Source: Scytonema millei VB511283 (lineage in GTDB: Bacteria > Cyanobacteriota > Cyanobacteriia > Cyanobacteriales > Chroococcidiopsidaceae). Taken from it: DNA of 64,000 nucleotides. Location of the stretch: positions 310,001 to 374,000 of the forward strand of contig NZ_JTJC03000017.1 in NCBI RefSeq assembly GCF_000817735.3, written 5' to 3'. Both the position numbers and the translations under genes were made by a program. Position 1 is the first letter of the stretch. Each line of letters begins with the position of its first letter. Positions 1-64,000 of the stretch are shown piece after piece. The notes beneath the pieces were generated by a model. The model was given only the letters and a program-made list of their open reading frames with translations, was not told the origin of the DNA and ran no database searches.

Positions 1-2
1 GT

Positions 3-908
3 CCCGGTCGATTCGATCGCCAAGTCACAGTCGATCTGCCAGCATACAAAGGACGATTGGGAATTTTACAAGTCCACGCCCGTAATAAGAAAGTGGATGA
101 TTCCGTTTCTTTAGAAGCGATCGCCCAACGCACGCCTGGTTTTTCTGGTGCAGATCTAGCGAATTTACTCAACGAAGCGGCGATTCTGACGGCAAGGCGG
201 CGCAAAGAGGCGATTACACCGTTGGAAATTATGGATGCGATCGACCGAATTACGATTGGGTTGTCGCTCACACCTTTATTAGATAGTAAGAAAAAGCGGT
301 TGTTGGCTTACCACGAAATCGGACACGCTTTATTAATTACGTTGCTGAAAAATTCCGATCCTCTAAATAAGGTGACAATTATTCCCCGTTCGGGCGGAAT
401 TGGTGGTTTTGCTCAGAGCGTACCCGACGAAGAAAATGTAGATAGTAGCTACTTGCGGAGTCGCGCTTGGATTTTAGACCGAATTGCGATCGCCCTGGGA
501 GGATTAGCCACTGAAGCCGAGGTATTTGGCGATTCAGAAGTCACTACGGGCGCTTCTGGAGACTTGAAAATGGTGGCTAACCTAGCACGAGAAATGGTGA
601 CATTATATGGAATGTCAGATTTAGGTCCAGTCGCTTTAGAAAGCCCCGATAACGAGGTATTTTTAGGGGGAGGGTGGATGGAGCGATCGGAATATTCCGA
701 AGAAATGGCAAGAAAAATCGACAATCAAGTTAGGGCGATCGCAACTGAAGCATTTACAAAAGCGCGGACGATTATCCGCGAAAATCGCGATTTAGTCGAT
801 CGCTTAGTAGATTTGTTAGTCGATAACGAGACAATTGAAGGCGAACAATTCCGGCAAATTGTCACCGAATACATGCAAGAAAAAGAGCAAAAATTATCCG
901 TTGTTTAG
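3..908 (+). CDS. ftsH: ATP-dependent zinc metalloprotease FtsH, C-terminal part (5' end outside window)
   Basis: Membrane-anchored AAA+ protease that degrades damaged membrane proteins, in cyanobacteria notably photosystem II D1. The reading frame is already open at base 3 ([20 protein letters not shown]...), so the N-terminal membrane segments and Walker motifs lie upstream of the window. What remains is the end of the AAA domain with the RPGRFDR second-region-of-homology motif, the small AAA helical domain ([16 protein letters not shown]), and the M41 peptidase domain with zinc motif HEIGH and a downstream TTGASGD that supplies the third Asp ligand. The IGGFAQ and [20 protein letters not shown] segments look like the cyanobacterial FtsH1/FtsH3 branch; I cannot assign the paralogue. 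The gene ends at a TAG just before a strong hairpin terminator. Confidence 0.95.
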
Positions 909-920
909 TTTTGACTTGTT

Positions 921-953
921 AGTAGGGTGGGCAATGCCCACCCTACTTTTTTA
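921..953 (+). terminator. Rho-independent terminator after ftsH, formed by a dispersed palindrome
   Basis: A perfect 12-bp inverted repeat, GTAGGGTGGGCA / TGCCCACCCTAC with one central base, is followed directly by six T. It sits 13 bp after the ftsH stop. The same palindrome recurs at 22579-22603 and, diverged, at 56003-56027, so this is a repeat-family member that happens to lie in terminator position. Confidence 0.8.
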
Positions 954-1024
954 TGGCTTAAAATGATGCTTTATTTAACAAGTATGATAAATGCGATCGA
1001 ATAACTTCTTGGGGCGCTGTTCTA

Positions 1025-1056
1025 TTGGTAGTATGTACAGATGTGCATACTATAAT
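1025..1056 (+). promoter_or_regulatory. Promoter and palindromic operator of the BrnA-like gene
   Basis: An inverted repeat AGTATGTACA-ga-TGTGCATACT (1030-1051, arms matching at 9 of 10 positions) abuts a perfect -10 box TATAAT at 1051-1056, 15 bp upstream of the antitoxin ATG. BrnA proteins are known to bind palindromes in their own promoter. The position over the -10 region fits autorepression; that this palindrome is the operator is inference. Confidence 0.6.
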
Positions 1057-1071
1057 TGAGATGGCTTACCA

Positions 1072-1329
1072 ATGAAAACAGAATATGATTTTAGTCGGGG
1101 TAAACGAGGGGCGATCGATCCAACACCACCCGGAAAAACTCGTATCACAATTCGGTTAGATGACGAAGTTTTAGCATGGTTTCGCGAACAAGCTCACAGT
1201 GCAGGCGGAGGAAATTATCAAACTATGATTAACGAAGCTCTGCGCCAGCATATTCAGCAGAGTCACGAACCTTTAGAGGAAATCTTACGCAGAGTGGTTC
1301 GCGAAGAACTTGAACGTATTAAGCGCTAA
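1072..1329 (+). CDS. BrnA-family (CopG/RHH-type) antitoxin, apparently without its toxin
   Basis: An 85-residue protein matching the BrnA antitoxin pattern: an N-terminal MKTEYDFSRGKRGAI tag, then a ribbon-helix-helix-like core (KTRITIRLDDEVLAWFREQA, GGNYQTMINEALRQHI) and a charged helical tail. BrnA neutralises the BrnT ribonuclease and represses the brnTA promoter. BrnT (about 90 residues) normally lies immediately upstream, but only 163 bp separate ftsH from this gene and they hold a terminator and promoter. Nothing BrnT-like follows either; the next gene is an oxidoreductase. I therefore call it an orphan antitoxin, either a remnant of a toxin-antitoxin pair or a co-opted DNA-binding regulator. 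Confidence 0.8.
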   Translation: MKTEYDFSRGKRGAIDPTPPGKTRITIRLDDEVLAWFREQAHSAGGGNYQTMINEALRQHIQQSHEPLEEILRRVVREELERIKR

Positions 1330-1475
1330 GGTGCTTGTTGATGGCTAACACGTCACGGCAGCGAACGAACGAAAGCCTTTGGTGCTGAGTTCAAGAGGTT
1401 ATCTACCGCCACTTTTGCATACTCATTGGTGTAGATTGTGGTGAACTACACTAAAGCTATCTTTGAGGAGCATTC

Positions 1476-2456
1476 ATGAAAGCGATTGTCTGCACGGAAT
1501 ACGGATCGCCGCAGGTTATGCAGTTAAAGGAGGTAGAAAAACCTACTCCCAAGGATAATGAAGTATTGATAAGAATACATGCGACAACAGTAACGTCGGC
1601 GGATTTGCGCCTACGAAAGGCTGACCCATTCGCCGTACGATTTTTCTATGGTTTCATAAAACCTAAAAAGAGTGCGATCCTGGGGAGCGAGCTAGCTGGA
1701 GAAATTGAAGCGGTTGGCAAAAATGTAACGCAATTCCAAGCAGGCGATCGGGTGTTTGCTGGAGCAGGAATCGGTCTTGGCGCTAATGCTGAGTACATAT
1801 GTCTGCCTGAAGCAGGAGCGATTGCCATAAAGCCCACTAACATGACCTATGAAGAAGCCGCCGCCATTCCTTTTGGGGCAACAACTTCACTGATTTTCCT
1901 TAGAGATAAGGGCAAGATTCAGAGCGGACAAAAAGTTCTGATCTATGGGGCTTCTGGAGCGTTAGGTACGGCTGCCGTGCAGCTTGCCAAGTACTTTGAA
2001 ACAGAAGTGACTGGGGTATGTAGTACGGCAAATTTAGAATTAGTGAAATCTCTGGGAGCCGACGCGGTAATCGATCGCACTCAAGAAGATTTTACGAAAA
2101 GCGGTAAGACCTACGATATTATTTTTGATACGGTAGGCAAGAGTTCGTTTTCAGGTTGTCTGCGATCGCTCAAGCAAAAAGGAATTTATCTCAGAGCTGT
2201 CCACATAGATTTGTCCCCGATACTTCGAGGACTATGGACTTCAATGACAAGCAGCAAGAAAGTCATAGGCGGGATAGCAATCGAGCGTAAAGCAGATTTA
2301 ATTTTTCTCAAAGAGCTGATTGAGGCGGGGAAGATAAAATCAGTTATCGATCGGCGTTATCCATTGGAACAAACTGCCGAGGCTCACAGGTATGTCGAAC
2401 AAGGACACAAACAAGGAAGTGTTGTCATAACTGTGAAGCACGATCGCCAAACCTAA
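1476..2456 (+). CDS. NAD(P)-dependent zinc-independent MDR oxidoreductase (quinone reductase-like)
   Basis: A 326-residue medium-chain dehydrogenase/reductase. It has an N-terminal GroES-like fold (residues about 1-125, [39 protein letters not shown]) and a Rossmann domain with the nucleotide-binding motif [16 protein letters not shown] and LGADAVID. The structural and catalytic zinc cysteines of true alcohol dehydrogenases are missing, which places it with the NADPH:quinone oxidoreductase group. Start ATG 1476 follows a good Shine-Dalgarno (GAGGAG). Substrate unknown. The next gene starts 12 bp after the stop, so the two are probably co-transcribed. Confidence 0.88.
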
Positions 2457-2468
2457 GAAAAATTTAAA

Positions 2469-2960
2469 GTGAATACCAAATCAACTCTATTTTTCTTCTG
2501 TGGAAAAATGGCTGCGGGAAAATCTACGTTAGCCAGACAAATAGCCAAAGAATACAACGCGATTCTTGTCGTTGAAGACGAGCTACTTGTCCAACTTTAC
2601 CCTGACGAAATTGTCGATATTCCAAGCTATATTAAATACTCGCCACGCCTTCGGACTGCGATTTCATCCCATGTCAGCGATCTCCTCTCTAGAGGAATAT
2701 CGGTCGTTCTAGATTTTTCAGCCAACACAATCAACCAACGCAAGTGGTTTCGCGGACTGTTTGAGAAAGCTAATGCAGCTCATAGGCTATATTTCATTAA
2801 CGCAACTGATGACCTTTGCAAACGTCAATTAAAAGAGCGAAGTAAAAATCAATCGGAATCAGCTTTTGCCAGCGATACAGTTTTTGAGGAAATCACCAAG
2901 TACTTTCAGCCTCCCTCCGAGGATGAGCAGTTTAACATTGTCGTCTACGATCGCTCTTGA
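2469..2960 (+). CDS. P-loop ATP-binding protein (small-molecule kinase-like)
   Basis: A 163-residue AAA_33-type P-loop protein. Walker A is GKMAAGKST near residue 12; the hydrophobic strand with an acidic end, SVVLDFSANT, is the likely Walker B or lid-support region; and a C-terminal segment KRQLKERSKNQ resembles the arginine-rich lid of zeta-toxin/kinase-like proteins. The start is GTG at 2469, since no in-frame ATG precedes the P-loop. It lies 12 bp behind the MDR gene, suggesting an operon. Homologues are annotated only as ATP-binding proteins; the substrate cannot be told from sequence. Confidence 0.8.
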   Translation: MNTKSTLFFFCGKMAAGKSTLARQIAKEYNAILVVEDELLVQLYPDEIVDIPSYIKYSPRLRTAISSHVSDLLSRGISVVLDFSANTINQRKWFRGLFEKANAAHRLYFINATDDLCKRQLKERSKNQSESAFASDTVFEEITKYFQPPSEDEQFNIVVYDRS

Positions 2961-3054
2961 AGACGTGCGATACAACCCTTGTGAATTACCTATAGCAAGG
3001 TGATAATTGTGGCGATCGCTCCCTCGTGCTATCCACTCGTGCTATCCATAAGTT

Positions 3055-4227
3055 ATGCAGCAAGATTTTCCAGCACTGGCTGAACTGTACAAGAATGCTC
3101 TGCTCAACGATGTGATTCCGTTTTGGGAACGGCATTCCATCGACTGGCAACAAGGCGGCTACTTTACTTGTCTCGATCGCGCGGGGAAAGTTTACGATAC
3201 CGACAAGTTTATCTGGTTGCAAAATCGCCAAGTCTGGATCTTCTCCATGCTGTACGAGCGACTAGAAAAACGTCCAGAATGGCTTAAAATTGCGGCAAAT
3301 GGCGCAAATTTTCTAGCAAAACACGGACGAGATCCTGAAGGTAATTGGTTCTTTGCACTCGATCGCGCTGGCAATCCTTTGGTACAACCATACAATATCT
3401 TTTCTGATTGCTTCGCAGCAATGGCATTTAGTAAGTATGCCTTAGCATCGGGAGAAGATTGGGCAAAAGATATCGCCTTGCAAGCTTACAACAACGTCTT
3501 GCGCCGCCAGAATAACCCCAAAGGTAAATATAACAAAGCATATCCTGGGACGCGATCGCTCAAATCGCTCGCAGTACCGATGATCTTAGCCAACTTGTCT
3601 CTAGAAATGGACTGGCTGTTACCCAGCGATCGCCTAGAGGAAATTTTAGCCGCCACCGTGCGCGAAGTTATGACCGATTTTTTAGATGGCGATCGCGGGT
3701 TAATGTATGAAAACGTGACTCCCGATGGTTCCCATATTGACTGTTTTGATGGCAGGCTGATTAATCCCGGTCATGGGATTGAAGCTATGTGGTTCATCAT
3801 CGATATTGCACGCCGCCACAACGATCCGAAAACGATTAACCAAGCGGTTGACGTAATCCTCAACATTCTCAACTTTGCCTGGGATAATGAATACGGTGGC
3901 TTGTACTATTTTATGGATGCTGATGGACATCCGCCTCAGCAACTGGAATGGAGTCAAAAACTGTGGTGGGTGCATTTAGAATCATTGGTAGCGCTGGCAA
4001 TGGGATATCGCCTGACGGGACGCGAAGCGTGTTGGGAGTGGTATCAAAAAATGCACGACTACACTTGGTCGCATTTTGCCGATCCTGAATATGGCGAATG
4101 GTTCGGTTACTTAGATCGCCAGGGACAAGTATTATTAAACCTTAAAGGTGGCAAATGGAAAGGTTGTTTCCACGTTCCACGGGCGCTATATCTTTGTTGG
4201 CAACAGTTATCAGTGACTAGTGACTAG
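3055..4227 (+). CDS. AGE family epimerase/isomerase (N-acylglucosamine 2-epimerase-like)
   Basis: A 390-residue (alpha/alpha)6-barrel sugar epimerase, the full family length. Visible signatures include [14 protein letters not shown] (cf. the RQ.W.fa.ly motif), the conserved His segment [11 protein letters not shown], and [10 protein letters not shown] and the C-terminal [14 protein letters not shown]. Family members interconvert N-acetylglucosamine and N-acetylmannosamine or isomerise free sugars such as cellobiose or mannose; the exact substrate is not decided here. The last residues (QLSVTSD) and the TAG stop are encoded by the heptamer repeat array that begins at 4203, so the native C-terminus probably ended a few residues earlier. 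Confidence 0.88.
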
Positions 4228-4340
4228 TGACCAGTTATCAGTTATCAGTTATCAGTTATCAGTTATCAGTTATCAATGACCGGCGGCTAGTGAATAGATA
4301 AAGAATCCAGCCACTAGCCGCCAGCCACTCGCCAACTCCC
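4201..4340. repeat. Heptamer tandem repeat array (CAGTTAT / GACTAGT / CCACTAG types)
   Basis: Seven-bp units: CAGTTAT occurs at least six times in a row, followed by GTGACTAG-, GGCGGCTAG- and GCCACTAGCC-type units. The array overlaps the 3' end of the epimerase gene and supplies its stop codon. The rest of the gap to 4574 shows no convincing gene. Confidence 0.9.
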
Positions 4341-4574
4341 GGCTCTCCTCGCAGATAAGAGAAAAACTAAGTTAGTCTCGATACAGATTTTTACTAAGCG
4401 GTTTTAGTACCATTAAATAAATTAAAACTCCGATCTAATCAAGCACAACTAAAATTGAAATTAGCAGTGGTGCGAATTAGGTTGGTGCGTGTTTGCAATA
4501 TACGTACTTATTTGCCGACCTATGGAGTGTAGAAGTTTACTCGAACCTCGCGCTTGTTTTGACAAGCTAAAGCT

Positions 4575-4922
4575 ATGCTCTACCTACGATTTTCTCTTAT
4601 TGCAACTGCTATATTGCTAGTAACAGCCGCCTTGGGTCAACCAGTTTTAGCTCAAACAGAGGTTAACTCTGGTATAAATAAAATCTCAACAGTTGAAAGT
4701 TTACAGAAGCAAACGATCGCCCGAGGAAATGCAGAAATTTTAGGCACGATAGAACTAGAAACCTCAACAAAGCGATCGCCTGCTCCCGCCAGACTGCCAG
4801 CCACTAGAACCATCCAAATTAAGCCATTACAAAGAGATTTATTTACCCCTAGACCAGTCACGCCAGCAGAAGCAGACGCAACAATTGACCGAGGGATTCA
4901 AGTTATTATCGATAACCCGTAA
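4575..4922 (+). CDS. Hypothetical exported small protein
   Basis: A 115-residue protein with a clear Sec signal peptide: MLYLRF, a hydrophobic core SLIATAILLVTAALG, then PVLAQ with a likely cleavage after VLA-Q near residue 26. The mature part is Thr/Pro/Arg rich with no Cys and no recognised domain (for example RSPAPARLPATRTIQIK). Start ATG 4575. It stands alone between repeat-rich gaps. Function unknown; the signal peptide is the main support that it is real. Confidence 0.55.
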   Translation: MLYLRFSLIATAILLVTAALGQPVLAQTEVNSGINKISTVESLQKQTIARGNAEILGTIELETSTKRSPAPARLPATRTIQIKPLQRDLFTPRPVTPAEADATIDRGIQVIIDNP

Positions 4923-5097
4923 ATAAGCAAGTCGGTAGTTTAGCGAGTAGTCAGTGACAGTTGGCGAGCGGTGAGTCATTTAGTATAAATTCTTTCCTGC
5001 CCCCTACCCGGAGCCGACCTATTCGCTACTTGCCTGTATACAATTTTACGGTTAAGATCTGCTGCTATCTCTAGACAAGTTTACAAAATTTTGATAA

Positions 5098-5235
5098 GTT
5101 CCTGTTTTAGGAGTTAAGTTAACGCCCGAACAAATATAACCTAGTAAATACAAAACCCAATTTTACTTCTACGGCGGAAAACTAGAAAAAGTCAACTATC
5201 AACAACTACAACCAGATATTTTTTACTTTAGCTGA
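5098..5235 (+). pseudogene. Possible gene remnant with an internal stop
   Basis: In one frame this stretch reads VPVLGVKLTPEQI, stop, then PSKYKTQFYFYGGKLEKVNY and QQLQPDIFYFS before a second stop. The composition looks like the tail of a real protein with one nonsense mutation, but it has no start, and stops (TGA TAA) lie just upstream. I do not recognise the family. The rest of 4923-5244 holds only degenerate repeat-like sequence. Confidence 0.25.
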
Positions 5236-5244
5236 AATTTATAG

Positions 5245-5610
5245 ATGAAAACCGTTTTAGTTGTTGAAGACAGCCCGACCGATCGACGGTTGATAGTGGC
5301 TTTGTTGCAACAAGTTGGCTTGAATGTGGTTTGTGTTGACTCGGCAGAATCTGCTTTGCACTGGTTGTCAGTCAACCACCGACCAGATCTGATCGTATTA
5401 GATATTGTTATGCCTGGGATAAGCGGACTCGATTTATGTCGCCAACTGCGTGCTAGTCCGACATTTGAAGATATATCAATTATTTTTTGTTCCTCGAAAG
5501 ATCAGGAATTCGATCGGTTTTGGGCTTTACGTCAAGGAGGAGATGCTTATATTGCTAAACCTTTTGCACCACTCGATCTAGTCCAGACAGTATGTAGTCA
5601 TCTCAGTTAG
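5245..5610 (+). CDS. Single-domain CheY-like response regulator of the pil/tax chemotaxis operon
   Basis: A 121-residue receiver domain only. Acidic pocket E8-D9, phosphoacceptor D53 in LIVLDIVMPG, Ser at FCSS (about 83), and Lys105 in YIAKPF are all present, so it should be phosphorylatable. It opens a same-strand cluster with CheW, MCP, CheA and another response regulator, the order of the Synechocystis pilH-pilI-pilJ-pilL type clusters that control type IV pilus motility and phototaxis. It is probably the diffusible output of the CheA encoded at 8876, acting on the pilus motors. The paralogue name (PilH/TaxY type) is inference from position. Confidence 0.9.
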   Translation: MKTVLVVEDSPTDRRLIVALLQQVGLNVVCVDSAESALHWLSVNHRPDLIVLDIVMPGISGLDLCRQLRASPTFEDISIIFCSSKDQEFDRFWALRQGGDAYIAKPFAPLDLVQTVCSHLS

Positions 5611-5640
5611 TCACCGCATTCCACTGCCTAGTTGGCTCTA

Positions 5641-6135
5641 ATGCTCACCGAATACTTTCACATTCAGCTATCGCCGGTAATCGAACTGTTATTACCGTTG
5701 GAACAGACGGTAGGTGTAGTAACCTTAACGCTAGAGCAAATTTGCCCCATCCCTGGCGTAGCATCAACATTGTTAGGGGTAGCAAATCAGCGTGGTAAGT
5801 TGTTGTGGGTACTAGATTTAAGCGGGTTGTTGGGGCTAGTTAGTTCGGTCAAAAACGCTCATGCCAAGACCAACTTAACTCTTGTCGTGCTGAACGGGAG
5901 CGGTCACGTGGCAAGAGAGCAAGATTCGCGGCAAGTCGGCTGTGTGGTGTCGCTGCTCAAGGGAATTGTATCGCTTGATTCAGAGCAGTTACAGCCCGTA
6001 CCGACAGAATTTCCGCCAGCTTTAAAGCTCTATGGCATTGGTGTTGCCCAGATCGAACGCCCCGTAACTGCTCTGAATGTGAATGCTATTTTTACGGCTC
6101 TATCCACCTGCGATCGCACCTCAGTACATCCATGA
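5641..6135 (+). CDS. CheW-like coupling protein (PilI type)
   Basis: A CheW-fold adaptor linking the chemoreceptor to CheA. It shows the typical central segment [27 protein letters not shown] and a [13 protein letters not shown] strand, as in CheW/PilI. An upstream TTG at 5632 is in frame, but ATG 5641 (MLTEYFHI) is the better start and gives 164 residues. The stop overlaps the MCP start codon (ATGA), which indicates translational coupling. Confidence 0.88.
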
Positions 6136-8873
6136 CAGCATCTAGCAAAAGTTATCCAAATCTGCCCACGCCACAGCACATTGCGGCGCTAGCAGCAGAA
6201 GTCGAACGCGAACCAAAAGATTTGGTGAATAAAATTACGCTCGCGAATGCCTTAGAGCAGACGGGAGATGTTATCAAAGCTGCCGCATTTTACCGAGAAG
6301 CGATCGCGCAAGATCCCGATGGAATTTACGGCTCTGTGGCAAGAAAGGCGCTGGAAACTCTGGAAAAATCTGATAGGTGGCAAGAGGCGAATAGCTGGGG
6401 AACGGGCAAACCACTGTCAGAATCAAAATCAAGTCTGGGGGAGGCGCTAGAAAGTCCTGTTAGTCCACAGCCACTCTTGCTCAAAATGAGAGTAGCTGGT
6501 AGCAGAATTACCAACGTCTGGCAACACTTCAACTTCCGCACCAAACTCGCCATTGCTTTAATAATTAGCACCGCCCTGCCAATCGTCGTCATCACACAAG
6601 GAATTGTCACAGTCACCCGAGACACCCTACTGCAAAAAGCCAAGCAGTCATTACAAAGGGACGGGTCGTACTTCACTGAAGACTACGTGATGTGGAGTGT
6701 GGACGAGGCACAGACAGAGGCAGATACGATCGCTCGGCTGATCGAAACTTTGAAGATCGATTTGAACAGTCAAAGGCAAGTCAGTGCGTATCGACAGCAA
6801 TTGCAAACCTACATGGAAAGTTTGAAAGTTTCCGATGAAAGCGACTCAGTAGAAAAAAACTTGAGAATTGTCACCGATGCTCGGGGTAGAACGGTAGCCC
6901 AATACATTCAAACCTTATCCCCAGGATCGTTCAACCCCTCCGCCGAACAACTTCAACTCTCACCACAATATCAGCCCGTGTCCTTGCCCTTGGGGATAAA
7001 TGTGGCAGATATTCCCATCATTCAAAATGCCTTGCGCACGGGCAAAACGCTGCAAGGCATGGAGTTATGGAAGGGAGATTTTCTCAAACGTTTGGGGCAA
7101 GACAAACAAGCAAATATCAGGTTACGGTCGCCAGCTCAAGCAGCACAGCCTTCAACTGCAAGTCAAGCCAGCATCGATGGTGGGAAAGCTGCTTTAGTGG
7201 GTGTCGTCGTCCACCCGATCGAAATCAACAATCGAGTCGTAGGCACTGTCATTGTCGGCTCAGTGGAAAACCGGAACTTTTTAAATAACGATAGTATAAA
7301 ACAACGGGTGGGCATTCCCATCTCGGCAGTCTATGCCCAAGACTGGCGAATTTCCTCTAATATTCCGGCTGGCGACGGCAAAACCCGAGATATCGGCACG
7401 CGATCGCCTCAAGCTATAGCCGCCACCGTTCTCGGTAAAGGACAAGAATTCATTACTAAAACAACAATTGCTGGTGCAGAATATCTGGGCATATACCTAC
7501 CATTGTACGACCACCAGCAAGAACTCAATCCGACCAAAGCCAAGCCTGTAGGCATGACCTTTGTAGCTCGCCCAATGTCAGAATTAGACGAGCTGCTTGC
7601 CCAACAGCAAAAAACAGCCTATGGAATTGGAGTGGGAATGCTATTAATAGCAGCATTGATGGCAATTCCAATTGCCAGTACCTTTGCCCGCCCGCTCAGA
7701 CGACTAGCAGAATTCGCTCAGGCAGTAGGTGAGGGCAAGCAGGGAGAGAGATTAGAAAATTCTCAGCGCGGCGACGAAATAGGCATTCTAGCGCGGCAAT
7801 TAAATGCGATGACGGCAAACATTGAAGCGAACCTAGAGGCAATGCGCACCTCAGAAACCCGCCAGCGTCAGGAAAAAGAAAGGCTACAGCGGGGCATGAT
7901 CAACTTGCTATTAGAGACGGAAACAGTTAAACACGGCGACTTAACTGTCAGAGCTAAAGTCTCGCAGGGGGAAACAGGCGCAATTTCTGATGCATTTAAT
8001 ACAGTTATTGCCAGCTTGCGCGAGATAGTCTTGCAAGTTAAATCAGCCGCCGAACAGGTGCAAATTTCAGCAGTAGATAGCGAAGCTTCTGTAGAAAAAC
8101 TTGCCTGTGAAGCCAACACCCAAGCCGAAACAGTGGCAGAAGCATTGACTTCGGTAGAAGAAATGGAACAATCGATTCAAGCGATCGCCAGTTCTGCCCA
8201 AACCGCCGCCACCATCGCTCGTCAGGCACTAGGTGCAGCCCAAGATAGCGATCGGACGATGGATGAAACCGTCAATAGCATGGAAACACTCCGCGCTAAT
8301 GTTTGGGAGACAACGGTAAAAGCCAAACGGCTAGCGGAATCTTCCCAAGAAATTTCTAAAATCGTCAGCATTATCTCGACAATCTCTGAAAAAACCAACG
8401 TCCTCGCCTTCAACGCCGCGATCGAAGCAACGAGAGCTGGAGAAAATGGGAAAGGCTTTCGCCTCGTAGCTAACGAAGTCAGGCGCTTAGCAGAAAGAGT
8501 CACAGACGCAACTAAAGAAATTGACCGACTGGTACGAACTATCCAGCAAGGAACCAGCGATGTGCTAAAAACGATGGAAGTTAGCAACGCCTCTGTAGCA
8601 ATAGGAACTCAGCTGGTGGCAAAAACGAAAACTAACTTGCAAGATATGGCACAGATCGGTCAAGAAATCGACCAATTGTTGCAATCAATTTCCGTGCGGA
8701 CAGTTTCTCAAGCAGATAACTCCTGTATGGTCAATCAAACCATGCAGACAGTAGCAGCGATCGCCCAAACAACTTCGACCGAATCTGCTGCCGTGCTATC
8801 TACTCTACAAGAACTCCTTGAGGTCGCCCGCGAACTCCAACTTTCCGTGTCCCGATTTCGAGTAGAAGATTAA
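6132..8873 (+). CDS. Methyl-accepting chemotaxis protein (PilJ type) with TPR-like N-terminus
   Basis: A 913-residue chemoreceptor. Residues about 15-85 resemble a TPR pair ([21 protein letters not shown]), an N-terminal cytoplasmic extension seen in cyanobacterial PilJ proteins. A transmembrane helix (about 137-160) follows, then a periplasmic sensor region of over 300 residues, TM2 (about 494-518), HAMP (515-570) and the signalling domain with the conserved hairpin tip [19 protein letters not shown] and RRLAERV. It starts inside the cheW stop codon, and cheA follows after 2 bp. By analogy it feeds phototactic or surface signals into CheA to steer type IV pili; the ligand is unknown. Confidence 0.93.
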
Positions 8874-8875
8874 CT

Positions 8876-11455
8876 ATGGTGCTGGATGCTGCAAGCTTAG
8901 AGGCAATTACTCAAGAAATACGCACTTGCTTCCTGTACGAAGATGCCCCAGACCAATTGTCAGTCTTGGAACAGGGAATTCGCCAGTTGCAAGCAACAGA
9001 TCCCGAGGTGAATTTGAGCGGGTTATATTCCACCATGCTGCGGGCAGCTCATTCCCTTAAAGGTGGAGCGGGAATCGCTCAATTTACCACCCTGAGCCGC
9101 CTATCCCATCACCTAGAAGACCTATTACAAGCCTTACAGCACGAACGGGTGGAACAGCAGGAGTTAGCCTATGAGTTGATCTCCCTGAGCATCGAACAGA
9201 TCGGTAGCTTGATTGTCACTGCGATCGGCAATCCCGAAGGAGTCGATCGCCTAGAAGCAACGACCTTACTACCTACAACAACAGCAATTGAAAATTTTTT
9301 GCAATCGCTGCCCCCGAGTCCTAGAGCTGAGGTAACTGGAGAAGAATTTTTGCTCTCCAACTCCCAAAGCTTCAATCCGAGCGCACCGCATCCTCCTACT
9401 GATTCCCAACTCCTGAACGATTCCCTGGCGATCGCCTCCGGCATCCGCAGTTTAAATTTAAAAATACCCGTATCGCGACTGGAGCGGATCGATAACACCA
9501 TCGGCGAGTTGTTTATCAGTTACGAACGGTTATCTTTGTACCAAGAACAGCTGCATCAGGTCGATCTGACATTAAAACAGCGGGCTGCCCAGCTCAACCC
9601 CCTTAGTGAAGATATGCAAGCTCTTTACAACCAACTTGCTGCACTTGGCAGAAAGAGCAGGGAGCAGGGAGCAGGGAGCAGGGAGCAGGGAGCAGTTAAC
9701 AATCCACTACACCCCACACCCCACACCCCACACCCCACACCCCACACCCTACACCCCACACCCCACACCCTATCTACTACTAGCCACCAGCCACTAGCCA
9801 CTAGCCACTCCCAACTTACGACTTACGACTTACGACTTACGACTTACCAAATACCCACATCTAATTCTTTACAAGAATTGCAAGAGCTGATCGTCCAGGT
9901 GCAAGAAGCTAGGGCGGATGTGGAATTTATTTCTCTAGAAATGCGGGAAGCTTTGGTAGAGCTACGCCAGCAACTCGACGATTTACGCGGAGACTTAACC
10001 GAGTCGCGCCTAGTCAAGTTTGGTAGCTTGGCAAATCAGTTTGCCGCTGCCCAACAATCATTTAGCCAACGCTACGGCAAATCCGTTCAGTTGACGATCG
10101 AAGGACGGGAAACCACGATCGATCGGGCGATCCTGGAACAGTTGAAAATTCCCCTGTTGCATCTATTTCGCAATGCTTTCGACCACGGGATCGAATCTGC
10201 TTCAGAGCGGCAGGGAAGCGGTAAATCTCCCATAGCGCGGATGAGTCTGATTGCTGTCACTGAAGGCAATCAACTGATTATTACTCTTGCCGATGACGGG
10301 CGCGGTATTGACTTGACCGCAGTGCGACAACGAGCTGAAGCACTCGGACTGTGCGACTCAAATGCTGTACTCTCTTCAGAGCAAATTTTGGAATTTTTGT
10401 TTCGTTCCGGTTTTTCCACCTCCACCACAGTTACGACTTTATCAGGGCGCGGTTTAGGACTAGATATCGTCCGCCTGCAAGTCGAGCGCTTGCGCGGCAC
10501 GATTGGCGTGGAAACTACGGCAGGGCAAGGGACTAAGTTTAGTATTAGCATTCCCATGTCTTTGAATATTTTGCCGCTGCTATTATGCAAATGCCAGCAG
10601 CAAACCTTGGCAGTTCCTGCCTCTCAGGTTAAAGAGGTTATCGTTTTGTCGGAGTACGAGACGGGATTGCAGCATGGCAGCACGATCGCTTGGCGCAATC
10701 TCCCAGCTCGCCTGTACTATCTGCCACAGTTTTTACCTTACCAATGGCGGCGCGGGGCGATAACTTCGTCAAGCTTCGCTAACGCTACCGAACTAGACCA
10801 ACGTTTGGGACTCGTGTTGGAAATTGAAGCAGAGACAGTCGTGCTGGCTGTAGATCAGATGTTGGGAGAGCGAGAATTAGTTCTCAAGCCTTTTGACGCT
10901 ACAGTTAAAGTTCCGAATTACCTACTTGGTTGTACGGTGCTGGGTACGGGGGAAATCGTTCCCGTTCTCTCACCCGATCGATTTCAAGAACTGCTATCTC
11001 AGTTTTCGGTCGCACCAGCAACAATTCGTCAAGAAAGCAGCCGACAGGAGACATTTTCAGCTACAACTGAAGATATTCCCAAAATTTTGATCGTAGATGA
11101 TGCGATCGCATTTCGGCGAATTTTAGAGCGGATTCTCACGGCAGCAGGATATAAAGTAGTACAGTGTCGTGATGGGCAAGAGGCTCTAGAAAAGCTCTCT
11201 TCCTCAGAGGAACGCTTCGACCTAGCCATCTCCGATCTGGAGATGCCCCGCGTAGATGGGTTATCCTTACTACGGGAAATCCGTGCTTCCTCCCAATGGC
11301 AAAAACTCCCAGTCATCGTATTGACCTCGCGGGAAAATCAGTGGCATCGACAAACAGCGTTCGGTCTGGGTGCGACGGAGTATTTTACCAAGCCCTTTTG
11401 CACGGACGACTTACTGCAAGCGATTGCCAACCTCTTGCCAGTCACCACCCTTTAA
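8876..11455 (+). CDS. Hybrid CheA histidine kinase (PilL type) with in-frame repeat insertion
   Basis: An 859-residue kinase. The N-terminal HPt domain has phosphorylatable His59 (RAAHSLKGGA); a dimerisation region follows; the HATPase domain has N-box LFRNAFDHGIE (about 428), G1 LADDGRGID and G2 GRGLGLDIV; then comes a CheW-like domain; and a C-terminal receiver has its acceptor Asp near 786 (AISDLEMP). It autophosphorylates and passes phosphate to its own receiver and to the neighbouring regulators. Residues about 259-323 are encoded by intergenic-type tandem heptamers (REQGAGS, HPTPHT, TTYDLRL) inserted without breaking the frame. They lie between the dimerisation-region helices, presumably as a disordered loop. 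The downstream regulator starts 18 bp after the stop. Confidence 0.93.
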   Translation: MVLDAASLEAITQEIRTCFLYEDAPDQLSVLEQGIRQLQATDPEVNLSGLYSTMLRAAHSLKGGAGIAQFTTLSRLSHHLEDLLQALQHERVEQQELAYELISLSIEQIGSLIVTAIGNPEGVDRLEATTLLPTTTAIENFLQSLPPSPRAEVTGEEFLLSNSQSFNPSAPHPPTDSQLLNDSLAIASGIRSLNLKIPVSRLERIDNTIGELFISYERLSLYQEQLHQVDLTLKQRAAQLNPLSEDMQALYNQLAALGRKSREQGAGSREQGAVNNPLHPTPHTPHPTPHTLHPTPHTLSTTSHQPLATSHSQLTTYDLRLTTYQIPTSNSLQELQELIVQVQEARADVEFISLEMREALVELRQQLDDLRGDLTESRLVKFGSLANQFAAAQQSFSQRYGKSVQLTIEGRETTIDRAILEQLKIPLLHLFRNAFDHGIESASERQGSGKSPIARMSLIAVTEGNQLIITLADDGRGIDLTAVRQRAEALGLCDSNAVLSSEQILEFLFRSGFSTSTTVTTLSGRGLGLDIVRLQVERLRGTIGVETTAGQGTKFSISIPMSLNILPLLLCKCQQQTLAVPASQVKEVIVLSEYETGLQHGSTIAWRNLPARLYYLPQFLPYQWRRGAITSSSFANATELDQRLGLVLEIEAETVVLAVDQMLGERELVLKPFDATVKVPNYLLGCTVLGTGEIVPVLSPDRFQELLSQFSVAPATIRQESSRQETFSATTEDIPKILIVDDAIAFRRILERILTAAGYKVVQCRDGQEALEKLSSSEERFDLAISDLEMPRVDGLSLLREIRASSQWQKLPVIVLTSRENQWHRQTAFGLGATEYFTKPFCTDDLLQAIANLLPVTTL
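9652..9848 (+). repeat. Tandem heptamer array inside the cheA coding sequence
   Basis: Successive blocks of 7-bp units: GGGAGCA (about five), CCCCACA (about eight, slightly varied), CACTAGC (about four) and ACGACTT (about five). The same unit types fill intergenic gaps elsewhere in this window (for example GGGAGCA at 18237-18268). The cheA reading frame stays open through all of it. Confidence 0.92.
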
Positions 11456-11473
11456 CTTGTCAATGTTTGCTGC

Positions 11474-12508
11474 ATGATTCGGATATTGCTGGTAGACGAT
11501 CAAAAACTGATTCGCCAAGGGCTGAAAGCATTGCTAGAACTCGATCCTGAGATGGATATTATCGGCAGTGCTAGCGACGGTCAAGCGGCGATCGAACAAG
11601 TAGACATGCTCAAACCCGATATCGCGCTGATCGATATTCGGATGCCTGGAATGGACGGAGTGACAGCAACGCGGATCATTTCCGAACGCTTTCCAGCCAC
11701 CAAAACGATCGTTCTCAGCGGTTACGACGATGAGGAATATTTAGCTGAAGCGTTGCGTTCTGGAGCCAAGGGTTATCTGTTGAAAGATACCCCTGCCGAA
11801 GAACTGGTCAACGTGATTCGCGCCGTACACAAAGGATACACTCAAATTGGTCCTGGATTGCTGGAAAAAATTAGCGGCAAAATTACAGGGCGGAATAGCG
11901 AGCGCATCCAAGCGATGCCAATTACCAAAACGACTGTAGCTGCGGAGACTAAGGTGCTGTCGCTATGGCAGCGTCAGGTAGAACAACAATTAGATCGTTT
12001 CGATCCCGAGTCTCTATCAGAAACGATTCACCTTGCCATCAGTCAAAATTGGGTAGAAGAATTGCTAGCTTACGTTAAGCAACAGCTATGGGAAAAACCG
12101 CTCAATTTATCTGCCCTTTACCTAGCTGGCGTTTTATCGTCTCAGAGCCACTCACCAGACCGCCATGCAGCCTTAAGACATCTCGGTGTCGGCTTTCAAG
12201 CAGGAATTGACCAGAAATTGTCGTCTGATGATTTACTGTTATTTTACCAAGCGGGCGTAGATGTCGATCCAGCTACTGCCTTTAACTGGTTGACCCATAT
12301 CAATGCTCCTTGGAACCAGAACCAGGATTTATCTTTTTTACTTACAGAAGCTTTGCGCTTATTTGGTAATAGCTCCCAACCTTATCGCACTTTGTTAGTC
12401 CTAAAACAAATCAGGGATCTTCGTGCCGTCAGTGAAAACTGCAATGCTTTGAACGAGAAAATCATTGCTCTTCGTCAAAGTTTGGCACAACTGAAGAATT
12501 TTGGATAA
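11474..12508 (+). CDS. Response regulator: receiver domain plus uncharacterised helical output domain
   Basis: A 344-residue protein. Residues 1-125 are a NarL-type receiver (D8-D9 pocket, acceptor D54 in ALIDIRMPGMDG, Ser in IVLSGY, Lys near 103 in GYLLKDT). A LuxR helix-turn-helix would normally follow but is absent. Residues about 150-340 are instead a mostly helical region (LSLWQRQVEQQLDRF, NWVEELLAYVKQQLW, FQAGIDQKLSSDDLLL) that I do not recognise. It is the last two-component gene of the chemotaxis operon and a probable CheA phosphorylation target; the output is unlikely to be direct DNA binding. Confidence 0.85.
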   Translation: MIRILLVDDQKLIRQGLKALLELDPEMDIIGSASDGQAAIEQVDMLKPDIALIDIRMPGMDGVTATRIISERFPATKTIVLSGYDDEEYLAEALRSGAKGYLLKDTPAEELVNVIRAVHKGYTQIGPGLLEKISGKITGRNSERIQAMPITKTTVAAETKVLSLWQRQVEQQLDRFDPESLSETIHLAISQNWVEELLAYVKQQLWEKPLNLSALYLAGVLSSQSHSPDRHAALRHLGVGFQAGIDQKLSSDDLLLFYQAGVDVDPATAFNWLTHINAPWNQNQDLSFLLTEALRLFGNSSQPYRTLLVLKQIRDLRAVSENCNALNEKIIALRQSLAQLKNFG

Positions 12509-12550
12509 TTTATTTAAAGTCCGAATTAAAGCCTGAGTCAAAAAAATCTT

Positions 12551-13231
12551 ATGAAAAATAATTTGACCGAACTATTATCAGTGGAACAAGAACTAACAGA
12601 GCTGCGCGATCGCCTCAAACAATCATTTGCTGTCTTAGATTCACTCACACAAATTCCAGCTCAATTTGCCGCTCTAGGGCAATCATACCAACAATTACAA
12701 GCAAATCTAGAACAGGTCAAAGCAAATAAAGCAGACCTCATCAACTTAGAAACAGATGTTAACTTACGTCTAGCGGCGATCGAAACTGCAATTGATGTCC
12801 GTTGGCGAGAATTTAAAGGAGAATTAACACACTTACAAGACGAACTCGGTAGCGCGGATATTCATTTAAGTAACTACAATGCCGAACTCGCCAAGCAAGT
12901 CAGCGAATTACGCGAAGAGGTATCGAAGCGACTGAAGCATTTTTGGCAAGAATGGACGGCTGACGAGGCAACGCACGCGGCAATTAGCGAAATTGTCGAT
13001 ACTAAATTAAATGCAGAACTAGAAGATTTTATTCAAAAATTAGAGCAAGCAGGCTTTAGTCCCCAATATTTTGAAAAACAACAAAACCTTGAAACAGAAT
13101 TGCGTCTGACGCAATCCTGTTTGCGCGATACCGAGCGCCAGTTGCAAATGATCCGCAACTTTACCACAATCACTGGCTTGACAGTGGCGATCGCCCTTGG
13201 GTTAACAATCGTACAATTGCTGTCGCGGTAG
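12551..13231 (+). CDS. Tail-anchored coiled-coil protein
   Basis: A 226-residue protein. Residues 1-200 are almost entirely charged coiled coil (TELRDRLKQSF, QQLQANLEQVKANKADL, LETELRLTQSCLRDTERQLQ), and the last 20 form one hydrophobic helix (TITGLTVAIALGLTIVQLL) ending in SR, a tail-anchor architecture. It starts 42 bp after the response regulator on the same strand, so it may be part of the chemotaxis operon, perhaps as a scaffold at the membrane. No family recognised. Confidence 0.7.
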   Translation: MKNNLTELLSVEQELTELRDRLKQSFAVLDSLTQIPAQFAALGQSYQQLQANLEQVKANKADLINLETDVNLRLAAIETAIDVRWREFKGELTHLQDELGSADIHLSNYNAELAKQVSELREEVSKRLKHFWQEWTADEATHAAISEIVDTKLNAELEDFIQKLEQAGFSPQYFEKQQNLETELRLTQSCLRDTERQLQMIRNFTTITGLTVAIALGLTIVQLLSR

Positions 13232-13275
13232 GAGTGAGGAGTGAGGAGTGAGGAGTGAGGAGTGAGGAGTGAGGG
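13231..13275. repeat. GAGTGAG heptamer array
   Basis: Six consecutive copies of a 7-bp unit (GAGTGAG / GGAGTGA) directly follow the stop of the coiled-coil gene. The remainder up to 13423 is purine-rich repeat-like sequence; the last stretch, AATGATGAATAACAAATGAC, supplies the PhoD start codon. Confidence 0.9.
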
Positions 13276-13423
13276 AAAGAAGACAAGGGAGAAAAGAAAG
13301 CTGAGGGAGCGCAAGGTTGCTGAGGGAGAGAAAGAGAGCTGAGAGAGCAAATTCTTCGAGTGTCCTCCCACACTTTCCACACCCTATCAACACGCATCAC
13401 TTGTTACAAATGATGAATAACAA

Positions 13424-14974
13424 ATGACGAATAACAAATTGCAGCGGCGGGAGTTGCTGCTTGGTACAGCGGCTTTGGCGGCTGGAACGATCGCGAGTCA
13501 ATGGCAGACAAAAACGGCGATCGCGAAACCGAAATTCTCCCAGTATCCGTTTAAGTTAGGCGTAGCTTCCGGCGATCCACTGCCAGAGAGTGTCGTCATT
13601 TGGACCCGCCTCGCACCCGATCCGCTTGCAGGTGGCGGGATGCCTGCCGAATCGGTTGTCGTACGCTGGCAAGTGGCAGATGATGAAAATATGCGGCAAA
13701 TCGTCCAGCAGGGAGAAGCGATCGCCACTCCAGAACTTGCCCATGCCATCCACGTTGAGGTAGAAGGGTTGCAACCCGGACGTTGGTATTGGTATCGATT
13801 TCAAGCAGGGGATGCCGAAAGTCCAATTGGACGCACGCGCACCACTGCCGCACTGAATGAGGCACTCGGACAACTAACTTTTGCTTTTGCTTCCTGTCAA
13901 GATTGGCAGAACGGTTATTATACGGCGCATCAAAACTTAGCCAAGGAAGATGTGGAGCTAGTTGTCTTTCTAGGTGACTACATCTATGATGGCGGCTCCC
14001 GCACCGATAGCGTGCGATCGCACCGTACTCCCGCTGCTGTTAGCCTTGCCGATTACCGCAACCGCTACGCTTTATATAAAACCGATCCCAATCTCCAAGC
14101 GGCTCATGCTGCCTTTCCGTGGATCGTGACTTGGGACGACCACGAGGTGCAAAATAACTATGCAGGCGATCGCTCTAGCTTCGGCGACTCGCCATCTGCT
14201 TTTCTGCGGCGGCGGGCGGCTGCTTACCAAGCTTATTACGAGCATATGCCCTTACGACGCGATCGCGTACCCCAAGGCTCTCGGTTGCAGCTCTATCGTC
14301 GGTTTACTTTTGGTGACTTAGCTGAATTCAACATTTTAGATACGCGCCAGTACCGGACTCAGCAGCCCTGTGGCGGCGGATTTAAATCTCGCTGCCAGGA
14401 AGCTTTCGCTGCAAATACGACGATGATGGGACACCAGCAAGAACAATGGTTATTTCGAGGCTTAACTCGCTCCCCAGCACGGTGGAATATTCTTGCCCAA
14501 CAAACCGTAATGGCTCAATTCGATGTCGATCCGCGCTCTCGTTCGGAGTTATTCAACCTCGATCAGTGGGACGGTTACGTTGCAGCGCGTCAGCGATTGC
14601 TGAAATTTCTAGCACAACGCCAACCTGCTAACCCCATCGTGATTACAGGCGACGTGCATTCCAGTTGGGTACACGACCTCAAACTTGACTTTAAAAATCC
14701 TAATTCTCCCACCGTTGGCACTGAGTTTGTCGGCACTTCTATTTCTTCCAATTTTCCCAAGCAGTTTATTCCGACGGCGACGATCGCAATGAGTAGAAAC
14801 CCCCACACCAAGTTTTTTAACGGAACTTATCGGGGGTACGTTCGATGCCACTTGACACGCGATCGCCTCGTCACCAACTACCGAATTGTTTCAACCATCC
14901 GCCAACCCGAAGCCAGTGTGAGAACACTCGCTTCATTCGTCGTGGAGAACGGTGAATTAGGAGTGAGGAGCTAG
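13424..14974 (+). CDS. phoD: PhoD-family alkaline phosphatase/phosphodiesterase, Tat-exported
   Basis: A 516-residue secreted metallophosphoesterase of the PhoD family (N-terminal PhoD_N beta domain, then the catalytic domain). The N-terminus NKLQRRELLLGTAALAAG carries the twin arginines of a Tat signal, as expected for PhoD. Metal-site motifs are visible: FASCQDWQNGYY, VFLGDYIYDGG, TWDDHEVQNNYAGD and ITGDVHSSW. It releases phosphate from mono- or diesters in the periplasm. The start codon and MTNNK come from a repeat-like ATGACAA-type stretch, and the C-terminal ELGVRS plus the stop come from a GAGTGAG-type stretch. No Pho box was identified upstream. Confidence 0.9.
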   Translation: MTNNKLQRRELLLGTAALAAGTIASQWQTKTAIAKPKFSQYPFKLGVASGDPLPESVVIWTRLAPDPLAGGGMPAESVVVRWQVADDENMRQIVQQGEAIATPELAHAIHVEVEGLQPGRWYWYRFQAGDAESPIGRTRTTAALNEALGQLTFAFASCQDWQNGYYTAHQNLAKEDVELVVFLGDYIYDGGSRTDSVRSHRTPAAVSLADYRNRYALYKTDPNLQAAHAAFPWIVTWDDHEVQNNYAGDRSSFGDSPSAFLRRRAAAYQAYYEHMPLRRDRVPQGSRLQLYRRFTFGDLAEFNILDTRQYRTQQPCGGGFKSRCQEAFAANTTMMGHQQEQWLFRGLTRSPARWNILAQQTVMAQFDVDPRSRSELFNLDQWDGYVAARQRLLKFLAQRQPANPIVITGDVHSSWVHDLKLDFKNPNSPTVGTEFVGTSISSNFPKQFIPTATIAMSRNPHTKFFNGTYRGYVRCHLTRDRLVTNYRIVSTIRQPEASVRTLASFVVENGELGVRS

Positions 14975-14990
14975 GAGTGAGCGTGACATT

Positions 14991-15020
14991 TGTAGGGGCG
15001 CACAGCTGTGCGCCCCTACA
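14991..15020. repeat. Perfect 30-bp palindrome of a dispersed family
   Basis: TGTAGGGGCGCACAG followed by its exact reverse complement. Related copies lie inside trpE (23396-23423) and at the 3' end of the isochorismatase gene (32399-32425). It sits 16 bp after phoD and could act as a bidirectional hairpin between phoD and the convergent petN unit. Confidence 0.9.
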
Positions 15021-15112
15021 GTTCGCGTATTTTACCCAACTGAAAACCGCTATCAATTGCGAATTGCGAATTGACTTTTCTCCATCGACTCTCTTCCTCT
15101 AACTCCTAACCC

Positions 15113-15292
15113 CTAACTCCTCGCCCCTCTTTTCTTTGCCTTGCTAGAACGACGAAGTTCTTTGTTTTCCCGATCGCGACGACGGCGATCGCGCCATTCT
15201 ACCAGTGTCAGGTAGCCGATCCCACCAGTGACAGCTAGTAAAAGACCAAACGCAGCGATCGCCAGAATGTTGAAAACTGGTAGTGTATCCAC
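15113..15292 (-). CDS. Small single-span membrane protein downstream of petN
   Basis: A 59-residue protein starting at GTG 15292 (VDTLPVFNILAIAAFGLLLA) with one hydrophobic span (about residues 7-30) followed by a highly basic tail (VEWRDRRRRDRENKELRRSS). An in-frame TAA lies upstream, so GTG is the only credible start. It begins 8 bp after petN and is probably co-transcribed. The architecture (short N-terminus, one helix, cytoplasmic-type Arg cluster) resembles accessory subunits of thylakoid complexes, but I cannot name it. Confidence 0.65.
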   Translation of the reverse strand: MDTLPVFNILAIAAFGLLLAVTGGIGYLTLVEWRDRRRRDRENKELRRSSKAKKRGARS

Positions 15293-15300
15293 GGGATTTA

Positions 15301-15393
15301 TTACAGTCCGTTACGACCCCAAACGACCATAGCAATAGACCAAGTAAAAGTTACCAGCAATCCAACCCAACCCAGTGTCAAAATAGCGTCCAT
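15301..15393 (-). CDS. petN: Cytochrome b6-f complex subunit VIII (PetN)
   Basis: A 30-residue single-helix protein, [20 protein letters not shown] followed by [10 protein letters not shown], a near-identical match to the very conserved PetN (usual form MDILTLGWV...MVVWGRNGL, 29 residues). An extra Ala at position 3 makes it one residue longer. PetN is one of four small subunits stabilising the thylakoid b6f dimer between the photosystems. A -10-like TATGAT lies about 40 bp upstream. Confidence 0.95.
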
Positions 15394-15448
15394 AACAATC
15401 TGTTACAACAAATTCACAAAACAACTCTAGTGTTAATCATACTAGGAA

Positions 15449-15540
15449 TCAGTTGTCAGTTATCAGTTATCAGTGGCTAGTGGCTAGTGGCTAGATGTTT
15501 CTCTATCCACTAGGCACCAGTCACCAGTCACTAGTCACGC
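15449..15540. repeat. Heptamer array upstream of petN
   Basis: Units of CAGTTAT, GTGGCTA and CACTAGT types (for example TCAGTTATCAGTTATCAG, then GTGGCTAGTGGCTAGTGG) fill the space between petN and the end of the debranching enzyme gene. Confidence 0.88.
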
Positions 15541-15549
15541 ACCACTCTC

Positions 15550-17901
15550 TTACGCTTCGATGACTACGCGCAGGTTACCGCGTTTTTTGACCACGCGACA
15601 GGCAGTCGTATTGCCAGCACGCTCGAATTCTAGATCGAGTAAGGTAGGACCGACACGTAGATTGTGTATGGATAGACGATTGATGGAGTCTGGTAAAGCC
15701 GGATCGATGACCCGCAAGCAATTATTTGGGGCATCAGGTACGAGATTGATAATTGTTTGCAATAACTGAAAAATGGTTCCCGTTGCCCATGCTTGAGGAG
15801 AACAAGCCACGGGATACTGGACGGGAGCGCGATCGCCATTGCGCTCGTAGCCGCAGAAAAGCTCTGGTGGGCGCTGGTAGGGTTGCTGAAGTGTCATATC
15901 GAATAACCCTTGAAATACGTCCAAAGCTTGATCCACTAGCCCGAGCGATCGCAGTCCCAGCACGATCAGAGAATTATCGTGAGGCCAGACCGAACCGAGA
16001 TGGTAGCCCATCGGATTATAGGCAGGGGATAAACTGCTTAAAGTGCGAATTCCCCAACCGTTAAACATATCTGGCGCTCGGAGCCGTTCGGCAACGCTGT
16101 AAGCTTTTTCAGGTGTAAAAATGCCTAGATGCAAACAATGCCCGGGATTAGAGGTAATACTATCTACTGGTTTGCCTTCCCCATCCAACGCCAATGCGCA
16201 GAAATCTTGGTCAGACAGCCAAAAATCGCGATTAAATCGAACTTTCAGCTCTCTGGCTTCATCCTGCCACTTTTCGGCAAGATCGAGCCGCTTCTTCATC
16301 TGAGCAATTTCTGCCAGTCGCACTTTTGCGGCGTAGACATAAGCCTGCACTTCGCATAGAGCGATCGCCCCCGTTGCGAGTTCTCCTTGACGATTAACGA
16401 TACAATCGCCAGAATCCTTCCAACCTTGATTGGCTAAACCTCCGCGTGACTTGCGAAAGTAGGATAAATATCCCGTTGGCTTGAGGCGGCGATCGATCCA
16501 ATCCATTGCGGCTAAAGCATTTGACCACAAACGATCTAGGGTTTCTAAGTCGTGAGTCCAGGCAAAGTATTCGGCATAGAGCATTAACCACAAAGGAGTA
16601 GCATCGATCGTACCGTAATAAGGCGTATGGGGGATTTCCTGGCAGCGCGCCATTTCTCCCATGCGAATTTCATGTAGAATTTTGCCTGGTTCTTCTTCCC
16701 GCCATTCGTCCTCAGTTTTGCCTTGATAAGCTGCGAGTAAAATTAGAGTTTCGCGGGCGATCGACGGATTTAACATTAAAGTTTGAGCTGCCGCAATCAG
16801 CGAATCTCGTCCGAATAGAGTAGAAAACCAAGGTACGCCAGCGGAAACAGTTTTATACTTACCAAAAGATTGCCGTAGCAAATACATGTCTTGCTCGGCT
16901 CGCTCGACGATATGGTTGAAATCAGCCTTATCAGAGCGAATTCGCGTGCTTTGTTGACACCAGTGCAGTTCCTCTGAGTCTTCTGCTGCTCTTGCTTGGA
17001 CTAATGTATTGGGAGCGTTAACGGTAGAAGCCGAGCGATCGTTGATTGTCATTGACAATCGATAACCGAGCTTTTTGGTTTCGTGCGAAGCCAAGTCTAG
17101 CTGCCAAATTGCCGTATAGCCTTTGAATGAATCTGGCTGAGTGTGTTGGAACTGCAACCGCGATTCCATGATGGAATTATCTAAACCCTGATAAGCAAGG
17201 GTGAGTGTTTCTGGTAGTTGGGAGTCGGGAGTCGGGAGTCGGGAGTCGGGAGTCGGGAATGAGAGTGGTGCGCGATCTAATTGCGACTTGCGACTTGCTT
17301 CCTCAAATCCATCAACTCTGTTGTCCCTCTGTCTTCTTCCATCTACTGCAGCAAGCCGTAGCAGTTTACCGCGCTTTTCTCGATTGAAGCCGCGAATTTC
17401 AAATAAATCGACAAAATCGGCATCAAAGCTCAGGCTAATAGCAACGCTGACGGCACTCGTACTGTAGTTGGAAATTTCTATTTCTTCAAATAGCGCTCCA
17501 TTCAAAACTAATTCGCGACGAATGCCCAAGGTGTCAGCTTTTAAGCGATTATCTACTGTAGGATTCGTACATAAGACGGAAAGGGAAAATCCTTTATCGG
17601 CAGTACTGCTGAGTAAAACAGGCGATCGCCCCTCAATCTGTAATTCTAAGCGACTCAGAAAGCGGCTATCGCAGCAAAATAACCCCATGCTAGCTGCACT
17701 ATCATCGCTATAACAGCCGCCAGCAATATTTCCTAGCGTATCTGTCACCAAAAATAGATCGTCGTCTTTAATCGTCAAAGTTGGCTGTGGTCTTTCGCTC
17801 AACACGCAGGGCCATTCTGGAATTGGCAATTGTTCTGCGGGAACGAATACTCTACCACTTATCTCTAATCTGTCTTGTGTTGCTATCGTATCCAGTGTCA
17901 T
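15550..17901 (-). CDS. Amylo-alpha-1,6-glucosidase / glycogen-debranching-like enzyme with in-frame repeat insertion
   Basis: A 783-residue two-domain glycosidase. The N-terminal GDE_N-type beta domain (PTLTIKDDDLFLVTDTLGNIAGG, MGLFCCDSRFLSRLEL) is followed by an (alpha/alpha)6 barrel with VPWFSTLFGRDSLIAAAQTL, WKDSGDCIVNRQGELATGAI, MGYHLGSVWPHDNSLIVLGL and a C-terminal CSPQAWATGTIFQLLQ. It probably trims glycogen or related alpha-glucans. Residues encoded near 17212-17262 (SFPTPDSRLPTPDSQLP) are translated GAGTCGG heptamers, an in-frame expansion within the N-terminal domain. A glycosyltransferase lies upstream on the same strand. Confidence 0.9.
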   Translation of the reverse strand: MTLDTIATQDRLEISGRVFVPAEQLPIPEWPCVLSERPQPTLTIKDDDLFLVTDTLGNIAGGCYSDDSAASMGLFCCDSRFLSRLELQIEGRSPVLLSSTADKGFSLSVLCTNPTVDNRLKADTLGIRRELVLNGALFEEIEISNYSTSAVSVAISLSFDADFVDLFEIRGFNREKRGKLLRLAAVDGRRQRDNRVDGFEEASRKSQLDRAPLSFPTPDSRLPTPDSQLPETLTLAYQGLDNSIMESRLQFQHTQPDSFKGYTAIWQLDLASHETKKLGYRLSMTINDRSASTVNAPNTLVQARAAEDSEELHWCQQSTRIRSDKADFNHIVERAEQDMYLLRQSFGKYKTVSAGVPWFSTLFGRDSLIAAAQTLMLNPSIARETLILLAAYQGKTEDEWREEEPGKILHEIRMGEMARCQEIPHTPYYGTIDATPLWLMLYAEYFAWTHDLETLDRLWSNALAAMDWIDRRLKPTGYLSYFRKSRGGLANQGWKDSGDCIVNRQGELATGAIALCEVQAYVYAAKVRLAEIAQMKKRLDLAEKWQDEARELKVRFNRDFWLSDQDFCALALDGEGKPVDSITSNPGHCLHLGIFTPEKAYSVAERLRAPDMFNGWGIRTLSSLSPAYNPMGYHLGSVWPHDNSLIVLGLRSLGLVDQALDVFQGLFDMTLQQPYQRPPELFCGYERNGDRAPVQYPVACSPQAWATGTIFQLLQTIINLVPDAPNNCLRVIDPALPDSINRLSIHNLRVGPTLLDLEFERAGNTTACRVVKKRGNLRVVIEA
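17212..17262. repeat. AGTCGGG heptamers inside the debranching enzyme gene
   Basis: About six copies of GGGAGTC/GGAGTCG on the plus strand, read on the minus strand as a repeated PTPDSRL-type peptide without frame disruption. Confidence 0.9.
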
Positions 17902-18316
17902 ACCAAAGGCTTTTTGCTGTCAGAGGTGTGCGATCCAGTTTTATTATTATCAACCTTCTTAGTAGAGGCTGCGATCTCAATTTTTTTATTGGCTTTACTA
18001 CCTTCAGCGACAACTTTTTCTCTATGACTTTTGCGCTTAAAGTTGCAGCTTATATCTGTAATTTCTATAAGCATCAGCAATAATTAATTACACTAATTTG
18101 AACAATATAAATTATTGTAAACAGATTTTAAATAGAGATACGACTAATGAAAGACATCTGCATCAAAGTTAAAAAATCTTAGCTTTCAATACAGGGGTCA
18201 ACTCATAAAGTAACAAAGGCAAACAGTTATCAGGGAGCAGGGAGTAGGGAGCAGGGAGCAGGGAGCAGTCAACTGTCAACCGTTAACTGTCAACCGTCTG
18301 CTCAATTTTGATTCCC
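17902..18316. other. Intergenic gap with heptamer array
   Basis: No convincing gene. AT-rich sequence from 17902 to about 18215, presumably carrying the promoter of the debranching gene. An array of GGGAGCA units and GTCAACC/GTTAACT units follows to about 18300. Confidence 0.7.
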
Positions 18317-19342
18317 CTACCCCTTCCAAGTTTGATACGCCTTTTCATATGCGCTTGTCATTGCTTGAACGCTAAAGCGATCGATCGCATAGTCGCGACA
18401 TGTTTGGCGATCTATTTTCATGGCATCGGGAATCACATCCACCATTTGTTCTAGAGAATGACAAACAAAGCCTGTTTTACCATGAGCAACTACTTCTGGT
18501 ACGGAACCCAAACCCATGCCAACTACAGGCGTGCCTGTTGCCATTGACTCAATCATGACTAGACCAAACGGTTCTCGCCAGGTAATCGGAAACAAAGTTA
18601 CTGTAGCTCCACCCAAAAGCTGAGCCTTCTCTTCATGAGATACTTCCCCAAGATACTGGATTTGCTCACCGTCAATTAATGGCTCAACGCGATCGCGAAA
18701 ATATTCTCGATCCACCGGATCGACTTTGCCAGCCATTTTTAATGGTAAACCAGCAGCGCGGGCTATTTTCATCGCTTCAATCGGACCTTTTTCAGGAGAT
18801 ATGCGACCGACGAAAGCCAGATAAGCTGGTTGACTAGGTTGAGGCTGAAACGGATAGATAGAGGTATCAATACCGTTGTAGATAGTCTGAATGTAATTTA
18901 ACCCCAGACGAGGTTCTCGTTGCGCTTCGCTAATACTGATGTATGGTTGCCAAGCAAAACGCCGAAACATCTTTTCATTATCAGGAGTAAAAATCCCGTG
19001 AGTTGTATGTACTGTAGGCGTTTTAGCAAAACCAGTGTAAGGCAAGGCAGCGCAGCCAACATGGGAATGAATAATATCAAAACGATCGGCGTTGCTAAAA
19101 ACCTCGAACAGCATCATTTGCTCGTAAAGTCCTGGTTCCTTGACACTGGGATCGAGACGTAATGCTTTATTGTGGACTGATTTGAGCTGAGCTGTAGTCA
19201 TCGAGTCACCAGAAGCAAACAGCGTGACTTCATGACCGCGCCGAACTAATTCGTCAGTCAGTAAACTAACGATTAATTCAATACCACCGTAGCGAAAGGG
19301 TGGGACTCGTTCCCACAGAGGAGCAATCTGAGCGATTTTCAT
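18317..19342 (-). CDS. Glycosyltransferase family 4 protein
   Basis: A 341-residue GT-B fold transferase. The N-terminal domain has MKIAQIAPLWERVPPFRYGG (acceptor side; glycogen-synthase/mannosyltransferase-like opening) and HSHVGCAALPYTGFAKTP; the C-terminal donor domain has LAFVGRISPEKGPIEAM and the EX7E-type block EPFGLVMIESMATGTPVVG, which binds the nucleotide-sugar phosphate. I choose ATG 19342 rather than an in-frame ATG 12 bp upstream because the conserved strand begins at MKIAQ. Donor and acceptor unknown; cell-envelope glycan synthesis is the usual role. Confidence 0.88.
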   Translation of the reverse strand: MKIAQIAPLWERVPPFRYGGIELIVSLLTDELVRRGHEVTLFASGDSMTTAQLKSVHNKALRLDPSVKEPGLYEQMMLFEVFSNADRFDIIHSHVGCAALPYTGFAKTPTVHTTHGIFTPDNEKMFRRFAWQPYISISEAQREPRLGLNYIQTIYNGIDTSIYPFQPQPSQPAYLAFVGRISPEKGPIEAMKIARAAGLPLKMAGKVDPVDREYFRDRVEPLIDGEQIQYLGEVSHEEKAQLLGGATVTLFPITWREPFGLVMIESMATGTPVVGMGLGSVPEVVAHGKTGFVCHSLEQMVDVIPDAMKIDRQTCRDYAIDRFSVQAMTSAYEKAYQTWKG

Positions 19343-19854
19343 TTTTTCTTGCAATTGAGCAGTAACTACGAATCGATCCGAAGAATGCTGCCAAAGGAAA
19401 TTAGCAGCCTTCTAACTCCCAAACGACAGAAGATTTCTCTCATCGCTTAATAAGTTTTAATAAAAGGCATAAACTCGCCTAGATGCACCCCTCTATAGGT
19501 TTATATACTTAAAATTTTTAGTCCTAAAGATTAACTTATACTATTTTTACTTGACTTTTACAACATCTATCTATCTAAGGATATTGTTGGTATTTGGTAT
19601 TTGGTAGTTGGTAGTTGATTGTTTTTCTCCCTCAGCCTCCTCAGCTCCCGATCGCTCCCTCAGCTCTCTTCTCTCCCTTGTCCCCCTCTCCCCTGCTCCC
19701 TGCTCCCTAATAACTGATAACTGACTACTAGCTCCTAGTCCCCAGTATCGGTAGGATGGTGGATAGAGAACCCTCGATGCAAGCAAGCAGCGATCGCGCT
19801 TCCTAGTTCTCCTGGCAGGGTGGTACGCAGGTAACGCGATCGACAAACACAGTC
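19343..19854. other. Intergenic gap between divergent genes, with repeats
   Basis: About 510 bp. From 19343 to about 19570 it is AT-rich and probably holds the glycosyltransferase promoter. From about 19588 to 19740 it is repeat-derived: TTTGGTA/TAGTTGG units, then CTCCCTCAG- and CCCTGCT-type units, then ATAACTG units. No gene seen. Confidence 0.7.
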
Positions 19855-21861
19855 ATGAGCAATTTGACTTCTGTGCTAAGCGATCTGCTAGTAGCAGTAC
19901 CCCAACTGAGAACCCAAGTTTATTTCAAAGCTTCCTTAACGGCTTTGTCCCATGCGATGGAAGACCAAGTGCTTGCTTCGACTTCAGACCAACCGTTGCT
20001 GATTGCTAGCTTTCAGCGGGAACGCTTCTATCGTCAAGAAGCCCACCGCTACAAGCGCCTTGCTCGGCAAACGAATCAAGTCTACGTACTAGCAGCACCG
20101 GAGACAGATTTTACTAATGCTTCCGAATACTACGAAACGATCGCCTTCGATCCAACAGAATCATTAAGTCAAGAATGGCATCTCGTCGCGATCGGGCAAA
20201 GCTATAGCACTTGCCTGATTTGCCGCGAACGCCCAAGCATAGTCCAGATTAAACCCTCACCTCATTTGCCAGCGGTGGATATGGACCCCACCCGCCAGTT
20301 TGAAGGCATCTGGACTTCCGAGCGACAAATTAGCTGTATTGCAGCCGAGCTGTTACTTCAACGCATTTTACATTACAGACCAGAATTAGCCGCCAAAATC
20401 GAACTCGCGCGCAATCGCTTCGGGATATTTCCACAAAGGCGATCGTCAGCGAAAAAGTCTAAAACTGCTGCCCCCATTGCTTTGCCCTCGCTAGATCCTG
20501 CGGCGATCGATACCAATCCTTTCGTCCAGAGATTAGTAACGTACCTGCAAGCCGGACAGTACAAATTACTCAAAGCCTACCGCTCGATTGCTGCCCAAGA
20601 ACGGAAAGAACGCCTGATTAACTCGATTACCGCTGCGATTCGCAAAGGTAGCGCCACCGGACTACCGTTACATCCTCAAGAAATTTTGAAAGTCGCAGTC
20701 CGCGAGTTAGGAATTGCCCTGGGTGCTTGCCGTTGTTTGATTTACCGCGCTCAAGCTAACGATGACCAGGTGGCGATCGCTCACGAATATTTACAACCTG
20801 GCGTTTCCTCAGTGGTAGGAAAAGTCATGCCTTTACAAAAAAATCCCTTGTTTCAAGAAATGACCTGTCAGCAAGGAGCGCTCTGTATTGTCGATACTCA
20901 AACTGACTCCCGCGTGACTGATTCACCCCTGCTACAACAGCTCGTAAAACAGCTAGATATTCGTTCTTGGTTGTTAATGCCAGTATTGTACCAAGGTAAG
21001 TTATTGGGAATAGTCGAATCTCATTATTGTGGTTCCCAACCACACCAGTGGACGGCAGACGAAACTTCTTTAGTCGAAGCGATCGCCACTCAGGTAGGCG
21101 CAGCATTGATTCAAGCCGAAGCTTATGCAAATCTAGAAGACCTCAACCAGCAATTAGAGGCGCTCGATCGCACCCGCAGCAACCTCATCGCGATTACTGG
21201 ACACGAACTTCGTACCCCCCTCTCGACGATCCAAGTTTGTTTGGAAAGCCTTGCCACCGAGCCAGATATGCCTTTAGAATTGCGGCAAGTCATGCTCAGC
21301 ACTGCTCTTACCGACTCCGAGCGAATGCGCAAATTAGTCCAAGATTTCCTCACCCTCTCCAACTTAGAAAGCGGACGGGTAGAATGGCATCCTGAAACTT
21401 TACCCTTAGATGAGTGCGTCGAGCTTGCCCTCAGCCGCGTCCGCACCCGTTCTAACCCAGAAGATTTACCGCAGATCGTCAGCACAATTCCAGTCCAACT
21501 TCCTCTAATTAGGGTTGATGGAGACTGGTTGGTAGAGTTAATCGCTAAACTGTTGGATAACGCCTGCAAATTTACGCCTCCCACAGGACAGATCGCGATC
21601 GCCGCACGTACCAACGGTGGCACGACGCTAGAAGTCACCGTTTCCGATACTGGACGCGGGATTGAACCCAATCGGCTCGAAATTGTTTTCGATCGCTTCT
21701 ACCAAGAAGAAGGGGCGCTCCGTCGCACCGCAGGAGGTACGGGCTTAGGACTGGCAATTTGTCGTCAAATTGTCAATAGCTGGAACGGGAAAATCTGGGC
21801 AGAATCGGCAGGGAAAGACAAAGGGACTACGTTTCACTTCACAGTTCCGACTGTAGAGTAG
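19855..21861 (+). CDS. DICT-GAF sensor histidine kinase
   Basis: A 668-residue soluble kinase. Residues about 1-190 match the DICT sensory domain (LLIASFQRERFYRQEAHRYKRLA, VYVLAAPETDF), a cyanobacteria-rich input module. Then follow a linker, a GAF domain (about 265-425, LGACRCLIYRAQ, LGIVESHYC), HisKA with H-box ITGHELRTPLSTIQ, and HATPase_c with LIAKLLDNACKFTPP, SDTGRGIEPN and GGTGLGLAICRQIV. There are no transmembrane segments. A partner regulator is not adjacent, so its pathway is unknown. Confidence 0.92.
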   Translation: MSNLTSVLSDLLVAVPQLRTQVYFKASLTALSHAMEDQVLASTSDQPLLIASFQRERFYRQEAHRYKRLARQTNQVYVLAAPETDFTNASEYYETIAFDPTESLSQEWHLVAIGQSYSTCLICRERPSIVQIKPSPHLPAVDMDPTRQFEGIWTSERQISCIAAELLLQRILHYRPELAAKIELARNRFGIFPQRRSSAKKSKTAAPIALPSLDPAAIDTNPFVQRLVTYLQAGQYKLLKAYRSIAAQERKERLINSITAAIRKGSATGLPLHPQEILKVAVRELGIALGACRCLIYRAQANDDQVAIAHEYLQPGVSSVVGKVMPLQKNPLFQEMTCQQGALCIVDTQTDSRVTDSPLLQQLVKQLDIRSWLLMPVLYQGKLLGIVESHYCGSQPHQWTADETSLVEAIATQVGAALIQAEAYANLEDLNQQLEALDRTRSNLIAITGHELRTPLSTIQVCLESLATEPDMPLELRQVMLSTALTDSERMRKLVQDFLTLSNLESGRVEWHPETLPLDECVELALSRVRTRSNPEDLPQIVSTIPVQLPLIRVDGDWLVELIAKLLDNACKFTPPTGQIAIAARTNGGTTLEVTVSDTGRGIEPNRLEIVFDRFYQEEGALRRTAGGTGLGLAICRQIVNSWNGKIWAESAGKDKGTTFHFTVPTVE

Positions 21862-21962
21862 TCATTGGTAATGGGTAGTTGGTAGTTGGTAGTTGGTAGT
21901 TGGTCACTAGTGAATAGTGAGTAGCTAGCCACCAGCCACTAGTCACTAGCCACTGATAACTG
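21862..21962. repeat. Heptamer array before psaD
   Basis: GGTAGTT copies (about five), then AGTGAAT/GTAGCTA and CACTAGC units to about 21962. The last stretch before psaD (21963-22039) is free of repeats and should carry its promoter. Confidence 0.88.
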
Positions 21963-22039
21963 TAACAGTTCCTTACATACTGGCTAAATAGGCGCTATCT
22001 CAGTGATAGGATGCCCTAAAAACCTTGAGAGAGAAATCT

Positions 22040-22468
22040 ATGGCAGAAACACTTGAGGGACAAACACCTATATTTGGTGGCGGCACTGGTGGCTTGCTGA
22101 CCAAAGCAGAAAGAGAAGAAAAATACGTTATTACTTGGACTAGCCCCAAAGAGCAAGTTTTTGAAATGCCTACAGGTGGTTCAGCCATCATGCGGCAGGG
22201 CAAAAATAAGCTAGAAATTGCGCGCAAAGAATATGGTATCGCTTTGGGCGGGCAACAACTGCGGGCAAAATTCAAAATTAACGACTACAAAATCTATCGA
22301 GTCTATCCTAATGGAGAAACTCAGATGATCCATCCAGCTGATGGTGTCTTCCCAGAAAAAGTCAACCAAGGTCGTCCAAAAGTACGTTACGTCGATCGCA
22401 ACATTGGCAGCAACCCCAGCCCAGCCAAGTTGAAGTTCAGCGGCGTACAGCCATACGACGCACCCTAA
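22040..22468 (+). CDS. psaD: Photosystem I reaction centre subunit II (PsaD)
   Basis: A 142-residue stromal-side PSI subunit that docks ferredoxin and orients PsaC. The sequence is strongly diagnostic: [76 protein letters not shown] and [12 protein letters not shown]. An in-frame TTG at 22025 precedes it, but ATG 22040 (MAETLEGQ) behind GAGAGAG is the normal start. Monocistronic, as in other cyanobacteria. Confidence 0.98.
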
Positions 22469-22578
22469 TCGAGGCTAGGGACTGGAGACTAGGGGCTAGG
22501 AATATTACGATTTCTAGTTTTTAGTTTCTAGTCTCTGCTTTTTGTTGATAAACAAGGCAATAATATAAAACTTTCTGA

Positions 22579-22603
22579 GTGGGGTGGGCATTGCCCACCC
22601 TAC
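22579..22603. repeat. Second copy of the GTAGGGTGGGCA palindrome
   Basis: GTGGGGTGGGCA-t-TGCCCACCCTAC, arms matching at 11 of 12 positions, about 110 bp after psaD. It probably serves as a terminator-like hairpin, although no immediate T-run follows (a TTTTTT lies 10 bp on). Repeat-derived CTAGTTT-type units lie just upstream (22475-22545). Confidence 0.8.
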
Positions 22604-22707
22604 ATTTACTTTTTTCAGTTTTCCGTGCAGAAGGTAGACGATACTCGCCATACATTCTGGTTATCTAGTGTTTTGACTTCTAACTTTTGACTTTTGACTT
22701 GTTCATC

Positions 22708-24285
22708 ATGATTTTTCCCGATTTTGCTCAATTCCAGCAGTTAGCAACACAAGGTAATTTCATTCCGGTTTACCAAGAATGGGTAGCGGATTTAGATACG
22801 CCTGTATCTGCTTGGTATAAGGTGTGTGCGGGACAGCCTTATAGCTTTTTGTTGGAATCGGTCGAAGGGGGCGAAAATATTGGGCGCTATAGCTTCTTGG
22901 GGTGCGATCCGCTATGGACTTTAGCAGCAAAAGGCGATCGCACAATTCAAACTTATCGCGACGGTACGCAAGTCACGATTGAGGGCGATCCGTTTGCTGC
23001 CCTAGCATCGTGTTTAGAACCTTATCATCCGGTGAAGTTACCTCAACTTCCCCCTGGGATTGGCGGTTTGTTTGGGTTCTGGGGATACGAATTGATCCGT
23101 TGGATCGAACCCAGAGTTCCAGTTTATCCAGCAACAGACAGCGACCTGCCGGATGGCTTGTGGATGCAAATAGACCAATTACTCATTTTCGATCAAGTCA
23201 AGCGCAAAATCTGGGCGATCGCCTATGCCGACGTGCGTGACAATGCCGATCTCCAGCAAGCATATCAACAAGCAGGCGATCGCGTGCGTCAAATGGTCGA
23301 GAAACTCCAACTCCCTCTTTCCCATCGGGATACAGTTTTAGAATGGCAATCGCCAGAAGAGGTTAGAGAAAAAGACAATCGTTCCCGACTCTCTAGTACG
23401 GGCGCACAGCAGTGCGCCCCTACCGACTCCCGACTCCCCTTAAATTACACGAGTAACATTACCAAGGAACAATTCTGTGCCAACGTCGATAAGGCAAAGG
23501 CATACATTAAAGCTGGCGATATTTTTCAAGTCGTCCTCTCTCAACGCCTCACGACAACCTACGAGGGAGATCCGTTTGCTTTATATCGTTCTCTGCGGCT
23601 GATTAACCCCTCGCCTTATATGGCTTATTTCCACTTCCAAGACTGGCAAATTATCGGTTCTAGTCCTGAAGTGATGGTGAAAGCAGAACGAGATCCAAAC
23701 GGGGTAATGGTGGCGACTTTGCGCCCGATTGCCGGGACTCGTCCGAGGGGAAAAACACCCCAGGAAGATGCAGCCTTTGCCGCAGATTTATTGCAAGATC
23801 CGAAAGAAATTGCCGAACACGTCATGTTAGTTGACTTGGGACGCAACGATTTGGGACGGGCGTGTAAAAGCGGTACGGTGAAAGTTGATGAATTAATGGT
23901 CATCGAGCGCTATTCCCACGTCATGCACATCGTCAGCAATGTTGTAGGAGAACTCGCGCCAGATAAGAAAGCATGGGATTTGCTCAAAGCTTGTTTTCCG
24001 GCTGGTACGGTCAGCGGTGCGCCAAAAATTCGGGCAATGGAAATTATTCACGAACTAGAAACGTGCCGTCGTGGAGTTTATTCTGGGGTCTATGGTTATT
24101 ACGACTTTGAAGGGCAGTTAAATAGCGCGATCGCCATCCGTACTACAATCGTCCGCAATTGCACTGCTAGCGTCCAAGCTGGTGCTGGCATAGTAGCCGA
24201 CTCTGACCCAGACAAAGAATATGAAGAAACTCTCAATAAAGCTAGGGGTCTTTTAGTCGCTATTCGTTGCCTGGAAAAAAATTAA
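22708..24285 (+). CDS. trpE: Anthranilate synthase component I (TrpE) with in-frame repeat insertion
   Basis: A 525-residue chorismate-utilising enzyme for the first step of tryptophan synthesis. The N-terminal domain has YSFLLESVEGGENIGRYSFL (the LLES motif of Trp feedback inhibition). The catalytic domain has IFQVVLSQRL, SPEVMVKAE, RPIAGTRPRG, HVMLVDLGRNDLGRA, CFPAGTVSGAPKIRAMEII and VQAGAGIVADSDPDKEYEE. ATG 22708 (MIFPDFAQFQQ) is chosen over an in-frame TTG at 22687 lying in TTGACTT repeat sequence. Between the two domains, residues about 225-245 (RSRLSSTGAQQCAPTDSRLP) are encoded by a dispersed palindrome flanked by CCGACTC heptamers. The glutaminase subunit TrpG is not adjacent. Confidence 0.95.
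   Translation: MIFPDFAQFQQLATQGNFIPVYQEWVADLDTPVSAWYKVCAGQPYSFLLESVEGGENIGRYSFLGCDPLWTLAAKGDRTIQTYRDGTQVTIEGDPFAALASCLEPYHPVKLPQLPPGIGGLFGFWGYELIRWIEPRVPVYPATDSDLPDGLWMQIDQLLIFDQVKRKIWAIAYADVRDNADLQQAYQQAGDRVRQMVEKLQLPLSHRDTVLEWQSPEEVREKDNRSRLSSTGAQQCAPTDSRLPLNYTSNITKEQFCANVDKAKAYIKAGDIFQVVLSQRLTTTYEGDPFALYRSLRLINPSPYMAYFHFQDWQIIGSSPEVMVKAERDPNGVMVATLRPIAGTRPRGKTPQEDAAFAADLLQDPKEIAEHVMLVDLGRNDLGRACKSGTVKVDELMVIERYSHVMHIVSNVVGELAPDKKAWDLLKACFPAGTVSGAPKIRAMEIIHELETCRRGVYSGVYGYYDFEGQLNSAIAIRTTIVRNCTASVQAGAGIVADSDPDKEYEETLNKARGLLVAIRCLEKN
23382..23438. repeat. Palindrome plus heptamers inside trpE
   Basis: Palindrome GTACGGGCGCACAG / CAGTGCGCCCCTAC (23396-23423), the same family as 14991-15020, bracketed by TCCCGACTC units. 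It is translated in frame within the interdomain linker of TrpE. Confidence 0.88.
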
Positions 24286-24359
24286 ATTTGTGTTCTAGAG
24301 ACGCTGCCAAGAGTTTGAGGTTTTGCTAATATTGCTCAGTCCTCTAGCAGTTGAATTTC

Positions 24360-25232
24360 ATGTCAGAGACATCGAGTCCACGCGCGATCGTCGAAAGTTT
24401 ATTTCCCCATCTTCAAGTAGCAGCAGCCTACGCGGATCGGATTCAATCTAAGATTGCCGTACTTCCTGCGAAAGGAGAAGGAGATAATTTCTTTGCTGCG
24501 GCTTTGACCGATGCAGATCTGGCGATTCAGAATTTAGTGGAAGTGGCACTTTTGGCAAACTTTCCCCATATTCGCTTTTACGGAGAAGAATACGAACAAT
24601 CCCGCAATACAAAATATTTTCGCGCGATCGATTTGGGTGGTGACGGTGACTATCTCGTAACGCTAGACCCCATAGACGGGACTCAGTTCTACCTCGACGG
24701 ACACGCAAATTATCAAATTATTCTCAGCATTCTCAATTGGGATGACTTTGAAGCGGTCATTGCCATCTCTCCCGCCCAAAATACTTACTACTACGCCCTA
24801 CGTGGCGAAGGTACTGGCCAAGGGGCGTTAAACCAGAATTTAGCCGCCTGTAAACCATTACGAGTCGGACAGCCAAAACCAACTATTCTCTTAGGATGGG
24901 GGATGAGTGCGCTCCAACCGAGATTGAAACAACAGGACTACGAAGTTATAGATATAGCTAATGCCTACTCGCGGGAAATTCAAGTCCCCAACCTCAATGG
25001 TATTTTAACTGGTGACATAGCTGGAGCAGCGATCGCCTCTGGTAAATTTATCGATGGTGCTGCACTTGCTTTTCTTGCCAGAGAAGCTGGTTGTATTGTG
25101 ACTACTCACAATGGTTCTGTTCCCCCTCCCTTGCACACCTGTAAGGACTACAGCTTACCAGGACTCATAATCGCTGCATCAGAATCGGTACACCAGCACT
25201 TATTAGCAGCGGTGCAAAGTTTGGCAGAGTAA
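24360..25232 (+). CDS. Inositol monophosphatase family phosphatase
   Basis: A 290-residue Mg-dependent phosphatase of the IMPase/FBPase/CysQ fold. Metal-site elements are visible: TDADLAIQNLVEVAL, FYGEEYEQS (Glu), LVTLDPIDGTQFYLDG (the DPIDGT signature) and FIDGAALAFLAREAGC near the C-terminus. ATG 24360 (MSETSSPRA) is preferred over an in-frame TTG 9 bp upstream. The DLGGDGDYLVTLDP insertion is unusual. The substrate (inositol phosphate, PAP or a sugar bisphosphate) cannot be told. It follows trpE by 74 bp. Confidence 0.85.
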   Translation: MSETSSPRAIVESLFPHLQVAAAYADRIQSKIAVLPAKGEGDNFFAAALTDADLAIQNLVEVALLANFPHIRFYGEEYEQSRNTKYFRAIDLGGDGDYLVTLDPIDGTQFYLDGHANYQIILSILNWDDFEAVIAISPAQNTYYYALRGEGTGQGALNQNLAACKPLRVGQPKPTILLGWGMSALQPRLKQQDYEVIDIANAYSREIQVPNLNGILTGDIAGAAIASGKFIDGAALAFLAREAGCIVTTHNGSVPPPLHTCKDYSLPGLIIAASESVHQHLLAAVQSLAE

Positions 25233-25250
25233 GCAGAAGTGAATAAGATC

Positions 25251-25392
25251 CGATCCCCCCTAGCCCCCCTTCACAAGGGGGGAACAAAGCCCCCTTTTCA
25301 AGAGTATACGTGCGAATATCTGTAAGCTTAGAATTAATCCCTTAATAAGGGGGGAACAAAGCCCCCCTTTTCAAGGGGGGTTGGGGGGATCT
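25251..25392. repeat. G/C-tract inverted repeat cluster
   Basis: GATCCCCCCTAGCCCCCCTT with a following AAGGGGGGAACAAAGCCCCC opens the region. A second AAGGGGGGAACAAAGCCCCC and CCCCCTTTTCAAGGGGGG then GGTTGGGGGGATC close it. The outer ends are reverse complements, so the whole block is one large imperfect inverted repeat of the type common between cyanobacterial genes. It lies between convergent genes and could terminate both. Confidence 0.85.
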
Positions 25393-25425
25393 CCAAGATC
25401 TCTACTCTGACGCTACCGTAATGTA

Positions 25426-26439
25426 TTAATTCGGCGATCGCGCTTTCAAATATTTTTTGCTCAATTTACTCATGAATCTTTGCAAATTTAACTGGGCGAT
25501 CCTCATCGGTGTCAAATCTCGAATTGGATGAACGTAAGACGATCGCTGGTCAAAAAAGATATTAATATCTTGCAAAATTACTGGTAGACGTTTCAAAATA
25601 TTCTCAGTCCGATATTCAGCCAAAATAGTCTCAGACAGAAAAGGTAATTGAGGACGTTCTATAACTTGGAGAATCCGCTGCACGTCAAATTCCCGTGCAT
25701 ATCCAGCAATTTTATAGCAGTTAAAACCAGGATCTAAGTAATCGGATAAACCACCATTTACACTGGAAAAAACTGGACAACCACATGCCATCGCTTCTAG
25801 AGGTTGTAGTCCAAAACCTTCAGTTACACCCTGTTGCGCCCAATATTCTGCTGAATCATATAGGTAAACTTTAGCCCGATTAAATAGTTCTGCTAAATCT
25901 TCAACATAAGAATTCACGACGACGACGCGACAGCTTTGTTCTAAAGCCGGAATTAATTCTTGGATGAGATATTGAGAGGATTTTCGTGCTTGAACTAAAA
26001 CGTCTATATCGCGTTGGCGATTAAAATTTTGAAACTCATCGCTAATTTGGTTGGGCAAATAATAAATTAGTGAATGTGGCGATCGCTGTCCCCAATATCC
26101 CATCGTATGACGGCTGACGGTAATAATTGGAATATTGGCTGAAAGCCTAAATCCATAATTCGTACTATGGGCATGATAGATTGCATGATATTGTTTGAGC
26201 TGGTTAGCAAGTTTGGCGACATCAAATCCCCAACTCAGTACAAATATGACATCATCTGCATTCAAATCACTTTGCAATAGATCTTGTAAGAACAGCGTAT
26301 CCTTTTCTCGCTGACGATATGTTACGGCTGCTGCATCACAAATCTGTTTTGCCAGATTTAGAGTTTTTAACTCTGCCCACAGCCCACCACAGGCAAACTT
26401 TCCACCCGTTCCCGGTACTAAGAAATACAGTTTTCTCAT
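25426..26439 (-). CDS. Glycosyltransferase (GT1/GT4-like, GT-B fold)
   Basis: A 337-residue protein. The N-terminus is MRKLYFLVPGTGGKFACGGL; the mid-segment VFVLSWGFDVAKLANQLKQY and HAHSTNYGF follow; and the C-terminal donor domain has VTEGFGLQPLEAMACGCPVFSSVNGGLSDYL, the E-x7-E block of retaining GT4 enzymes. Probably envelope polysaccharide or glycolipid synthesis; donor and acceptor unknown. Confidence 0.85.
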   Translation of the reverse strand: MRKLYFLVPGTGGKFACGGLWAELKTLNLAKQICDAAAVTYRQREKDTLFLQDLLQSDLNADDVIFVLSWGFDVAKLANQLKQYHAIYHAHSTNYGFRLSANIPIITVSRHTMGYWGQRSPHSLIYYLPNQISDEFQNFNRQRDIDVLVQARKSSQYLIQELIPALEQSCRVVVVNSYVEDLAELFNRAKVYLYDSAEYWAQQGVTEGFGLQPLEAMACGCPVFSSVNGGLSDYLDPGFNCYKIAGYAREFDVQRILQVIERPQLPFLSETILAEYRTENILKRLPVILQDINIFFDQRSSYVHPIRDLTPMRIAQLNLQRFMSKLSKKYLKARSPN

Positions 26440-26609
26440 GCGATCGCCTCATATTCTGCCTGTAAGTTAGCTCATCCAAACCAAATTCAACCTCATTCAT
26501 GCTCATCTGAGGCAAGCTATGTTTACATTTCTCAACTTAAAAGGGCTTTAAATAGCAGTCAAAAATCTTTTATCCTGAAGTAGTATAAGTGTTTACTTGT
26601 AGGTGCAAA

Positions 26610-26720
26610 ATGCGCGAACCCGATAAAAACGAAATCAAAATCGAACCAGGTACTTTACTGTTAATTATCTCTGCTTTGTTGCTGATACCTTTACTGTTGG
26701 CTGGATTTTTCTTTCAATAG
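26610..26720 (+). CDS. Putative small membrane protein (36 residues)
   Basis: ATG 26610 to TAG 26720, MREPDKNEIKIEPG followed by a 19-residue hydrophobic helix (TLLLIISALLLIPLLLAGF) and FFQ. A -10-like TATAAG (26584) lies upstream. The charged N-terminus plus a single clean helix in an otherwise empty 345-bp gap argues for a real gene. I cannot link it to a named small photosystem or NDH subunit. Confidence 0.5.
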   Translation: MREPDKNEIKIEPGTLLLIISALLLIPLLLAGFFFQ

Positions 26721-26784
26721 TACGCGCGATCTCATACTATCCGAGGATACATCAAGACTTTACTAACAAAGACTAAGTTGCGGC

Positions 26785-28149
26785 TTACTTCCCGCCCCGA
26801 GGCAGAGAAATTCCTTTGATTTTTTTATAAACTGATACGGCATAAGAATCAGTCATACCAGAAATATAATCCGTGACTTTCAAGATTTTCTTGTATAAAT
26901 CCAAGCTTTCATCATCTGCTTTAAAATTAGGCAGTAGTTTTTTAATTAAATAGCTCTTAGAAAGTTGCTCTTGACTAATAGCAGTAATAAATTCTTCTAA
27001 CAATCCTCCTAAAACTTCATAACCTGCTACTTTGACTTCAATCACTTCGCAAGATTCGTATACTTTTCTACGGGTAATATCTACAATTTCTTTAAGACTA
27101 TTTGCCGAAGGAATGACTGATGTTAAAGGTGCGTCAAATTCTCCTGACAGAATGCCTGACTCGAAATCTAGAAAAACGTGTTTAGCTTCAAGAAGTAATT
27201 GGTGGATTGCTTTAGAACGCAAATATTTAATATTATCTAGTAAATCGCTGCCTAAATATTCTAAATTGTCTTCTTTGAGTAGAGTCATGAATAAGGTTTC
27301 TGCTTCTTCATAAGTGATATAACCCATGCGAAACCCATCTTCTAGATCGACAATGTGATAGCAAATATCGTCAGCCGCTTCGATCAAAAATACGAGTGGA
27401 TGCCTACACCACCAAGCAGAGTTTACATCGCGACGAATCAAGCCAACTTCAGCGGCAATTTGTTCGACTAAATTTTTTTCTGCTTGAAAAAAACCGTGCT
27501 TAGCTGTACTTTTGCCTTGATATTGTTGAAAAGTCTCGCTAGAAATCAAAGATTCTCTAGGATATTTCATGAAAGTTCCCAACGTTGCATAGGTAAGTTG
27601 CATCCCAATGCGATCGGCTTGTTTCTCTTTTTGAGTAATAATTCTGAATCCTTGAGCATTACCTTCAAATTCGGTGAGATCGGCTTGTTGTTGTAAATTT
27701 AACTGTTGTAATACTGGCTGAGCGCGAGCCGATTTAAACCACTCTTGAATCGCATCTTCACCAGTATGTCCAAATGGAGGATTGCCGATATCGTGCGATA
27801 GGCAAGCAGCAGCAACAATATCACCAAAATCAGAGGCAATATAGTCACGTAAACTTTTACTATGTCTTTTAATAATTTCTTCTCCGACAATCGTGCCGAG
27901 GGAACGTCCCACACAAGATGCTTCTAAACTATGAATGAGGCGGTTACGAACATAATCGTTATTAAATAGAGGAAAGACTTGTGTTTTATCCTTCAATCTT
28001 CTAAAAGAAGAAGAGAAAACAATGCGATCGAAGTCTCTTTGAAATGATGTCCGATTTTGTGCTGGAATTTCCGCGTCGCTAGTTTCTACAAAAGTTTCTC
28101 CCAGCCGTTTACGAGATAGTAATTTAGACCATGCCATTAAGGTAGCCAT
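26785..28149 (-). CDS. dgt: Deoxyguanosinetriphosphate triphosphohydrolase-like HD protein
   Basis: A 454-residue dNTP triphosphohydrolase that splits dGTP (or other dNTPs) to nucleoside and PPPi, balancing dNTP pools. HD-domain metal ligands are present: VRNRLIHSLEASCVGR (first His), CLSHDIGNPPFGHTGE (HD pair and the conserved NPPFGH), and a later EAADDICYHIVDLED that supplies the final Asp. The N-terminal FQRDFDRIVFSSSFRRLKDKTQVFPL is typical of bacterial dGTPases. An in-frame internal start MAWSKLLS, 4 codons in, is also possible. Divergent from the S41 protease. Confidence 0.93.
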   Translation of the reverse strand: MATLMAWSKLLSRKRLGETFVETSDAEIPAQNRTSFQRDFDRIVFSSSFRRLKDKTQVFPLFNNDYVRNRLIHSLEASCVGRSLGTIVGEEIIKRHSKSLRDYIASDFGDIVAAACLSHDIGNPPFGHTGEDAIQEWFKSARAQPVLQQLNLQQQADLTEFEGNAQGFRIITQKEKQADRIGMQLTYATLGTFMKYPRESLISSETFQQYQGKSTAKHGFFQAEKNLVEQIAAEVGLIRRDVNSAWWCRHPLVFLIEAADDICYHIVDLEDGFRMGYITYEEAETLFMTLLKEDNLEYLGSDLLDNIKYLRSKAIHQLLLEAKHVFLDFESGILSGEFDAPLTSVIPSANSLKEIVDITRRKVYESCEVIEVKVAGYEVLGGLLEEFITAISQEQLSKSYLIKKLLPNFKADDESLDLYKKILKVTDYISGMTDSYAVSVYKKIKGISLPRGGK

Positions 28150-28266
28150 TCTACACCCCTTATCAGTGGATAAATCTACAATAAGTCTTATTCTTCACTT
28201 ATTGCTTGTACTACCTCAAATTCGCACTAGACTAGAGATCCTGCTCGAAATTCTCAACCTTCCACA

Positions 28267-29559
28267 ATGCAGAGATTCAAACTGTCTCAGTCAAATCGTT
28301 GGGCGATCGCCTGTTTAATTAGTATTTCGACTCTGTTTCTCATCTGGCTTGTCTCACCAATACCATCACTGCTAGCAAAACCGCAAGCACAGGTATTCGA
28401 TCGCGTTTGGCAAACGGTTAATGAAAACTTTTTCGATTCTAAATTTAATGGCGTAGATTGGAAAGCGATGCGAGAGCAATATAAGTCTCAAGCAGTTCGA
28501 GCGAAATCGACACCAGAATTTGCTACCGTTGTCAATCAAATGCTATCCGAGTTGCGGACATCTCACACGCGCTATTACACCGCAGATGAACCAGCTTATT
28601 ATCAAATTTTAGGTATTTTTGCTAAACGCAATCCTGACTTGCAGAAACAGTTAAAAAAATTCTTGCCCCAAGGTAAGATTGAATATCCTGGAATTGGTAT
28701 TTTTACCAAAGAGATTCAAGGCAAAACTTTTATTAGCGGCATTTTAGCAGGAAGTCCGGCAGCGAAAGCCAAATTGAAAGTCGGCGATCGCATTATTAGC
28801 GTCAATGGCAAACCTTTCCAACCGATTCAATCTTTTGCCAAGATTGATAAACCAGTCGCGATCGCAATTCAACGGCGTGCTGATACTCAAAATCAGGAAG
28901 AAATAAAGGTTACGCCGCAGATATATGATGCTACGACGATGTTTCTCAAAGCACAGCAAGCCAGTACCCAAATTATTCAAAAAGAAGGTAAAAAAATTGG
29001 TTACGTACATATTTGGTCGTATGCAGGTGACGAATACCAGCAACAACTTGAAGAAGATTTAATGTACGGTCGCCTCAAAGATGCAGATGGGTTAGTTTTA
29101 GACTTGCGGGATGGATGGGGTGGCGCATCGCCCAATTATCTTAATATATATACTGCCAATGGTCCCAGCGTTACCATGACAGGACGCGATCGCCAACCAT
29201 CTACAGCAAACTATCAATGGAAAAAACCAGTCGTGATGGTCGTCAATGAAAGTAGTAGAAGCGGTAAAGAAATTCTGGCGTTTGGCTTTCAGCGTTATAA
29301 AATTGGCTCTGTGGTTGGTTCCCCTACAGCAGGCGCAGTAGTAGGTGGTCGTCCCTTTATCATGCCAGATGGCAGCGTTCTTTATTTAGCCGTTGCTGAC
29401 GTGATAATTGATGGTAAATATCGACTAGAAGGCAAGCCAATTACTCCAGATATTACCGTTCCCTTTACTTTAGAATATGCCCAAGGCGCAGACCCGCAAA
29501 AAGAACGAGCGATCGAAACAGTGACTAGTGACCAGTTATCAGTGACCAGTGACCAGTGA
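28267..29559 (+). CDS. S41-family (C-terminal processing/tricorn-like) peptidase with PDZ domain
   Basis: A 430-residue exported or membrane-anchored protease. The N-terminal hydrophobic helix (WAIACLISISTLFLIWLVS) is followed by an RVWQTVNENFFD region, a PDZ domain (about 135-215, GILAGSPAAKAKLKVGDRIISVNGKP) and the S41 core with DGLVLDLRDGWGGASPNYL, VVMVVNESSRSGKEILAFGF and VVGSPTAGAVVGG, where the Ser of SSRSGKE is the likely nucleophile. The C-terminal [13 protein letters not shown] and the stop are encoded by GTGACCA heptamers, so the original C-terminus was probably near PQKERAIE. Confidence 0.9.
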   Translation: MQRFKLSQSNRWAIACLISISTLFLIWLVSPIPSLLAKPQAQVFDRVWQTVNENFFDSKFNGVDWKAMREQYKSQAVRAKSTPEFATVVNQMLSELRTSHTRYYTADEPAYYQILGIFAKRNPDLQKQLKKFLPQGKIEYPGIGIFTKEIQGKTFISGILAGSPAAKAKLKVGDRIISVNGKPFQPIQSFAKIDKPVAIAIQRRADTQNQEEIKVTPQIYDATTMFLKAQQASTQIIQKEGKKIGYVHIWSYAGDEYQQQLEEDLMYGRLKDADGLVLDLRDGWGGASPNYLNIYTANGPSVTMTGRDRQPSTANYQWKKPVVMVVNESSRSGKEILAFGFQRYKIGSVVGSPTAGAVVGGRPFIMPDGSVLYLAVADVIIDGKYRLEGKPITPDITVPFTLEYAQGADPQKERAIETVTSDQLSVTSDQ

Positions 29560-29605
29560 CCAGTTAACCAACAACTGTCAACTGTCAACCGTCAACCAAC
29601 AACCA
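29520..29605. repeat. Heptamer array spanning two gene ends
   Basis: GTGACTA/GTGACCA, CAGTTAT, CAACTGT/CAACCGT and ATGACAA-like units. The array encodes the last residues of the S41 protease, and the next gene's ATG (29606) lies at its end. Confidence 0.88.
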
Positions 29606-30025
29606 ATGACAAATGACCAATTAGAACGATTAGAATCGCTCAAGGCTGGAACCATAGCGGCTGCAACTTTAGCTTTGGCGTTCGTCGTTACTACCTTTGT
29701 AAATAACTTCTTGCTTACCCCTAGCCTTTTCAGTTTCTCCAGCTTGTTTACAGGGGCGATCGCAGTCGTTTGTGGCTTTCTATTTGGCGTGACGTACCGC
29801 TATACAATTCGGGAGGATAGCAATATTCAGTTAAAAGCAGGAGCTGTTATGGCTTTTGGGTGCGTGCGCGGTTTAACTCAAATCGAAATGGCGCTGCAAT
29901 CCTCCCAGACAGTCTTACCCGCGATCGCTACTGCTGGAGAAAGTATAGTCTGGTTTACCCTAGCCGCGATCGCCCTATCGTTGTCTATTCGCCTTGGCTG
30001 GGTGAAAACATTCAGTTCAAACTAA
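29606..30025 (+). CDS. Conserved multi-pass membrane protein
   Basis: A 139-residue protein with four predicted membrane helices: KAGTIAAATLALAFVVTTFV, LFTGAIAVVCGFLFGVTYRY, a weaker AGAVMAFGCVRGLTQIEMAL, and SIVWFTLAAIALSLSIRLGW. I take ATG 29606 (MTNDQLERLESLKAG); longer in-frame starts upstream only translate heptamer repeats. Reminiscent of small membrane proteins found across cyanobacteria; no function known. Its 3' end overlaps the convergent NAD-binding gene by 14 bp. Confidence 0.75.
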   Translation: MTNDQLERLESLKAGTIAAATLALAFVVTTFVNNFLLTPSLFSFSSLFTGAIAVVCGFLFGVTYRYTIREDSNIQLKAGAVMAFGCVRGLTQIEMALQSSQTVLPAIATAGESIVWFTLAAIALSLSIRLGWVKTFSSN

Positions 30026-30686
30026 ACTCCTCAAATTGAGTTGGAGTGTAAAGCATTTCCCGATCCACGGCGGAAAGAATTTGATTATTCGCTTTTTCCG
30101 AATTCAAACAACGACAAATCAGTTGAGCTACATCAGCGCGATGAATCGTCCCAGCAATACGCGGATCTGCCGTTAGCAAGCCGTTACCCGTTGCTGGTTC
30201 CGATTTCAATCCCCCAGGACGAATGACTGTATAAGTCAAACCACTTGCCGCAAGATAGTTTTCTGCTTGTTCCTTCTCGATTAAAACATCCTTCAAAGTC
30301 GCTAAAGCCTGCGGAGGAATGGCTGATACACTATTGCCGCTCCCGATAGAAGATACCAAAATAAACTTTTGTGCGCCTGCTTTCACCGCTGCATCAATTA
30401 GGTTTTTATTACCTAAATAGTCGGCTCTGACTCCATCTTTTGGTAAACCGCCAATCGTGCTAATAACTGTAGAGATAGAATCTCCCAGCATTGCCCGTTC
30501 TAAGTCTTCAACATTCAACGCATCGCCAAAAACTACCGCAATTCCCATCGCTTCTAATTCCGCTTGCGCCGCCGCTGTCCGCAACAATGCTTTTACCTGT
30601 AAACCCAGCTGTACCAGGCATTTAGCAATTTCTCGCCCCACACCGCGACTCGCACCAGCCAGAAAAATGTAAGAACTATCCGTCAT
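30012..30686 (-). CDS. NAD(P)-binding Rossmann protein (NmrA/atypical SDR)
   Basis: A 224-residue atypical short-chain dehydrogenase: glycine-rich motif LAGASRGVGREIAKCL, acidic region VVFGDALNVEDLERAM, IGGLPKDGVRADYLGNKNLIDAA, FILVSSIGSGNS and YTVIRPGGL, as in NmrA-like and plant Tic62/HCF173-type proteins. The Tyr-x3-Lys catalytic motif is not evident, so it may act as a sensor, chaperone or reductase of unknown substrate. Start MTDSSYIFLAG at 30686; an in-frame ATG 36 bp upstream adds a non-conserved stretch. Confidence 0.85.
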   Translation of the reverse strand: MTDSSYIFLAGASRGVGREIAKCLVQLGLQVKALLRTAAAQAELEAMGIAVVFGDALNVEDLERAMLGDSISTVISTIGGLPKDGVRADYLGNKNLIDAAVKAGAQKFILVSSIGSGNSVSAIPPQALATLKDVLIEKEQAENYLAASGLTYTVIRPGGLKSEPATGNGLLTADPRIAGTIHRADVAQLICRCLNSEKANNQILSAVDREMLYTPTQFEEFSLN

Positions 30687-30939
30687 GTTTCTAATTCTCA
30701 ATCCAGTATGCAAGCTACACAAATCATTGTGGACGATCGATTACACATTTTGACGTATGATGTCTCAAATCTCTCCCGGCAAAATCTTTGACTTATATGA
30801 GTCAGATCGGTTGCCCAGTTGCAACACAGTCGGAGTTCTAGAACTGGCTAGTAATAGCGATGTAGAAATTGATTGAATCGTCTAATGTGGTAGTTAGGTT
30901 GAGTTGTACAATTTTGACTTTTGACTTTTAACTTTTGAC

Positions 30940-32316
30940 TTGCTAAGCAGTAGGGGAAAGTATGCAGGGGGTTTAAAAGCATTGCCATCTCGTTCTAGCT
31001 TTCTGCGTCACTTCTTCCAACTGGCGATCGTCAACATTCTCTCAAACCTCATGGTTCCCTTAGCTGGGTTAGTGGATGTCGCGTTTTTGGGACATTTACA
31101 GGAAATTCGTTACCTAGCAGGAGTCGCTTTAGCAACTGTCCTATTTAATTACATCTACTGGACATTTGGCTTTTTACGGATGGGGACAACGGGGATGATA
31201 GCTCAAGCGATTGGGCGGGAAGACAGAGAAGGAGTCATACTGATAGGTTTACGCAACGGCTTAATAGCACTCTCGTTGGGACTATTCATTTTAGTTTTGC
31301 AACAGCCTTTGAGACTGCTAGGTTTTAGCCTACTGAGCGCGACACCAGAAGTCAAAGCATCCGGTCAAGCATATTACGATGCTCTCATTTGGGGCGCACC
31401 AGCAACCTTGCTCAACTTTGTACTCATTGGTTGGTTCTTGGGGCGATCGCACAGTGGTAAGGTATTTTTGCTCTCGGCTGTCGGTAATCTATCCAATGTG
31501 GTGCTAAACTACGTGTTTATCGTGCGCTGGGGATGGCAAAGTACGGGAGCAGGACTAGGAACGGCGATCGCTCAGTACCTCATGTTGCTGGTAGGGCTAA
31601 TCTTGGTCAACCGAGAAATCCCACTTGTAAAAATACATCAGCATCCAGCAAAAGCATCATTCATCAGACAAATTCTCAATCCCAGCGATCTACGGGCAGC
31701 TTTCGCGCTGAATGGCGAAATTCTAGTCCGCACCTTTGCTTTAGTTTCCACATTTGCCGTATTTACCAACCTCAGTTCGACCTTGGGAACGGAGATTTTA
31801 TCTACTAACACAGTGTTGTTGCAAGTGGTGACGCTGACAGCATACTTTGTTGATGGACTTGCCTTCGCCACTGAAACCCTAGCCGGAGTTTTTCTAGGCA
31901 GAGGAGCGATCGCTCAATTAACTCAACTCATCTGGGTATCTGGCTCGGCGAGTTTGAGCGTAGGGATACTGTTTGCGATCGCCTTCATTCTCATTCCCAT
32001 GCCCTTATTCGGGCTATTGACTAACCATACTGCAATTTTGGGACGAATTAGCAGTTATGTAGGCTGGTTACTACCAATTTTGGGATTTGGGGCGATCGCC
32101 TATATGCTAGATGGTTACTTTCTCGGCTTAACCGCAGGTCGGATTTTGAGAATTTCGGTTCTTGCGGCTGCTATGCTGGGATTTGCACCAATGGCTGTAG
32201 CCGCGTGGTATTTCCGTAACAGCCATCTACTCTGGTTGTCTCTAGCTTTGTTTATGGTTGTGAGGGCTGTGAGTTTGGCGATATTTGTACCGAGAACGCT
32301 CAAGCTAAGGGAGTAG
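30940..32316 (+). CDS. MATE family efflux transporter (DinF-like)
   Basis: A 12-helix cation-coupled multidrug/toxin exporter of about 450 residues. Visible: FFQLAIVNILSNLMVPLAGL and VDVAFLGHL (helix 1-2 of DinF-type MATE), GMIAQAIGR, GAPATLLNFVLIGWFLGR and LNYVFIVRWGWQSTGAGLGT. No ATG precedes helix 1: the frame opens with TTG 30940 at the edge of a TTGACTT repeat, and TTG 30982 (LPSRSSFLRHFF) is an alternative that better matches family N-termini. The stop falls at the start of a GGGAGTA array. Confidence 0.88.
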   Translation: MLSSRGKYAGGLKALPSRSSFLRHFFQLAIVNILSNLMVPLAGLVDVAFLGHLQEIRYLAGVALATVLFNYIYWTFGFLRMGTTGMIAQAIGREDREGVILIGLRNGLIALSLGLFILVLQQPLRLLGFSLLSATPEVKASGQAYYDALIWGAPATLLNFVLIGWFLGRSHSGKVFLLSAVGNLSNVVLNYVFIVRWGWQSTGAGLGTAIAQYLMLLVGLILVNREIPLVKIHQHPAKASFIRQILNPSDLRAAFALNGEILVRTFALVSTFAVFTNLSSTLGTEILSTNTVLLQVVTLTAYFVDGLAFATETLAGVFLGRGAIAQLTQLIWVSGSASLSVGILFAIAFILIPMPLFGLLTNHTAILGRISSYVGWLLPILGFGAIAYMLDGYFLGLTAGRILRISVLAAAMLGFAPMAVAAWYFRNSHLLWLSLALFMVVRAVSLAIFVPRTLKLRE

Positions 32317-32390
32317 GGAGTAGGGAGTAGGGAGTAGGGGAGAAGAGAGTTGGGGAAGCTGGGGGAGTTGGGGGAGCTGAGGGAGAAAAA
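32309..32390. repeat. GGGAGTA and GGGGGAG-type repeat array
   Basis: Tandem GGGAGTA units (about five), then looser purine-rich units. The array overlaps the MATE stop codon and reaches the isochorismatase stop. Confidence 0.88.
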
Positions 32391-33041
32391 TTAATCCTGT
32401 ACGGGCGTACATCTGTGCGCCCGTAACTGACTTCCGACTTCTGATATCGCTTCAACAAATGCAGCTTGTGAAATTCTTGCGCCTGATTGCAAATATTCCA
32501 TCGCTGTTAGCGCCGCCCAATGTGCGTCCCAATCGGAACCAGCACAGCAATCCTCAATAACGTGGAAGTGATAATCGTGTTGGTGAGCGTCCGCTGCCGT
32601 GTAATGCACGCAAACGTTCGTCATTATACCAATCAATACTAAAGTATCTACTTTCAACCCCCGCAGCAGAATCTCTAGATCCGTGCCAAAAAAACAACTA
32701 TAGCGACGTTTGCTAACTGTAAATTCCCCGTCAATTGGAGCTAATTCCCAATAATAATCAGTACTAGCCCAAGTTTCCAAACAGTGAATTGGTTCTGCAC
32801 CATCTAACTCCCGTCCAAAATCCACCATTTCTTTACGATGGACTTCTTTACAATGAATAATTGGTAATTTTGCTTGACGCGCTGCTGCTAAAACTCGCTT
32901 TGCCTTGGGCAACAATTCAGCAATACCAACATAGGAAAGTGTGCAATCTCCTGTAAACGCCCCAGCTTGCAGATCGACACAAATTAAGGCAGTTTTATTC
33001 GGATTTAAGTTCAGGTTTGTAATTAATTTGTCATTGGTCAT
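32391..33041 (-). CDS. Isochorismatase-family cysteine hydrolase
   Basis: A 216-residue hydrolase of the nicotinamidase/isochorismatase fold. The triad is complete: D23 in ALICVDLQAG, K111 in FTVSKRRYSCFF, and nucleophile C144 in GIMTNVCVHYTAADAH. The family includes nicotinamidase, ureidoacrylate, biuret and N-carbamoylsarcosine hydrolases; the substrate is undetermined. It lies 3' of a TauT/NitT-type permease on the same strand, hinting at processing of an imported nitrogen compound. The N-terminus (MTNDK) comes from ATGACCA-type heptamers, and the C-terminal GSQLRAHRCTPVQD runs into a dispersed palindrome. Confidence 0.87.
   Translation of the reverse strand: MTNDKLITNLNLNPNKTALICVDLQAGAFTGDCTLSYVGIAELLPKAKRVLAAARQAKLPIIHCKEVHRKEMVDFGRELDGAEPIHCLETWASTDYYWELAPIDGEFTVSKRRYSCFFGTDLEILLRGLKVDTLVLIGIMTNVCVHYTAADAHQHDYHFHVIEDCCAGSDWDAHWAALTAMEYLQSGARISQAAFVEAISEVGSQLRAHRCTPVQD
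32399..32425. repeat. Palindrome of the GTA(G/C)GGGCGCACAG family at a gene 3' end
   Basis: GTACGGGCGTACAT-CTGTGCGCCCGTAA, an imperfect copy of the 14991-15020 palindrome. It encodes the last nine or so residues of the isochorismatase-family protein. Confidence 0.8.
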
Positions 33042-33205
33042 TGGTCATTGGTTGATGGTAAACGCTCCGCTACACTACGTGAAGACGGTTGAGGGTAAAC
33101 GCTAAACGCTGCGCTACACTACCCCTTCGGGGAAGCAAGCTACGTGAAGACGGTTGACGGTTAACTGATAACTGATAACTGATAACTGATAACTGATAAC
33201 TGATT
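33030..33205. repeat. Composite repeat region between isochorismatase and permease genes
   Basis: CATTGGT heptamers (33032-33055) overlap the hydrolase start. Two copies of a CGCTACACTAC...CTACGTGAAGACGGTTGA unit follow (first at 33066-33093, second at 33110-33156 with a CCCCTTCGGGGAAGC insertion). At least six ACTGATA heptamers close the region at 33160-33202. Confidence 0.85.
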
Positions 33206-34078
33206 CTACCGTGTTTGATCTGCCCAAGGGGTAAGCCGTAGGGAGAGCCACTTCAAACTGTAGTCAATTAGTAAACCGATCGCGCCAATTAAAGCAATAC
33301 AAAATAATACTTTCTCTGTTTGCAGAAATCGTTGAGCTTGAATAATTTTGAAGCCTAACCCGCTTTGAGCTGCTACCAGTTCGGCAATGACTAAAAAGTT
33401 CCAAGCTCCAGAAATATTGACTCGTAGAGTGTCTAAAACACTAGGAAATGTTGCTGGTACAATGACTTTGAACAAGACATCGCGACGATTTGCCCCTAAA
33501 GTATAAGCAACATTAATCATCTCGTTGGGAATGAATTTGACTGCATCTGCTACCATGATGGCGTTGTACAGTACGACACCCAAGAAGACAATTAGCACCT
33601 TGGCTTCTTCACCTAAACCAACCCAAATCACGATCAGCGGTACAAATGCGGTGACAGGCATATATCTCACTGTACCGACAATGGGAGCAAATAGGCTTTC
33701 CATGCTGTAGAAAGTTCCCATTGCAATTCCCATTGGTACTCCAATAATTGCGGCAAACAGAAAACCGCCGAGAACCCGACCGCAGCTCACGAGGACATCC
33801 ATAATGAGATTGTCCTGAGTCAGCATATTTATACCAGCTTGGAGAACCGCCGTTGGCGTGGGGAGAAACATTGGCGCAACCCAACCCGCGTAACTCGCGA
33901 TCGCCCATAATATTAACGGTACTGCGAGAGATGTAGCGGCGATCGCCATTGCCAGCCAACGGGGGAAACCTTGGCGGATGCTCCAAAATACGGAAGGTTC
34001 GAGATAGCGGTTTTGACGAGGCGAAGCTAGATCTGAATTACTGAAACTAGATTGAGCCACCAGTGGTATTACCTCCAT
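33206..34078 (-). CDS. ABC transporter permease (NitT/TauT/SsuC type)
   Basis: A 290-residue inner-membrane permease with about six helices. The BPD_transp_1 signature includes the EAA-like loop VAYTLGANRRDVLFKVIVPATFPSVL and AFVPLIVIWVGLGEEAKVLIV, typical of SsuC/TauC/NitT permeases for sulfonates, taurine, nitrate, cyanate or pyrimidine precursors. Its ATPase and binding protein are encoded divergently at 34790 and 35692, so one transporter is split over two promoters that share the 711-bp gap. Confidence 0.9.
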   Translation of the reverse strand: MEVIPLVAQSSFSNSDLASPRQNRYLEPSVFWSIRQGFPRWLAMAIAATSLAVPLILWAIASYAGWVAPMFLPTPTAVLQAGINMLTQDNLIMDVLVSCGRVLGGFLFAAIIGVPMGIAMGTFYSMESLFAPIVGTVRYMPVTAFVPLIVIWVGLGEEAKVLIVFLGVVLYNAIMVADAVKFIPNEMINVAYTLGANRRDVLFKVIVPATFPSVLDTLRVNISGAWNFLVIAELVAAQSGLGFKIIQAQRFLQTEKVLFCIALIGAIGLLIDYSLKWLSLRLTPWADQTR

Positions 34079-34615
34079 CTATTAGCAAATACTTTACAAA
34101 CATTTGGCAACTGGAGCAGATATCGCCTGCATAATTAACTTTTGAAAGTGGGTTCCAACTTCCCGGGTTGGCGAGAGTCGTCCCTATCGTCTCAGTCTTC
34201 TGCTACTAAAAAGTATAGTGTAAAGAAAAGCAAGGTTTGGGCAGTTTATTTCAATACTATTACAGTTGCTCAACTCATGTTTTTGTATTAATTTATACTT
34301 AAAATAAGTATTAAAATTGGCAAAATTTTGTGTAAGCTGATTTACCTCTATTTAGGTAATGCTTTATATCCGATCGACAACGATCGGCGCGATCGCTCCT
34401 TTGTTTTTTTCTCTTGCAACTGCGATCGCGCCGATAAAAATCGTTGAGTAGCGATCGCGTTTTAAAGCTATATTGAGAAGTCGGAAGCCGTAATTTCTCA
34501 GTTAGAACCTCTTGCTTTTGACACATAACTCTTAACTCCCAAAAATCTGTATCTCAATTAACAATTTCAGTAGATAGCTTGAGATTAACTGAATTAGAGC
34601 AGCTTGACAAAAGTA
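34079..34615. other. Divergent promoter region
   Basis: No gene supported. HIP1-like GATCGC clusters at 34370-34460; AT-rich flanks. It should hold promoters for the permease (left) and the ATPase unit (right), but I cannot assign boxes with confidence. Confidence 0.5.
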
Positions 34616-34752
34616 TATAGCGAGCCTAAATGATTTGTGAATTTGGGATATTGCTTGTTAACGGTTGACTGTTAACGGTTAACAGTTAACTGTCAACCGT
34701 TAACAGTCAACCACCACAACGATCGGTTCATGACTCAAATAGAATCGCTATA
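34616..34752 (+). mobile_element. MITE-like element, copy 1 (137 bp)
   Basis: Starts TATAGCGAGCCTAAATGATT and ends with AAATAGAATCGCTATA. The two ends form imperfect terminal inverted repeats of about 25 bp (TATAGCGAnnCTAnnTGA). The core is eight heptamers of CGGTTGA/CTGTTAA/CCGTTAA/CAGTCAA type. A second copy lies at 60702-60824. There is no coding capacity, so any movement would need a transposase in trans. It ends 37 bp before the ABC ATPase start codon. Confidence 0.8.
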
Positions 34753-34789
34753 GATCGCAGTAATTTTTTAGATTAGGAATGCGTAGCTT

Positions 34790-35623
34790 ATGCTTGATAC
34801 CCGCTTCAACGGTCAATTGCGGGAACAATCAACCCAATCGGGACGAGCCGATCTAAATCAACCTAAATTGGAAGTACGAGGAATCTGCAAATCTTATTCC
34901 AATCGCGGCAAGGAATTGGTAGTACTAGAAAAGATTAACTTCCAACTTGACCCTAGAGAATTTGTTTGTTTGGTTGGTGTATCTGGGTGTGGTAAATCTA
35001 CTCTACTAAATATTGTGGCTGGACTCACAGCTCCTTCCGCAGGTCAAGTATTAGTTGACGGTCAGGCTGTGACTGGTCGTCCCGGCTCCGATCGCGGTAT
35101 GGTGTTTCAAGGCTACACGCTTTATCCTTGGCTGACAGTCTCGCAGAATATTGCATTTGGTTTGCAGTTGCGTAAAATGTCTAAAGCAGAGCAGCGAGAG
35201 CGGGTAGCATACTACTTAAACGTAGTTGGTTTAACCCAGTTTGCTAAAGCTTACCCAAAACAATTATCAGGTGGAATGAAACAACGAGTCGCGATCGCTC
35301 GTGCTTTAGCCAACGAACCAGAAGTGCTGTTGATGGATGAACCCTTTGGTGCTTTAGACGCTCAAACGAAAGAACAAATGCAGCAATTCTTGTTAGAACT
35401 TTGGGAGCAAACTCACACAACTGTATTGATGATTACTCATGATGTTGAAGAAGCAATCTTCCTTTCTCAGCGCATTTATGTCATGAGCAGTCATCCCGGT
35501 CGGCTACAACTAGAAATACCTGTTAATTTGCCAGCCAATCGCCATTTAGAAATTAAACTCTCATCGGAATTTGTCGAGATCAAGCGCCAAATTCTGCACG
35601 CTTTGCGTGGTGAGGTTAATTAA
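34790..35623 (+). CDS. ABC transporter ATP-binding protein (NitT/TauT/SsuB type)
   Basis: A 277-residue ATPase: Walker A VGVSGCGKSTLLNIVAG, Q-loop MVFQGYTLYPWLTV, signature LSGGMKQRVAIARAL, Walker B VLLMDEPFGALD and switch His ITHDVEEA. The LYPWLTV and AQTKEQMQ features are typical of the SsuB/TauB group. It pairs with the divergent permease at 33206 and the binding protein 68 bp downstream. The MITE copy just upstream could alter its promoter. Confidence 0.93.
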   Translation: MLDTRFNGQLREQSTQSGRADLNQPKLEVRGICKSYSNRGKELVVLEKINFQLDPREFVCLVGVSGCGKSTLLNIVAGLTAPSAGQVLVDGQAVTGRPGSDRGMVFQGYTLYPWLTVSQNIAFGLQLRKMSKAEQRERVAYYLNVVGLTQFAKAYPKQLSGGMKQRVAIARALANEPEVLLMDEPFGALDAQTKEQMQQFLLELWEQTHTTVLMITHDVEEAIFLSQRIYVMSSHPGRLQLEIPVNLPANRHLEIKLSSEFVEIKRQILHALRGEVN

Positions 35624-35633
35624 TCGGGACTCC

Positions 35634-35664
35634 TGTACGGGTGGGTTTCTAAACCCGCCCCTAT
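35634..35664. repeat. GTACGGGTGGGTTT palindrome
   Basis: GTACGGGTGGGTTT-c-TAAACCCGCCCCTAT, an imperfect inverted repeat in the 68-bp ATPase-to-binding-protein gap. A related half (AAACCCGCCCGTACAGGAG) lies at 43496-43514. As a hairpin it could tune expression of the two genes. Confidence 0.75.
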
Positions 35665-35691
35665 CGACTATCAGAAATTAGAGTGTAAGTA

Positions 35692-36708
35692 ATGGTTAAA
35701 TTTCCTGCAAGACGTTTGATTGTGCTAGTTTTGGTATCTTTGTTATGGGCTGTTGCTTGTTCTCCTCAAAATTCAACCACTTCATCTTCTTCCCCCTCAT
35801 CTCCTGCGCCTCAACCTCAAGTATTGATTTCCGGTATTAATCCTTGGCCCGGATATTCAGGTCACTATGTTGCACTGCAAAAAGACTTTTTTAGTCAAGC
35901 AGGAATCAAAGTTCAAGAAACTTTCTTTCAGAGTGCAACAGAAGGTATTACTGCATTCCTAGCTGGAAAAGTTGACGTAGGCTGGGTAACATCAGGAGAT
36001 GCAGTACAAATGATTAGTAAAGATCCATCAATTCGGATGTTCTATGTTGTCGATTATTCAGATGGATCGGATGGTATTTTAGGGCATAACCTCAATAGCC
36101 CTAAAGATATGAAAGGGAAAACCGTTGCTAGAGAAAATATATTATTTGAAAATGTTTTATTACGCAGCTACTTAGAAAAAGGCGGATTGACCGAACAAGA
36201 TGTAACTACAAAAGATTTAACTGCCGCAGATGCAGCAGCGGCATTTGCTGCCAAACGTGTTGATGCTGCCGTATCTTACGAACCCTGGTTAACTAAAGCA
36301 GCCAAGGAAAGTGGAGGAAAAATTATTTTTACTACCAAAGGTACGAATTTAATTGCTGATGTATTAGTCGTAAGACAAAAACTGATTGAAAGCCGCAGGG
36401 CAGATCTTCAGGCTTACTTGCGGGCAATTGATAAAGGTGTTAAGTTAGTCAATTCTGGCGATGAAGAAGCAATCAAAATTGCAGCCCAAAAGTTAGGAGT
36501 CACGCCAGAGGAAGCAAAACAACAAATTGCAGGAGTTAGGATTTTCGATCTAGATGGCAATAAGTCAATTGCATTTAACTTAAATCATCCCAACAACGCA
36601 ATGGAAAATTTCGAGCTGACGGCAAAAGCTGCTTATGACTTTAAAATAGTTCCTAAACCGCTTGAGCTGAAATCTTTGTACGATGATTCTATAGTCAAGT
36701 CTACCTAA
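35692..36708 (+). CDS. ABC transporter substrate-binding lipoprotein (NMT1/SsuA-like)
   Basis: A 338-residue periplasmic receptor. The signal peptide ends in a lipobox (VSLLWAVAC, Cys23), followed by a Ser/Pro-rich linker. The NMT1/TauA-type fold shows NPWPGYSGHYVALQKDFF, FLAGKVDVGWVTSGDAVQMI, MKGKTVARENILFENVLLRS and AAKRVDAAVSYEPWL. These receptors deliver sulfonates, taurine, nitrate or thiamine/pyrimidine precursors. The following MBL gene begins 11 bp after the stop, suggesting co-transcription. Confidence 0.9.
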   Translation: MVKFPARRLIVLVLVSLLWAVACSPQNSTTSSSSPSSPAPQPQVLISGINPWPGYSGHYVALQKDFFSQAGIKVQETFFQSATEGITAFLAGKVDVGWVTSGDAVQMISKDPSIRMFYVVDYSDGSDGILGHNLNSPKDMKGKTVARENILFENVLLRSYLEKGGLTEQDVTTKDLTAADAAAAFAAKRVDAAVSYEPWLTKAAKESGGKIIFTTKGTNLIADVLVVRQKLIESRRADLQAYLRAIDKGVKLVNSGDEEAIKIAAQKLGVTPEEAKQQIAGVRIFDLDGNKSIAFNLNHPNNAMENFELTAKAAYDFKIVPKPLELKSLYDDSIVKST

Positions 36709-36719
36709 AGGTTGTCATT

Positions 36720-37490
36720 GTGACGGACTCCAAAGCTGTTTGTCAAACCTGGTTCTCCACACAAAAAATTAGTGACAACCTCTACCTAATTAGCGAACCG
36801 CATTACTATTGGTGGAATCGGGCAAATCTTTGGTTAATTAAAGGTCGCGATCGCGATCTTTTGATCGATACTGGGCTAGGGGTTGCGAGTTTGCGGCAAT
36901 ACATTGCTAGTTTAATTGATAAACCATTGTTGGCGATCGCCTCTCACATTCACTTCGATCATGCAGGTGGGATGCATGAATTTGACCACCGCGCCATTCA
37001 TGCAGCCGAAGCTGAAGCATTACGCAAGGGAGACGACTATGAGGCGTTGTGTACGCCAACACAAGGCTGGGTGTTAGAAGAACATTTCGACTTGCTGCCT
37101 TACCCTGGATTTACAGTCGAAACATATACTTTAAATGCCACAGAACCTACACAAATTTTACAAGAAGGAGACGTATTAGATTTAGGCGATCGCGCCTTCG
37201 AGGTGCTGCATTTGCCTGGACATTCTCCCGGCTGTATTGCTTTATATGAACCTAGAGCGCAAGATTTGTTTTCAGGAGATGTGATTTATGATGGCGAGTT
37301 GTTAGACGAACTTCATTGCAGTGATATCCCTACTTATATCGCTACCTACGAACGATTAGAAAAACTCCCAATAGAAACAGTTTATCCCGGTCACTACACG
37401 ATTTTTGGGAAAGCAAGATATCAGCAAATTATCGCCGAGTATTTAGCAGCAAGGCGCAAACCAGGATGTCCTTCGGAAACTCAAGTGTAG
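36720..37490 (+). CDS. MBL-fold metallo-hydrolase
   Basis: A 256-residue metallo-beta-lactamase-fold hydrolase starting at GTG 36720. Metal ligands: ASHIHFDHAGG (HxHxDH), LPGHSPGC, LFSGDVIYDGEL and VYPGHYTIFG. The fold covers thioesterases, glyoxalases and lactonases; the substrate is not evident. It closes the ABC ATPase/binding-protein unit, so together with the isochorismatase-family enzyme across the divide it may process what the transporter imports. Confidence 0.88.
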   Translation: MTDSKAVCQTWFSTQKISDNLYLISEPHYYWWNRANLWLIKGRDRDLLIDTGLGVASLRQYIASLIDKPLLAIASHIHFDHAGGMHEFDHRAIHAAEAEALRKGDDYEALCTPTQGWVLEEHFDLLPYPGFTVETYTLNATEPTQILQEGDVLDLGDRAFEVLHLPGHSPGCIALYEPRAQDLFSGDVIYDGELLDELHCSDIPTYIATYERLEKLPIETVYPGHYTIFGKARYQQIIAEYLAARRKPGCPSETQV

Positions 37491-37529
37491 GGCATTGCCC
37501 AATCCGGTTCTGTTAAAAGTATTAGATCC

Positions 37530-37692
37530 TCGAAGATCCCCCCTAGCCCACGGACACTTTAACGCGAGTTGCTACAACGGGGGATACCCCCGCAACGCAC
37601 TCGCTCCTCAAGTCGGGAAACCCGCCCACGTAAGTGTCCTCCCCTTAAAAAGGGGGGAATATTGCCCCCCGAAGATCGGGGGTTGGGTGGAT
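37530..37692. repeat. Composite inverted repeat cluster (GGACACTT and G-tract families)
   Basis: An outer GATCCCCCCTAGCCCA and GGGGGTTGGGTGGATC pair encloses an inner inverted repeat with ends CACGGACACTTTAAC and CACGTAAGTGTCCTCC and a core ACGGGGGATACCCCCG. The inner unit recurs, shorter and inverted, at 43407-43458. An open frame over 37495-37788 translates only this repeat and is not listed as a gene. Confidence 0.8.
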
Positions 37693-37707
37693 CGAGTCTT
37701 ATCTGCG

Positions 37708-38847
37708 CTACACTTCGCGAACGCTAAACGCGCCATCACTGGGACTAGTAGCAAGCTTCAACCAGTCTATCGGCTCCCGCGAGAATAAAAAAGATACTCC
37801 AACTGCCCCGACAAAGTTATCTAAATTCAGTCCCGTTTCGGTATCCACAACCGTTCCTTGACCGTGGAATAAGCGATGAATCCGAAAGCGATGGTAGTTA
37901 GCGATGAGTTGAGGTAGCGTCACGTACTGGCGATAATTGCTGGGATACAATTCGGCATCTAATTTAGGCAAAAGATACCAAGGACAACGGATAACTCGAT
38001 GATGGGCGTTGTGATAGCCAAAGTTTAGCAGCAAGACATTCAACCAAGACCAACGCAGAGAAATGAGGTTAGAGAAAGTATTCGCTTCCTCATGTTCCAA
38101 ATTGTATTGCGGGAAAGATTGACCTAGCTGAAAGACTGTGTATGTGTGTTGAAAGCAGTCGATAAATCTGAGGATATTGATAAAGCAGATATAGGCGAAA
38201 AAGTAAAGAACAATGGCAGGGGGAGAATAGATTGCTAAAGCTGTAAATAAACTTCCTCGTAGTAATAATAGCAAGCCGTTACGCACTCGTTCATCTCGGC
38301 GCTGTTGTCCTAAAAATGGAGAAAGGGCATTGAACCAACGCAACAAAAAGTTAACGGCAGGAAAATAGAGCCATTCCAGTGCCACAATTAGGCGTACTAT
38401 CGGCTTTGGTGCAGTTTGTAGGAAATCTGGTAGGGAAAAGGCAGAGAAGTCAGCCCTGTTTTTATGATGGGCTAAATGGTTGCTAGCAACATCGCGATAA
38501 CGACTGTAGCAAGAACCTGTCAGAAACAACATTACCTGCGCAAATGCGACATTCCAGCGCGGATTACGAAAAATGTTGCCATGAATAAATTCATGGACGA
38601 AGTATGCTGCCCAAATTAGTGTATGGGTTAATAACACCGTACCCAAGAGGTTTAACCACCACGAATGCTGCACGATGCAGAAGATGGCAAAGCTATATCC
38701 TCCTAAGACATAGACTAGCGCCGCGCCGTTAATCCAGTAGTTGCGATCGTTGATATAGAAACTTGCATCTGGGGTAGCTGCCGTAGTCATATCACTAAAT
38801 GGATTTCCGAATCTAACCTCGGATTCAGCATACGGGTGTCCATGCAT
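37708..38847 (-). CDS. Fatty acid desaturase family membrane protein
   Basis: A 379-residue di-iron membrane enzyme with the three histidine boxes: HEFIH (85-89), NHLAHH (124-128) and HNAHH (279-283), plus several hydrophobic spans. The family desaturates or hydroxylates acyl chains or carotenoids; the spacing does not let me name the substrate. The first 19 residues are poorly hydrophobic, and an internal start MTTAATPDAS (38790) is possible. The last residues (DGAFSVREV) derive from a repeat-like stretch (CGCGAACGCTAAACGCGCC). Confidence 0.85.
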   Translation of the reverse strand: MHGHPYAESEVRFGNPFSDMTTAATPDASFYINDRNYWINGAALVYVLGGYSFAIFCIVQHSWWLNLLGTVLLTHTLIWAAYFVHEFIHGNIFRNPRWNVAFAQVMLFLTGSCYSRYRDVASNHLAHHKNRADFSAFSLPDFLQTAPKPIVRLIVALEWLYFPAVNFLLRWFNALSPFLGQQRRDERVRNGLLLLLRGSLFTALAIYSPPAIVLYFFAYICFINILRFIDCFQHTYTVFQLGQSFPQYNLEHEEANTFSNLISLRWSWLNVLLLNFGYHNAHHRVIRCPWYLLPKLDAELYPSNYRQYVTLPQLIANYHRFRIHRLFHGQGTVVDTETGLNLDNFVGAVGVSFLFSREPIDWLKLATSPSDGAFSVREV

Positions 38848-38904
38848 GAAATATGTTGTGAAAAATACAGTTAGTTGGAAAAAGAGAACAGTAGGAAGCG
38901 ATCG

Positions 38905-40398
38905 CTATCTCGCTAGCGTTCCTTTGGCTCCAAACTCATCCAAGTTGTGTAAATGCTTGCTAACTGTCTCCACAAAACGCGACGATCGCGACAAGTCGCC
39001 AAAAATCTCAGCTAGACTCAGCAACGGTCTAGGATCGGAGCCACTAGAACGGGCGCGTTGTGTCAAAATATCTGCCATTGGGTCATCAATCTCAATTGGA
39101 TTGCCGCGATCGTCCTGTCCCTTGAGGTAACGGAACCAAGCAGCAATTGTCAGACTCAGATAATCGATCGCCCCATCCTGCCTGAGTGCGTCACGCAACG
39201 AACCGAGGATAAATTTTGGCATCTTAGCAGCACTATTGAGGCATAGGCGCGGCAATCGATCTTGGATCTTTGGATTGGCAAATCGTTGAATTAACGTTTG
39301 TTTGTAATCGTCTAAATCGATTCCTGGTAAGGGTTGCAGCGTTGGCGTAACTTCTGCCATCAAGCGATCGACAGCTTGCCGGATTGCCGGATCTGCCATG
39401 ACCTCATGTACGTAGGTATAGCCTGCTAGAGTGCCGAGATAGCCAATTAGCAGGTGGCTGGCGTTGAGTAACCGAATCTTCATCATCTCATAGGGATGAA
39501 CGTCATCGGTCATTTGTACGCCCACAGATTCTAGATCGGGTCTACCCGCACAAAAGTTATCCTCAACAACCCACTGAAGAAATGGTTCTGCTACCACTGG
39601 AAAGGCATCATCAATCTGAAATTGCTCCGCCACCATTTTGAGATCGGCTGCTGTCGTTGCGGGAGTAATGCGATCGACCATGCAGTTAGGAAAGGTGACG
39701 CGATCGCTCATCCATTTTCCTAACTCGGGATTTTGCATTTGAGCAAAGGCAGTTAACATTTTACGGGCGATGTTACCGTTGCCTTGTAAGTTGTCGCAGG
39801 ATAGTACCGTAAATGGTTGTAATCCTTGTTGACGGCGCTTATCGAGTGCTGCTGTCAAAAAGCCGTAGACTCCGATTGGCTCATGCGGATGTTGCAAATC
39901 GTGCTGAATTGTCGGATGGTTGGCATCAAATTCGCCGCTACCCTCGATGTAGTAGTAGCCTGCTTCCGTAATCGTTAGCGTCACAATTCGACAGTGAGGA
40001 TCTGCCAGTACGTCAATAACGCAGGCGCGATTATCTGGGGCAAAGAGATATCGCGTAATCGAGCCAATAACCCGCGCTGAATCCCCTTCGGTTGAGCGTT
40101 CCACCAAAGTATACAAACAATCTTGGGAATGCAGAGCATCGCGCATTCGGCGATCGAATTCCAGCAGTCCCACTCCACAGATCCCCCATTCGCGATCGCG
40201 AGATTGCTGTAAATAGTTGTCAAGATACAACGCCTGATGCGCTCGATGGAATCCACCTACGCCAATATGGACAATGCCATTAATTATTTGGTGGCGATCG
40301 TAATTGGGAACGCGGATGTTGTTTGGTAAACGAGATAAAGAAGCTTCATTCAGCTTAATTGTTGAGCCTGTGCTGATATTGCTGTTCATGGAATTCAT
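38905..40398 (-). CDS. Mannitol dehydrogenase family polyol oxidoreductase
   Basis: A 497-residue long-chain polyol dehydrogenase (mannitol 2-dehydrogenase/fructuronate reductase family). The N-terminal Rossmann domain shows NGIVHIGVGGFHRAHQALYL and LTITEAGYYY; the C-terminal domain shows FPNCMVDRITPAT, MKIRLLNASHLLIGYLG (catalytic Lys and the Asn/His pair) and FANPKIQDRLPRLCL. It oxidises D-mannitol, D-arabitol or similar to the ketose with NAD. It is the last gene of the polyol operon, and its start overlaps the ATPase 3' end by 44 bp. Confidence 0.92.
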   Translation of the reverse strand: MNSMNSNISTGSTIKLNEASLSRLPNNIRVPNYDRHQIINGIVHIGVGGFHRAHQALYLDNYLQQSRDREWGICGVGLLEFDRRMRDALHSQDCLYTLVERSTEGDSARVIGSITRYLFAPDNRACVIDVLADPHCRIVTLTITEAGYYYIEGSGEFDANHPTIQHDLQHPHEPIGVYGFLTAALDKRRQQGLQPFTVLSCDNLQGNGNIARKMLTAFAQMQNPELGKWMSDRVTFPNCMVDRITPATTAADLKMVAEQFQIDDAFPVVAEPFLQWVVEDNFCAGRPDLESVGVQMTDDVHPYEMMKIRLLNASHLLIGYLGTLAGYTYVHEVMADPAIRQAVDRLMAEVTPTLQPLPGIDLDDYKQTLIQRFANPKIQDRLPRLCLNSAAKMPKFILGSLRDALRQDGAIDYLSLTIAAWFRYLKGQDDRGNPIEIDDPMADILTQRARSSGSDPRPLLSLAEIFGDLSRSSRFVETVSKHLHNLDEFGAKGTLAR

Positions 40399-41500
40399 TA
40401 GAAGTTAGATGGTGGCGACGGACTTTAGGAATGGCTTCACCTTGCTGGTTAAATAAATGACAGAGATCGCCGTTAATCTGGAGCGGTGCGAGATCGTGCA
40501 TCCGGCTGGGATTATCTCCGTCTGTTTGGACAATTAAGGTGTCGCCACCCGCAATCTTGACGTAGAGAAAAGTTTCTCCACCCAATCGTTCTACAACAAG
40601 CACTTCACCGTTGAGCGTAGCGTTATGGCGATCGAGTCGCAAATGTTCGGGACGAATTCCCAACGTGGCGCGATCGCCCACTGACAATCCAGGTTGGACG
40701 GGAATTGTGACTGTTGCGTCACCAGGTAGTGCAACTGTTGTCCCAGAATTATTTACAGCCGTCACCGTCACTGAAAGAAAATTCATTTTGGGCGAACCGA
40801 TAAACCCAGCCACAAATAAATTGCGGGGATGGTGGTACAGTTCCAACGGCGATCCGACTTGCTCGACAATGCCACCCTGCAACACTACAATTTTGTCAGC
40901 TAGTGTCATCGCCTCCACTTGATCGTGCGTCACGTAAATCATCGTGGCTTGCAAAGTATCATGTAGGCTGGCAAGTTCGATCCGCATCTGTACGCGCAAG
41001 GCTGCATCCAAGTTTGACAGCGGCTCGTCAAACAAAAAGACTTTAGGTTTGCGCACCAAAGCCCGACCGATCGCTACCCGTTGGCGTTGTCCTCCCGATA
41101 GTTCTCTGGGTTTCCGATTTAATAGCGGTTCTAATTGCAGGATACGGGCAACTTCTTTCGCCCTTTCAAGTCGCTGAGCCTTGGGAACACCCGCAAGACG
41201 AAGGCTAAACGCCATATTCTCCGCTACCGTCATGTGGGGATACAAGGCATAGGTTTGAAACACCATTGCCAACCCGCGTTTATCTGGTGGCACGTCATTC
41301 ACTCTTACGCCATCAATGAGTAAATCGCCAGAGGTAATTTCTTCCAGTCCCGCGATCGCCCGCAACAAAGTTGATTTGCCACAACCGGAGGGACCGACAA
41401 AGACAACAAATTCGCGATCGCCTATATCAAGATCGATGCCTTTGATAACCTCAGTATCGGCATACCGTTTATAAATGTTTCTTAAAGTGAGTGTTGACAT
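40355..41500 (-). CDS. Polyol ABC transporter ATPase (SmoK/UgpC/MalK type)
   Basis: A 381-residue ATPase with the CUT1 architecture. Nucleotide-binding domain: Walker A VGPSGCGKSTLLRAIAG, Q-loop MVFQTYALYPHM, signature LSGGQRQRVAIGRALV, Walker B VFLFDEPLSNLDA and YVTHDQVEAMTLAD. The C-terminal TOBE domain (PEHLRLDRHNATLNGEVLVV) is typical of MalK/UgpC. It energises the two permeases upstream in the same operon. An array of about ten GGTAGTT heptamers separates it from the permease gene. Confidence 0.93.
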   Translation of the reverse strand: MSTLTLRNIYKRYADTEVIKGIDLDIGDREFVVFVGPSGCGKSTLLRAIAGLEEITSGDLLIDGVRVNDVPPDKRGLAMVFQTYALYPHMTVAENMAFSLRLAGVPKAQRLERAKEVARILQLEPLLNRKPRELSGGQRQRVAIGRALVRKPKVFLFDEPLSNLDAALRVQMRIELASLHDTLQATMIYVTHDQVEAMTLADKIVVLQGGIVEQVGSPLELYHHPRNLFVAGFIGSPKMNFLSVTVTAVNNSGTTVALPGDATVTIPVQPGLSVGDRATLGIRPEHLRLDRHNATLNGEVLVVERLGGETFLYVKIAGGDTLIVQTDGDNPSRMHDLAPLQINGDLCHLFNQQGEAIPKVRRHHLTSNEFHEQQYQHRLNN

Positions 41501-41506
41501 AATTTT

Positions 41507-41582
41507 TTTTGGTAGTTGGTAGTTGGTAGTTGGTAGTTGGTAGTTGGTAGTTGGTAGTTGGTAGTTGGTAGTTGGTAGTTGC
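41507..41582. repeat. GGTAGTT heptamer array inside the polyol operon
   Basis: About ten perfect GGTAGTT copies between the second permease gene and the ATPase gene, just upstream of the ATPase start. This is the longest homogeneous heptamer run in the window. Confidence 0.93.
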
Positions 41583-41618
41583 GTGGTGCGCGAGCGATTA
41601 ATTCCGAATTCCGAATTC

Positions 41619-42440
41619 TTATTTCACTGCTCCAAAGGTCAGACCGCGTACTAGTTGTCGCTGACTTAGCCAACCAAAGATCAGGATGGGGGCGATCGCC
41701 AGTGTTGATGCGGCGGAGAGTTTTGCCCAGAATAGCCCTTGCGGACTGGAAAAGGAGGCAATAAATGCGGTGAGTGGGGCTGCGTCGGCTGTTGTCAGGT
41801 TTAAGCTCCAGAAGGCTTCGTTCCACGACAAAATGATTGAGAGCAGTGCGGTGGAGGCAATTCCAGGTAATGCTAGGGGTAGCAAGACGTGAAGTAATTC
41901 TTGGCGAGTGTTTGCTCCATCCATGCGATCGGCTTCGAGAATGTCTTTGGGGACTTCTTTGAAGAAGCTGTAGATCATCCAGACGACGATCGGTAAGTTA
42001 ATCAGGGTATAAATGATAATCAAACCGATGCGGGTATCTAACAATCCCAAGTTGCGACACAAAATGTAGATCGGGACTAATACGCCTACGGGTGGCAGCA
42101 TTTTAGTAGACAGCATCCACAGTAAGGTTCCTTTGGTGCGCTTGGTGGGGAAGAATGCCATTGCATATGCGGCGGGAATGGCAAGCAGCAGCGCCAGGAT
42201 TGTCGATCCGAGCGAAACTGCTATGCTGTTAAACGCATAGTTGAAATAATCTGCCCGATCTTGGATGGCAACGTAGTTTTCTAATGTTGGTTGGAAAAAT
42301 AATTGAGGCGGAGTTGAAACTGCTGCCACTTCGGTTTTGAAACTGGTAATAAACATCCAGAAAATCGGGAAAAACAAGATGGCAGCGGCTAGCCATCCTA
42401 GCAATGTCCACAGCCAGAGACGAGAATTTTTACGTGCCAT
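41619..42440 (-). CDS. Polyol ABC transporter permease (SmoG/MalG type)
   Basis: A 273-residue CUT1 permease with six helices (WLAAAILFFPIFWMFITSF, LGSTILALLLAIPAAYAMAF...). The EAA loop is EADRMDGANTRQELLHVLLPLALPGIASTAL, and the C-terminus FGWLSQRQLVRGLTFGAVK is characteristic of MalG/SmoG. ATG 42440 (MARKNSRLW) is chosen, which leaves 1 bp to the preceding permease stop; a longer start would overlap it. Confidence 0.92.
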   Translation of the reverse strand: MARKNSRLWLWTLLGWLAAAILFFPIFWMFITSFKTEVAAVSTPPQLFFQPTLENYVAIQDRADYFNYAFNSIAVSLGSTILALLLAIPAAYAMAFFPTKRTKGTLLWMLSTKMLPPVGVLVPIYILCRNLGLLDTRIGLIIIYTLINLPIVVWMIYSFFKEVPKDILEADRMDGANTRQELLHVLLPLALPGIASTALLSIILSWNEAFWSLNLTTADAAPLTAFIASFSSPQGLFWAKLSAASTLAIAPILIFGWLSQRQLVRGLTFGAVK

Positions 42441-42441
42441 T

Positions 42442-43362
42442 TTAGGTATCCAAATTACGAGCAACGCTACGCATCAAAAAGATCGCGACGATGTTGGCAA
42501 GGATGACGGCAATTAATCCACCCGCTGAAGCACCGCCAACATCAAATTCCAGCAAAGCTTTCAGGAAAATATAATAGGCAAGGTTGGTAGTTGCCAGTCC
42601 AGGTCCACCACCAGTAGTCACGAAAATTTCGGCAAAGATGGTCAGGAAGAAAATCGTTTCGATCGCAGCGACTACAGCAATAGCGCGACTCAAATGCGGT
42701 AGCATAACGAAACGAAATAAGGCGATCGCATTTGCTCCATCCATGCGCGCCGCTTCTAGCTGTTCGCGGTCTAAAGACTGGATTGCCGTTAATAAAATCA
42801 GCAGCGCAAAGGGCAGCCATTCCCACGAAACAATGATGATAATCGCCAGCAGGGGAAAATCTGCAAACCAATCGATCGCCCCTAATCCTAATCCTCTGGT
42901 AATTTGAGCAAACAGTCCGTTGACTGGATGCATCAACATATTTTTCCAGATCAGGGCGCTGACTGTAGGCATGACGAAGAATGGCGAGATTGCCAATACC
43001 CGCGCAATCCCGCGACCAGGAAAGTCTTGGTCAAATAAGACCGCGAGTAACGTACCGATGGCGATCGTAATTGCTAATACGGAGGCAACCAAAATTAGAG
43101 TAGTGGCGATCGCCGTCCATAATGCCGGATCGGTGAGGATGAAGGTAAAGTTTTCTATCCCAATGAATCTGCGGGCATCTGGATTCAGCAGGTTATACCG
43201 CTGAAAGGAGAACCATACGGTCATCGCCAGAGGCACAATCATCCATAGCAACAGGACAACGACCGAAGGCGCAACTAAAGGTAAGGTCGATGTCTGTCGC
43301 TTGGAACGTTTGGCGGGTGGTGGCGTTGCCTGTTGAGGCTTTACAGCTAATGAGGAAGACAT
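42442..43362 (-). CDS. Polyol ABC transporter permease (SmoF/MalF type)
   Basis: A 306-residue CUT1 permease. After a basic N-terminus it has six helices (LVAPSVVVLLLWMIVPLAMTVWFSF...) and the EAA loop EAARMDGANAIALFRFVMLPHLSRAI. ETIFFLTIFAEIFVTTGGGPG and DVGGASAGGLIAVILANIVAIFL match mannitol/sorbitol permeases. Start MSSSLAVKPQQ at 43362; an in-frame ATG 18 bp upstream is less likely. It lies between the binding protein gene and the second permease gene. Confidence 0.92.
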   Translation of the reverse strand: MSSSLAVKPQQATPPPAKRSKRQTSTLPLVAPSVVVLLLWMIVPLAMTVWFSFQRYNLLNPDARRFIGIENFTFILTDPALWTAIATTLILVASVLAITIAIGTLLAVLFDQDFPGRGIARVLAISPFFVMPTVSALIWKNMLMHPVNGLFAQITRGLGLGAIDWFADFPLLAIIIIVSWEWLPFALLILLTAIQSLDREQLEAARMDGANAIALFRFVMLPHLSRAIAVVAAIETIFFLTIFAEIFVTTGGGPGLATTNLAYYIFLKALLEFDVGGASAGGLIAVILANIVAIFLMRSVARNLDT

Positions 43363-43373
43363 AAGTAAATCAA

Positions 43374-43560
43374 AATTCAAAAGTCAAAAGTCAAAAATTG
43401 TAGGGGAGGACACTTACGTGCGGGGGTTCCCCCCGTTGAGTAAAGTGTCCGTGCGGGTTCACCCGAAATACTGGTCAGAATCAAACACGATTGGTAAACC
43501 CGCCCGTACAGGAGTCAGAAGTCAAAAATTGGAATTAACTGGTCACTGGTCACTGGTCAC
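43374..43560. repeat. Repeat cluster in the binding-protein to permease gap
   Basis: AAAAGTC heptamers (43376-43395), then a GGACACTTACGTGCGGG/CCCCCCGTTGAGTAAAGTGTCC inverted repeat (43407-43450) of the family seen at 37550-37640, then a half palindrome AAACCCGCCCGTACAGG, and finally CTGGTCA heptamers that touch the solute-binding-protein stop. Confidence 0.85.
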
Positions 43561-44906
43561 TGATTGATGTATCCGGTGTGTTTCATGAACCGTTCGGTTG
43601 TACTTTGCGATTGTTGCAATGCTTGGTCTACCGAGATGTTATTGGTCAGTGCGGCGGCGATGGTTTGTCCAACTGAAGCGCCGATCGCCTGAAATTCTGG
43701 AATGTCCACATATTGCACTCCCTTGTAAGGAGTCGGTTCTTTAGAGGGATGGGTAATATCGGCAGATTGGATTGAGTTCAAGACGATCTGAGCAAACGGT
43801 GCGGCTTTTTGATAGTTAGGGTTGTTGTAGGTGGAAGTTCTCGTCCCTGCTGGTACGGCAACCCAGCCATTTTTGTTTGCAACTAATTGAATGTATTCCT
43901 TGGATGTTGCCCAGGCGATGAACTTTTGCGCTTCTGCGGGAGATTTTGAGGTTTGAGGAATCGCTAACGCCCAAGCCCATAGCCAGTTTGAGCCGTTAGG
44001 ATATTCTTCAATTGGCGCACGGGCAAAGCCAACTTTGTCAGCCACTTGGGATTCTTCGGGATTTGATAACAGCCCCGCTGCAACGGTTGCATCTACCCAC
44101 ATGCCGCATTTACCTGTTGAGAATAACGCTAGATTCTCATTGAATCCGTTGGAACTGGCTCCTGGGGGACCATATTTTTGTAGCAGCTCGACGTAAAATC
44201 CTACTGCCTCTTTCCAGGCTGGAGTATCGATCTGAGGTTGCCACTTCATGTCAAACCATCTTCCACCGGAGGTGTTGACTAACGTAGACAGAAATGCCAT
44301 GTTTTCGCCCCAGCCAGGTTTTCCTCGCAGGCAAACGCCGTATACTCCATTTGCCGGATCGTGGACTTTACTCGCCCACTGTGCGATCTGAGCGTAGGTT
44401 GGTTGTTCGGGAACGTTAATTCCTGCTTTGGCAAACAAGTCTTTGCGGTAGTACAGCATCGAACTTTCTCCATAGAACGGCAGCGCGTAGAGCGTGCCAT
44501 CGTGGGAAAGCCCTTCTCGGATTGGTTTTAGCAGATCGTTTACGTCATAGCCAGCAGGTAGGCTATTCAATGGTGTCAGCCAACCTCGTCTCGCCCAAAT
44601 CGGTGTTTCATAAGAACCGATTGTCAAGACATCAAATTGTCCTCCCTGGCTGGCAACATCCGTAGTCGTGCGTTGGCGCAACACGTTTTCTTCCAGCACT
44701 ACCCACCTGAGTTCGATATTGGGGTTTTCTTGCTCGAACTGGCGAGAAAGCCCCTGCATGACTACCATATCGCCGTTGTTGACAGTGGCGATCGTCAATC
44801 TAGTTTTCTCGGCAGCTGATGATGACGAACAAGCGTGTAGCAGTTGCACCAGCATCAACCCAGTCAGGAATGCAACCAGTACTTTAGCGAAGCGGGGGAT
44901 ACGCAC
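43557..44906 (-). CDS. Extracellular polyol-binding lipoprotein (SmoE type)
   Basis: A 449-residue CUT1 solute-binding protein. The lipobox LVQLLHAC (Cys about 26) is followed by SSSSAAEKTRLTIATVNNGD, and the mature protein shows QFEQENPNIELRWVVLEENV, FDVLTIGSYETPIWARRGWL, LYALPFYGESSMLYYRKDLF, ANGVYGVCLRGKPGWGENMA and SNWLWAWALAIPQTSKSPAE, very like sorbitol/mannitol receptors of alphaproteobacteria. It is the first gene of the transport operon, divergent from the SDR gene. Confidence 0.92.
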   Translation of the reverse strand: MRIPRFAKVLVAFLTGLMLVQLLHACSSSSAAEKTRLTIATVNNGDMVVMQGLSRQFEQENPNIELRWVVLEENVLRQRTTTDVASQGGQFDVLTIGSYETPIWARRGWLTPLNSLPAGYDVNDLLKPIREGLSHDGTLYALPFYGESSMLYYRKDLFAKAGINVPEQPTYAQIAQWASKVHDPANGVYGVCLRGKPGWGENMAFLSTLVNTSGGRWFDMKWQPQIDTPAWKEAVGFYVELLQKYGPPGASSNGFNENLALFSTGKCGMWVDATVAAGLLSNPEESQVADKVGFARAPIEEYPNGSNWLWAWALAIPQTSKSPAEAQKFIAWATSKEYIQLVANKNGWVAVPAGTRTSTYNNPNYQKAAPFAQIVLNSIQSADITHPSKEPTPYKGVQYVDIPEFQAIGASVGQTIAAALTNNISVDQALQQSQSTTERFMKHTGYINQ

Positions 44907-44950
44907 CGCATAACTCCTTTGATGTTAAAAAATTAAATGAAATTTTGATT

Positions 44951-44979
44951 TTATGCTCTTGTTTTGGGCAAAAGCTCAA
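44951..44979. promoter_or_regulatory. Candidate operator in the divergent polyol promoter region
   Basis: TTGGGCAAAAGCTCAA (44964-44979) is an imperfect palindrome, preceded by the half-site TTATGCTCTT (44951-44960). It differs at 2 of 16 positions from the palindrome at 46058-46073 before the regulator gene. Position between the divergent binding-protein and SDR genes fits coordinate control by the SorC-type regulator. Seen: the shared motif. Inferred: binding. Confidence 0.6.
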
Positions 44980-45062
44980 TAATAGAGATCGTACTCGGCT
45001 CGATTTAAAAAATGAGAAGTCAATGAGTATTTGCAATAATTCTTCAACAATAGGTAGAACCA

Positions 45063-45866
45063 ATGACAGCAAAAGCCACCTATGACTTTGCAGGTAAGAC
45101 TATCCTGATTACAGGCGGTGCAGGAGACATTGGCAAAGCGACCGCACTTCGTTTTGCTGCTAATGGTGCAGGTGTAGCACTCTTGGATTTAAACGAAACA
45201 AAGATGGCAGATGTGGCGCGAGAATTAGCAGAGTACAATGTTCCAGTCGCCACATTTGGCTGTGATGTGACAACCTCTGAAGATGTCGCCAAAGCTTTTG
45301 CTGGTGCTGTAGAGCAGTTGGGGCGGATCGACTATGTTTTTAATAATGCAGGCTATCAAGGTTTATTTGCCAAAACTGATGAGTATCCAGAAGATGACTT
45401 TCAAAAAGTCATTGACATCAATGTTGTCGGCGTTTTTCACGTTCTCAAAGCCGCCGCACAACATATGCGCGAATCTGGCGGCGGGGCAATTGTAAATATG
45501 GCAAGTTATGCAGGGGTAGTGGGTCCACCGAATATGCTGGCTTACGCTGCTTCTAAGTTTGCAGTTATCGGTATGACTCAGACAGCAGCAAAGGATCTCG
45601 CTCCTTATGGTATTAGAGTCAACGCTCTTTCTCCAGCGTTAATCGGTCCTGGCATGATGTGGACGCGACAAACAGAATTACAGGCAGCTGTGGGATCTCA
45701 ATACTTTAGTTCAGAACCCAAAGTCGTCGAGCAACAAATGATCGATTCAGTCCCGATGCGCCGTTTGGGAAGCTTAGAAGAGGTTGCTAATAGCGTGGCG
45801 TTTCTCATGAGTGAAGAAGCTAGCTATATTACTGGGTTTAACTTGGAGATTACGGGCGGACAATGA
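45063..45866 (+). CDS. Short-chain dehydrogenase, polyol (sorbitol/xylitol) dehydrogenase-like
   Basis: A 267-residue classical SDR: cofactor motif ITGGAGDIGKATAL, acidic DLNETK after strand 2 (NAD preference), YVFNNAGYQG, catalytic Ser in NMASYAGVVGPPNM, and YAASKFAVIGMT (YxxxK). The C-terminus VAFLMSEEASYITGFNLEITGGQ is standard. Placement between the polyol transporter and its regulator argues for oxidation of sorbitol, xylitol or a related polyol, complementing the mannitol-type enzyme. The stop TGA overlaps the start of a heptamer array. Confidence 0.9.
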   Translation: MTAKATYDFAGKTILITGGAGDIGKATALRFAANGAGVALLDLNETKMADVARELAEYNVPVATFGCDVTTSEDVAKAFAGAVEQLGRIDYVFNNAGYQGLFAKTDEYPEDDFQKVIDINVVGVFHVLKAAAQHMRESGGGAIVNMASYAGVVGPPNMLAYAASKFAVIGMTQTAAKDLAPYGIRVNALSPALIGPGMMWTRQTELQAAVGSQYFSSEPKVVEQQMIDSVPMRRLGSLEEVANSVAFLMSEEASYITGFNLEITGGQ

Positions 45867-46020
45867 CCAGTGACTCCTGACCAGTGACTCCTGACCAGTG
45901 ACCAGTGACTCCTGACCAGTGACCAGTGACTCCTGACCAGTGACTCCTGACCAGTGACCGGTTAACCGTCAACTGTCAACCGTCAACTGATAAGCAATTA
46001 CCCATTACCAATTACCACTT
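45865..46020. repeat. Two-letter heptamer array (GACCAGT and GACTCCT)
   Basis: Thirteen exact 7-bp units, GACCAGT (A) and GACTCCT (B), in the order ABABAABAABABA (45865-45955). GACCGGT, then TAACCGTC/AACTGTC units and TACCCAT/TACCAAT units follow up to about 46018. Confidence 0.92.
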
Positions 46021-46038
46021 TTAATAATTTGTAAAGAA

Positions 46039-46073
46039 TTGAGCAAAATGCTTTTCTTTGGGCATATGCTCAA
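46039..46073. promoter_or_regulatory. Candidate operator before the SorC-type regulator gene
   Basis: TTGGGCATATGCTCAA (46058-46073) is a palindrome with 14 of 16 symmetric positions, matching the site at 44964-44979. A weaker TTGAGCAAAATGCTTTT (46039-46055) lies just upstream. The centre is about 55 bp before the regulator ATG, consistent with autoregulation. Confidence 0.6.
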
Positions 46074-46120
46074 AAATACAATCTTCCTTTTGGGAGATCT
46101 GTAGATCCTGAAGGTATGAT

Positions 46121-47083
46121 ATGCGAGAAACTGGTTCGGAGCGACGCGATCGCAAGTTAGATCTGGCAGCTCATGCCGCATGGCTCTATTACATAGCTGG
46201 CAATACCCAAGAAGAAATCGCGGCAAAGCTCAGTGTGTCTCGGCAAGCGGCACAACGCCTGATTGCGCTGGCAGTGAGTGAAAAGCTGATTAAATTTCGG
46301 CTCGATCATCCCTTGAGTGAATGTATTGCTCTGGCTGAAGCGCTACGCGACAAATTCGATTTATCGCTTTGCGAAGTCGTACCGAATGACGCGGGCAGTG
46401 GCGATACATTCAATGGTATCGGCATGTGTGCTGCTAGCTGTTTAGAGACGTATCTTGTGGCAAAAACCCCCACAGTATTGGCATTTACTTCAGGGCGAAC
46501 ATTGCGATCGATGGTGGAGCAGATCCCGTCAATGGATCAACCGCAGCATAAAATTGTCTCGATTATTGGCAATATGTCTCACTACGGACGGGCAGGTCGG
46601 CATGAAGTCGTGATGCATTTATCGGATCGCGTCGGTTCGCAAGCCTATCCAGTCCCGACTCCGGTGGTAGCGACTAGTGTTGAGGAACGAGAACTATTGC
46701 AAACGCAGCGATCGTTCATCGCCGTCAAAACTCTTGCCGAGCAAGCCAAGGCAACGTTTGTCGGTATCGGTCAGATTGTTTGGAATGCCCCATTACATCA
46801 AAATGGCTTTATTAACGATGACGAGATAGCTGAATTAGTCGAACTGGGGGCAGTGGGGGAGATTGCAGGCTGGGCGTACGATCGCCACGGAGTTTTGCTG
46901 CAACAGGGAACAAATAGCCGTGTCGCCAGCGTACCGCTCGAACAACCAGCACAAAGGCTTGTAATTGGTGTAGCAGGCGGCGTGAAAAAAGCAGAAGCTA
47001 TTTTAGCTGCTTTACGCGGCAAGTTAATTACAGGGTTAATTATCGATGAAGCAGCCGCTCAAGCGATTCTTGACAAAATCTGA
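46121..47083 (+). CDS. SorC/DeoR-family sugar-binding transcriptional regulator
   Basis: A 320-residue regulator. The N-terminal helix-turn-helix AAWLYYIAGNTQEEIAAKLSVSRQAAQRLIALA is followed by a SorC-type effector domain related to sugar isomerases (TFTSGRTLRSMVE-like segment, VSIIGNMSHYG, VPTPVVATSVEER, AKATFVGIGQIVWNAPLHQNGF, GVAGGVKKAEAILAALRGK). Such proteins control polyol operons (SmoC in Rhodobacter type loci) with a phosphosugar or polyol as effector. ATG 46121 starts the ordered part. Adjacent palindromes suggest the operators. Confidence 0.92.
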   Translation: MRETGSERRDRKLDLAAHAAWLYYIAGNTQEEIAAKLSVSRQAAQRLIALAVSEKLIKFRLDHPLSECIALAEALRDKFDLSLCEVVPNDAGSGDTFNGIGMCAASCLETYLVAKTPTVLAFTSGRTLRSMVEQIPSMDQPQHKIVSIIGNMSHYGRAGRHEVVMHLSDRVGSQAYPVPTPVVATSVEERELLQTQRSFIAVKTLAEQAKATFVGIGQIVWNAPLHQNGFINDDEIAELVELGAVGEIAGWAYDRHGVLLQQGTNSRVASVPLEQPAQRLVIGVAGGVKKAEAILAALRGKLITGLIIDEAAAQAILDKI

Positions 47084-47129
47084 ATAGGCTAGTAAAAGAG
47101 CGATCGCCTTCATAATTTGAACAGAACGC

Positions 47130-47174
47130 GATCGCCCAACCAACTACCAACTGCCAACCACCAACTACCAATAA
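47130..47174. repeat. CAACTAC-type heptamers between convergent genes
   Basis: CCAACCAACTACCAACTGCC and following CACCAACTACCAATAAC units fill the 91-bp gap between the regulator and apcF stops. Confidence 0.8.
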
Positions 47175-47684
47175 CTAAATATCCCGTTCGCTCAACTCGC
47201 GAGTCATGTGATCGAACGGTTCATCGATAAAAGCTGTATTTTCCACACCAGCTGCTGCTACTTGTGCCTTCACAAGATCCTTCATCATTTGGATACCGCG
47301 CACGGTAGGACCAATTGGTACACCCAGAGAATTATAAGTCTCCCGCAAGCCTTGTAGTACGCGCTCGTCTAACACGTCCATGTTGCCAGCTACCAGTGCG
47401 TAAGTCGCGTAACGTAGGTAATAATCCATATCTCTCAAACAAGCAGCATAGCGCCGCGTTGTATAGGCATTACCACCAGGACGAATCAATTCTGGTTGTT
47501 CGGCAAATAATTGCGAACCAGCCTGCTTGACAATTGACGCAGCATTTGAGTTGACTGTTGCAGCTGCTTGAACCCGTGCCGTTCCAGTGTCAAAGTAAGA
47601 CTTAAGCCGTTCTAGGGCAGTGCGATCGAAGTATCGTCCTGCCACGTCGTAAGTTCCAATTAAGCTTGTTATTGCGTCCCGCAT
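47175..47684 (-). CDS. apcF: Allophycocyanin beta-18 subunit (ApcF)
   Basis: A 169-residue phycobiliprotein of the phycobilisome core. The chromophore Cys82 lies in RRYAACLRDMDYYLRYATYA. The N-terminus MRDAITSLIGTYDVAGRYFD and C-terminus FDHMTRELSERDI match ApcF rather than ApcB (161 residues, N-terminus MQDAITAVI type). ApcF sits next to the ApcE linker in the terminal-emitter trimer that hands energy to the photosystems. Transcribed divergently from glnA. Confidence 0.95.
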   Translation of the reverse strand: MRDAITSLIGTYDVAGRYFDRTALERLKSYFDTGTARVQAAATVNSNAASIVKQAGSQLFAEQPELIRPGGNAYTTRRYAACLRDMDYYLRYATYALVAGNMDVLDERVLQGLRETYNSLGVPIGPTVRGIQMMKDLVKAQVAAAGVENTAFIDEPFDHMTRELSERDI

Positions 47685-47909
47685 TTGATTGCTCTCCGAA
47701 TTTTCCTATCTGTGGTTTGATATTGTTGAGCTAAGGAATTGCACTTGTTAATAACTGACCGTGCCACCTCACGCTTGAAAGCCTACAAGCAAACCATTGC
47801 TCTTTAAGGATTTTAAGCTAAATTTGACCCCGATGAGAAACCATCCATGCGTCCCAATTGATACAGCTTGTTAAGGAATAACTAATATAAGCCTCCAGAC
47901 AGACGTTTT

Positions 47910-47951
47910 GTCATTTAAACTACAAAATTGCCTTCACTCTCTTTCTAGGAT
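47910..47951 (+). promoter_or_regulatory. NtcA-activated promoter of glnA
   Basis: GTC-ATTTAAAC-TAC (47910-47923) matches the NtcA consensus GTA-N8-TAC with one mismatch, and exactly 22 bp later a -10 box TAGGAT (47946-47951) fits TAnnnT, the classical spacing of NtcA class II promoters. The rest of the 380-bp apcF-glnA gap shows nothing I can name; a glutamine-riboswitch motif was looked for and not seen. Confidence 0.75.
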
Positions 47952-48064
47952 GATTCAAATGTGGCAAGATCTGGCTTCCAGTGAACCACATCGCGGCAGC
48001 AAGCTGAGAGTGCAGCTGAGAGTGCAATAGTTCCATTCAGTCATTGGCAGATTAAGGAGTCACC

Positions 48065-49486
48065 ATGCCCGAAACCGCACAAGAAGTCTTGAAGATGATT
48101 CAAGACCAGAACATTCAAGTCATCGATCTAAAATTCATTGACACGCCTGGAATTTGGCAGCATTTAACGGTATACCAAAACCAAATTGAAGAAAGCAGCT
48201 TTACCGACGGCGTAGCCTTCGATGGTTCTAGTATTCGCGGTTGGAAAGCCATTAATGAATCAGATATGGCAATGGTTCCCGATCCAAAAACCGCTTGGAT
48301 CGATCCATTTATGGCAGAACCGACTCTAAGCCTAATCTGTAGCATTATTGAACCTCGTACAGGAGAGCCTTACGCCCGCGATCCTCGCTCTATCGCTCAA
48401 AAAGCCCTAGACTACCTAATCTCCACAGGCATTGGTGACACAGCCTTTTTTGGTCCAGAAGCCGAGTTTTTCATTTTTGATGATGTCCGCTTCGACCAAA
48501 ATCAACACGAAGGTTACTACCACGTAGATTCCATTGAAGGGCGTTGGAACACAGGTAGAAAAGAAGAGGGTGGTAACCTGGGCTACAAACCCCGCTACAA
48601 AGAGGGATATTTCCCAGTTGCACCAACAGATACCTCTCAGGATATGCGGACTGAGATGTTGCTGACAATGGCTAAGTGTGGAGTACCGATTGAAAAGCAC
48701 CACCATGAAGTCGCAAGCGGTGGACAGTGCGAACTTGGTATCCGCTTCGATACTATGATCAGGTCGGCTGATAATTTGATGATTTATAAGTACGTCATCA
48801 AAAATGTTGCCAGAAAGTATGGCAAAACTATCACCTTTATGCCAAAGCCAGTGTTCAACGACAATGGCTCTGGGATGCACACCCACCAATCAATTTGGAA
48901 AGATGGGCAGCCTTTGTTTGCAGGTGATAAGTATGCTGGTTTAAGCGAAATGGGGCTGCATTACATTGGTGGTATCCTCAAGCACGCTCCTGCACTTTTA
49001 GCTTTAACTAATCCCACGACTAACTCTTACAAGCGCTTAGTCCCTGGGTTTGAAGCGCCTGTAAACCTTGCCTATTCTCAAGGTAACCGCTCTGCTTCCA
49101 TCCGCATTCCGCTATCTGGACCCAATCCTAAAGCTAAGCGACTAGAATTCCGTTGTCCAGATGCAACCGCTAACCCCTATTTAGCCTTTGCTGCTATGCT
49201 TTGCGCTGGATTGGACGGGATTAAGAATCAGATCGACCCTGGCGAACCCTTAGACGTGGATATCTACGACTTGTCTCCAGAAGAGTTAAGCAAGATTCCT
49301 TCGACTCCAGGCTCATTAGAAGACGCTCTAGAAGCACTGGAAAAAGATCATGAATTCTTAACGACAACTGGGGTATTCACGGAAGATTTCCTCCAAACCT
49401 GGATTGCTTACAAGCTTGATAACGAAGTTAACCCGATGCGTTTGCGTCCCCATCCTTATGAATTTGCCCTCTACTACGATTGCTAG
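48065..49486 (+). CDS. glnA: Glutamine synthetase type I (GlnA)
   Basis: A 473-residue GSI, the primary ammonium-assimilating enzyme. Visible signatures: [72 protein letters not shown] and NRSASIRIP; near the C-terminus, [16 protein letters not shown] contains the region that is adenylylated in enterobacteria. Cyanobacterial GSI is instead inhibited by small GifA/GifB proteins; none is encoded nearby. ATG 48065 follows AAGGAG. Expression is probably driven by the NtcA promoter about 115 bp upstream. Confidence 0.98.
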
Positions 49487-49623
49487 AACGTTACATGTAT
49501 AGCAGGGAGCAGAGAGCAGGGAGCAGAGGAAAAAGACTTGGCTACTATTGCTTGTAGACAATTGAAATGTCCTCATCTATCCGCTCTCTGCTGTAACGCC
49601 TTACTATCGCTAAATGAGTTTTC

Positions 49624-49650
49624 AGCCACCAAATTGCAGGTGGCTTTTTT
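49624..49650 (+). terminator. Rho-independent terminator downstream of glnA
   Basis: Perfect 7-bp stem AGCCACC / GGTGGCT with an 8-nt loop and six T overlapping the stem end. It lies 138 bp after glnA, beyond a GGGAGCAGAG-type repeat (49503-49528). Confidence 0.85.
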
Positions 49651-49801
49651 CATGCGGCAAATGCACCTTACCAGCGTCCAAAAATTTTTCGCCAAAAATC
49701 TCCAGACCTATCGAAAGATTTAGGAATTTCTCGTTACACTTATTTACAATAAATTAAAGATTAGGTAAAGACCGACTCAACAACGATTCCAGCAACTACC
49801 T

Positions 49802-50857
49802 ATGGCTGACACTTTAACAAAACTGACATATCAAACTTTTCAGCAGAGCAAAAATTACTTTGGACTCGCTCACAAGATACTCAGCACGCGGTTGATGAGT
49901 CTCGTTTCGCCGAGCGATCGCAAGTCCAAGCCTTTGCCTCTAGACGTGCTACAGAAAATTCACCAGCGTTACGAACGTCTGTTAGAAGTAGACTGGCAAG
50001 ATGCCGAGGCAAAAGTATATCCCCACAATATACTGTTCGATAACCCTTGGGATGAGTTTTTCCTCTACTATCCGGCTGTATGGTTCGATTTGCCGCAAAT
50101 CTGGGAAAGAGCTAAACAAAAAAACTACCAAGATTTTGACCCCAATTTAGACACCGCTGGCTATCCCAACTACTACCTGCAAAATTTTCATCATCAAACG
50201 GGTGGCTATTTAAGCGATTTATCAGCCAATCTCTACGATTTACAAGTGGAAATTTTATTTGGCGGTTCGGCTGATGCCATGCGGCGGCGGATTCTCACAC
50301 CCTTGCAGCAAGGATTGAGTGCTTTTGATGATGTACCCGCTAGCCAAATTAAGGTTCTCGATATTGCCTGCGGTACTGGTCGCACGCTAAAAATGATTCG
50401 CGCCGCTTTACCCAAAGCAGCGTTGTTCGGTACGGATTTATCCCCAGCCTATTTGCGCAAAGCCAATCAGATGTTGTCTCAAATTCCTGGGGAACTACCG
50501 CAACTGCTGCAAGCTAATGCTGAAGAGTTGCCATACATGGATAACTACTTCCACGCTACGACCAGCGTATTCTTATTCCACGAACTACCAGCAGTCGCAC
50601 GGCAGCAAGTCATTGAGGAAGCTTTCCGAGTCACCAAGCCAGGTGGTAAGTTTATCATCTGCGACTCAATTCAGATGAGCGACTCTCCAGAACTAGAGCC
50701 AGCCATGACAGGCTTCTACGAAACCTTCCACGAGCCATACTACAGACATTACATGACAGATGACTTGGTAGAGCGTCTAGAAAAGGCAGGTTTTGAGAAT
50801 GTCACTACTGAAGTCCAATACATGAGTAAGGTGTTGGTAGCACGTAAACCAGTGTAA
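49802..50857 (+). CDS. Class I SAM-dependent methyltransferase
   Basis: A 351-residue protein. An N-terminal 150-residue helical extension (YQTFQQSKNYFGLAHKIL, FLYYPAVWFDLPQIWERA) precedes a Rossmann methyltransferase domain with motif I VLDIACGTGRTLKMI, acidic GTDLSPAYLRKA, NAEELPYMDNYFHATTSVFL and the post-motif EEAFRVTKPGGKFIICDS. This resembles UbiE/MPBQ-type methyltransferases but with an unfamiliar N-terminus. Substrate unknown. A strong hairpin follows the stop. Confidence 0.87.
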   Translation: MADTLTKLTYQTFQQSKNYFGLAHKILSTRLMSLVSPSDRKSKPLPLDVLQKIHQRYERLLEVDWQDAEAKVYPHNILFDNPWDEFFLYYPAVWFDLPQIWERAKQKNYQDFDPNLDTAGYPNYYLQNFHHQTGGYLSDLSANLYDLQVEILFGGSADAMRRRILTPLQQGLSAFDDVPASQIKVLDIACGTGRTLKMIRAALPKAALFGTDLSPAYLRKANQMLSQIPGELPQLLQANAEELPYMDNYFHATTSVFLFHELPAVARQQVIEEAFRVTKPGGKFIICDSIQMSDSPELEPAMTGFYETFHEPYYRHYMTDDLVERLEKAGFENVTTEVQYMSKVLVARKPV

Positions 50858-50863
50858 AAATTG

Positions 50864-50900
50864 CGTTCAAAGGCGGTGGCATCGCTACCGCCTTTGAACG
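50864..50900 (+). terminator. Long hairpin terminator after the methyltransferase gene
   Basis: CGTTCAAAGGCGGTGGC / GCTACCGCCTTTGAACG, a 17-bp stem with one wobble and a 3-nt loop. There is no run of T afterwards, so it may act as a transcript 3'-end stabiliser rather than a classical intrinsic terminator. Confidence 0.7.
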
Positions 50901-51000
50901 AGAAGATAAATTAAGATTTATTGCTAAAGACAGGCAATTACTATGCCTAAAAGCGATAAATTGGGTCTAGGAGACCTCAAAGCTGTTAGAAGGCATTTCT

Positions 51001-51492
51001 ATGACGAGCGATCGACCCGATCCGGCAACGGTGGCAACTGAATCTATGTCTAACGAAGAAATCCTCGAAGAGTTAGTTGAAGGTACTGGCACTAACCACG
51101 TAGAAGTGATTGAAACTGTCATTGCTAGCTTGCAGCAAGATGAAAGTGCAATGGTCAGCCATAGTCAGAATAGCTATTTATGGAAGTTTAAGTATGGTAG
51201 CGTTGAAGTCTTCGTGCAACTAACCGGACAAACCGACGAAGATACATTCAAAGTTTGGTCTACGATCTTAAAACTACCAACCAAAAACGATGCTGGCTTA
51301 ATGCGACGGTTACTAGAAATGAACTGGTCTGATACATTTGAAGCCAGTTTCGGTATTTTTGACGAGCAAATTGTGGTCTTGTCTACCCGCACTGTGGCAG
51401 AACTTTCTGCTGGCGAAGTATCCCGCCTGATTACAGTCGTAGCTACGATCGCCGATGATAATGACGAAGCTTTACAACAAGAATTTGCTTGA
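51001..51492 (+). CDS. YbjN domain-containing protein
   Basis: A 163-residue protein with the YbjN fold (type III secretion chaperone-like): SYLWKFKYGSVEVFVQLTG, FKVWSTILKLPTKNDAGLMR, RLLEMNWSDTFEASFGIFDE and QIVVLSTRTVAELSAGEVSR. YbjN proteins are widespread in cyanobacteria; in enterobacteria the family is tied to stress and motility regulation, and its biochemical role is unclear. Probably cytosolic. Confidence 0.85.
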   Translation: MTSDRPDPATVATESMSNEEILEELVEGTGTNHVEVIETVIASLQQDESAMVSHSQNSYLWKFKYGSVEVFVQLTGQTDEDTFKVWSTILKLPTKNDAGLMRRLLEMNWSDTFEASFGIFDEQIVVLSTRTVAELSAGEVSRLITVVATIADDNDEALQQEFA

Positions 51493-51575
51493 CAGTTATC
51501 AGTTATCAGTGAAGAAAGGGAGCAGGGAGTAGGGAGAATTACTTTTGACTTTTAACTTTTGACTTTTAACTTTTG
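51492..51575. repeat. Heptamer array that reaches into the lipoate ligase start
   Basis: CAGTTAT units, GGGAGCA/GGGAGTA units, then TTTTGACTTTTAAC-type units (51543-51575). The last unit supplies the putative TTG start of the next gene. Confidence 0.88.
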
Positions 51576-52296
51576 GCGGTTAATTCCTCACCTAGAAGCA
51601 CCAGGAACAGTCCAGATGGCGATCGATCGCTATCTGGTCGAGCAGCATCAGTTAGGTCTAATGCCTGCTACATTAAGGTTTTACAGTTGGTCGCCGCCAG
51701 CAATTTCTCTTGGATACCATCAACATCAGTATCCCGATCGCTGGCAAAATTTAATTTGGCATGGTAGGGCGATCGATTTGGTACGCCGTCCAACGGGAGG
51801 TAGGGCAGTTTTACATCAAGGCGATTTAACCTATGCTGTGGTGATTTCTGGATTATCTGGGAGTCGCACTCAGGTATACCAACAAATTTGTGAATTTCTG
51901 ATTCAGGGGTGGCGATCGCTAGGCATTCAGTTACACTACGGTACGGTTGGACGAGGATACATTCATAACCCTAACTGCTTTGGTACGGCAACAGGAGCGG
52001 ATCTAGTTTTGGCAGATGGGACAAAATTAATTGGTAGCGCTCAACTAAGGCGCGGTAATGTTATTCTTCAACATGGTTCGATGCGGTTGGAGCCAGATGA
52101 GGAGTTGTTTGCTCAAGTATTTGGTAAAGATGTTTTTGCTCCAGTAAAACTACCTCTGAATCTACACAAGGAAGAGTTAGTCAGAACAGTTATGAATGCC
52201 TTAGTTGCATCTGCCAAAAGTTATTTTCAGGCTGAATTCGTCGTACAACCGCTATCCGATCGAGAATGGGAAAAAGTATATTTGGATTGCGATTAA
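51559..52296 (+). CDS. Lipoate-protein ligase A / octanoyltransferase LipM family protein
   Basis: A 245-residue lipoyl/octanoyl transferase of the BPL_LplA_LipB fold: WRLIPHLEAPGTVQMAIDRY, RRPTGGRAVLHQGDLTYAVV, NPNCFGTATGADLVLADGTK (Cys as in LipM-type transferases, Lys in GTKLIGSAQLRR). It attaches octanoate or lipoate to E2/GcvH proteins. The conserved block WRLIP begins only five codons after TTG 51559. A TAA lies two codons upstream of that TTG, and no ATG or GTG precedes the block, so TTG within the repeat is the only start preserving the conserved N-terminus. Confidence 0.85.
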   Translation: MTFNFWRLIPHLEAPGTVQMAIDRYLVEQHQLGLMPATLRFYSWSPPAISLGYHQHQYPDRWQNLIWHGRAIDLVRRPTGGRAVLHQGDLTYAVVISGLSGSRTQVYQQICEFLIQGWRSLGIQLHYGTVGRGYIHNPNCFGTATGADLVLADGTKLIGSAQLRRGNVILQHGSMRLEPDEELFAQVFGKDVFAPVKLPLNLHKEELVRTVMNALVASAKSYFQAEFVVQPLSDREWEKVYLDCD

Positions 52297-52400
52297 TCAG
52301 TTATCAGTTATCAGTTATCAGTTATCAGTTATCAGTCAAGCGTGGTGCGTGGTGCGCGAGTCATTAATTCTCCCCTGCTCCCCTGCTCCCCTGCCCCCCT
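52292..52400. repeat. Heptamer array between lipoate ligase and thiL
   Basis: CAGTTAT (about six copies), GCGTGGT units, then CCCTGCT units to about 52405. A long open frame spans this array into thiL but is only repeat translation before 52424. Confidence 0.88.
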
Positions 52401-52423
52401 GCTCTCTTCCCCGACGATTTTTT

Positions 52424-53467
<1,044 letters not shown>

Positions 53468-53506
53468 TTGACAGTTAACCGTCAACTGTTAGCTGTCAAC
53501 CATTTA

Positions 53507-54520
53507 TTATTTCCAATCTCTAGCAACTAACTCAGCCAGATCTAATACCCGTTGGCTGTAGCCCCATTCGTTGTCATACCAAGCCATGACTTTAACTAGG
53601 TCGTTGCCCATAACAAGCGTCAAGCTAGCATCAACGATGGAAGAAGCATCATGACCTTGGTAATCCGAGGATACTAGAGGTAGATCGCTATATTCTAGAA
53701 TGCCCTTGAGGGAGCCTTCAGCAGCTTCCTTCAATGTGGAATTGACTTCTTCAGCAAAGGTTGGTTTTTCAACCTGAGCAACCAAGTCTACCATCGAGAC
53801 GTTGGGAGTAGGAACGCGCAAAGCAACACCGTTCAGCTTACCTTTCAAGTCTGGTAGTACTAAAGCCACTGCTTTAGCAGCACCAGTAGATGTAGGAACG
53901 ATGTTCATAGCTGCGGCTCTTGCCCGTCTGACATCGCGGTGGCTGGCATCGAGTAATCTTTGATCCCCAGTGTAGCTGTGGGTGGTGGTCATCGTGCCTT
54001 TGATGATGCCGAATTTTTCATGCAGCACTTTGACGATGGGCGCTAAGCAGTTCGTGGTACAGCTAGCATTACTTATGATTGTGTGCGTTTCATGCGCGTA
54101 CTCGTGATGGTTTACGCCATAGACAAACGTACCATCATCATTTTTACCTGGAGCCGTGATCAACACCTTCTTTGCACCAGCGTTCAAGTGTTTGGTTGCC
54201 CCTTCGCGACTGGTGAATACACCTGTCGATTCGATAATGAGATCGATATCCCAGTCTTTCCAAGGCAAGTTCTCTGGATTGCGATCGGAGGTGCATTTAA
54301 CCGTCTTACCCTTGACGATAATCGAATTTTCATCTGCGCTGATGTCGATGCCTTTTAAAGTCCCCAACATGGTGTCATACTTCAGCAGATGAGCGTTGGT
54401 CTTCGGATCGGAAGTATCGTTGATCGCGACTATTTCGATATCACTGCTGTCTCTCAGAAGCCAGCAACGCATGAAGTTACGTCCGATCCGCCCAAAACCA
54501 TTGATTGCAACTCTAATCAC
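53507..54520 (-). CDS. gap2: Glyceraldehyde-3-phosphate dehydrogenase, Gap2 (Calvin cycle) type
   Basis: A 337-residue [42 protein letters not shown], catalytic [40 protein letters not shown] and [36 protein letters not shown] and the [12 protein letters not shown] region match cyanobacterial Gap2, which uses NADPH and NADH in photosynthetic carbon fixation, rather than glycolytic Gap1. Monocistronic, facing thiL, with a GTCAACTG/CAGTTAACC repeat in the 40-bp gap. Confidence 0.96.
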
Positions 54521-54648
54521 AGCGTCTTGCCCTCTGGTGTAGTGAATAAAATACCTATTATTGACAATCGATCATATCGCAAAGGGCGCTCTATTCTAAA
54601 CTAGCTTCAGTGACATTGACAGAAAAACCACACAAATCATTGGGATCG

Positions 54649-55269
54649 TTAGACGTACAACTGATTTGCGACGATGTATTTCCTCACTGCTTCAGGAACG
54701 AAGTAGCGGATCGAACGGCGATCGCGGCAGTATTGCCTAACTAAGCTTGCCGAAATTCCTACCAAAGGTAGATTGATAATTTGCCAGCGAACGTGCATTG
54801 ATTCAGTGGCTAACTGTTGTGCTACCCGATCGCATAATACCTGAATTGGGGGACTTTCTGATTCAACGAGCGGACGCGGAGCGACTAACCACTCACAAAC
54901 AGGGGCGATTTCCTGGCGATGATACCAACGGGGTAAGGTGAGAAACGTGTCTAAGCCTAAAATCCAGTACCAACGACCATCAGGGTAATTTGCTTGCAGT
55001 GCCTGCAAAGTTTGGTTGGCATAGGTAGCTTTCATAAATGTATCCGATGGGGGTGCGATTTCCCAATCATGACGATCTGCGATCGCCTGTCGTACCATTT
55101 CCCACCGATGCTGAAATGGTGTCGATTGTTTGTAGTGTGGGCGAGAATTGACTACCCAAATTACCTGTTCTAATCCAACTTGACTGCAAGCACTCTCAGC
55201 AACCAACAAGTGTCCCCAATGTACCGGATCGAAAGTACCGCCGAAAATGCCTATTTTGTCATTTGTCAT
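54649..55269 (-). CDS. nadD: Nicotinate-nucleotide adenylyltransferase (NadD)
   Basis: A 206-residue nucleotidyltransferase forming NaAD in NAD synthesis: phosphate-binding GIFGGTFDPVHWGHLLVAES (the (H/T)xGH motif), SRPHYKQSTPFQHRWEMVR, WILGLDTFLTLPRW and the C-terminal ISASLVRQYCRDRRSIRYFV. Codons 1-5 (MTNDK) come from ATGACAA heptamers. ATG codons repeat every 7 bp upstream (55276, 55283), but these are in other frames. Confidence 0.93.
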   Translation of the reverse strand: MTNDKIGIFGGTFDPVHWGHLLVAESACSQVGLEQVIWVVNSRPHYKQSTPFQHRWEMVRQAIADRHDWEIAPPSDTFMKATYANQTLQALQANYPDGRWYWILGLDTFLTLPRWYHRQEIAPVCEWLVAPRPLVESESPPIQVLCDRVAQQLATESMHVRWQIINLPLVGISASLVRQYCRDRRSIRYFVPEAVRKYIVANQLYV

Positions 55270-55552
55270 TGGTCATTTGTCATTTGTGAGTAGCTAGTAG
55301 CTGGTGGAACCAGTAGCTGGAATCTTTTCTAGACACCAGCTACTAGTAGACTTGGGCGTGAGTTAGCCTACCCTTTGGCTCACCGTTTTAGGACTTTTCC
55401 TTCATCAGTCCAGTTGAAGGGTTGTGCCATTGTGCAGTTGAAATCATCAATCAACTCAAGCCATACGCTGTTTGAGTTGGGCAATACTTGTGAAATCGTA
55501 TGGTAGCTCTATTTACGCTCAAGTCTACTCATCACTAGTGGCTGGCGACTAG
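55270..55552. other. Intergenic gap with repeats between nadD and crcB
   Basis: ATTTGTC/ATTGGTC heptamers (55262-55287), then an imperfect inverted repeat of TAGTAGCTGGTGGA / ACACCAGCTACTAGT (55291-55346). The rest shows no gene. Confidence 0.6.
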
Positions 55553-55984
55553 TCACTCGATCGCCAGTTGCGCTAGCGTAGCTCCTAGCTGTACGCAGAC
55601 AACCCCAAGTAGTGCGCTACCTAACCAATAGAGGCTAGCAGTTGCAAATTGATGGTTTCTTGCTAATGCTACCGTATCTAAGCCATAGGTGGAAAAGGTG
55701 GTGTAGGAGCCTAAAAAACCTACTGCAATTAATAATCTGACTTCTGGAGAAATCGCGATTGCCCTTTCTAAAGCAAGGGTAGTGAAAAACCCCATCGCAA
55801 AACAACCTGTGAGGTTGATGAAAAAAGTTCCGTAGGGGAAACTCGTGCCGAAGCGTTGCACAAACCATAAAGTCAGATAATAGCGACTCAAAGCTCCAGC
55901 GATCGCACCAAAACTAATCGCAATCGGATTGCGAATTGCTGGCTGTTGCAGTGCTAAAAGTTGTATTAAATGTTTCCAACTCAT
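55553..55984 (-). CDS. crcB: Fluoride exporter CrcB/FluC
   Basis: A 143-residue, four-helix fluoride channel. Diagnostic segments: [37 protein letters not shown] (Asn/Thr region of the pore), and [20 protein letters not shown] (GxxGgyTTFSTf/Phe-box and the central sodium-site motif). It forms dual-topology dimers; one copy is enough. No fluoride riboswitch was recognised in the 5' region. Confidence 0.93.
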
Positions 55985-56448
55985 AATAATGAGCAGTTGG
56001 TAGTAAGATGGGCATTGCTCACCTTACTATAAAATTATCTCTCATCTACAAGCGATCGCTCGCTACTACAGCGATCGCAGTCAGTAGTTCTCGATCGCAA
56101 CAGTTGTGAATACCAATATTTTTGTGTTCTAGTTATCAAATAGTTATCAAATATTCTTAAAATAGTCTTTTTTAACGTTTGATTCTCAAGCAGCCTCCAC
56201 ATTTATTACTACCGATAGATTCAAAATCTGTATAGATAGTTGCAATTCAGTAATTTTCTTGAGAAAAAATTGTGGCATGACACGATAATGTTCTCTCACC
56301 CCTCATAAAGGTGAGTAGATCCGTACTCAAGGGGGAGGTTATCTGCCTCCTAAATCTGAATCAAGGTCGATACAATTAGAGTGCGCTTTGAGTAATGTTG
56401 TTGCTATACAAATTCAGCATTAATAACAGCATTACAAGGAGAAAATAT
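55985..56448. other. Divergent promoter region crcB-htpX
   Basis: Holds a diverged palindrome GTAAGATGGGCA-t-TGCTCACCTTAC (56003-56027, third member of the 921-947 family), HIP1-related GCGATCGC clusters (56050-56095), AT-rich sequence, and a CTCACC-N9-GGTGAG hairpin (56295-56315). The latter has the N9 spacing of a heat-shock CIRCE element but not its sequence. No gene seen. Confidence 0.6.
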
Positions 56449-57336
56449 ATGCACAATCAGTTCAGAACAGTTGCACTGCTAGGGTTATTAAGTGGTTTAT
56501 TAATTGCAATTAGCTACTGGATTCTTGGTGGTAGCGCTGGTGTTATAACCGGTATTGTCATTGCTGCAATTACTAATCTAGTATCTTGGTATCAGTCGGA
56601 TAAGATCGCACTGGCAGCTTATCGCGCCCGACCGATTAGTCCCCAGCAAGCACCAGGACTATATCAGATGGTAAAACGGTTGTGCGATCGCGCTAAATTG
56701 CCGATGCCTGCTCTGTACCTCATTCCCTCGCGTGCAGCGAATGCTTTTGCAACCGGACGCGACCCCGAACACGCAGCTGTTGCTGTAACGGAAGGAATTT
56801 TAGAATTACTGCCTGAAGATGAATTAGAAGGTGTCATTGCTCATGAATTGACTCATGTTGCAAATCGCGACACCCTGACGCAAGCAGTTGCAGCGACGAT
56901 TGCGGGAGCCATTTCTTTCCTGGCTCAAATGGCTAGCTATGGTCTGTGGTTCTCTGCACCAACATCTAGAGATAATCGCGGTGGTGTCAACCCGATTGGA
57001 ATATTACTGACAGTTATACTTGCGCCTGTGGCAGCAACAATTATTCAACTCGCTATTTCGCGGACGCGAGAATTCTCTGCTGATGCTGGTTCGGCACGGA
57101 TGACTGGTAATCCTCGCGCTTTGGCGAGAGCGCTACAGCGGTTAGAAAGTGTTGCTAGACAGTCACCGATGGTGGGTAATCCTGCTTTTGAACCGCTACT
57201 GATTGTTAATGCTTTTTCGGGACAATTCATGAGTGGATTGTTTTCCAGCCACCCATCAACTGAGGCGCGGATCGAGCAACTTTTAAAATTGGAAAGAGAG
57301 TTACCGCAGTCTACTAAGTTTTCCTTTGGTCAGTAG
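56449..57336 (+). CDS. htpX: Zinc metalloprotease HtpX
   Basis: A 295-residue M48 membrane protease for quality control of membrane proteins. Two N-terminal helices (TVALLGLLSGLLIAISYWIL, AGVITGIVIAAITNLVSWY), zinc motif VIAHELTHVANRD, two more helices (AATIAGAISFLAQMASYGLW, PIGILLTVILAPVAATIIQL) and the third ligand in SRTREFSADAGSARMTG. ATG 56449 behind AAGGAG is used; an upstream ATG at 56395 adds a non-conserved stretch. The next gene starts 54 bp on. Confidence 0.95.
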   Translation: MHNQFRTVALLGLLSGLLIAISYWILGGSAGVITGIVIAAITNLVSWYQSDKIALAAYRARPISPQQAPGLYQMVKRLCDRAKLPMPALYLIPSRAANAFATGRDPEHAAVAVTEGILELLPEDELEGVIAHELTHVANRDTLTQAVAATIAGAISFLAQMASYGLWFSAPTSRDNRGGVNPIGILLTVILAPVAATIIQLAISRTREFSADAGSARMTGNPRALARALQRLESVARQSPMVGNPAFEPLLIVNAFSGQFMSGLFSSHPSTEARIEQLLKLERELPQSTKFSFGQ

Positions 57337-57390
57337 TCATCAGTTAAAGCAAGCAAAAGATCGCTAGTTACTCATTTAGGAGATCGAACC

Positions 57391-57807
57391 ATGACTAATG
57401 AAATTGGCAATCAAGAAGACAACTCCGTGAAAATCGAAATCATTCCCCAAGATAGCAGCGCTCTTGTTGACGAGCAAATGCCTGGGGAAAGCGATGAAAT
57501 TAAAAACGAAACAAAAGCCTTGATTGAAGCAATTAGAACCCGCGCTCAACTAGAGGCACAATCTGCCGGTTCTTTCACTCGCGAAACGTATATAGAAGCT
57601 GTACGTAAGGCAAGGGAGTTTGTAGAACGGAATCAGCCTTTGATCGAAAGAGATCGCCTAGAAAACTCCTACGAACACCTTAAGCAAGAAGCCGAGAAGA
57701 ACTGGGAATCGATTGCCAGAGAAATACACGAATTTGGCGATCGGCTGGCAGATGCAGCTAAAGCCGCTTGGGATGCCTTTACTGCTCCTCGTGGTTCTAA
57801 CCGCTAG
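57391..57807 (+). CDS. Hypothetical acidic helical protein downstream of htpX
   Basis: A 138-residue soluble protein, acidic at the N-terminus (NSVKIEIIPQDSSALVDEQM) and helical after residue 45, with EAVRKAREFVERNQPLIERD and HEFGDRLADAAKAAWDAFTA, an amphipathic pattern. A good Shine-Dalgarno (AGGAG) precedes ATG 57391, and a terminator follows 46 bp after the stop, so it is probably the second gene of an htpX transcript. No family recognised. Confidence 0.7.
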   Translation: MTNEIGNQEDNSVKIEIIPQDSSALVDEQMPGESDEIKNETKALIEAIRTRAQLEAQSAGSFTRETYIEAVRKAREFVERNQPLIERDRLENSYEHLKQEAEKNWESIAREIHEFGDRLADAAKAAWDAFTAPRGSNR

Positions 57808-57853
57808 TTATTTGATGAAATAGTGTCAAGTTTAAAACAGCAATGTTTTAGAG

Positions 57854-57885
57854 CAGGAGAGTGGCGATCGCGACTCTCCTGTTTT
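57854..57885 (+). terminator. Rho-independent terminator of the htpX unit
   Basis: Perfect 9-bp stem CAGGAGAGT / ACTCTCCTG followed by TTTT. The loop contains a complete HIP1 octamer GCGATCGC. Confidence 0.88.
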
Positions 57886-58106
57886 CTGTTGGTCAGATCG
57901 GCAGAGATCGATGTTTAACTTGCTTATCTAAATTTGCTGACAATCTTCAAAAAATCTTCGTAAAAACTCGTACCAGCCTTGTAGTACTTTTTAAAGTATC
58001 GAGTTTCTCAAATTCGATTGACTTTTTGCGATCGCTAAAAATCTGCCATAGCTGTTGAAACTCGCCTTCAGCAGCTTCCTTCGTGCTGTTTTGAGATCTA
58101 ATTTAT
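57886..58106. other. Intergenic gap before the Cu-Zn SOD gene
   Basis: About 220 bp, AT-rich, with CAGCAGCTTCCTTCGTGCTG near 58070. No gene supported. Confidence 0.5.
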
Positions 58107-58688
58107 ATGAGAAAATTCGGATTTAGGGTTGTACTAATCGCGATGGCTGTGTCAATGTTTGTCCTTGCCATTGCCTCTAAAGGAAGTTTTGCTCAGGATT
58201 CTCGCCCCATCACTGCTAAAGCAACCATCTTCGGTCCCGATATTGCTGGAGAATTAAAGCTACGACAAATTAGTAATGGAGTTACTCTTGTCGATCTTTC
58301 TCTTAAAGGAGATCCTAGCGTTCTCACGCCGGGATTACACGGCATTCACTTCCACGAAAAAGCTATTTGTGATGAAGGAGCAGAACCCCGATTTAGTACT
58401 GCTGGCGGACATTTCGACCCAGGACCATTCGGTAGCTCCTTACCTGTTCAAGAAAACCACCCTTATCATTTAGGAGATTTACCAAATATAGATATTAATC
58501 AAAAAGGTGAGGGCAGACTGATAACTGCTACAAGTCGTATTACCCTTTACGAAAGCCCTGTCTCTCTATTTGATGAAGATAGCAGCGCTATCATCGTTCA
58601 CCAATTACCCGATTTAATGATATCTGGAGGCACGGCAGCACAATCGGGCGGCGGTCGGCTTGCCTGTGGCGCGATCGAACAAAGCTAA
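58107..58688 (+). CDS. sodC: Cu-Zn superoxide dismutase, exported (SodC)
   Basis: A 193-residue periplasmic SOD. Sec signal peptide MRKFGFRVVLIAMAVSMFVL then IASKGSFAQ, cleavage near residue 29. Metal ligands: HGIHFHE (two Cu His), STAGGHFDP, HPYHLGDLPN (Zn site) and SAIIVHQLPD; the disulfide partners are in KAICDEGA and GRLACGAIE. Cyanobacteria usually rely on Fe, Mn or Ni SODs, so a Cu-Zn enzyme is less common. Confidence 0.94.
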   Translation: MRKFGFRVVLIAMAVSMFVLAIASKGSFAQDSRPITAKATIFGPDIAGELKLRQISNGVTLVDLSLKGDPSVLTPGLHGIHFHEKAICDEGAEPRFSTAGGHFDPGPFGSSLPVQENHPYHLGDLPNIDINQKGEGRLITATSRITLYESPVSLFDEDSSAIIVHQLPDLMISGGTAAQSGGGRLACGAIEQS

Positions 58689-58725
58689 ACTTCTCGATTC
58701 TTCAGCAGATAATTGGCAAGGAATA

Positions 58726-58912
58726 AGTCAGAAGTCGTAAGTCGTAAGTCGTAAAGAGGGTGTGGGGTGCGGGGTGTGGGGAAGTTTTGAATGCGTGAAT
58801 GCGTGAATGCGTGAATTTTGAGCTGCTCCCTCAGCTCCCTCAGCTCTCTTCCCCTGCTCTCTGCTCCCTGCTCCTTGCTCCCTGATAACTGGCAACTGAC
58901 AACTGACAACAA
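58726..58912. repeat. Mixed heptamer array before the ABC permease gene
   Basis: AAGTCGT (about four), GGTGTGG/GGGGTGC units, ATGCGTGA (8-bp; GAATGCGTGAATGCGTGAAT), CTCCCTCAG, CCCTGCT and AACTGAC units. The array runs to the ATG at 58913, which lies in an AAATGACTAATGAA stretch. Confidence 0.9.
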
Positions 58913-59842
58913 ATGACTAATGAATCTTTCTTTGCCGATTATCTAGCTGCTAGCGTGCGTCTTGCCGTACCGCTAGCGTTTGCAGCTTTAGGGGGTCTTT
59001 ATTCAGAGAGATCTGGCGTATTAAACATTGGCTTAGAAGGTATGTTGCTTACTGGTGCTTTTGCTAGCGCGGCTGCAACATTTTACAGTAACAACGTTTG
59101 GCTGGGCGTATTAGCGGCTATTCTAGCTGGAGGTATGGTAGGGCTACTGCACGCACTACTGAGCGTGTCTTGGCGTGTCGATCAGTTAGTTTCTGGGTTG
59201 GCAATTAATTTAGTTGCTGCTGGCTTGACATCTTTTCTGGCGCGGCTGATCTTTAGCGGTGGTGCGCAGAAATTACCAGGTATTGAGGCGATCGCCATTC
59301 CTGGGTTAGTCAATATTCCCATAATAGGTTCTCTATTATTCGCGCAAAATATTCTGGTATATTTGCTAATTTTTCTGGTTGGATTTACAAATTACTTATT
59401 GTTTTACACTCATCCTGGCTTAACCCTCCGTGCTGTAGGAGAATATCCCCGTGCTGCGAATACGGCTGGAGTTTCCGTACTATTGGTGCGTTATTTCAGC
59501 GTCATTCTCAGCGGTTGTTTGGCGGGGTTGGGAGGAGCATACTTAAGTTTAGTACAGGTAAAGTTTTTTGCCGAGGGGATGAGTGCTGGTAAAGGTTTTA
59601 TTGCGATCGCCGCTCTGATTTTTGGTAAATGGCATCCCATCGGTACTACTTTGGCTTGCTTGCTATTTGGCGCTACCGAAGCTCTCCAACTTCGCATTCA
59701 AGCTCTGGGTGTTAATATTCCCTATCAATTTTTAGTCATGCTACCTTACGCGATCGCCCTTCTCGCCCTGGTCGGCTTAGCCGGAAAATCCTCTCCCCCA
59801 GCCGCTTTAGGTCTTCCCTATCTCAAGGAAAAAAGCGAGTAG
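58913..59842 (+). CDS. Nucleoside-type ABC transporter permease
   Basis: A 309-residue permease of the branched-chain/ribose (BPD_transp_2) class with about nine helices: VRLAVPLAFAALGGLYSERS, GVLNIGLEGMLLTGAFA and LHALLSVSWRVDQLVSGLAI are characteristic of NupQ/YufQ/BmpD-like purine or pyrimidine nucleoside transporters. Its partner permease, ATPase and lipoprotein are not in the window. It faces upp, which would recycle uracil from imported uridine. Confidence 0.9.
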   Translation: MTNESFFADYLAASVRLAVPLAFAALGGLYSERSGVLNIGLEGMLLTGAFASAAATFYSNNVWLGVLAAILAGGMVGLLHALLSVSWRVDQLVSGLAINLVAAGLTSFLARLIFSGGAQKLPGIEAIAIPGLVNIPIIGSLLFAQNILVYLLIFLVGFTNYLLFYTHPGLTLRAVGEYPRAANTAGVSVLLVRYFSVILSGCLAGLGGAYLSLVQVKFFAEGMSAGKGFIAIAALIFGKWHPIGTTLACLLFGATEALQLRIQALGVNIPYQFLVMLPYAIALLALVGLAGKSSPPAALGLPYLKEKSE

Positions 59843-59882
59843 TTGTCAGTTATCAGTTATCAGTTATCAGTTATCAGTTAAT
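59841..59882. repeat. CAGTTAT heptamers between the permease and upp genes
   Basis: About five CAGTTAT copies right after the permease stop, between two convergent genes. Confidence 0.88.
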
Positions 59883-59910
59883 TCCGGCTTAAGACTTATG
59901 ACCTACGACT

Positions 59911-60546
59911 TCATCTCGTGCCAAATAAGCGATCGCCTGCATCTCCTAAGCCAGGAACGATATAACCGTGTTCATCTAAGCGATCGTCAATTGCAGCGGT
60001 ATAAATTGGTACGTCAGGATGTTGAGAATGAAAATGTTCAATTCCTTCGGGTGCAGCTAGCAAACAGACAAATTTTAAGGAGTAAGGGTTAATCGCTTTG
60101 AGGCGATCCACGGCAGCTATAGCCGAATTTCCAGTTGCCAGCATTGGATCGACAATTAAGACATCTCGTTTTTCCACCTCATCGGGAACTTTGAAATAAT
60201 ACTCAATCGCTGTTAAAGTTTTGGGGTCGCGATACAAGCCTATGTGTCCTACCCGTGCGGAAGGCATCAACTCTAACATTCCATCCAAAATTCCCTGCCC
60301 TGCCCGTAAAATCGATACTATCACTAGCTTTTTATCGGGAGCTAGCATTGGCGCGTTTGTAGAGGCAATTGGTGTATCGATCTGTTCGGTTTTTAGAGGT
60401 AGATCCCGCGTTACTTCGTAAGCTAGTAACAAGCTGATTTCTTTCAACAACGCGCGAAATTTTGCCGTACTAGTTTCGGCTTTCCGCATCAGCGTCAGTT
60501 TGTGTTGGATTAATGGATGATCGATAACATGAATTTCGGCTTGCAT
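59911..60546 (-). CDS. upp: Uracil phosphoribosyltransferase (Upp)
   Basis: A 211-residue pyrimidine-salvage enzyme (uracil + PRPP to UMP): [75 protein letters not shown], the PRPP loop [20 protein letters not shown] and [20 protein letters not shown] near the C-terminus. All catalytic regions are intact. Confidence 0.97.
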
Positions 60547-60701
60547 ATTGGAGCAATAATAGATCTAAATACTTCTAAAAATAGCTTGCGAAAATAGAGC
60601 AAGTTTCCTCATATACTGTGGTTTCTGGAAATGATTCACTATTAGAGCAACAGAATCGCTCGCGAGTTATTTGTCAATCTCAATCGAGCAATAGTCAGTT
60701 A

Positions 60702-60824
60702 TATAGCGAGCCTAAATGATTTGTGAATCTGGGATATTGCTGGTTGACGGTTGACGGTTAACTGTCAACTGTTAACCGTCAACCACCACAAAGATCGGTT
60801 CATGACTCAAATAGAATCGCTATA
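60702..60824 (+). mobile_element. MITE-like element, copy 2 (123 bp)
   Basis: Same ends as 34616-34752 (TATAGCGAGCCTAAATGATT ... AAATAGAATCGCTATA) and the same flanks of the core (GGGATATTGC, CACCACAA, GATCGGTTCATGACTC). The core has six heptamers instead of eight, which accounts exactly for the 14-bp length difference. Both copies are in the same orientation here. Confidence 0.82.
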
Positions 60825-61478
60825 TAGCAATTACTAGCTAAAGTATCTCTACTTTGTTGAGCATGAAACTTAGACACTAGCTGACTCATAAGACCCTTCA
60901 AATCGCCTTTCTAAAATCTCCTTCTAAAACATTTCGCGGCTTTACTAAAACGATGCATCAAAAAATATTTCTGCTGTAGCTAAAAATACAGGATCTTTTC
61001 AAGCTAGACGAAAAAGAAATGATTTAAGACAAAATTCAACATTGAATCTTGACAAATTGGTATGTTTAATGCATCGTTACTTGATATTATATTAGTAATT
61101 TATCCAATCATTTCTAAAAAATATCCTACCATTGAGAGCAAATGTAAATTAATATAAATTATTGCACGATATTTGTACTGAGACTTGAGAAATAAATAGA
61201 GGTTCATAAGTGTCCATTGGGTAACTGAACCGCTACTCACAGTATATGGGTGGAAGTTCGTACTGATGACAAGCTAGCTAGGGTCATGACACGCATGGGG
61301 AGAACGTTAACAAGACTTCCAAATGTAAAGTTTAATGCCTTGCTGGCTAGGAACTCACTCTATTAGTCACAGCGTCGGTAAGATTGCTGAATAAAAAGAG
61401 ATGAAAGTTTCATCATTACGACCTGAAACACCACGTACTGCCAACCCAAGCAGCTCCAAAAGGTAGTAGGTAGGAAGA
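60825..61478. other. Long upstream region of the hetZ-family gene
   Basis: About 650 bp, very AT-rich to about 61195, then more balanced sequence with a GATGAAA-g-TTTCATC palindrome (61400-61414), about 65 bp before the hetZ ATG. No credible gene, tRNA or clear HetR-type site was seen. Its length suggests a long regulated leader, as hetZ is known to be heavily controlled in Anabaena. Confidence 0.5.
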
Positions 61479-62663
61479 ATGCAGGTTGTTATGCAAACTG
61501 TAAAGCAGGGATTGGAGGAGTGCCATCTCATGAGTAAGTTGGCAACAGACCTGATACAAAGTTGGCGATCGCATCTAGGCACTGAATGTCCAGAACAAAG
61601 CGATGCCACCAGAGAGAGTATCATTCGTTGGTTAGTCGGCAACGCGATCGAAAATTGGGAACAACTTAACACCAACGAACAAGCGATCGCCAAACAAGCG
61701 ATGGAATATCGCTTTCGCATCTTCAAGCAACGTTATTTAGGAATGCCACCAGAACGCGCCTATCGTCAATTAATGACGAGGCTCTGTAGTTTGGAGTTGT
61801 TGCGCAATAAAATCCGCACGCTCGTTTCTATGAGTCGCGATCGCCAGCGTCAAGTTACAGAAGTATTGCAAGAAGTACTACAAGAATTATTGCAAAGCGA
61901 TCGCTACATGCAACAGCAAATAGCTTGGATTGCTGAGTGTACGGACGATCTAAAACTACGCAACGCTCTGCTATTTGCTAGTTTAGAAGAATATTGCTTG
62001 CGCCCGATCCGCAGTCAACCCTTATTGGTCTATCGCTTTGTCAATTATTTGCGCCGCACGGCACGGGGAGGAGTCACACAAGTTCCTGTCAATAATAAAT
62101 TACGCCTGCTGTCTGAAGAAATACTAGGCGATGATAGCGATAACTCCTTTAGCTTGTTAGATCCCAAAGCAGTCGCAGACTATCAAGAAGAACAAAGCTT
62201 AGAGGAGCAGCAAACCGCGCGACAGCTAGTGAAACAAGAATTTTCTAGCTATCTCGAAGAAAATCTGGGAACGACTGCCGCACAATGGCTTCAGCTTTAC
62301 TTACAAGGTAAGTCGCAAGAAGCGATCGCTGCTCAGTTAAACATCTCAGTTAAAGAGATCTATCGTTTGCGAGAGAAAATTAACTACCATGCCGTACGGG
62401 TATTTGGACTCAAACATAAACCGGAACTCGTGAGCGAATGGCTGGAGACTTCCCTGATAGAACACAACATGGGACTGACACAAAACCAGTGGGAAGACTT
62501 TTCAAGGCAATTAACTCCAATTCAACAACAAATCGTCCAGTTGAAAAAAGCGAATCAGAATAATGAAGAAATTGCGAAAACCTTGAATTTAAAGAGCCAT
62601 CAGGTTATGACTGAATGGGGTAAACTATACTTGATAGCTCAAGAAATGCGCAGCCAAACATAA
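61479..62663 (+). CDS. hetZ: HetZ-family regulator
   Basis: A 394-residue soluble, mostly helical protein, close to the 401 residues of Anabaena HetZ. Features: FRIFKQRYLGMPPERAYRQL, RFVNYLRRTARGGVTQVP, a sigma-region-4-like helix-turn-helix (LYLQGKSQEAIAAQLNISVKEIYRLREKI), then HKPELVSEWLETSLIEHNMG and a C-terminal second HTH-like segment (KKANQNNEEIAKTLNLKSHQ). HetZ acts with HetR early in heterocyst commitment. The PatU-like gene 131 bp downstream supports the call, since hetZ and patU are neighbours in Anabaena. It could instead be a HetZ-related paralogue. ATG 61479 follows AGGAAGA. Confidence 0.65.
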   Translation: MQVVMQTVKQGLEECHLMSKLATDLIQSWRSHLGTECPEQSDATRESIIRWLVGNAIENWEQLNTNEQAIAKQAMEYRFRIFKQRYLGMPPERAYRQLMTRLCSLELLRNKIRTLVSMSRDRQRQVTEVLQEVLQELLQSDRYMQQQIAWIAECTDDLKLRNALLFASLEEYCLRPIRSQPLLVYRFVNYLRRTARGGVTQVPVNNKLRLLSEEILGDDSDNSFSLLDPKAVADYQEEQSLEEQQTARQLVKQEFSSYLEENLGTTAAQWLQLYLQGKSQEAIAAQLNISVKEIYRLREKINYHAVRVFGLKHKPELVSEWLETSLIEHNMGLTQNQWEDFSRQLTPIQQQIVQLKKANQNNEEIAKTLNLKSHQVMTEWGKLYLIAQEMRSQT

Positions 62664-62794
62664 GGAATTTCACCTCAACTTCTTATTTCCGTTTCTCCAT
62701 TCAAATCTCTGTAAACTAAAGTACTTAACCGTTGCGTGTTTTCACTGACCGCGAATATATTAGAGTTTAGTATACAGAAAAATATTCTAATTTT

Positions 62795-64000
62795 ATGGTA
62801 GAATTCCATCCCCAAAATGATGAGCCAGCAAGCGGTAGATTCCAACTGAATACCGAGCAAATCTACAGCCTCATTGATAGAATGCTGCCTTTTGAAGCTT
62901 GCTTATATCATCAAGTTTTGCCTGTAGCTGTAGAGGGACAAAACTTGATTTTGGGAATGGTAAATCTAGACGATACTGCTGCCATAGAATACGTCGAACG
63001 GATCGCTGCATATTTAAAATACACTTTAGTACCCCAGGCGCTCGACTCAGAAGACCACCGCCAGATCATGTCAGCCTACTTAAATCGCTCAAAAAACAAC
63101 GATTTAAGCTCAGATAAGCTGCACTCCATTGCTGCGGGATATCCTGGTGCGTCTGCTGCTAAACCTACAACTGACAAACCAACAGGACTCAGCCCGAATG
63201 ACAAACCGACGCTGATTTTAGCTGACGAGCGAGAAAATATTGCAGCCCGGAAGACTTCTCAGCCACAAACGCCACAACCCACACCTGCTCGATTGGGTGA
63301 AATTAAGACACCGCAATCCCAACAATCTGCTGTTAGACATTCTGGTTTAGGTGGAATTAAATCGGCACAATCTCAACAAACTGCTGCTAAACCATCTGGT
63401 CTAGGCGGGATCGGAACGCCAAAGTCCCAGCAAAAATCTCCAGCCAACCCAACTCCATCAGGTTTGTCGGCGATTAAAGTACCAGCTAGTTATTCTACTA
63501 ACTCAGTCGAGTCTCTTAAAACCCTACCTCCCAAGAAACTCGTACGAGAATTACTCGGACGGGTTTTAGAAAAAGGGATTGGACGACTTTATTTTGAGCG
63601 TAAGTCGCCACAGCAAGGGCGGATCGTGTGTAGCCAAGATGGAAACTTGCAGTGCGTGCTAACAGAAGTTCCAGCAAAGCTGTTTCAAGAGGCGATCGAA
63701 CAACTGAAAGAATTGACGCACATGCCTCTTGCGCCAGTGAAGGAAGCAAAACAGGTAGAGATCGAGCGTTTTTATCATGGCGAACGAGTGTTATTACGCC
63801 TGCGCGTCATGCCAGGTAGCAACGGCGAACAGGCAACTTTACAAGTTTTGCGCGGAGAAGCCTTAGAGTTTTATCAACAACAACAATTAGATACTTTAAG
63901 CCGCGACGCGATGGCGATCGCCAACCAGCTTCAGAAAAAGTTGCGTCAACTGCAAGAACGAGCTAGCATCGACGCTGAAGAACATGGCGAACGATACCAA
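62795..64000 (+). CDS. PatU-like pattern-formation protein (3' end outside window)
   Basis: The frame is open from ATG 62795 through the window edge (402 codons). Residues about 15-100 are a conserved N-terminal domain, reminiscent of GspE/MshE N-domains (LNTEQIYSLIDRMLPFEACL, LILGMVNLDDTAAIEYVERI). A low-complexity linker follows with three degenerate repeats of SGLGGIK and QSQQ type (about 165-230). Then comes an ordered domain (KLVRELLGRVLEKGIGRLYF, QCVLTEVPAKLFQEAIEQLK) and a coiled tail. Architecture and position after hetZ match PatU5/PatU3, which are one protein in some cyanobacteria and split in Anabaena. Confidence 0.6.
   Translation, partial: MVEFHPQNDEPASGRFQLNTEQIYSLIDRMLPFEACLYHQVLPVAVEGQNLILGMVNLDDTAAIEYVERIAAYLKYTLVPQALDSEDHRQIMSAYLNRSKNNDLSSDKLHSIAAGYPGASAAKPTTDKPTGLSPNDKPTLILADERENIAARKTSQPQTPQPTPARLGEIKTPQSQQSAVRHSGLGGIKSAQSQQTAAKPSGLGGIGTPKSQQKSPANPTPSGLSAIKVPASYSTNSVESLKTLPPKKLVRELLGRVLEKGIGRLYFERKSPQQGRIVCSQDGNLQCVLTEVPAKLFQEAIEQLKELTHMPLAPVKEAKQVEIERFYHGERVLLRLRVMPGSNGEQATLQVLRGEALEFYQQQQLDTLSRDAMAIANQLQKKLRQLQERASIDAEEHGERYQ

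Follow-up and report, generated by a model that had tools for sequence, protein, structure and literature searches.

A probable IS630-type MITE with a palindromic heptamer core in Scytonema millei

The window analysed here is a stretch of 64,000 nucleotides from the genome of Scytonema millei VB511283. It carries two copies of an element which we consider, with a probability of roughly 0.92, to be a non-autonomous MITE of the IS630/Tc1-mariner type with a palindromic core of GTTRACN heptamers, a carrier of heptamers and not the main source of the arrays in the genome. The element is short and multicopy, has no transposase gene, ends in 26-bp inverted repeats, and is bordered by a TA duplication at sites which are found empty in related genomes. 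The copy number, the TA duplication and the empty sites are observed; the role of a transposase is suggested by the ends.

The mechanism we propose is as follows. A DDE transposase from a full-length IS630-family element with similar ends would act on the 26-bp inverted repeats, and the MITE would insert at a TA, which is thereby duplicated. The GTTRACN palindrome would form a long hairpin on either strand, and the core would gain or lose whole heptamers while the inner part of the hairpin could invert. During replication, the hairpin would most simply give rise to these changes through slippage and template switching. The MITE would thus bring heptamers to new sites without being the chief source of the arrays in the genome.

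The element and its insertion sites

The features in the window are as follows.

34616..34752, + strand: MITE copy 1, including the TA target duplication (34616-34617 and 34751-34752); from the sequence and the copy search; both sisters empty here
34616..34641, + strand: left terminal inverted repeat of copy 1; end-motif search
34656..34711, + strand: palindromic core of copy 1, eight heptamers; heptamer parse and folding
34727..34752, - strand: right terminal inverted repeat of copy 1; end-motif search
60702..60824, + strand: MITE copy 2, including the TA target duplication (60702-60703 and 60823-60824); from the sequence and the copy search; both sisters empty here (TA in G001, TC in G002)
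60702..60727, + strand: left terminal inverted repeat of copy 2; end-motif search
60742..60783, + strand: palindromic core of copy 2, six heptamers; heptamer parse and folding
60799..60824, - strand: right terminal inverted repeat of copy 2; end-motif search
34790..35623, + strand: neighbouring ORF, putative ABC-transporter ATP-binding protein, read from sequence alone; its ATG lies 37 bp past copy 1

The initial annotation had described the two copies as sharing imperfect inverted ends and conserved arms, with eight versus six heptamers in the core and a length difference of 14 bp. All of this was reproduced: the copies are 137 and 123 bp long, the heptamer parse gives the same unit numbers, and beyond the core one base differs per side. 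The ends TATAGCGA...TCGCTATA lengthen to 26-bp imperfect inverted repeats with 19 of the 26 positions identical. The end motif TATAGCGANNCTANNTGANTNNTGAA, with up to three mismatches allowed, has four matches in the window, which are both ends of both copies, where 0.02 would be expected from shuffles. The end of copy 1 is separated by 37 bp from the start codon of the ORF at 34790-35623, so an effect of the copy on the leader or promoter of this gene is possible; cyanobacterial relatives of the encoded protein have at most 81% identity in a protein scan of the genome collection.

The genome searched for further copies (G000) comprises 5.97 Mb in 17 contigs. The left-end 26-mer, with up to three mismatches, has 16 matches in the whole genome versus 0 for the reversed control. 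These are 15 of the 16 close copies together with the older copy L019, the close copy L016 being missed because of a one-base insertion. The copy search listed 75 matches, of which 22 are near full-query places (L001-L017, L019-L022 and L026), while L018 covers 62% of the query. The others match in part, in the core alone, or on the opposite strand of the palindromic core. The close family consists of the 16 copies L001-L016, which are 115-137 bp long with the right-hand TA excluded and are without a transposase gene; older copies include L017 and L019-L022. The whole-genome search proposed by the initial annotation has accordingly added copies of both kinds. Another MITE with both ends present (L274) is found on contig C1. 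A tandem duplication that does not involve the heptamers adds 9 bp to the right arm of L008, relative to the remaining close copies. In the older copies L021, L022, L026 and L279 the core also holds a short repeat foreign to it, around CTACACTCCGTGAAGACGG in either orientation; it has the look of a small dispersed repeat that came to be nested in the MITE.

The cross-genome search covered 100 genomes (the window's own, two congeners and 97 others) at E <=1e-9 with the best 8 candidates per genome scored. It gave one full copy in the congener G002, which is Chroococcidiopsis thermalis PCC 7203, and one divergent copy in the other congener, G001. G002 was identified by a sequence of 3,411 bases with 100% identity to the C. 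thermalis plasmid NC_019699.1, which places the window's genome in the genus Chroococcidiopsis. With the same threshold and number of candidates the element was found in 0 of the 97 genomes outside the genus, G090 alone giving a match, to the core only. A search of plasmid records gave two short core matches and nothing more.

The two congeners served as sisters for the empty-site test, in which the flanks of each parsed copy were joined with one TA left and 22 copies were compared with 30 fetched sister loci. For 17 of the 22 copies, among them 12 of the 16 close ones, at least one sister gave an alignment of the joined flanks that spans the junction. Of these 12, 11 have TA precisely at the junction in one sister or both, and for L010 the sister has AG. 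A search for empty sites in relatives had also been proposed by the initial annotation, and 11 of the 16 close copies have such a site with a single TA in at least one sister. For L001, L004, L006, L007, L013 and L014 the site is empty in both sisters, and for six more close copies it is empty in the one sister that aligned, so that most of the spread of the family looks recent. One copy, L012, is common to the window's genome and C. thermalis, and its site is empty in G001. At both window loci the sisters are empty and the junction is TA, but TC in C. thermalis at copy 2; in the comparison of syntenic stretches copy 1 appears as a clean insertion with one TA left.

The joined flanks of L002, L003, L011 and L016 (4 of the 16 close copies) and of L018 were not contiguous among the fetched sister loci; it should be noted that L018 had been left out of the query that fetched these loci. 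For L016 the left flank and the first bases of the right flank are contiguous in both sisters, after which the right flank diverges. Among the older copies, repeats or gaps at the junction make L019 and L021 harder to judge. At L002 (G000:C5:337730-337872) G001 holds 223 bases between the flanks which are missing from the window's genome. No ORF of at least 100 aa runs across the joined site in 15 of the 16 close copies; the exception is L006, which sits 5' (upstream) of an ORF as that ORF stands in both sisters. The window holds another insertion absent from both sisters, 160 bp long (37501-37660) and placed between the 7-bp direct repeats ATTGCCC (37494-37500 and 37661-37667). It is apparently a second small mobile element, unrelated to the MITE.

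A candidate mobiliser and related elements

A scan of the window's genome with the end motif and three mismatches gave 40+43 matches versus 16+15 for the reversed control. Because of this high background single matches carry little weight and pairs weigh more. Facing matches at most 1.6 kb apart form 26 pairs: two at 1,193 and 1,194 bp, one at 561 bp, which is a pairing by chance, and 23 of MITE size. Both long pairs enclose a PF13358 (DDE_3) gene. The genome has seven PF13358 loci, and these two are the ones flanked by the end motif on both sides; the other five do not have such a pair of ends and were rejected as parents. Of the 12 PF13358 loci of C. thermalis 7 were tested, and four have the pair while three do not. 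A related gene there (L116) matches the NCBIfam IS630 transposase model NF033545 with 164 bits (cut-off 100) and also Pfam DDE_3.

The ends of the IS copies are identical to the MITE ends at 19-21 of the 26 positions, which can be compared with the 19 of 26 between the MITE's own two ends, and the resident IS630-family copies have TA on both sides. As single alignments these end matches are weak (E 0.01 to 0.55), and their weight comes from their position at both sides of the gene. Outside the ends a sensitive comparison of IS and MITE gave a best E of 0.2, no more than expected by chance. The MITE is thus like the IS630-family insertion sequences in its ends and flanking TA but lacks the transposase, and the sequence in common is confined to the ends. 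In the matching IS copy examined in the window's genome (L109) the transposase lies in two overlapping frames, which may reflect either a frameshift of the kind normal for these elements or a defect. The initial annotation had suggested looking for a transposase gene with matching terminal repeats. Since two IS630-family elements with similar ends are present in the same genome, it is probably an IS630-type transposase that moves the MITE in trans.

Elements with similar ends around other interiors were likewise met in each of the three genomes. These interiors are a GTAGAGACGTTACATGTAACGTCTCTAC palindrome, one of GGCTTCTAGCCTGC (in C. thermalis) and other heptamer-like repeats. The interiors found within such ends in the genus are GTTRACN, TTAAT-type repeats (L084), ACAAATG/CCAATGA-type repeats (L283 and L285) and two palindromes not built of heptamers. 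In C. thermalis the elements with the GGCTTCTAGCCTGC palindrome, of varying length, form a separate MITE subfamily (e.g. L070, L073, L076 and L088), and the end motif has 73+76 matches there versus 16+15 for the control.

The folding of the interiors was tried for 37 loci, of which eight were dropped because they have no end pair and 29 were parsed. For nine of the 29 the z of the core fold exceeds -2 (L066, L081, L090, L276, L277, L280, L285, L287 and L022) and the other 20 fold better; of the control pieces 19 of 21 have a z above -2. A palindromic interior as a universal requirement for mobility was rejected, since these nine interiors do without it. One could go further and regard the IS630-type ends as a general vehicle with an exchangeable interior, which could enclose and disperse any intergenic repeat that comes to lie between them. 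We hold this extension to be doubtful. If true, it gives heptamer classes a route between loci, perhaps between genomes.

Turnover of the heptamer core

The core is a tandem array of GTTRACN and a palindrome at the same time, and a long hairpin is therefore possible on either strand. The variable number of heptamers claimed by the initial annotation is borne out by the tabulation: the 16 close copies have five (n=1), six (n=3), seven (n=8) or eight (n=4) units, with seven in the orthologue in C. thermalis, and the copies differ by entire units. Removal of one unit from the L007 core gives those of L013, L014 and L015, and addition of one gives that of L004. The L016 core can be derived from L004 by removal of three units or from L008 by removal of two.

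Changes of orientation were also observed. L009 equals L007 after one inversion of the inner core, with 0 residual differences and identical arms. L012 and its orthologue in C. thermalis (L048), which have the same flanks and, in the left end, a base private to the two, differ in the core by one inversion and one substitution, with seven units in both. In a random control 0 of 300 sets of five substitutions could be explained by such an inversion. The breakpoints of the inversions are ambiguous because they are located within inverted repeats. L001 and L002 differ in four core bases and one arm base, and three of the four core changes in L001 would, judged by eye, improve the pairing of the hairpin.

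The outcomes are thus observed, and as mechanism for the changes in unit number and the flips we would suggest slippage and template switching at a replication hairpin. Slippage after landing would agree with the later step of the route in the initial annotation, in which heptamers are first carried by the MITE and then expanded. Alternatively, a few source copies may already have differed in number and orientation when they transposed, so that the length classes were inherited and nothing slipped or flipped in place. In agreement with this explanation, L002 and L003 show no difference anywhere, the core included, and L014 and L015 have a six-unit core in common. It is at variance with the orthologous pair L012/L048, in which the inversion took place after insertion, with the existence of copies that have identical arms but six, seven or eight units, and with L004 and L016, which have arm-specific bases in common yet eight versus five units. 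We consider inheritance from source copies possible but the less likely account, and prefer changes within inserted copies. One short palindromic array at many sites, with the empty states known, makes unit gain, unit loss and hairpin flips countable per insertion. Heptamer repeats, abundant in cyanobacteria, have received little study, and the family lends itself to a comparative approach to them.

Heptamer arrays in the genome and known systems

The GTTRACN pattern GTTRACNGTTRACNGTTRACN was counted in 19 hand-picked genomes. It has matches in 13 of them, with hundreds in some genomes of other families, and 298+301 in the window's genome versus 38+30 and 15+17 in the congeners. A sample of free arrays was taken among the matches listed, all on contig C1, where 45 clusters were found and 44 used, the one left out being the known copy L011. 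In 43 of the 44 no MITE end was recognised within four mismatches of the 17 fixed positions, a threshold at which strongly decayed ends may be missed; the next-best are two arrays with five mismatches. The idea that free arrays are decayed MITEs was therefore rejected, L274 being the sole exception. Two window stretches of 19.9 kb, largely syntenic with both sisters, contain 19 non-MITE arrays with a period of 7 or 14. A clean empty site in the sisters was found for 0 of the 19 (one array being comparable with C. thermalis only), and the same slots in the sisters hold heptamer-like or other sequence, at times another heptamer class.

These observations bear on the suggestion of the initial annotation that MITEs are a route by which heptamers spread in the genome. 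One part of it stands, in that arrays do reach new sites by way of the MITE. In its full form, with most heptamer arrays of the genome being descendants of a MITE whose ends have decayed, it would also be in keeping with GTTRACN matches being ~9 and ~19 times more numerous here than in the two congeners. Another heptamer, the reversed control pattern, is however commoner here too (28+40 versus 12+7 and 2+2), arrays of GTTRACN are present in genomes of other families, the element itself was detected in none of the 97 genomes outside the genus (E <=1e-9, best 8 candidates scored per genome), and neither the ends missing from the free arrays nor the lack of clean empty sites fits a general route. 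We regard the full form as very improbable. From the missing ends and the filled slots it would seem that heptamer arrays mostly turn over in place, with the MITE transporting one class among them. This sets a bound on what transposition contributes to heptamer spread, a contribution that is real but apparently minor compared to turnover within fixed intergenic slots.

That the element is instead an RNA gene or a conserved regulatory RNA hairpin, dispersed incidentally, is hardly credible: its fold is very stable (RNA z -7.8 to -10.0 against shuffles, DNA z -7.4 and -7.6) and copy 1 sits just 5' of a start codon, but the fold forms on both strands, both sisters are without the element at both window loci, the window has no Rfam match at the gathering threshold, and in the eight seven-unit copies both-sided changes were seen in 0 of 49 predicted pairs (covariation term +0.74), a test with little power since these copies are close. 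The initial annotation had named compensatory changes, or a lack of further copies and empty sites, as outcomes contrary to a MITE; none of them was encountered.

Among the matches listed in the literature, judged by titles and abstract openings, no cyanobacterial MITE with a heptamer core was found. The Nezha MITE of Anabaena/Nostoc, reportedly described by Zhou in 2008, is said to have a similar length and foldable inverted repeats, and its parent is said to be an ISNpu3-like element; Nezha is not known to have a heptamer core. Anabaena sp. 90 is described as having 147 complete or partial MITEs, and an IS with comparable inverted repeats was not evident there (PMC3542288). A tandem repeat inside a MITE is described for BrickBuilt and MITE464/PgRS of Porphyromonas gingivalis (PMC4596501). 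The present MITE is like these in having ~10-20 copies, a tandem-repeat interior and ends resembling resident ISs. The P. gingivalis elements are described with units of 23 and 41 nt, IS5-type ends and no uniform target duplication (PMC4596501), whereas the present one has heptamers, IS630-type ends, a TA duplication and a palindromic core. It is a new MITE family, which ranks with an established type because repeat-bearing MITEs are already known in P. gingivalis, and its hairpin core is unusually labile.

Cyanobacterial short tandem heptamer repeats are known as STRR. The TAACTGA repeats are described as a heptamer unit, mostly intergenic and variable in number, and in that account a mechanism of horizontal spread was not evident (PMC4679880). 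STRR and TAACTGA repeats have the heptamer unit, the mostly intergenic position and the variable number in common with the core of the present MITE. The free arrays of the window's genome differ from the MITE in that terminal inverted repeats are missing from all but one of those sampled and that the slots compared are also filled in the sisters. The position of a slot is often conserved between species while the heptamer class is swapped, as at 45864-45959, 13230-13274, 17216-17258 and other places in the window; the slot at 45864 holds TGACCAG in the window's genome, AGTCGGG in G001 and GGGGACAA in C. thermalis.
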